A stretch of DNA of 18,372 bases from an uncultured Eubacteriales bacterium (GTDB taxonomy: Bacteria; Bacillota; Clostridia; Peptostreptococcales; Anaerovoracaceae). Position numbers and translations under genes: made by a program. The notes beneath the pieces are model-generated. The model was given only the letters and a program-made list of their open reading frames with translations, was not told the origin of the DNA and did not search any database. Positions 1 through 18,372 of this stretch are shown one piece after another. Each line of letters begins with the position of its first letter. Position 1 is the first letter of the stretch. The stretch is from NCBI GenBank assembly GCA_902765035.1, contig CACWYF010000018.1, forward strand, positions 1 to 18,372, in the 5' to 3' direction.

Positions 1-209
1 AGCGGAAAGACTCTCCTGGCAGCGTCCGGCTCTGCTGACGCCGCTTTGCCGCGGGAAAGAGACGTGGACTTATGAAAGCACCTGCATCTGACTGAAAGCA
101 GCGGGCGGGGAAAGGCTGCATCTCACAACAGGCGTAAACAGCGGACAGTCTGCTGGCATGGCTGCTTCTTTGCCGGGCTGCGGAGATTCGCGATGCCGCG
201 GGCCGCCGC
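1..209. other. GC-rich left-edge segment, no recognised gene
   Basis: This stretch is visibly more GC-rich than the adjacent lpd coding sequence. I recognise no product in any frame. The lpd reading frame crosses into it on the minus strand and stops at 123 after about 28 residues that do not resemble dihydrolipoyl dehydrogenase. I also read one other minus-strand frame without finding the missing C-terminal half. It may be the far side of a recombination or insertion point, or a wrongly joined contig end. Confidence 0.5.
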
Positions 210-944
210 CTTCTGCTCGATCTTCTGAACAGGTGAGCTGACATGAACATCAACGCCCTTCTTTTCGAGGGTCATCTTGATGCTGCGGCCGATTTCCTTG
301 TCGATAACAGGGAGGAGTCTGTCCATTCCCTCGATGACTGTTACGTGATCGCCGAGGTCAGCATAGATGGTTGCGAACTCGATTCCGATAACGCCTCCGC
401 CGATGATGACGAATTCAGGGATCTCCTCTGCGCCCATGTCGAGGAGCTCTGTGCTGTCGATAACGCCCGGAAGGTCTGATCCAGGGATCGGCGGCATGAA
501 TGGCATTGAGCCTGTAGCTACCATTATCTTGTCTGCTGTGACGACAGCGGTGCCGCCTACAGAATTGGTGATAACGACTGTGTTCTCACCGCTGATCGTA
601 GCGGTTCCTTCGAGAACGTCGATCTTTTTCTTCTTGAGAAGTCCGGAGATACCGCCTCTGAGGGTATCGAGTACTTCGTCTTTTCTCTCTCCGATTCTCT
701 TGCGGTTGGCATGGAGTCCTTCTACTTCAACACCTACCTCAGCACCGTGAGCTGTATCGCGGTAAACATCGGATGAATGCATCAGAGCCTTGGTAGGGAT
801 GCAGCCTCTGTTCAGGCATGTGCCGCCGACTTTGTCCTTCTCAACAACAGCAACTTTCATACCAAGTTCCTGTGCATAGAATGCTGCTTCATATCCTCCC
901 GGACCTGCTCCGATGATAAGGAGATCATACTGGAAATCACTCAT
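123..944 (-). pseudogene. lpd: Dihydrolipoyl dehydrogenase (E3/L protein), truncated
   Basis: Lpd is the FAD enzyme that re-oxidises the dihydrolipoyl arm of GcvH with NAD+. The start is the ATG at 944, preceded by AAAGGAAG at good spacing; an upstream in-frame ATG at 1010 adds 22 unrelated residues. Visible are the FAD-binding GAGPGG (residues 12-17), the redox disulfide motif GGTCLNRGCIPTK with Cys43 and Cys48, the ATG turn near 143, and the NAD-binding GGGVIGIEF near 182. Homology stops at about residue 245, whereas the family is usually about 460-470 residues. The last 28 residues are foreign. The rest of the NAD domain, the central domain and the interface domain with the catalytic His-Glu pair are missing, so this copy cannot be functional as read. 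It lies downstream of lplA, as expected for a glycine cleavage cluster. A real truncation and an assembly break at the window edge look the same here. Confidence 0.85.
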
Positions 945-1058
945 TATAGTTCTTCCTTTCTTGGTTAATAAGCTGATATACGGACCCGCTCTCCTGCAAG
1001 ACCGGAGCATGCAGATCCTTTGGTTATCATATATGAATCTCTTGCCCTTAACGTATCT

Positions 1059-1088
1059 ATTTTCTCAATTAAACACGCCCCGTGTCAA
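1059..1088 (-). promoter_or_regulatory. Candidate lpd promoter with overlapping inverted repeat
   Basis: On the minus strand a perfect TTGACA (1083-1088) is followed after 18 bp by GAAAAT (1059-1064), a four-of-six match to the -10 consensus. An inverted repeat, ACACG-GGG-CGTGT (1073-1085), overlaps the -35 box and spacer, where a repressor could act. The leader to the lpd ATG would be about 105 nt. The weak -10 box keeps confidence modest. Confidence 0.4.
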
Positions 1089-1183
1089 TAGTGAACAGGG
1101 TGTATTTTGTTATTGTATTAACAAAGAAACTATTTGCAGCTCTGTGGGGTGCTGCGCAGGATGATGCACAGGTCAGACAGCGG

Positions 1184-2209
1184 TCATTCCACAGAAGATG
1201 CAATGAGCTCGAGTATCTCATAGCCGGCTGCGGATGCGCCCTGAGGGAGCCTCAGGCCGAGTATCTCGGATGCGTCGTACTTGCAGCCCGGAAGCAGCTC
1301 TTCGATCTGAGGGAAGAGGTCTGTCTCAAGAGAGTCCGAGTAGAGGCGGCATGAGTCTATGTACTCTCCGCGCATATCGAGCTGGATCTCGACTCCGCCC
1401 CAGTCAAAACGGTGTTCTATCACCTTGCTGAACGGGATCCTGGTGCCGAGACGCCACTCTTCGGACGCGTATTTATCCTTAAGTTCCTGAGGGATCTCCG
1501 GCAGCTCTGCCTGAACGGCGCTGCAGCCGTACTCTCTTTCGGCAGCCCTTACGAGTGCATCCTGCATTTCGCGGACAGCCTTCTTCGTACGGGTCTTCTC
1601 AGACGTTTTGCCCGCCGGACCGCATATCTTCTTAAGGCGGTCCTCAGGGATCTGATCCATCAGGTTGGTCACGCGGGACTTCACGGATGCGACGCCCTTG
1701 GACTGCAGCTTGGACTCGGAGACGTTGAGATATCTCGGCAGATCATCGCCGGAAACGTTCATCATGATAGTCCCGTGATGATAGTTAAAGCCGTGCGAGG
1801 AGTAGTAGGCGTGGCCTGAGAACTTCTTCCCGTCGGCTGTAAGGTCATTGCGGCCGGTCTTCTCGGCGCTGATGCCCATAAGCCTGCAGGCGAGAAGAAT
1901 GACGTCGGTCTGCCTGCTGATGTCGTAGAGGTCGTCGCGGGCTATGAATGTAAAATTCAGGTTGCCCATGTCGTGGTAGACGGCACCGCCGCCGGACATG
2001 CGTCTTGCGAGGTATACGCCGTCGGCCTTGATCTGCTCGACATTGCACTCGCGCCACGGATTCTGGTTCTTTCCGATGACGACTGTGTGCGCGTTCTGCC
2101 ACAGGAAGAGTATCATCTCGTCTTCTTCCGCGTGGAAGGTGAGATACTCCTCAGCTGCGAGATTGTCGTACGGATTGGTGCAGTCGGTTCTGATTACTGT
2201 TAGTTTCAT
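1184..2209 (-). CDS. lplA: Lipoate-protein ligase A
   Basis: LplA activates free lipoate with ATP and attaches it to the acceptor lysine of lipoyl proteins; here the obvious acceptor is GcvH, encoded in the same cluster. The 341-residue protein has the catalytic N-terminal domain with RRMSGGGAVYHDMGN (about 69-83), and the KFSGHA motif with the likely catalytic Lys129. A C-terminal accessory domain follows from about residue 250, so it is the full two-domain form. It starts at the ATG at 2209 (MKLTVIRTDC); no strong Shine-Dalgarno is visible, only a distant AAGAGA. It has its own promoter and is separated from gcvPB by a hairpin. With no lipoyl synthase in view, the cluster suggests lipoate scavenging, but LipA/LipB could lie elsewhere. 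Confidence 0.93.
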   Translation of the reverse strand: MKLTVIRTDCTNPYDNLAAEEYLTFHAEEDEMILFLWQNAHTVVIGKNQNPWRECNVEQIKADGVYLARRMSGGGAVYHDMGNLNFTFIARDDLYDISRQTDVILLACRLMGISAEKTGRNDLTADGKKFSGHAYYSSHGFNYHHGTIMMNVSGDDLPRYLNVSESKLQSKGVASVKSRVTNLMDQIPEDRLKKICGPAGKTSEKTRTKKAVREMQDALVRAAEREYGCSAVQAELPEIPQELKDKYASEEWRLGTRIPFSKVIEHRFDWGGVEIQLDMRGEYIDSCRLYSDSLETDLFPQIEELLPGCKYDASEILGLRLPQGASAAGYEILELIASSVE

Positions 2210-2250
2210 AATTGATCAAAGTGTTCTCTTAAGTGATATCGTATTTGCCT

Positions 2251-2279
2251 AATATAGCATTCATCACAGATAACTGCAA
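2251..2279 (-). promoter_or_regulatory. lplA promoter
   Basis: On the minus strand TTGCAG (2274-2279) and TATATT (2251-2256) are separated by exactly 17 bp. A TG sits one base before the -10 box, giving an extended -10. This predicts a leader of roughly 35 nt before the lplA ATG at 2209. Confidence 0.65.
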
Positions 2280-2313
2280 CCTTCGAATGGTTTAGTCAGC
2301 TGTGACAACAGAT

Positions 2314-2343
2314 AAGGGGCGACATGAAATCATATCGCCCCTT
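2314..2343 (-). terminator. Terminator hairpin after gcvPB
   Basis: A perfect 9-bp inverted repeat, AAGGGGCGA / TCGCCCCTT, has a small inner ATG/CAT stem and a 4-nt loop. It sits about 30 bp past the gcvPB stop. On the minus strand the bases after the stem are only moderately T-rich, so it may be leaky and allow some read-through into lplA. Confidence 0.65.
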
Positions 2344-2372
2344 CTTTCTGAATTGTGGATCTGCCGCGGTGC

Positions 2373-3788
2373 CTAGAACTCGTATCTCAGATGCGGTTCT
2401 CTTGCAGCCTTGGTGTCATCAAGTCTCAGTACCGGTGTGGTCTGAGGTGCCATCTGTACGCTCTCAGGCGCATTGAAGATCCTGTCGTAGATCTCGCGGA
2501 ATGCCTCGATGGCTTCGTCCAGAGTCTCCTTCGTCTCTGTCTCGGTAGGCTCGATCATGAGAGCCTCGTGTACGATCAGAGGGAAGTAGATTGTAGGCGG
2601 ATGGATGCCGTAATCGAGGAGTGCTTTCGCAACGTCCAGAGCAGAAACGTGAGTCTTTCTGTAGATCGGATCGAGGCCGATTACGAACTCATGCATGCAT
2701 GTGGTATCGAATGCGATCGGATAGAGATCCTTGAGCTTCTCCTGCATGTAGTTAGCGTTCAGTACAGCATTCTCTGCAATTGTGTGAACATCCTTGCCGA
2801 TGGTCAGGAGGTATGCATATGCCTTGACCATTACGAGGAAGTTGCCGTAGAAGCCGGTCATGTTTCCGATGGACTTCTCAGCTCTTGCATACTCGCCGTC
2901 CCTGCATACGAGGCCAGGTGCGAACGGTGCAAGGAAATCCTTGTATGCGCATGGGCCGCTGCCAGGACCGCCGCCGCCGTGAGGTGTCGAGAATGTCTTG
3001 TGCAGGTTCATGTGGATTACGTCGAATCCGATGTCTGCAGGACGTACGATACCGATTACAGCGTTCAGGTTGGCTCCGTCATAGTAGCAGAGTCCGCCTG
3101 CTTCGTGGACGAGTCTTGTGATCTCCATGATGTTAGGGTCAAAGAGACCTACTGTGTTAGGGTTAGTCAGCATCAGGCCGGCGGTCTTAGGTCCGAGGTG
3201 AGCCTTGAGGTCGTCAAGGTCAACAGTACCATTCTCGTTCGACTTGATAACTACTGTCTTGTAGCCTGCCATTGTTGCAGAAGCAGGGTTGGTGCCGTGT
3301 GCAGCATCAGGTACGAGGATCTCGCTTCTCTCTGTATCACCTCTGTCGGTGTGATAAGCCTTGATCAGAAGGAGTCCTGTGAACTCGCCGTGAGCACCGG
3401 CAGCAGGCTGGAATGTAACGCCGTCCATGCCTGTGATCTCGCAAAGCATCTTCTCGAGGTCAGCGATCAGTGCGTTGGCGCCCTCTACTGTATGTGCAGG
3501 CTGGAGAGGATGGAGTTTTGCAAAACCAGGGAGGTTTGCCATCTTCTCGTTGATTCTAGGGTTGTGCTTCATTGTGCAGGAGCCGAGAGGATAGAATCCG
3601 TCGTTGACTCCGTGAGCTCTCTTGGCAAGTGCTGTGTAGTGTCTGCCCATCTCGTTCTCCGAGATCTCAGGGAGATGTACTTCAGCCTTGCGGAGCTTGT
3701 CCTCTGCAGGGAGTGCTACAGGAACATCGCATGCAGGGAAGATATCTTGTCCTCTACCAGGAATGCTCTTCTCGAATATTAACTTCAT
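2373..3788 (-). CDS. gcvPB: Glycine dehydrogenase (decarboxylating) subunit 2
   Basis: This is the PLP-binding half of the split P protein. It decarboxylates glycine and, with GcvPA, moves the aminomethyl group to the lipoyl arm of GcvH. The 471 residues are close to the usual family length. Visible are the glycine-rich GFYPLGSCTMKHNPRINE (64-81), the DAAHGTNPAS block (161-170), and the PLP-lysine segment NLHKTFSTPHGGGGPG with Lys264. The ATG at 3788 lies one base after the gcvPA TAA. Its Shine-Dalgarno AAAGGAGGTG is inside the last codons of gcvPA, so the two subunits are very likely translationally coupled and made in equal amounts. It is the last gene before a terminator-like hairpin. Confidence 0.96.
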   Translation of the reverse strand: MKLIFEKSIPGRGQDIFPACDVPVALPAEDKLRKAEVHLPEISENEMGRHYTALAKRAHGVNDGFYPLGSCTMKHNPRINEKMANLPGFAKLHPLQPAHTVEGANALIADLEKMLCEITGMDGVTFQPAAGAHGEFTGLLLIKAYHTDRGDTERSEILVPDAAHGTNPASATMAGYKTVVIKSNENGTVDLDDLKAHLGPKTAGLMLTNPNTVGLFDPNIMEITRLVHEAGGLCYYDGANLNAVIGIVRPADIGFDVIHMNLHKTFSTPHGGGGPGSGPCAYKDFLAPFAPGLVCRDGEYARAEKSIGNMTGFYGNFLVMVKAYAYLLTIGKDVHTIAENAVLNANYMQEKLKDLYPIAFDTTCMHEFVIGLDPIYRKTHVSALDVAKALLDYGIHPPTIYFPLIVHEALMIEPTETETKETLDEAIEAFREIYDRIFNAPESVQMAPQTTPVLRLDDTKAAREPHLRYEF

Positions 3789-3789
3789 C

Positions 3790-5133
3790 TTAGAACACCT
3801 CCTTTGCGATAGCTATGACTTCATCGATATCTTCTTTCGTGTTGAGCTCTGTGCAGCACCACAGGATGCAGTCTGTGTCGCAGTCATTGTCGCAGCAGCC
3901 GCAGCAGACCTTGAGTCCGCCGAGGATGCCCTTCTCTTCGAGAGCTGCGAGCAGCTTGTCTGCGTCCGGGCATGTAGTTGTGAACTCGTTCCAGAACTCG
4001 CCTTCGAAGCAGCGCTTCATGCCGATCTTTTCGAGCTCAGCTGCCATGTAGTGAGCCTTGGATGAGCAGAGTGTTGCGACCTGCTCGAAGCCCTTAGGGC
4101 CGATGGTCGACAGATAGATGCCTGCACGGAGTGCGCACCATGCCTCGTTGGAGCAAACGTTGGAGCTTGCCTTCTCGCGGCGGATGTGCTGCTCTCTGGC
4201 CTGGATGGTGAGGACAAATCCTCTGTCTCCTCTGGTATCTACGGTCTCACCGATAAGTCTTCCAGGGATCTGGCGCATGTTCTCCTGCTTAGTAGCAAGA
4301 AGTCCGAGGTAAGGTCCGCCGAATTCAAGGCCGAGGCCGAGAGGCTGTCCTTCACCTACTGCGATGTCAGCGCCGATCTCGCCAGGGTTCTTGAGAACGC
4401 CCAGTGAAAGCGGATGAGCATACATGATGAACTTTGCGCCTGCATCGTGAGTGATCTGGCAGAGTTCCTCTGCATCCTCAACGATGCCGTAGAAGTTAGG
4501 ATACTGCATCAGGAAGCATGCTGCTGCAGGGTCCTCAGCGAGTGCAGCCTTGAGTGCGTCCTTGTCGGTAACTCCGTCCTTTGCAGGAATAACGACTACC
4601 TTGCTGCCTCTTCCGAAGGAATAAGTGTTGATTACTGTGAGAATTCTCTCGTCGATCGCTCCGGATACATAGATGGTGCTGTGCTTTCTGTCTTTGCACA
4701 TCCAGCATGCCTCTGCTGCTGCGGAAGCTCCGTCATACAGTGAAGCGTTAGCAATGTCCATGCCCATGATCTCAGCTATCATTGTCTGATACTCGAAGAT
4801 CGACTGGAGGATACCCTGGCTGATCTCAGCCTGGTACGGTGTGTAAGCCGTAAGGAATTCTTCCTTGTTGGCAATTGCGTCGACTGCTGATGGTACATAG
4901 TGGTTGTACGCACCTGCGCCGCGGAAGATCGAACGGAAAATGACGTTCTTGTCTGCCAGTCCTTCAATAGCGCGGTCAACTTCGATCTCGGACTTGCCCT
5001 CAGGCAGGTTGAGCTCGCCTTTTACCTTGGCTTCTGCAGGAATGACTTTAAAGAGGTCGTCGAAATCCTTGTATCCGATCTCGTTGAGCATCTTAAGCTG
5101 CTCTTCCTTGGTGTTAGGAATAAAAGTGCCCAA
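3790..5133 (-). CDS. gcvPA: Glycine dehydrogenase (decarboxylating) subunit 1
   Basis: This is the second half of the split P protein, which forms the active-site dimer with GcvPB. The 447-residue length and the N-terminal IPNTKEEQLKMLNEIGYKDFDDLF segment match the family. The start is a TTG at 5133, preceded by AAGGAGG nine bases upstream; starting at the first internal ATG (residue 15) would delete the conserved IPNT segment. The C-terminal end is unusual. Residues 410-427 hold eight cysteines in 18 residues (CCxCC, then C, C and CC), followed by the expected TELNTKEDID tail. GcvPA proteins do not normally carry such a patch, and I know no role for it. Upstream is a long intercistronic hairpin separating it from gcvH. 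Confidence 0.95.
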   Translation of the reverse strand: MGTFIPNTKEEQLKMLNEIGYKDFDDLFKVIPAEAKVKGELNLPEGKSEIEVDRAIEGLADKNVIFRSIFRGAGAYNHYVPSAVDAIANKEEFLTAYTPYQAEISQGILQSIFEYQTMIAEIMGMDIANASLYDGASAAAEACWMCKDRKHSTIYVSGAIDERILTVINTYSFGRGSKVVVIPAKDGVTDKDALKAALAEDPAAACFLMQYPNFYGIVEDAEELCQITHDAGAKFIMYAHPLSLGVLKNPGEIGADIAVGEGQPLGLGLEFGGPYLGLLATKQENMRQIPGRLIGETVDTRGDRGFVLTIQAREQHIRREKASSNVCSNEAWCALRAGIYLSTIGPKGFEQVATLCSSKAHYMAAELEKIGMKRCFEGEFWNEFTTTCPDADKLLAALEEKGILGGLKVCCGCCDNDCDTDCILWCCTELNTKEDIDEVIAIAKEVF

Positions 5134-5161
5134 TTTTGTCTTCCTCCTTACAAATGCAAAA

Positions 5162-5208
5162 GAGCCGCTGCAGCGTTACGGCCGAAACGACCGGAAGCGT
5201 CGCGGCTC
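5162..5208 (-). terminator. Attenuator-like hairpin between gcvH and gcvPA
   Basis: A perfect outer stem, GAGCCGC (5162-5168) with GCGGCTC (5202-5208), encloses a shorter GC-rich inner stem around CGG/CCG. On the minus strand the stem is followed by TTTT and another T-rich run. It lies in the 115-bp gap between gcvH and gcvPA. It could partly terminate transcription or protect the gcvH end of the mRNA, giving more H protein than P protein. Confidence 0.6.
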
Positions 5209-5248
5209 AACGTATTAAAATCGTCGAATGCTGCTGTCTGAGGGGTTA

Positions 5249-5617
5249 TTATCCTCTGTACTCATCGTATTCGTCAGCGCTGATCAGCTCAACTGTATCG
5301 GAAATGTTTCCAACCTTGATGAACCATGCGCCATAAGGATCGCTGTTGATGAGCGAAGCGTCATCGAGGATGTCCTCGTTAACTTCGAGAACTTCTCCGG
5401 AAATCGGGGAGTAAACATCAGCTACAGCTTTAACAGACTCAACGTCACCAAAAGGCTCGCCTGCTACGACCTCATCGCCTACCTCAGGAAGGTTAACGAA
5501 TACGAGGTCTCCGAGCTCGCTCTGAGCGTAATCTGTAATGCCTACATAAGCATCATCCCCATCATAACGGAGCCATTCATCGTCTCTTGAGTACTTCAGT
5601 TCTTTTGGGTCAATCAT
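5249..5617 (-). CDS. gcvH: Glycine cleavage system H protein
   Basis: GcvH is the lipoyl carrier that shuttles the aminomethyl intermediate between the P, T and L proteins. It has 122 residues, normal for the family. The lipoylation segment [15 protein letters not shown] (58-72) carries the acceptor Lys63, and the SGEV and [11 protein letters not shown] segments are also typical. The ATG at 5617 has an AAGGAG site upstream. It is the first gene of the operon, about 80 nt behind a strong promoter. A gcvT gene often precedes gcvH in Clostridia but is absent here: the sequence upstream is promoter, then the divergent cvpA. Confidence 0.97.
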
Positions 5618-5650
5618 TGCCTTAATCTCCTTTTTTCTCCTTACTATTTG

Positions 5651-5698
5651 TTCTATATTTCTATAGAAAATGCAATTAAATCAGGAATGGAACCTGAT
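5651..5698. repeat. Two inverted repeats in the gcvH leader
   Basis: TTCTATA (5651-5657) pairs with TATAGAA (5662-5668), and ATCAGG (5680-5685) pairs with CCTGAT (5693-5698). Both lie between the gcvH start codon and its promoter. The second falls at the predicted transcript start and could be an operator or a 5'-end stem. The leader of about 80 nt is too short for a tandem glycine riboswitch, and I do not recognise one. Confidence 0.45.
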
Positions 5699-5706
5699 AC
5701 ACTTTT

Positions 5707-5735
5707 ATAATAGCACCGCAGAAAAAACGCGTCAA
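5707..5735 (-). promoter_or_regulatory. Promoter of the gcvH-gcvPA-gcvPB operon
   Basis: On the minus strand TTGACG (5730-5735) and TATTAT (5707-5712) are each one base from consensus and are spaced 17 bp apart. This predicts transcription from about position 5700. Confidence 0.75.
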
Positions 5736-5794
5736 TAAATCCGGTGTTAGTTAGAGGTGTATCAATTAGAAGAATGACTGCGGCTACTGTCTGC

Positions 5795-5823
5795 GTGACA
5801 TGTAATTGCCGATGGGGTATACT
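5795..5823 (+). promoter_or_regulatory. cvpA promoter giving a leaderless mRNA
   Basis: GTGACA (5795-5800) and TATACT (5818-5823) are each one base from consensus and are 17 bp apart. The -10 box ends six bases before the cvpA ATG at 5830, so the expected start of transcription falls on the A of the ATG. There is no Shine-Dalgarno. Confidence 0.7.
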
Positions 5824-5829
5824 GTAGCC

Positions 5830-6561
5830 ATGAATATTGAATGGTGGATGCTCGACGGAGCTGTCGGGCTGATCCTCCTGGTCGCTGTAATACGCGGCGC
5901 GGCCAGGGGCATAGGGGATACGGTGCTGAGACTTCTCGGACTCGCTGCAGGGTTCGGGCTCAGTTTTATGTACTCGGGCAAAGTGGCCGGCTATCTTTCC
6001 GTCTCTCCTGTGCAGGAAAAGATCCACAATCATATGTACCTTATGATAAGGGAGCATATACTGGGAGGTGCAGACGCGCCGGAACCGGGAGATTCCGCTT
6101 CGACGCAGATAATCAATAATTTTGTCGGAAACACCCCTCGGTCGGATCCGTATACCGAGGCTATGCCTAAGACCCTGAGCGGGGTAGTCAGCGATCTTGC
6201 GGACAAAACAGCAAATGCCGCCGCGTCGAGGATGACCGACATCTGCTTAAGCATACTGTCTGTGATAGTGATACTGCTGGCAGTATGGCTGATAATGACT
6301 GTGATCCGCTTCATATATAAAACCGGGCGCAAGAACTCCGTGCTGCTGAGACTGTCCGACCGGATCGTCGGAATGGCGTTCGGAGTCGTGAGAGGTGTGA
6401 TCCTTTCGTTCGTCGCCTGCGCTGCTCTGATACCTGCAGCAACTCTGTTCGCACCGGACAAAGTGCCTCAGATACTGGATGCGATGCATCAGACGTACAT
6501 AGCCGGGACCCTGTATGATATCAACCCGGTGATGCTGATCGTGCAGCACTTCCTGCTGTAG
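5830..6561 (+). CDS. CvpA-family membrane protein
   Basis: The protein has 243 residues and matches the CvpA/colicin V production family in layout. An N-terminal hydrophobic segment is followed by RGAARGIGD, then a second hydrophobic helix, a soluble loop of about 80 residues, and two further hydrophobic helices (around ILSVIVILLAVWLIMTVI and VVRGVILSFVACAALIPAA). The family is named from a plasmid colicin V export phenotype; its cellular function is not well defined in Clostridia. The ATG at 5830 is chosen because MNIEWWMLDGAVG is the typical family start, and a near-consensus promoter sits exactly upstream; an upstream TTG at 5806 would lie inside that promoter. It is a single-gene unit ending at a strong terminator. 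Confidence 0.8.
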   Translation: MNIEWWMLDGAVGLILLVAVIRGAARGIGDTVLRLLGLAAGFGLSFMYSGKVAGYLSVSPVQEKIHNHMYLMIREHILGGADAPEPGDSASTQIINNFVGNTPRSDPYTEAMPKTLSGVVSDLADKTANAAASRMTDICLSILSVIVILLAVWLIMTVIRFIYKTGRKNSVLLRLSDRIVGMAFGVVRGVILSFVACAALIPAATLFAPDKVPQILDAMHQTYIAGTLYDINPVMLIVQHFLL

Positions 6562-6602
6562 AAGAGGCGGATGCATTAAAGCTGCAGCACTTTCTGTTGT
6601 AG
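6541..6602 (+). repeat. Imperfect direct repeat of the cvpA 3' end
   Basis: The last 21 bases of cvpA (6541-6561) recur at 6582-6602 with 18 of 21 bases identical, 41 bp downstream. Both copies can be read as QHFLL followed by TAG. This looks like remains of a local duplication or of an earlier, longer 3' end. Confidence 0.6.
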
Positions 6603-6667
6603 GGCGAGGGTGCTGAGGACACTACCGGTGCCGGGTGTGCGCCGGGTGCCCATATATTAAGGAACAG

Positions 6668-6692
6668 AAGTCCCCGCAGACGGGGACTTTTT
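6668..6692 (+). terminator. Rho-independent terminator after cvpA
   Basis: A perfect 9-bp stem, AAGTCCCCG / CGGGGACTT, has a CAGA loop and is followed by TTTTT and a further T-rich stretch. It separates cvpA from tadA. Confidence 0.92.
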
Positions 6693-6703
6693 GCTTGTTT
6701 TTA

Positions 6704-6733
6704 TTGATAATCGAGATTGCGGTGTGATACAAT
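6704..6733 (+). promoter_or_regulatory. tadA promoter, near-leaderless
   Basis: TTGATA (6704-6709) and TACAAT (6728-6733) are 18 bp apart, with TG one base before the -10 box (extended -10). Transcription should begin around 6740, so the tadA mRNA would have zero to three leader bases before the ATG at 6743. No Shine-Dalgarno is visible. Confidence 0.72.
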
Positions 6734-6742
6734 ACTACGGCT

Positions 6743-7222
6743 ATGGTTTTTGATGAGTCAGTACGTTCAGACGATGAATTATTCATGCGTGAAGCACTGC
6801 TCGAAGCTGAGCAGGCGGCCCTCGCAGGAGAGGTGCCGGTTGGCGCGCTCGTAGTCAGGGACGGGGAGATCATCAGCAGGGCACACAATCTGGTGGAGAC
6901 CATGAAGAGCTCATCGGCACACGCCGAGATGCTGGCTCTGGCGGCCGCCGAGGAGAAGCTCGGGGCAAAATGGCTGACAGGATGCACCGTATATGTGACG
7001 CTCGAACCGTGCAGCATGTGCGCCGGGGCGATGGTGCTCGCGAGAGTATCGAGACTCGTTATCGGAGCCATGGATCCCAAGGCGGGAGCATGCGGCTCGG
7101 TGGTCAGCATTGCGGCCAACGACAGCCTCAATCACCGGATAGATATAACGGCGGGCGTTCTCGGAGAGGAATGCAGCCGGCAGCTTAAGGAATTCTTCCG
7201 CGCAAAGCGGGATAAGCAATAA
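6743..7222 (+). CDS. tadA: tRNA adenosine(34) deaminase
   Basis: TadA deaminates the wobble adenosine of tRNA-Arg(ACG) to inosine. The 159-residue protein has the cytidine/adenosine deaminase zinc motifs HAEM (the zinc His and the catalytic Glu) and PCSMCAGA (the two zinc cysteines), plus the GAMDPKAGACGS segment typical of TadA. The start at 6743 (MVFDESVRSDDELFMREAL) sits directly after a promoter with almost no leader. It is followed after 21 bp by the gene for a secreted Ig-like protein with a good Shine-Dalgarno, so the two are probably co-transcribed. Confidence 0.95.
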   Translation: MVFDESVRSDDELFMREALLEAEQAALAGEVPVGALVVRDGEIISRAHNLVETMKSSSAHAEMLALAAAEEKLGAKWLTGCTVYVTLEPCSMCAGAMVLARVSRLVIGAMDPKAGACGSVVSIAANDSLNHRIDITAGVLGEECSRQLKEFFRAKRDKQ

Positions 7223-7243
7223 CAGTAACGGAGGAAACAGTTG

Positions 7244-8118
7244 ATGAAGAGGAGCACACTGATAGCGCTGCTCGCGGCAGTTATGGTAATGGCAGGGTCG
7301 GTCTTCAGTTTTGCAGCCGACGGACTTACACTGGTAGAGTCCTATCCTGAGGACGGACAGAAGAACACATCGATGGAGAACCTATGGAGAACCTGGGCGT
7401 CAAGCTGACATTCAGCAATCCTATCAACTCTGATGAAGCCAAGAAGATCGATGAGTCGAAGTTCAGCATCGTTGATGAAGAGGGCGAGAAGGTACCTGTT
7501 AAGGTTCTCTTCAGTGATAAAAATGACGGGCTGGTGCTCGTAGTTGCAGACATTGATGAGGGCTTCGTCGCCAAGAATAACTGCGAGTATAAACTGACCA
7601 TTGATGCAGGTCTTGTGGACAACGAAGGCAATGAGCTTGCACAGGCACAGACTGTTACCTTCAGAACATACAACCAGAGAGTAAACAACATGGTCAACAT
7701 GGCTATGATGTTCATCATGTTCGGCGGTATCATGTTCCTGACTATGCGCCAGAACAAGCAGAAGGAAGAAGAATCCCAGGATAAGAAGGAAGAGCCTAAG
7801 GAAGCTTTCAATCCTTACAGAGAGGCCAGGAGGACAGGCAAGTCCGTTGAAGAGGTCAAGGCTGAGCAGGCTAAGAAGGAAGAGAAGGAAGCTAAGAAAA
7901 AGGCCCGCAAGAAGAAGAAGGATGAAACTCCTGCTGAGAAGAAGATCGAGAACTGCGCTCAGTACCTGAACAATGTATATCATGTTCACGCACCTGCTCC
8001 GATCAGCAAGGCTGACAGGTCGATGAATGCTCTGATCGCAATGCGCAGGGAAGAGGCAAGAGCTGAGAAGGCTGAAAAGGCAGCCAGAGAAGCAGCAAAG
8101 AAGAAGAAAAGAAAATAA
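7244..8118 (+). pseudogene. Signal-peptide, Ig-like, single-TM protein, frameshifted
   Basis: As read, the frame opened at ATG 7244 (GGAGG site upstream) stops at 7408, and the remainder is an open frame from 7384 to 8118. The two join cleanly if one copy of an 11-bp tandem duplication at 7373-7394 is removed, giving 287 residues. The restored protein has a signal peptide (about 1-25, ending VFSFA-A). A beta-rich region from about 28 to 140 resembles bacterial SbsA/Big_5-type Ig-like domains (SYPEDGQKNTS, VKLTFSNPI, YKLTIDAGLVDNEGNEL). A transmembrane helix at about 146-164 and a long Lys/Glu-rich, probably coiled-coil cytoplasmic tail follow. Function is unknown. The coding sequence on both sides is otherwise undecayed, so the lesion is recent, phase-variable, or a sequencing/assembly error. 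It lies between tadA and ispE. Confidence 0.85.
7373..7394 (+). repeat. 11-bp perfect tandem duplication causing a frameshift
   Basis: ATGGAGAACCT occurs twice back to back (7373-7383 and 7384-7394). One copy keeps the reading frame of the signal-peptide protein; two shift it by 11 bp and bring in the TGA at 7406-7408. The second copy also supplies an in-frame ATG for the downstream part, but without a ribosome binding site. Confidence 0.95.
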
Positions 8119-8165
8119 TGCATGAAGCGCGGCATAAAGCGCTGCGCAGATCGTAAGGTCAGAAG

Positions 8166-8195
8166 CGGGGGGCGTGAAGCTCCCCGTTATTTATA
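8166..8195 (+). terminator. Hairpin with T-rich tail before ispE
   Basis: An 8-bp stem, CGGGGGGC / GCTCCCCG with one G-U pair, has a GTGAA loop and is followed by TTATTTAT. It lies 48 bp past the stop of the Ig-like protein gene and overlaps the candidate ispE -10 box (TATAAA, 8192-8197). It may separate the two units. Confidence 0.5.
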
Positions 8196-8197
8196 AA
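8192..8197 (+). promoter_or_regulatory. Candidate ispE -10 element
   Basis: TATAAA ends six bases before the ispE ATG at 8204, the same placement as the -10 box of cvpA, and there is no Shine-Dalgarno before ispE. No convincing -35 box is found 16-18 bp upstream, where the sequence is a G-rich hairpin, so this is only a suggestion. Confidence 0.35.
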
Positions 8198-8203
8198 CGC
8201 AAT

Positions 8204-9196
8204 ATGGAACAGATAACACTCAACGCATACGCTAAGATCAACCTGTCCCTCGTTGTGACGGGAAAGAGGCCGGACGGATACCATGATATCCGGTCGCTGA
8301 TGCAGGGAATCGGCCTCTGTGATGTGATTAAAATAACAAAATGTCCTGAAAATGGAACAAAATACAATTTGCCTCATTGCACTATCGGCGGCATTGATGT
8401 ATATTTATGTACGGATGTCGAAACAATCCCGATGGACATGAGCAATCTGGCGCTCAGAGGCATAGCCGCCGTGCTCGATGCCTGCGGCAGCGGCCGGGAC
8501 GGATCCGGCACCGGCACAGCCGCTGAGGGCTGCTGCGGAGTATGTGACAGTATTCCTGCGCTGGTGGTGGATATCGAAAAGAAGCTGCCGGTGGCTGCGG
8601 GGATAGCAGGTGGCAGCGGTAATGCAGCTGCGTGCATGCTCGGGATGAATGCTCTTCTGGGCAGCCCGATGAGTCTCAGGGAACTGATGGAGGCCGGTGC
8701 CGGCGTAGGCGCCGATGTCCCGTTCTCTCTGATGATGAATGCAAGGCGCAATGACGGGACGCTCGCCGGTCTGAGAGGACTGGAGGAGGCGAGCACCGCC
8801 GCATGGATCGGCGGGATCGGCGACATCGTGGAACCGGCTGAGCCTCGGCTGTACTATACCGTGATGGCCAACCCGGGAATCTCTGTTTCAACCAGAGCTG
8901 CCTATGAGGCAATCGATGCTATCATCGAGTCACAGGGCAGAGAGAAAGATGAGTATCCGCTCTTCGTCAATGATCTTGAGAGCTACACTCTCAGGGATTA
9001 TCCGGAGGCGGCAGGACTCAAGGCTGTCATGCAGGAACAGCTTGATGCGGACAACGTAATGATGAGCGGCAGCGGACCGACTATGATCGCATATTACGCA
9101 GACCGCAGCAAGGCGGAAAAGGGTTTTGCCCGCATGCAGGAACTCTGCGGAAGCGAACCCCGCTGGAGGACCTGGCTGACAGTTACAGGAGAGTAG
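8204..9196 (+). CDS. ispE: 4-diphosphocytidyl-2-C-methyl-D-erythritol kinase
   Basis: IspE phosphorylates CDP-methylerythritol in the MEP pathway to isoprenoid precursors. It is a GHMP kinase: AYAKINLSLVVTGKRPDGYH at the N-terminus (9-28, Lys11), the phosphate-binding PVAAGIAGGSGNAAA (129-143), Asp171 in GADVPFSL, and the C-terminal GSGPT motif. The ATG at 8204 is chosen because the family begins a few residues before AYAKIN; a GTG at 8174 would add ten residues lying in a terminator-like hairpin. At 330 residues it is slightly long, mainly because of a Gly/Ser/Cys-rich stretch at about 94-116. The next gene, a GntR regulator, follows after 86 bp on the same strand. Confidence 0.95.
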   Translation: MEQITLNAYAKINLSLVVTGKRPDGYHDIRSLMQGIGLCDVIKITKCPENGTKYNLPHCTIGGIDVYLCTDVETIPMDMSNLALRGIAAVLDACGSGRDGSGTGTAAEGCCGVCDSIPALVVDIEKKLPVAAGIAGGSGNAAACMLGMNALLGSPMSLRELMEAGAGVGADVPFSLMMNARRNDGTLAGLRGLEEASTAAWIGGIGDIVEPAEPRLYYTVMANPGISVSTRAAYEAIDAIIESQGREKDEYPLFVNDLESYTLRDYPEAAGLKAVMQEQLDADNVMMSGSGPTMIAYYADRSKAEKGFARMQELCGSEPRWRTWLTVTGE

Positions 9197-9210
9197 AACT
9201 ACACATCTGT

Positions 9211-9229
9211 TATCCGAGGATGACGGATA
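9211..9229. repeat. Inverted repeat upstream of the GntR gene
   Basis: TATCCG (9211-9216) and CGGATA (9224-9229) form a perfect 6-bp inverted repeat around a 7-bp centre, between ispE and the GntR-family gene. It could be an autoregulatory operator or a small mRNA hairpin; there is no T-run after it. Confidence 0.35.
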
Positions 9230-9282
9230 CAATTCGCAGATATTTCGTGGAGGCCCCCGCTAACACCTAAGGAGATGAATCT

Positions 9283-9966
9283 ATGATGGAGATCCAACTG
9301 AAAGTACAGAAACCGCTTAAAGACCTGGTATACCTTGAGCTCAAGCACAAGATCCTTACCGGTGAGATAGTATCACAGACAAGGCTGATGGAGATCGACC
9401 TGTCCGAAAAGATGAATGTCAGCAGAACGCCTATCAGAGAGGCGATCAAGAGGCTGGCTGATGACGGACTGGTCAAGGTCGAGCCGAGAAGAGGCGCTTA
9501 TGTTGCCAACATCTCGATCAAGGATATGCTCGATGTCTTCGAGGTAAGAGAGGACATGGAGGGATTTGCAGCCAAGCTCGCAGCCGAGAGGATCACTGAT
9601 GAGGAAAAGGCTGAGCTGCGTCAGATAGCAGCTGAGTATGATGAAGCGCTCAGAGCAGGCAACAAGGAGACTATCATCGAGCTTGATGAGAAGTTCCACA
9701 ACTTCATCGTCGTATGCAGCGGCAATGAGACACTCAGCGAGCTGGTCAAGTATGTTCAGGAGCTTTCGCTCAGATTCAGATACCTGTACTACAACGACTA
9801 TTCACTGTATGAATCCACTGCAGAGCAGCACACAAGAATCATGGAAGCCATCAACAACGGCAGAGCCGAAGAGGCGAGATTCGAGGCGGACGCACACGTT
9901 AAGGCACTCAAGGAATTCGTCTTTGAGCTCGGCAAGAAGATGAAGGCTATGGGAGATACGGAATAA
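9283..9966 (+). CDS. FadR-subfamily GntR transcriptional regulator
   Basis: This 227-residue protein has an N-terminal winged helix (about 10-75, recognition helix VSRTPIREAIKRL, wing VEPRRGAYV). An all-helical FCD effector domain follows (about 80-220). The FCD domain has DEKFH, EQH and ADAHV, the spaced Asp/His residues that often bind a metal or organic acid ligand. AAGGAG lies eight bases before the ATG at 9283; a second ATG at 9286 is possible. It follows ispE in the same direction and is closed by a strong hairpin. The effector cannot be told from sequence, and the neighbours do not suggest one. Confidence 0.9.
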   Translation: MMEIQLKVQKPLKDLVYLELKHKILTGEIVSQTRLMEIDLSEKMNVSRTPIREAIKRLADDGLVKVEPRRGAYVANISIKDMLDVFEVREDMEGFAAKLAAERITDEEKAELRQIAAEYDEALRAGNKETIIELDEKFHNFIVVCSGNETLSELVKYVQELSLRFRYLYYNDYSLYESTAEQHTRIMEAINNGRAEEARFEADAHVKALKEFVFELGKKMKAMGDTE

Positions 9967-10053
9967 TCATCCTGCCTCTTTGATCCTGTGATAGTGCGGT
10001 ACCGGATGCATCCGTGTGCTGTGAAATTTTGTAGAAATATGTAAATAAAGAAT

Positions 10054-10097
10054 AATTGGCAAGGTGTTTCGGTAAAACATCTTGCCAATTCTTTTAT
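10054..10097. terminator. Bidirectional terminator between gntR and htrA
   Basis: A 16-bp stem with one G-U pair (AATTGGCAAG..., 10054-10069, with its complement at 10075-10090) closes a 5-nt loop. A T-rich tail follows on the plus strand (CTTTTATATT) and an A-rich stretch precedes it, so it can also act on the minus strand. It lies between two convergent genes. Confidence 0.9.
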
Positions 10098-10098
10098 A

Positions 10099-11541
10099 TT
10101 AGAGATTGGACTCTGTGTATTCTTCAAGCTCGGTCTTGATCTCGATCTCCTGGCCGCTTCTGCTGACTACGATCGTTACGACGTCACCGGCTTTGTGCTT
10201 CCTGACTGCGGCTACGAACTGCTGTGATGAAGAGATCTCTTCACCGTCAAGGGAAACAATGCGGTCCTCTGACTGGAAGCCGGCCTTCTTCGCGTTCTCG
10301 CCCGTTACCTGTGTGATGTATACGCCTGCTGACTCAAGCTGGTAGTAACGTGCGGTGTCCTCGGACACATCTGCAATCGTGACACCGACTACAGGTCTTG
10401 TCGATACATTACCATTCTCTATAATGTCATCAATATCGTCGACTACTGAGTTGATAGGGAGTGCAAATGCAAGTCCCTCGATGCCTACACCGGAACTCTT
10501 GGCATCTACGATACCGATCAGTTCGCCCTTGCTGTTGAAGAGTCCGCCGCCGGAGTTTCCGCCGTTGATCGCTGCGTCAGTCTGCATCAGAGAAAGAGTA
10601 CGTCCTTCGATAGTAAGGTTTCTGTCAAGCGCACTGATGATTCCTGTCGTAGCTGTACCGCCGAGCTGGCCGAGCGGGTTACCGATAGCAACCGCGGTAT
10701 CACCGACCTCAACTGTGCTGCTGTCGCCCACCTTTGCAGGCTTAAGGTCATTGGCGTTGATCTTGATGACAGCGATATCCATGTCATTGTTGCCGCCCAC
10801 GATAGAAGCCGGGTAAGTCTCGCCGTTGTGAAGTGTTACCTGCACTTTATTGGCGCCCTGTATTACATGGTAGTTCGTCACTATATATCCATCTTTGCTG
10901 TAGATGACGCCTGAACCGGCACCTTCGACCGGCTGCATCTGTCCGAAGTAGCCCTGAGCGTTTCCGGAAACAAGGATCTCAACTACAGAGTCCGCATTCA
11001 TGTCAACGATCTCGGAGATGGTGAGGTCGCTTCCGGTAGCTTCACTGATGGACTTGGACGATGATCCGCCGTCGGTCGCAGGTGAGGAAACGATACCTGT
11101 TTTTCCGCTGCTGAGAGCTCCGCCTATCAGACCGCCAAGAACCGAACTGACAAGCATTGTCAGTACCATGCATACTGCAAGGGCGCCCTTGGTGACATAT
11201 CTCGGATCGCGGGCAGACTTATTTTGTCTGCTGGTCTTGACTGCAGCATGCTTGCTTACGCTGTAGTCTGCCTGTGGAGCAGCTGCTTCATGAGGCACTG
11301 TACCATGAGATACATCGCCGGACGAGCCGTACTCTGCCTCGATTTTTTCAGCAAGATAATCACCTGTATCTGCGCCTGCGCCTGTGTCTTTGTAAGGCCT
11401 GACCTCAGGCTTTACTTCCTGCGGAATCTCCACATCAACGCGGAGCTCGTCCTGCCCGGAAGCAAAACCGCTGTTCTGCGATATCTTTTCAGGTTCCGGA
11501 TCTCCTCCGAAAGTTACTATTGTTCTGTCTTTTTCATCCAT
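10099..11541 (-). CDS. HtrA/DegP-family membrane-anchored serine protease
   Basis: This is a trypsin-like serine protease with a PDZ domain, of the type that handles misfolded proteins outside the membrane. It has 480 residues from the ATG at 11541 (MDEKDRTIVTF, AGAGGA-like site upstream). An in-frame ATG at 11592 would place an AAAGGAGG inside the coding sequence. Layout: acidic cytoplasmic region (1-115), one transmembrane helix (about 119-145), Ser/Gly-rich linker, then the protease domain with His225 (NYHVIQGA), Asp255 (NDMDIAVIK) and Ser330 (NGGNSGGGLF). A C-terminal PDZ domain follows from about 385 (RPVVGVTI, GVYITQV, DRIVSLDGEEI). The catalytic triad is complete. The long cytoplasmic N-terminus resembles Firmicutes HtrA/HtrB/YyxA proteins. 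It is a single gene, convergent with gntR. Confidence 0.95.
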   Translation of the reverse strand: MDEKDRTIVTFGGDPEPEKISQNSGFASGQDELRVDVEIPQEVKPEVRPYKDTGAGADTGDYLAEKIEAEYGSSGDVSHGTVPHEAAAPQADYSVSKHAAVKTSRQNKSARDPRYVTKGALAVCMVLTMLVSSVLGGLIGGALSSGKTGIVSSPATDGGSSSKSISEATGSDLTISEIVDMNADSVVEILVSGNAQGYFGQMQPVEGAGSGVIYSKDGYIVTNYHVIQGANKVQVTLHNGETYPASIVGGNNDMDIAVIKINANDLKPAKVGDSSTVEVGDTAVAIGNPLGQLGGTATTGIISALDRNLTIEGRTLSLMQTDAAINGGNSGGGLFNSKGELIGIVDAKSSGVGIEGLAFALPINSVVDDIDDIIENGNVSTRPVVGVTIADVSEDTARYYQLESAGVYITQVTGENAKKAGFQSEDRIVSLDGEEISSSQQFVAAVRKHKAGDVVTIVVSRSGQEIEIKTELEEYTESNL

Positions 11542-11928
11542 AATATATATCCTCTGTGCGGCCGGCGATCTCTGGCCGCAGCCTCCTTTCATTTACCTTT
11601 TTCAGAATCTGCGGCAGTACAGTCTCATCGCAAATCTGCAAAGAGTTTCCTGCAGCTGTATTCTCCGTCAAATTCCTTAAACTGACTTTAAAACTTCATC
11701 AGTCTGTTCAGTCCGGATAATATCCACATAATTGTACACCAAATATATTAATCGTGAAATATGTCATTGTTGTGTTGCTGAGGGCAAAAGACGTAATTAT
11801 GTTGGTTTACAGGCCGCATTATCCTATGATTGTCGGATTTCTATCGGGGCGGAGATGCTTTAACATAATATCAGATTCAGATGGAATGGATCGGAAACAG
11901 ATATTCCGGATAAAAAAGGAGGATTATT
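11542..11928. other. Intergenic region between htrA and the small protein gene
   Basis: This AT-rich region of 387 bp separates two divergent genes. It should hold both promoters. For htrA (minus strand) TTCACG (11753-11758) and TACAAT (11731-11736), 16 bp apart, are a weak candidate. For the small gene, see the separate entry. The short open frames here do not look like genes. Confidence 0.4.
11802..11830 (+). promoter_or_regulatory. Candidate promoter of the 71-residue protein gene
   Basis: TATGAT (11825-11830) is one base from the -10 consensus. It lies 17 bp after TTGGTT (11802-11807), a poor -35 box. The leader would be about 90 nt. Confidence 0.35.
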
Positions 11929-12144
11929 ATGGCACTTTCATTAGATTCCAAGATCAAGGACATCATGAGATCACCTGAGGGCAAGGCTGTTATGGAAAAG
12001 TGGGCACCTGGCTCAACGTCAGATCCAAGAATGAAGCTGGTAGGCGCACTGACATACCGCAAGCTGCTGAGCTATCCTGAATCAGCTGAGGTAGCTGTTC
12101 ATGCAGATGAGATCGATGCAGATCTGAAGGCATGCTCAAGATAA
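11929..12144 (+). CDS. Small orphan protein with a clostridial DPRMKL-type domain
   Basis: This 71-residue soluble protein has no signal peptide or membrane helix. It is very likely real: AAAAAAGGAGG stands six bases before the ATG, codon use matches the neighbours, and a strong hairpin follows. The sequence (LDSKIKDIMRSPEGKAVMEK, then APGSTSDPRMKLVGALTYRKL) recalls a short helical domain that I remember, with limited certainty, as a C-terminal appendage of larger clostridial enzymes, here standing alone. I cannot name a function. Its neighbours, a divergent htrA and a convergent PucR-type regulator, do not indicate one. Confidence 0.8.
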   Translation: MALSLDSKIKDIMRSPEGKAVMEKWAPGSTSDPRMKLVGALTYRKLLSYPESAEVAVHADEIDADLKACSR

Positions 12145-12154
12145 TATAGCATAA

Positions 12155-12210
12155 TAAAAAGAGGGCTTCGCATCCGGGCTTTGATATAAGCCGGTGCGGG
12201 CCCTTTTTCT
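12155..12210. terminator. Bidirectional terminator between the small gene and the regulator
   Basis: An imperfect GC-rich stem built from GAGGGC and CCGGGCTT with AAGCCGG and GGGCCC is flanked by AAAAAG on the left and CTTTTTCT on the right. The symmetric A and T runs fit termination in both directions between two convergent genes. Confidence 0.75.
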
Positions 12211-12221
12211 GTGTGTTTATT

Positions 12222-13763
12222 TCAGTTCAGTCTCATGAGTTCCTCAATGCTCATCGCTTTGAGAAGGATCTCAAGCTGAAGTCTTCTGTCCGAATCCCGC
12301 AGATCTATTCCGAGTTCCCGCTCGATCCTTGATATACGGTCTATGAGTGTTGACCGGTGAATATAAAGGCGTTTTGCTGTAGCGGTATATGACATGTTCT
12401 CCTCCAGAAAGGCTGTAAGTGTCTGAAGGTATGAGATGCCGCCGTCCTTGTCGTGTTCAAGAAGTGAGGCAAAACCGGCCGGGTAGTACGCTTCAGGCGG
12501 AAGGCCGCCAAGAGAGTTGATGACCATTTCCGTGAGAGCGTAGCTCTCAAAATAGAAAAGAGTTCCCTGAGGCGCCAGCAAAGTGCCGTTTTCTGAAGCG
12601 GATCTTGCCTGGAGATAGTAGACGCGGATGCTGAAGATATCTGAAAACTCATTGGATATGCCCGCGTACATTCCCATCTGTTCAGCAAGATGACGGAGCT
12701 TCTCATTCAGCACAGGGAGGTATTCTGACGGCTGGTCCTGGGCGGCAGAACAGAGCCTGCCTGTATTGATAAATGCAAGGACAGCATTGTCATGTATGAA
12801 AGCCGGGGAATCAGCAAAGGTATCCTCAAGTATGTCACAGATGTATGAAAGAGGAAGCTGGTTGTTCATTCTGTTGAACCGGAGATACACGCATCTGTAT
12901 ACAGTCATTTTGTTGGAGCTGTTAATGAGCAGTCTCTGCGAATAGGAAAGAGGCTGCTCTTCGACCAGATTCTGCATCGCCTTACGGATCGAGGAATCCG
13001 GATCATAAAGAACGGAAGGGTTTCGCTCCATGGCGGTCTGAAGGCACTTTGCAAGAAACTCGGCAAGTGCACTGTCCCCATCAGAGAAATCATCGTTTTC
13101 ATATGCAACAACCAGACAACCGATATACTGGTCATACTTGCTGAAAAGATTGACACAGAGGGACCTGTTGCCATAGATGTTGACCTTTAATGCGCTTTTT
13201 TCATTGGTTCTGAGGTCTGATGCTGACAGGAATTTTGACAGGGATTCAGCGTTAAGCGTTCCGGTCCCGGTGCTTGCCCATGCCGACTCCTGGAATACAG
13301 CCGTGCTTGTGACCACTTTGAATGACTTGTCCAGCAGATACAGCGGCCGCCCGAATATCTCTGATGAATCGGACAACAGCTTTTCTGCATCAGGAGATGA
13401 GATAAGATCATTCAGCAGAGTATTCTCCCAGCTGTCGTACTTGTCGTAAATGCTCTGCAGCAGCTGGTAAACCTTGAAGAAGTCACTCCTGCTTTTTATT
13501 GTAATGAGGCACAGATTATCTCTGTAATGATTCAGAGTAAAATTCTCGCCGATACAGACGAGAACACAGTCTTCCTGTATGCGCGGCCGCTGGGGAAGGT
13601 GTTCGACCGTTGCGAGGTAGAGATGTCCGGACTGAAATACGAACTCACTCTCCATGTAGAATTCAGGACGGGATATTGTAAGGGATTCATTCCTCGGACC
13701 GGAGATATCCGCGTTATAGTGACGCGTGAGTTCCCTGTATATGATATCTGCGTTGAGCTTCAT
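12222..13763 (-). CDS. PucR/CdaR-type transcriptional regulator
   Basis: This 513-residue regulator has a C-terminal PucR-type helix-turn-helix (about 450-510: LTAFLEENMSYTATAKRLYIHRST, then the DRISRIERELGIDLRDSDRRL segment). A long N-terminal and central region is likely to sense a ligand, but no certain domain is recognised there. The ATG at 13763 (MKLNADIIYREL) is preceded by AAGGAGTG; an in-frame ATG at 13823 would add 20 unrelated residues. Regulators of this type usually activate catabolic genes for compounds such as purines, amino acids or sugar acids when substrate is present. It is transcribed divergently from the dehydrogenase/GcvT-like operon across 267 bp, so that operon is its probable target. 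Confidence 0.88.
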   Translation of the reverse strand: MKLNADIIYRELTRHYNADISGPRNESLTISRPEFYMESEFVFQSGHLYLATVEHLPQRPRIQEDCVLVCIGENFTLNHYRDNLCLITIKSRSDFFKVYQLLQSIYDKYDSWENTLLNDLISSPDAEKLLSDSSEIFGRPLYLLDKSFKVVTSTAVFQESAWASTGTGTLNAESLSKFLSASDLRTNEKSALKVNIYGNRSLCVNLFSKYDQYIGCLVVAYENDDFSDGDSALAEFLAKCLQTAMERNPSVLYDPDSSIRKAMQNLVEEQPLSYSQRLLINSSNKMTVYRCVYLRFNRMNNQLPLSYICDILEDTFADSPAFIHDNAVLAFINTGRLCSAAQDQPSEYLPVLNEKLRHLAEQMGMYAGISNEFSDIFSIRVYYLQARSASENGTLLAPQGTLFYFESYALTEMVINSLGGLPPEAYYPAGFASLLEHDKDGGISYLQTLTAFLEENMSYTATAKRLYIHRSTLIDRISRIERELGIDLRDSDRRLQLEILLKAMSIEELMRLN

Positions 13764-13813
13764 GGGTAACACTCCTTGTTCTGTACCGTCAAAATGTAGG
13801 ACTCTTGTTAATA

Positions 13814-13822
13814 ATAATAGCA
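13814..13822 (-). promoter_or_regulatory. Candidate extended -10 promoter of the PucR-type gene
   Basis: On the minus strand TGCTATTAT gives an extended -10 element (TATTAT at 13814-13819, TG at 13821-13822), about 45 bp upstream of the regulator's Shine-Dalgarno. No good -35 box is present 17 bp further up. For the divergent operon I could not choose a promoter with confidence; activator-dependent promoters often lack a clear -35 box. Confidence 0.4.
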
Positions 13823-14030
13823 AAAAAGACGGGCCGGCGGGAGCATTTTAGCGCGAAATATTAAATCCCCATCAACTTCGCTGTAACAGGCTCCCTGATA
13901 CCGACATAAAGTGGACAGAAGGCCTCAAAAAACCTCCGATTGTTGTATTATCGCAGGCCCGCAGCTTCAAGTAATATATCAGTGTCAACATTATTATAAA
14001 GAGGAAGTAGGTCAAAGGAGGGACTCTATT

Positions 14031-14936
14031 ATGGCTTTCACAGAATCTGATAAAGCAATGCTTGAGGGTTATATCGCATCCGCCCGCCCGTTTGCCGACA
14101 TGTTCTCGGTAAAGGGTAAGGTAGCACTTGTAACCGGAGGATCGTCCGGACTTGGATTTGATATCACTCTCAGACTCCTGCAGGGAGGAGCAAAGGTAGT
14201 TATCGCATCCAATTCCAGGATCGAAGAAGAGGCATCCATGCCGCTGTTCGCTGAGCAGGGCTTCGGAGATGATGTAAAGTTCTGCTTCACAGATGTAAGA
14301 GAGGAAGCAGACGTTGAGAAGCTGGTGGCATATACAGTTGACACTTTTGGCTCGCTGGATATTTTCGTCAACAGCGCTGCGATCTGGAATTATGCAAAAG
14401 TCTATGATCTGCCTAAGGAAGACCTCCAGCTGGTATTCGAAACCAACGTATACGGTGCTTTCTACGGAGTCAAGCACGTAAGCAAGTATATGAAGGAACA
14501 CGGCATCGCGGGCAAGATCGTGCTGATCTCTTCAAACAGCCCGATAATGCCTTATCCGGTATTCGGAGGATATCCGCACTATGCATCAAGCAAGGCTGCT
14601 GTCATGGGACTTGTGACAGAGGCTGCAAAGGAGCTCAAGAGATACGGAATCATGATCAACAGCATTGCACCGGGCGGAATGGTCACCCCGGGTGCCGCAG
14701 GAAATCTCGCGAGCGAGCTTATCACTGAAGAACAGCAGGATGAGTTCTATGAGGAACTGATGGTATGGCAGGTAGACGGCCAGCTCCCTGTAGATCAGGT
14801 CGGAATGATGGCTTATACATTCTGCACCCCTGTTGCAGACGGGATCACAGGTGAGACCATCGTTGTAGACGGCGGCGCGACACATAATATCGTTAAGTAT
14901 CAGGCTGCTATCGACGCATTCCCAGAGGAAGAATAG
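14031..14936 (+). CDS. Short-chain dehydrogenase/reductase (SDR)
   Basis: This 301-residue NAD(P)-dependent oxidoreductase is of the classical SDR type. It has the cofactor-binding TGGSSGLG (35-42), VNSAAI (113-118, in place of the usual NNAG), Asn139, Ser168 and the catalytic YASSK with Tyr184 and Lys188, then IAPGGMVTP and the C-terminal GETIVVDGG. A 25-residue N-terminal extension precedes the Rossmann fold, and about 20 residues follow the usual end. The ATG at 14031 has AAAGGAGGG eight bases upstream. It is the first gene of a three-gene operon with 13 and 11 bp between genes (by the starts chosen here). The substrate is unknown; the context suggests oxidation or reduction of an alcohol/ketone intermediate in a one-carbon-releasing pathway. 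Confidence 0.9.
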   Translation: MAFTESDKAMLEGYIASARPFADMFSVKGKVALVTGGSSGLGFDITLRLLQGGAKVVIASNSRIEEEASMPLFAEQGFGDDVKFCFTDVREEADVEKLVAYTVDTFGSLDIFVNSAAIWNYAKVYDLPKEDLQLVFETNVYGAFYGVKHVSKYMKEHGIAGKIVLISSNSPIMPYPVFGGYPHYASSKAAVMGLVTEAAKELKRYGIMINSIAPGGMVTPGAAGNLASELITEEQQDEFYEELMVWQVDGQLPVDQVGMMAYTFCTPVADGITGETIVVDGGATHNIVKYQAAIDAFPEEE

Positions 14937-14949
14937 AGAGGTGGAAAAC

Positions 14950-16179
14950 ATGGGCAAAAAAATAGACGGAAGAATACCTCAGAATTCCGGCGACGGCGCC
15001 GGTTTCAAGCAGTATAACGCAGTACAGTCACCATGGAACAAGCTTATGTCTTATCAGGATGCGCTCCACTATGCATCCAGATTCGAATCTGTCCTGAGTG
15101 CTGCTGTAGCTCAGGCATACAGGATCATCATTCCTGATTATGCTACAAGAGCATCCGAAATGTGCAAGGAAGCATATGGAAGACTGCTTTATACAGGAAT
15201 GAACTATCCTAATGATGACGGATTCGGCATCCATCCTTTCATGTGCGGATCATATCCGGGTGCACTTATCGGAGACAAGGGCGATGATGCTCTTCTGATG
15301 TGCGGAAGATGCCAGGACTTCGGAACATACAGATGCGAGAAAGAACTCGATGTCTGTGACTGGGACATCTGCGGTTCGGAGCTCTGCCGTGCAACGACCA
15401 TGTCTCTTCAGGGACAGGCAGACGCGACTGCAAGCAGACACCGCAAGGGCCACAAGCTCGACTACATGATGGTAGAAGCCAAGGGCTGCGGGGACAGACA
15501 CTGCAGGATCATCGCAGAGAACAGAGAAAAATACCCTGCACCTGATCATGAACTGTGGGAGTCGTTCGGACCGGCAGTTTCCGATGACTATAAGAAATAC
15601 ACCGAGGAAGAGGACTGTGTATCCGAATCCATGATGTTCAGGGAAGAGTGTAATTACCGTTTTGTCAACGGAACCAACAACGAGACGGATTCGTCGAATC
15701 AGATGGTCAATTTGTCTACAGCTGCATCCCTGTATCTGCTGCCTGCAATCGACAACGCTGTAAAGCTCGAGTATACAACTGCAGAGAATGCTGAATGGAT
15801 CAAGAGGTGCGTACTTGAGGCGGCAGGCAAAGCGATGTTCGGCGAGAGATATGCTATAAAGGCATGCCGAGAGTGGCTCGGCGTACCTGACAGCATCGGG
15901 GAAGACGGCAGAGTCCTCGGCGGAGTTATCGAGATGCTGCTGCAGTCACTGGTATGCGGATATGAGATCGAAGCCTTCAATAAGGATGAGGTCATCTATG
16001 TGATCAACAGAGGCGATCTTGCGATCACCGGAACGCAGTCCCTGTGTGAGGCGCATCTGTACATGTGGAACGGCATGGTCAAGACTCTGGTCAATGCTAT
16101 GTGGTCTGTATGGGAAGAGGATTCGCCTAAGGGCAAGATGAGAATAAAAATCGGCAAGAAGATCGACAAATTCATGTAA
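14950..16179 (+). CDS. Unrecognised cysteine-rich two-lobed protein
   Basis: This 409-residue soluble protein has no signal peptide or membrane helix, and I cannot assign a function. The ATG at 14950 is preferred over the GTG at 14941 because GAGGTGG is then a well-spaced ribosome binding site. Residues from about 75 to 190 are rich in cysteine (MCGRCQ, RCEKELDVCDWDICGSELCR, KGCGDRHCR), which suggests a bound metal or iron-sulfur centre. The ending of that half, a Gly-x-Gly-x3-Cys strand, faintly recalls the ends of the L-2-amino-thiazoline-4-carboxylate hydrolase (ATC_hydrolase) and V4R domain families. The second half repeats the pattern I-x-G-x-x-LC-x-A and a closing basic strand without the cysteines, so the protein may be an internal duplication. 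It is co-transcribed with the SDR and the GcvT-like gene. Confidence 0.8.
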   Translation: MGKKIDGRIPQNSGDGAGFKQYNAVQSPWNKLMSYQDALHYASRFESVLSAAVAQAYRIIIPDYATRASEMCKEAYGRLLYTGMNYPNDDGFGIHPFMCGSYPGALIGDKGDDALLMCGRCQDFGTYRCEKELDVCDWDICGSELCRATTMSLQGQADATASRHRKGHKLDYMMVEAKGCGDRHCRIIAENREKYPAPDHELWESFGPAVSDDYKKYTEEEDCVSESMMFREECNYRFVNGTNNETDSSNQMVNLSTAASLYLLPAIDNAVKLEYTTAENAEWIKRCVLEAAGKAMFGERYAIKACREWLGVPDSIGEDGRVLGGVIEMLLQSLVCGYEIEAFNKDEVIYVINRGDLAITGTQSLCEAHLYMWNGMVKTLVNAMWSVWEEDSPKGKMRIKIGKKIDKFM

Positions 16180-16190
16180 GGAGGACTGCG

Positions 16191-17213
16191 ATGAATAAGA
16201 ATATTTTTGCACATGACGAATGGAAACGTTCAGAGCACATGGCAGTCAGGGAGTGTGTGGGATACTATCTGTTCACCCATCAGATCATGGAGGTTACCGG
16301 ACCGGATGCCTGCAGATTCCTGGATTACATGTACCCGAACAATATAGCGAGCCTTGCTGTCGGCAGGGACAGATATACCACGATGCTCAATGATGACGGC
16401 GAAATAATCGATGACGTTGTTATCATGAGGCTCGAAGAAGATAAATACTGGGTGTCCACACTTTACGGAACACAGGCAGATGACTGGTTCTATTTCCACT
16501 CGGAGGATTATGACGTGGATGCAAGCGAGATCACTGATGAGTGGCACATGTTCGCAGTACAGGGACCGAAATCAAAGGATGTCATGAACAGCATTCTGGA
16601 AGGGAACGTTGATGATCTGAAGTTCTTCATGCATAAGTGGGATAAGCTCGGCGAAGCAGAGGTGCTGGTAAACCGCGGCGGATTCACAGGAGAGAAGTTC
16701 GGATATGAGGTATACTGCAATGCTGATGATGCTGATGCGGTACAGGACGCAATTGATGCAGCAGTCAAGGCAGCGGGCGGGAAGGAAGTTACAGAGTTCC
16801 AGGTATTTGCATGGACACTTCCTACCGAGGCGGGATTCTATTACATGAGAGATCTCGGCCACACCAATCCGTTCGAAGTCGGACTTGAGAAGAACATCAA
16901 CTGGGACAAGGACTTCGTCGGAAAGGCTGCTCTTGAAAAGGTCAGAGAGAACGGACCTGCAAGAGAAATGGTGGGCTTCGAAGTCTGTGATGAATGCGAG
17001 GACTTCTATATCACATCCAAGCAGTATGGCGGGCCGGGAGAGCCGGTCTATATCGACGGTGAAGAGATCGGCCGTGTATCCAAGCTGGTATATTCATATG
17101 TGAAGAATGTAAACAACGGATATATCCTTGCAAAGAAGGACGAGCTTCATATCGGTGATAAGATCAAGATCCACGGATATGACTGTGTGATCACGGAAAA
17201 GAAGTGGCTGTAA
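16191..17213 (+). CDS. GcvT-fold, folate-dependent aminomethyl/methyltransferase-like protein
   Basis: This 340-residue protein belongs to the aminomethyltransferase (GcvT/DmdA/LigM/sarcosine oxidase) superfamily. It keeps MLNDDGEIIDDVVIM (65-79, whose aspartates match the GcvT catalytic Asp region), FAVQGPKSKDVM (121-132), NRGGFTGEKFGYEVY (161-175), TEAG (212-215) and NPFEVGLEKNINWDKDFVGKAAL (226-248). It departs from true GcvT: the N-terminal FDVSHMG block is missing, the usual LRLEAG is LPTEAG, and the C-terminal region is short. This fits a demethylase-type relative acting on another substrate and passing a one-carbon unit to THF, but acting as the missing T protein of the gcv operon is not excluded. 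GGAGG directly after the previous stop serves the ATG at 16191. It ends the operon before a terminator and lies upstream of fhs. Confidence 0.85.
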   Translation: MNKNIFAHDEWKRSEHMAVRECVGYYLFTHQIMEVTGPDACRFLDYMYPNNIASLAVGRDRYTTMLNDDGEIIDDVVIMRLEEDKYWVSTLYGTQADDWFYFHSEDYDVDASEITDEWHMFAVQGPKSKDVMNSILEGNVDDLKFFMHKWDKLGEAEVLVNRGGFTGEKFGYEVYCNADDADAVQDAIDAAVKAAGGKEVTEFQVFAWTLPTEAGFYYMRDLGHTNPFEVGLEKNINWDKDFVGKAALEKVRENGPAREMVGFEVCDECEDFYITSKQYGGPGEPVYIDGEEIGRVSKLVYSYVKNVNNGYILAKKDELHIGDKIKIHGYDCVITEKKWL

Positions 17214-17230
17214 TACTGACGAAATAAGAA

Positions 17231-17280
17231 TAACTCCGCTCCGTTCAGATTTCTGTCCGAAGCGGAGTTACTTTTATTAT
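17231..17280 (+). terminator. Terminator after the GcvT-like gene
   Basis: A perfect 10-bp inverted repeat, TAACTCCGCT (17231-17240) with AGCGGAGTTA (17261-17270), is followed by CTTTTATTAT. It closes the SDR operon 17 bp after the stop codon. Confidence 0.85.
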
Positions 17281-17515
17281 GGTGTCTGGGGAAAATGTAC
17301 GGAATGCCTGAACGGCATCTGAGAATGACGAACAGGATTGCGGTTTTTCCTCATGCGGTTCGGAAATTCAGCGTATTACTGAAAAGAAGACATGATTCAT
17401 CAAAAAAGGGTCACAATACGTTCTTTTAACCATTGTAAACATCTGATAATATAAAGTCTGCACGGATATGACAATCAATTTATCAGCCTAAGAATGTACC
17501 GCAGGAGGGAATGAT
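17281..17515 (+). other. Leader region of fhs
   Basis: This 235-bp non-coding stretch lies between the terminator and the fhs start. It contains a short ATGCC/GGCAT hairpin near 17303-17317, then the candidate fhs promoter. I see no riboswitch fold that I recognise, including the known THF riboswitch classes, although I could not run a covariance search. Confidence 0.4.
17425..17452 (+). promoter_or_regulatory. Candidate fhs promoter
   Basis: TTTAAC (17425-17430) and TAATAT (17447-17452) are 16 bp apart, with TG just before the -10 region. Alternative registers (for example GATAAT, 17445-17450) are possible. The leader to the ATG would be about 55 nt. Confidence 0.45.
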
Positions 17516-18372
17516 ATGGCATATAAGACAGATATCGAAATCGCACAGGAATGTGAAAAGAAAAAGATCACTGACGTAGCGAAGGTCGCAGGCATCGATG
17601 ACAAGTATCTCGAGCTGTACGGCAACTACAAGGCCAAGATCGACTTCTCATTCCTTAAGGATAATGCAGATAAGAAGAACGGCAAGCTGATCCTCGTGAC
17701 AGCTATCACACCGACTCCTGCAGGAGAGGGCAAAACCACTACATCCGTTGGTCTTACAGACGGACTCCGCGCGATCGGAAAGAATGCAATCGTTGCGCTG
17801 AGAGAGCCTTCACTCGGACCTGTATTCGGCATCAAGGGCGGAGCAGCAGGCGGCGGATATGCCCAGGTAGTCCCGATGGAGGACATCAACCTCCACTTCA
17901 CCGGTGACTTCCACGCCATCGGCGCTGCGAACAACCTGATCGCAGCCATGCTGGACAATCACATTTTCCAGAGCAACTCCCTCCGCATCGATCCGAAGCG
18001 CGTCACCTGGAAGCGTGCCGTGGATATGAACGACCGTCAGCTCCGCTCTATTGTCGGCGGTCTCGGCGTCCGCACGAACGGCGTGGCCCGTGAGGACGGC
18101 TACGACATCACCGTCGCTTCCGAGATCATGGCGACCCTCTGCCTCTCTTCCTCCATCACGGACCTGAAGGAGCGTCTGGCACGGACCATCGTCGGTTACA
18201 CCTACGACAACGAGCCGGTAACGGTGGGCGATCTGAAGGCCACCGGCGCGGCAGCTGCCCTTCTGAAGGATGCCATCAAGCCGAACCTGGTCCAGACCCT
18301 CGAAGGTACGCCGGCATTTGTCCACGGCGGTCCCTTCGCCAACATCGCCCACGGCTGCAACTCCGTCATGGC
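17516..18372 (+). CDS. fhs: Formate-tetrahydrofolate ligase, 5' part
   Basis: Fhs joins formate to tetrahydrofolate with ATP to give 10-formyl-THF; run in reverse it makes ATP from formyl-THF in amino-acid- and purine-fermenting anaerobes. The open frame begins at the ATG at 17516 after AGGAGGG and runs off the window. It encodes 285 residues of a family about 556 long. Visible are the P-loop [16 protein letters not shown] (65-80), [23 protein letters not shown] (near 96-118), [11 protein letters not shown] and [14 protein letters not shown]. The reading frame is intact. From roughly 17760-18000 onward the base composition rises to about 60-65% GC, and every arginine codon I read after about 17970 is CGN, unlike the AGA/AGG-rich usage of neighbouring genes. 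The far part may have a different origin. Confidence 0.96.

Follow-up and report, generated by a model that had tools for sequence, protein, structure and literature searches.

A PucR-associated gene module pairing a GcvT-like protein with an unclassified cysteine-bearing partner, and its possible role in one-carbon catabolism by gut and rumen bacteria

What does a GcvT-like protein do when it is encoded beside a dehydrogenase and a protein of no named family, next to a gene of folate one-carbon (C1) metabolism? The question is raised by the region from position 12222 to the end of an 18,372-nucleotide window, which is the whole stretch of DNA analysed here and corresponds to contig CACWYF010000018.1 (C18) of a 68%-complete genome (GCA_902765035.1) from an uncultured Eubacteriales bacterium. 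Genes of the gcv type, recognised by sequence resemblance, are also present in the window. An earlier note had placed in this region a PucR-type regulator divergent from a three-gene operon with fhs as the next gene, and open reading frames together with family profiles bear this arrangement out: the regulator (REG) is transcribed away from a compact operon, SDR–MID–GCT, whose genes are separated by gaps of 13 bases (SDR-MID) and 11 bases (MID-GCT), and fhs lies downstream.

REG (12222-13763, minus strand) matches the PucR C-terminal domain HTH_30 of Pfam (69.3 bits, cut-off 27), and the PucR N-terminal domain is absent from the three Pfam families listed for it at E values up to 0.1. Its longest frame reaches 13823; the ATG at 13763, which opens with MKLNAD, is the likely start. 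The span between the starts of REG and SDR (13764-14030) is a putative promoter region. SDR (14031-14936, plus strand), preceded by a ribosome-binding-like AGGAGG and carrying about 26 extra N-terminal residues, is a short-chain dehydrogenase that matches adh_short and adh_short_C2 (PF13561, E 4e-43) and has the motifs TGGSSGLG and YASSK, which conform to the Rossmann pattern TGxxxGxG and the YxxxK pattern of SDRs. MID (14950-16179, plus strand) is a cysteine-bearing protein of 409 residues that we start at the ATG at 14950, the longest frame opening at a GTG at 14941. GCT (16191-17213, plus strand) is a GcvT-like protein of 340 residues and probably a tetrahydrofolate (THF)-dependent C1 transferase.

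The position of fhs needs some qualification. The gene (formate-THF ligase; FTHFS, E 9.2e-146) is indeed next after GCT and is represented by its 5' part (17516-18372, plus strand), which runs past the window edge, but it begins 302 bases from the end of GCT and behind a terminator-like stem-loop (17231-17270, plus strand), so that here it is probably a transcription unit of its own. The stem-loop has a 10-bp stem, and the segment 17215-17290 folds at -27.5 kcal/mol (z -4.68), with 0 of 200 shuffles folding as low; the hairpin is absent from the terminators listed by a consensus scan. Identity of fhs to its closest sibling is 96% before about position 17930 and 74% after it, and a sibling-like continuation (96%) is found on contig C6 of the same assembly. 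The last ~440 bases of the window (~17930-18372) are thus probably chimeric.

Several lines of evidence place GCT within the GcvT fold yet apart from GcvT itself. Its GCV_T folate-binding domain is matched with E 4.8e-47, the C-terminal barrel GCV_T_C scoring under its Pfam cut-off, and the catalytic Asp of GcvT is kept. This residue, D75 (codon 16413-16415, plus strand), aligns with D97 of the E. coli protein and is invariant in 12 of 12 module rows of the alignment, as is the equivalent of E195, whereas the equivalent of E. coli Y101 is Met in GCT. Most of the residues compared are compatible with a THF-dependent C1 transferase, as judged from the alignment. GCT falls below both NCBIfam cut-offs for GcvT (161.3 versus 300 bits and 137.3 versus 235.85 bits) and below those for DmdA (NF009133, 113.2 versus 410), LigM (NF047885, 64.7 versus 580), DesA (NF047633, 78.5 versus 800) and trimethylamine N-oxide (TMAO) demethylase (NF053776, 136.5 versus 1100), of which only the C-terminal model part was matched. 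The suggestion that this GcvT-like protein is unlike true GcvT was upheld by phylogeny. In a first tree, with close module orthologues thinned to 12 named rows, the module proteins form a clade supported 100/100 with GcvT rows elsewhere; in a second tree covering two module subfamilies, from which eleven further near-duplicate rows were dropped, both subfamilies fall in one clade (100/99) outside GcvT. The module clade is also apart from TMAO-demethylase-like, sarcosine-oxidase-like and LigM-like rows, several of these outgroup branches being long and their order unsure. We could therefore discard the idea that GCT is the ordinary GcvT of a glycine cleavage operon in the window, since gcvT proper lies on contig C6, fused to an SHMT domain, and GCT groups apart from GcvT in both trees. 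Membership of the LigM/DesA or DmdA families is excluded by the scores and, for LigM-like rows, also by the tree.

The constant neighbour of GCT, MID, is without assignment: it matched 0 NCBIfam families at E values up to 0.001 and 0 Pfam families at E values up to 0.1, had no match to DUF1989, and gave no match in a search of plasmids. Four of its cysteines, C136, C146, C180 and C185, are kept in every aligned row that covers them, and all 18 Coriobacteriia rows have them too. They lie in an invariant pattern, CxWDI..SE.C ... GCG..HC (C136 to C185, 15355-15504, plus strand), that is likely to be a metal site. A fifth candidate, C72, was dropped: it is kept in 37 covering rows but is Thr in 7 of the 18 Coriobacteriia rows. 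The N-terminal half of MID is weakly similar to V4R and ATC_hydrolase, whose C...C...GD..C pattern aligns with it across the C136-C185 region at profile probabilities of 11% and 2% in a comparison that used 7 of 10 listed ATC_hydrolase and 7 of 9 listed V4R proteins, several of them trimmed to the domain. The C-terminal half has no profile similarity to either family and weakly resembles V4R/TRAPP/H-NOX folds. MID differs from V4R and ATC_hydrolase in its length of 409 residues and its lack of a Pfam match; a Pfam search with 16 MID rows at E values up to 10, in which most matches above 0.1 are removed by HMMER filters, listed five families, neither of these two among them. The structure model is poor over the N-terminal half (mean pLDDT 61.6). 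Matches to DM-domain, SAM or other Pfam families were weak (best E 0.031) and are read as chance, and an internal repeat was rejected because the two halves are without profile similarity to each other (E 0.75).

Conserved synteny of the three genes had been set beforehand as a test of the earlier note's proposal. A scan of one genome per species recovered 34 related loci with GCT 67-99% identical, and in 30 of them REG stands divergent from SDR-MID-GCT with gene order and strand unchanged; the four exceptions (L003, L017, L022, L035) are cut by contig ends and start at or within the operon. This synteny is far beyond chance. The loci belong to Erysipelotrichaceae, Lachnospiraceae, Anaerovoracaceae, Eubacteriaceae and Coriobacteriia, among others, so that the module spans two phyla, Bacillota and Actinomycetota, with scattered carriers in gut and rumen; two named carriers are Blautia schinkii DSM 10518 and Fusibacillus kribbianus. 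Presence is patchy, at 3 of 398 genomes in a sample of the phylum, 4 of 197 in a sample of the family and 1 of 45 in another family, the genome studied here included. Two Coriobacteriia rows (L023, L033) are nested among Bacillota rows in the tree, which suggests transfer.

A second subfamily has REG divergent from MID-GCT-SDR and a MID only ~30% identical. In the same-genus genomes G005 and G035, identity to the window proteins is ~29% for MID, 40-42% for GCT and 28% for SDR, again with a divergent REG. A class-wide search found MID in 29 of 386 Coriobacteriia genomes, including the carrier of L023 (G668); the context was followed in 18 of the other 28, and 15 of these 18 loci have REG divergent from MID-GCT-SDR. 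The exceptions are two contig-cut loci (L137, L140) and L136, which holds REG, MID, GCT and a zinc alcohol dehydrogenase without an SDR match. Eleven of the 18 were placed in the tree: subfamily B comprises ten of them together with G005 and G035, and L136 falls in subfamily A, each subfamily being supported 100/98. In GC-rich loci the gene calls included antisense shadow frames, and counts were therefore taken from tblastn.

Wherever the contig of an examined locus holds both MID and GCT, the two genes are neighbours. Genome G545, whose copies match those of L034, has three MID copies, and the third (L080) gave matches to MID and GCT only, with no SDR. Together with L136, this makes MID-GCT look like the irreducible core of the module and SDR its usual partner. 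Further dehydrogenases accompany some loci. Two extra SDR types, c12 and c16, occur together in L005, L034 and L144, c12 alone in L010 and L139, and c16 alone in L079 (25% identity). A zinc dehydrogenase is added in L034, L079 and L136, the L034 and L079 enzymes being similar, at scores below cut-off, to threonine and scyllo-inosose dehydrogenases.

The link to folate is provided by the neighbouring genes. By a tblastn recount, 18 of 57 loci, from both subfamilies, have fhs, fchA and/or folD next to the module: 11 of the 34 (L003, L004, L005, L009-L014, L023, L036), 7 of the 18 Coriobacteriia loci (L134, L135, L139, L142, L143, L145, L149) and 0 of 5 others (L067, L068, L078-L080), leaving 39 of 57 without such linkage within the stretch covered. 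As a rough expectation, to be read with related loci not being independent, a 20-kb stretch in a 2-Mb genome would show the linkage by chance in ~1-3% of cases. The folate genes lie downstream of GCT in L003 and L004, after two more SDRs in L005, and behind REG in the divergent direction as fhs-fchA-folD in L010 and as fchA-folD in L009, L011-L014 and L036; in subfamily B (L142 and others) they lie downstream of SDR. Pfam confirms representatives, with FTCD_C and THF_DHG_CYH on those of L004 and L142 and FTHFS on that of L142. The several arrangements indicate a repeated association of the module with folate genes. In addition, fhs is found in 38 of 39 module genomes, some holding only contig-end fragments; the gene is common in Bacillota. 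The proposal that the C1 unit is recovered as formate gains support from both observations.

FolD acts on methylene-THF. The folD linkage therefore favours methylene over methyl transfer, and fhs, fchA and folD beside the module point to methylene-THF being oxidised to formate with ATP. We had also considered absence of MTHFR as proof of methylene transfer, and abandoned it because most Coriobacteriia carriers have MTHFR. The enzyme is found in 23 of 38 module genomes, and the 15 in which it was not found include the 99%-complete G005; it is found in 28 of 30 Coriobacteriia genomes, a few of these matches being weak or partial, and two genomes are in both sets. Among the 15 genomes lacking an MTHFR match, seven carry an S-methyl_trans (homocysteine methyltransferase-type) protein. 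MTHFR in the Coriobacteriia and S-methyl_trans in these seven keep a methyl-THF route plausible.

The best explanation in our view, held tentatively and at somewhat less than even confidence, is a regulated catabolic module that takes a C1 group off a compound, probably plant- or diet-derived, and carries it to formate. What follows is our inference for the reaction steps and their substrate, for metal binding by MID, for the part played by REG and for a MID-GCT complex. The PucR-type REG would respond to the substrate and switch the operon on. SDR would oxidise a substrate hydroxyl to a ketone, or handle hydride at that step. MID, as a putative metal-site protein, would bind the substrate and release or present a formaldehyde-level C1 unit, for example by retro-aldol cleavage of a hydroxymethyl group beta to the new ketone, and GCT, as its partner, would load the carbon on THF to give 5,10-methylene-THF. 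FolD, FchA and Fhs, often encoded alongside, would then yield formate, NAD(P)H and one ATP. Points that weigh against this reading are MTHFR in most Coriobacteriia carriers, the 39 loci without folate linkage, the reversibility of Fhs, FchA and FolD, the Met in place of Y101, the poor model of the N-terminal half of MID and the lack of a transporter common to the loci.

The closest competitor is a THF demethylase of the DmdA/LigM type, in which MID and GCT would move an intact O-, N- or S-methyl group to give 5-methyl-THF while SDR modifies the ring or side chain. The earlier note had likewise suggested that the C1 unit of a methylated or amino compound might pass to THF, with DmdA and LigM as parallels, and its THF part agrees with the folate linkage, whereas the likeness to these enzymes fares less well: FolD favours methylene, and the bit scores of GCT stay well short of the cut-offs for DmdA, LigM and DesA. 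GCT also keeps the GcvT catalytic Asp, which DmdA and LigM are not known to have, and the linked genes are those of FolD, FchA and Fhs, with MTHFR not found in 15 of the 38 genomes. We consider a demethylase unlikely, at perhaps one chance in a handful or slightly better. Fhs, FchA and FolD also work in the formate-consuming direction, as in acetogenesis, and the glycine cleavage system is likewise reversible. An assimilatory module, in which these three enzymes activate formate, GCT and MID add the C1 unit to an acceptor and SDR reduces the product as an electron or formate sink, would draw on this reversibility; the patchy spread, the divergent PucR-type REG and the paralogous copies with differing SDR and alcohol dehydrogenase sets look catabolic instead, and we give it little credence.

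A protective function, in which THF takes up free formaldehyde or some other toxic aldehyde, would fit the linkage to formate-producing enzymes, and GcvT can release formaldehyde-level carbon according to PMC12560246. The copies with several different SDRs and zinc alcohol dehydrogenases suggest specific organic substrates, however, and this reading seems to us improbable, if a shade less so than the assimilatory one. Equally slight as the latter is the chance that GCT is without folate chemistry and that the trio acts outside C1 metabolism, for instance in substrate binding or cofactor assembly. In its favour, the fold of GCT is common to YgfZ and IBA57, relatives of which type may have lost folate chemistry, and the Y101 equivalent is changed.

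Against this background, the C1-releasing module can be compared with systems already described. GCT differs from GcvT in its own clade, its sub-cut-off scores and the company of MID and SDR. With DmdA, LigM and DesA it has in common the GcvT fold and, if GCT is THF-dependent as predicted, THF as acceptor; LigM/DesA-like proteins fall outside the module clade. TMAO demethylase, whose model is the third best NCBIfam match of GCT (136.5 bits), likewise combines a metal-site part with a GcvT-like part, the metal site of MID being putative. According to PMC12560246, its metal and GcvT-like domains are joined and neither is active alone, and the authors think THF unnecessary for the reaction. MID and GCT, by contrast, are separate polypeptides, and MID is not a DUF1989 match. 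SesA and BrdA are GcvT-like enzymes that use THF in cleaving the methylenedioxy ring of natural products, and the part of PMC5547118 consulted mentions no MID or SDR partner; they are set apart here by description, not by sequence.

A more specific proposal, which is possible but doubtful, is that MID and GCT constitute a new two-protein, oxygen-independent C1-lyase/transferase, in which a V4R-like metalloprotein would hand a C1 unit from SDR-activated natural products directly to its GcvT-fold partner on THF, with at least two subfamilies serving different substrates and gut anaerobes gaining ATP via formate. The gene set is described in none of the matches listed from a search of open-access literature, most subscription papers lying outside its scope. 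Cobalamin methyltransferases receive most of the credit for the demethylation of plant compounds in gut anaerobes. If the proposed function is correct, the module would add another route, one that runs on folate, has a dedicated regulator and relies on MID as a partner of no known class. Some of the turnover of dietary compounds and of the formate supplied in rumen and gut would then be accounted for, and the MID family, for which Pfam and NCBIfam have no role, would acquire one.

The neighbourhoods do not discriminate among retro-aldol cleavage of triterpenoid, lignan or pantoate-like compounds and demethylation of pinitol or methyl-glucuronate. No transporter is conserved throughout the module loci; MFS transporters lie near the module in L079, which has one, and in L136, which has three.

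Next to the short-chain dehydrogenase (SDR)-MID-GCT operon, in which MID is the cysteine-bearing protein of no named family and GCT the GcvT-like protein, fhs begins at 17516 and runs to the window edge. Comparison with the closest sibling sequence gives an identity of 96% before ~17930 and of 74% over window positions 17930-18372. A sibling-like continuation of fhs (96%) is present on another contig, C6, of the same assembly, and we regard the contig end at 17930-18372 as a probable assembly chimera.

Contig C6 also carries, in locus L001 (1-2235), gcvT proper fused in a single frame of ~900 aa to a serine hydroxymethyltransferase domain, and the GcvT match in several genomes of the same genus falls in frames of similar length. 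The window itself holds a glycine cleavage cluster at 123-5617, its genes named by sequence resemblance: gcvH, lplA, the genes for two gcvP subunits, and a frame resembling dihydrolipoamide dehydrogenase, which stops early close to the contig edge. An ATC_hydrolase-family protein is encoded in the source genome at C44:4355-4789 (L082), on a different contig from the module.

Several genes recur near or accompany the module in other genomes. An ECF transporter substrate-binding component is found in L004 (15798-16370), L005 (9843-10499) and L010 (13191-13709), with a Pfam basis for the L004 copy only, and in L009 (1108-3933) and L011 (135-2963) fchA-folD is followed on the same strand by a ~941-aa Fe-S/FAD oxidoreductase, named from Pfam matches of the L009 copy. 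In L146 (17239-19901), L147 (13698-15059) and L148 (15038-18020), modules of subfamily B (regulator divergent from MID-GCT-SDR) have LigM/DesA-like genes within a few kb, together with another regulator similar to the module's PucR-type one; model scores are below the cut-off for both genes in L146 and one of the two in L148, and the L147 gene and the second in L148 were recognized by a GCT-profile match only.

In a Mogibacterium record (L034, 13451-20387), two SDRs, a zinc dehydrogenase and an esterase resembling hormone-sensitive lipase accompany a paralogous copy of MID-GCT; MID occurs three times in G545, the genome that matches this record. The SDR of L019 (3679-4580) and the regulator of L149 (about 10835-12300) are in separate pieces, which could reflect errors or decay.
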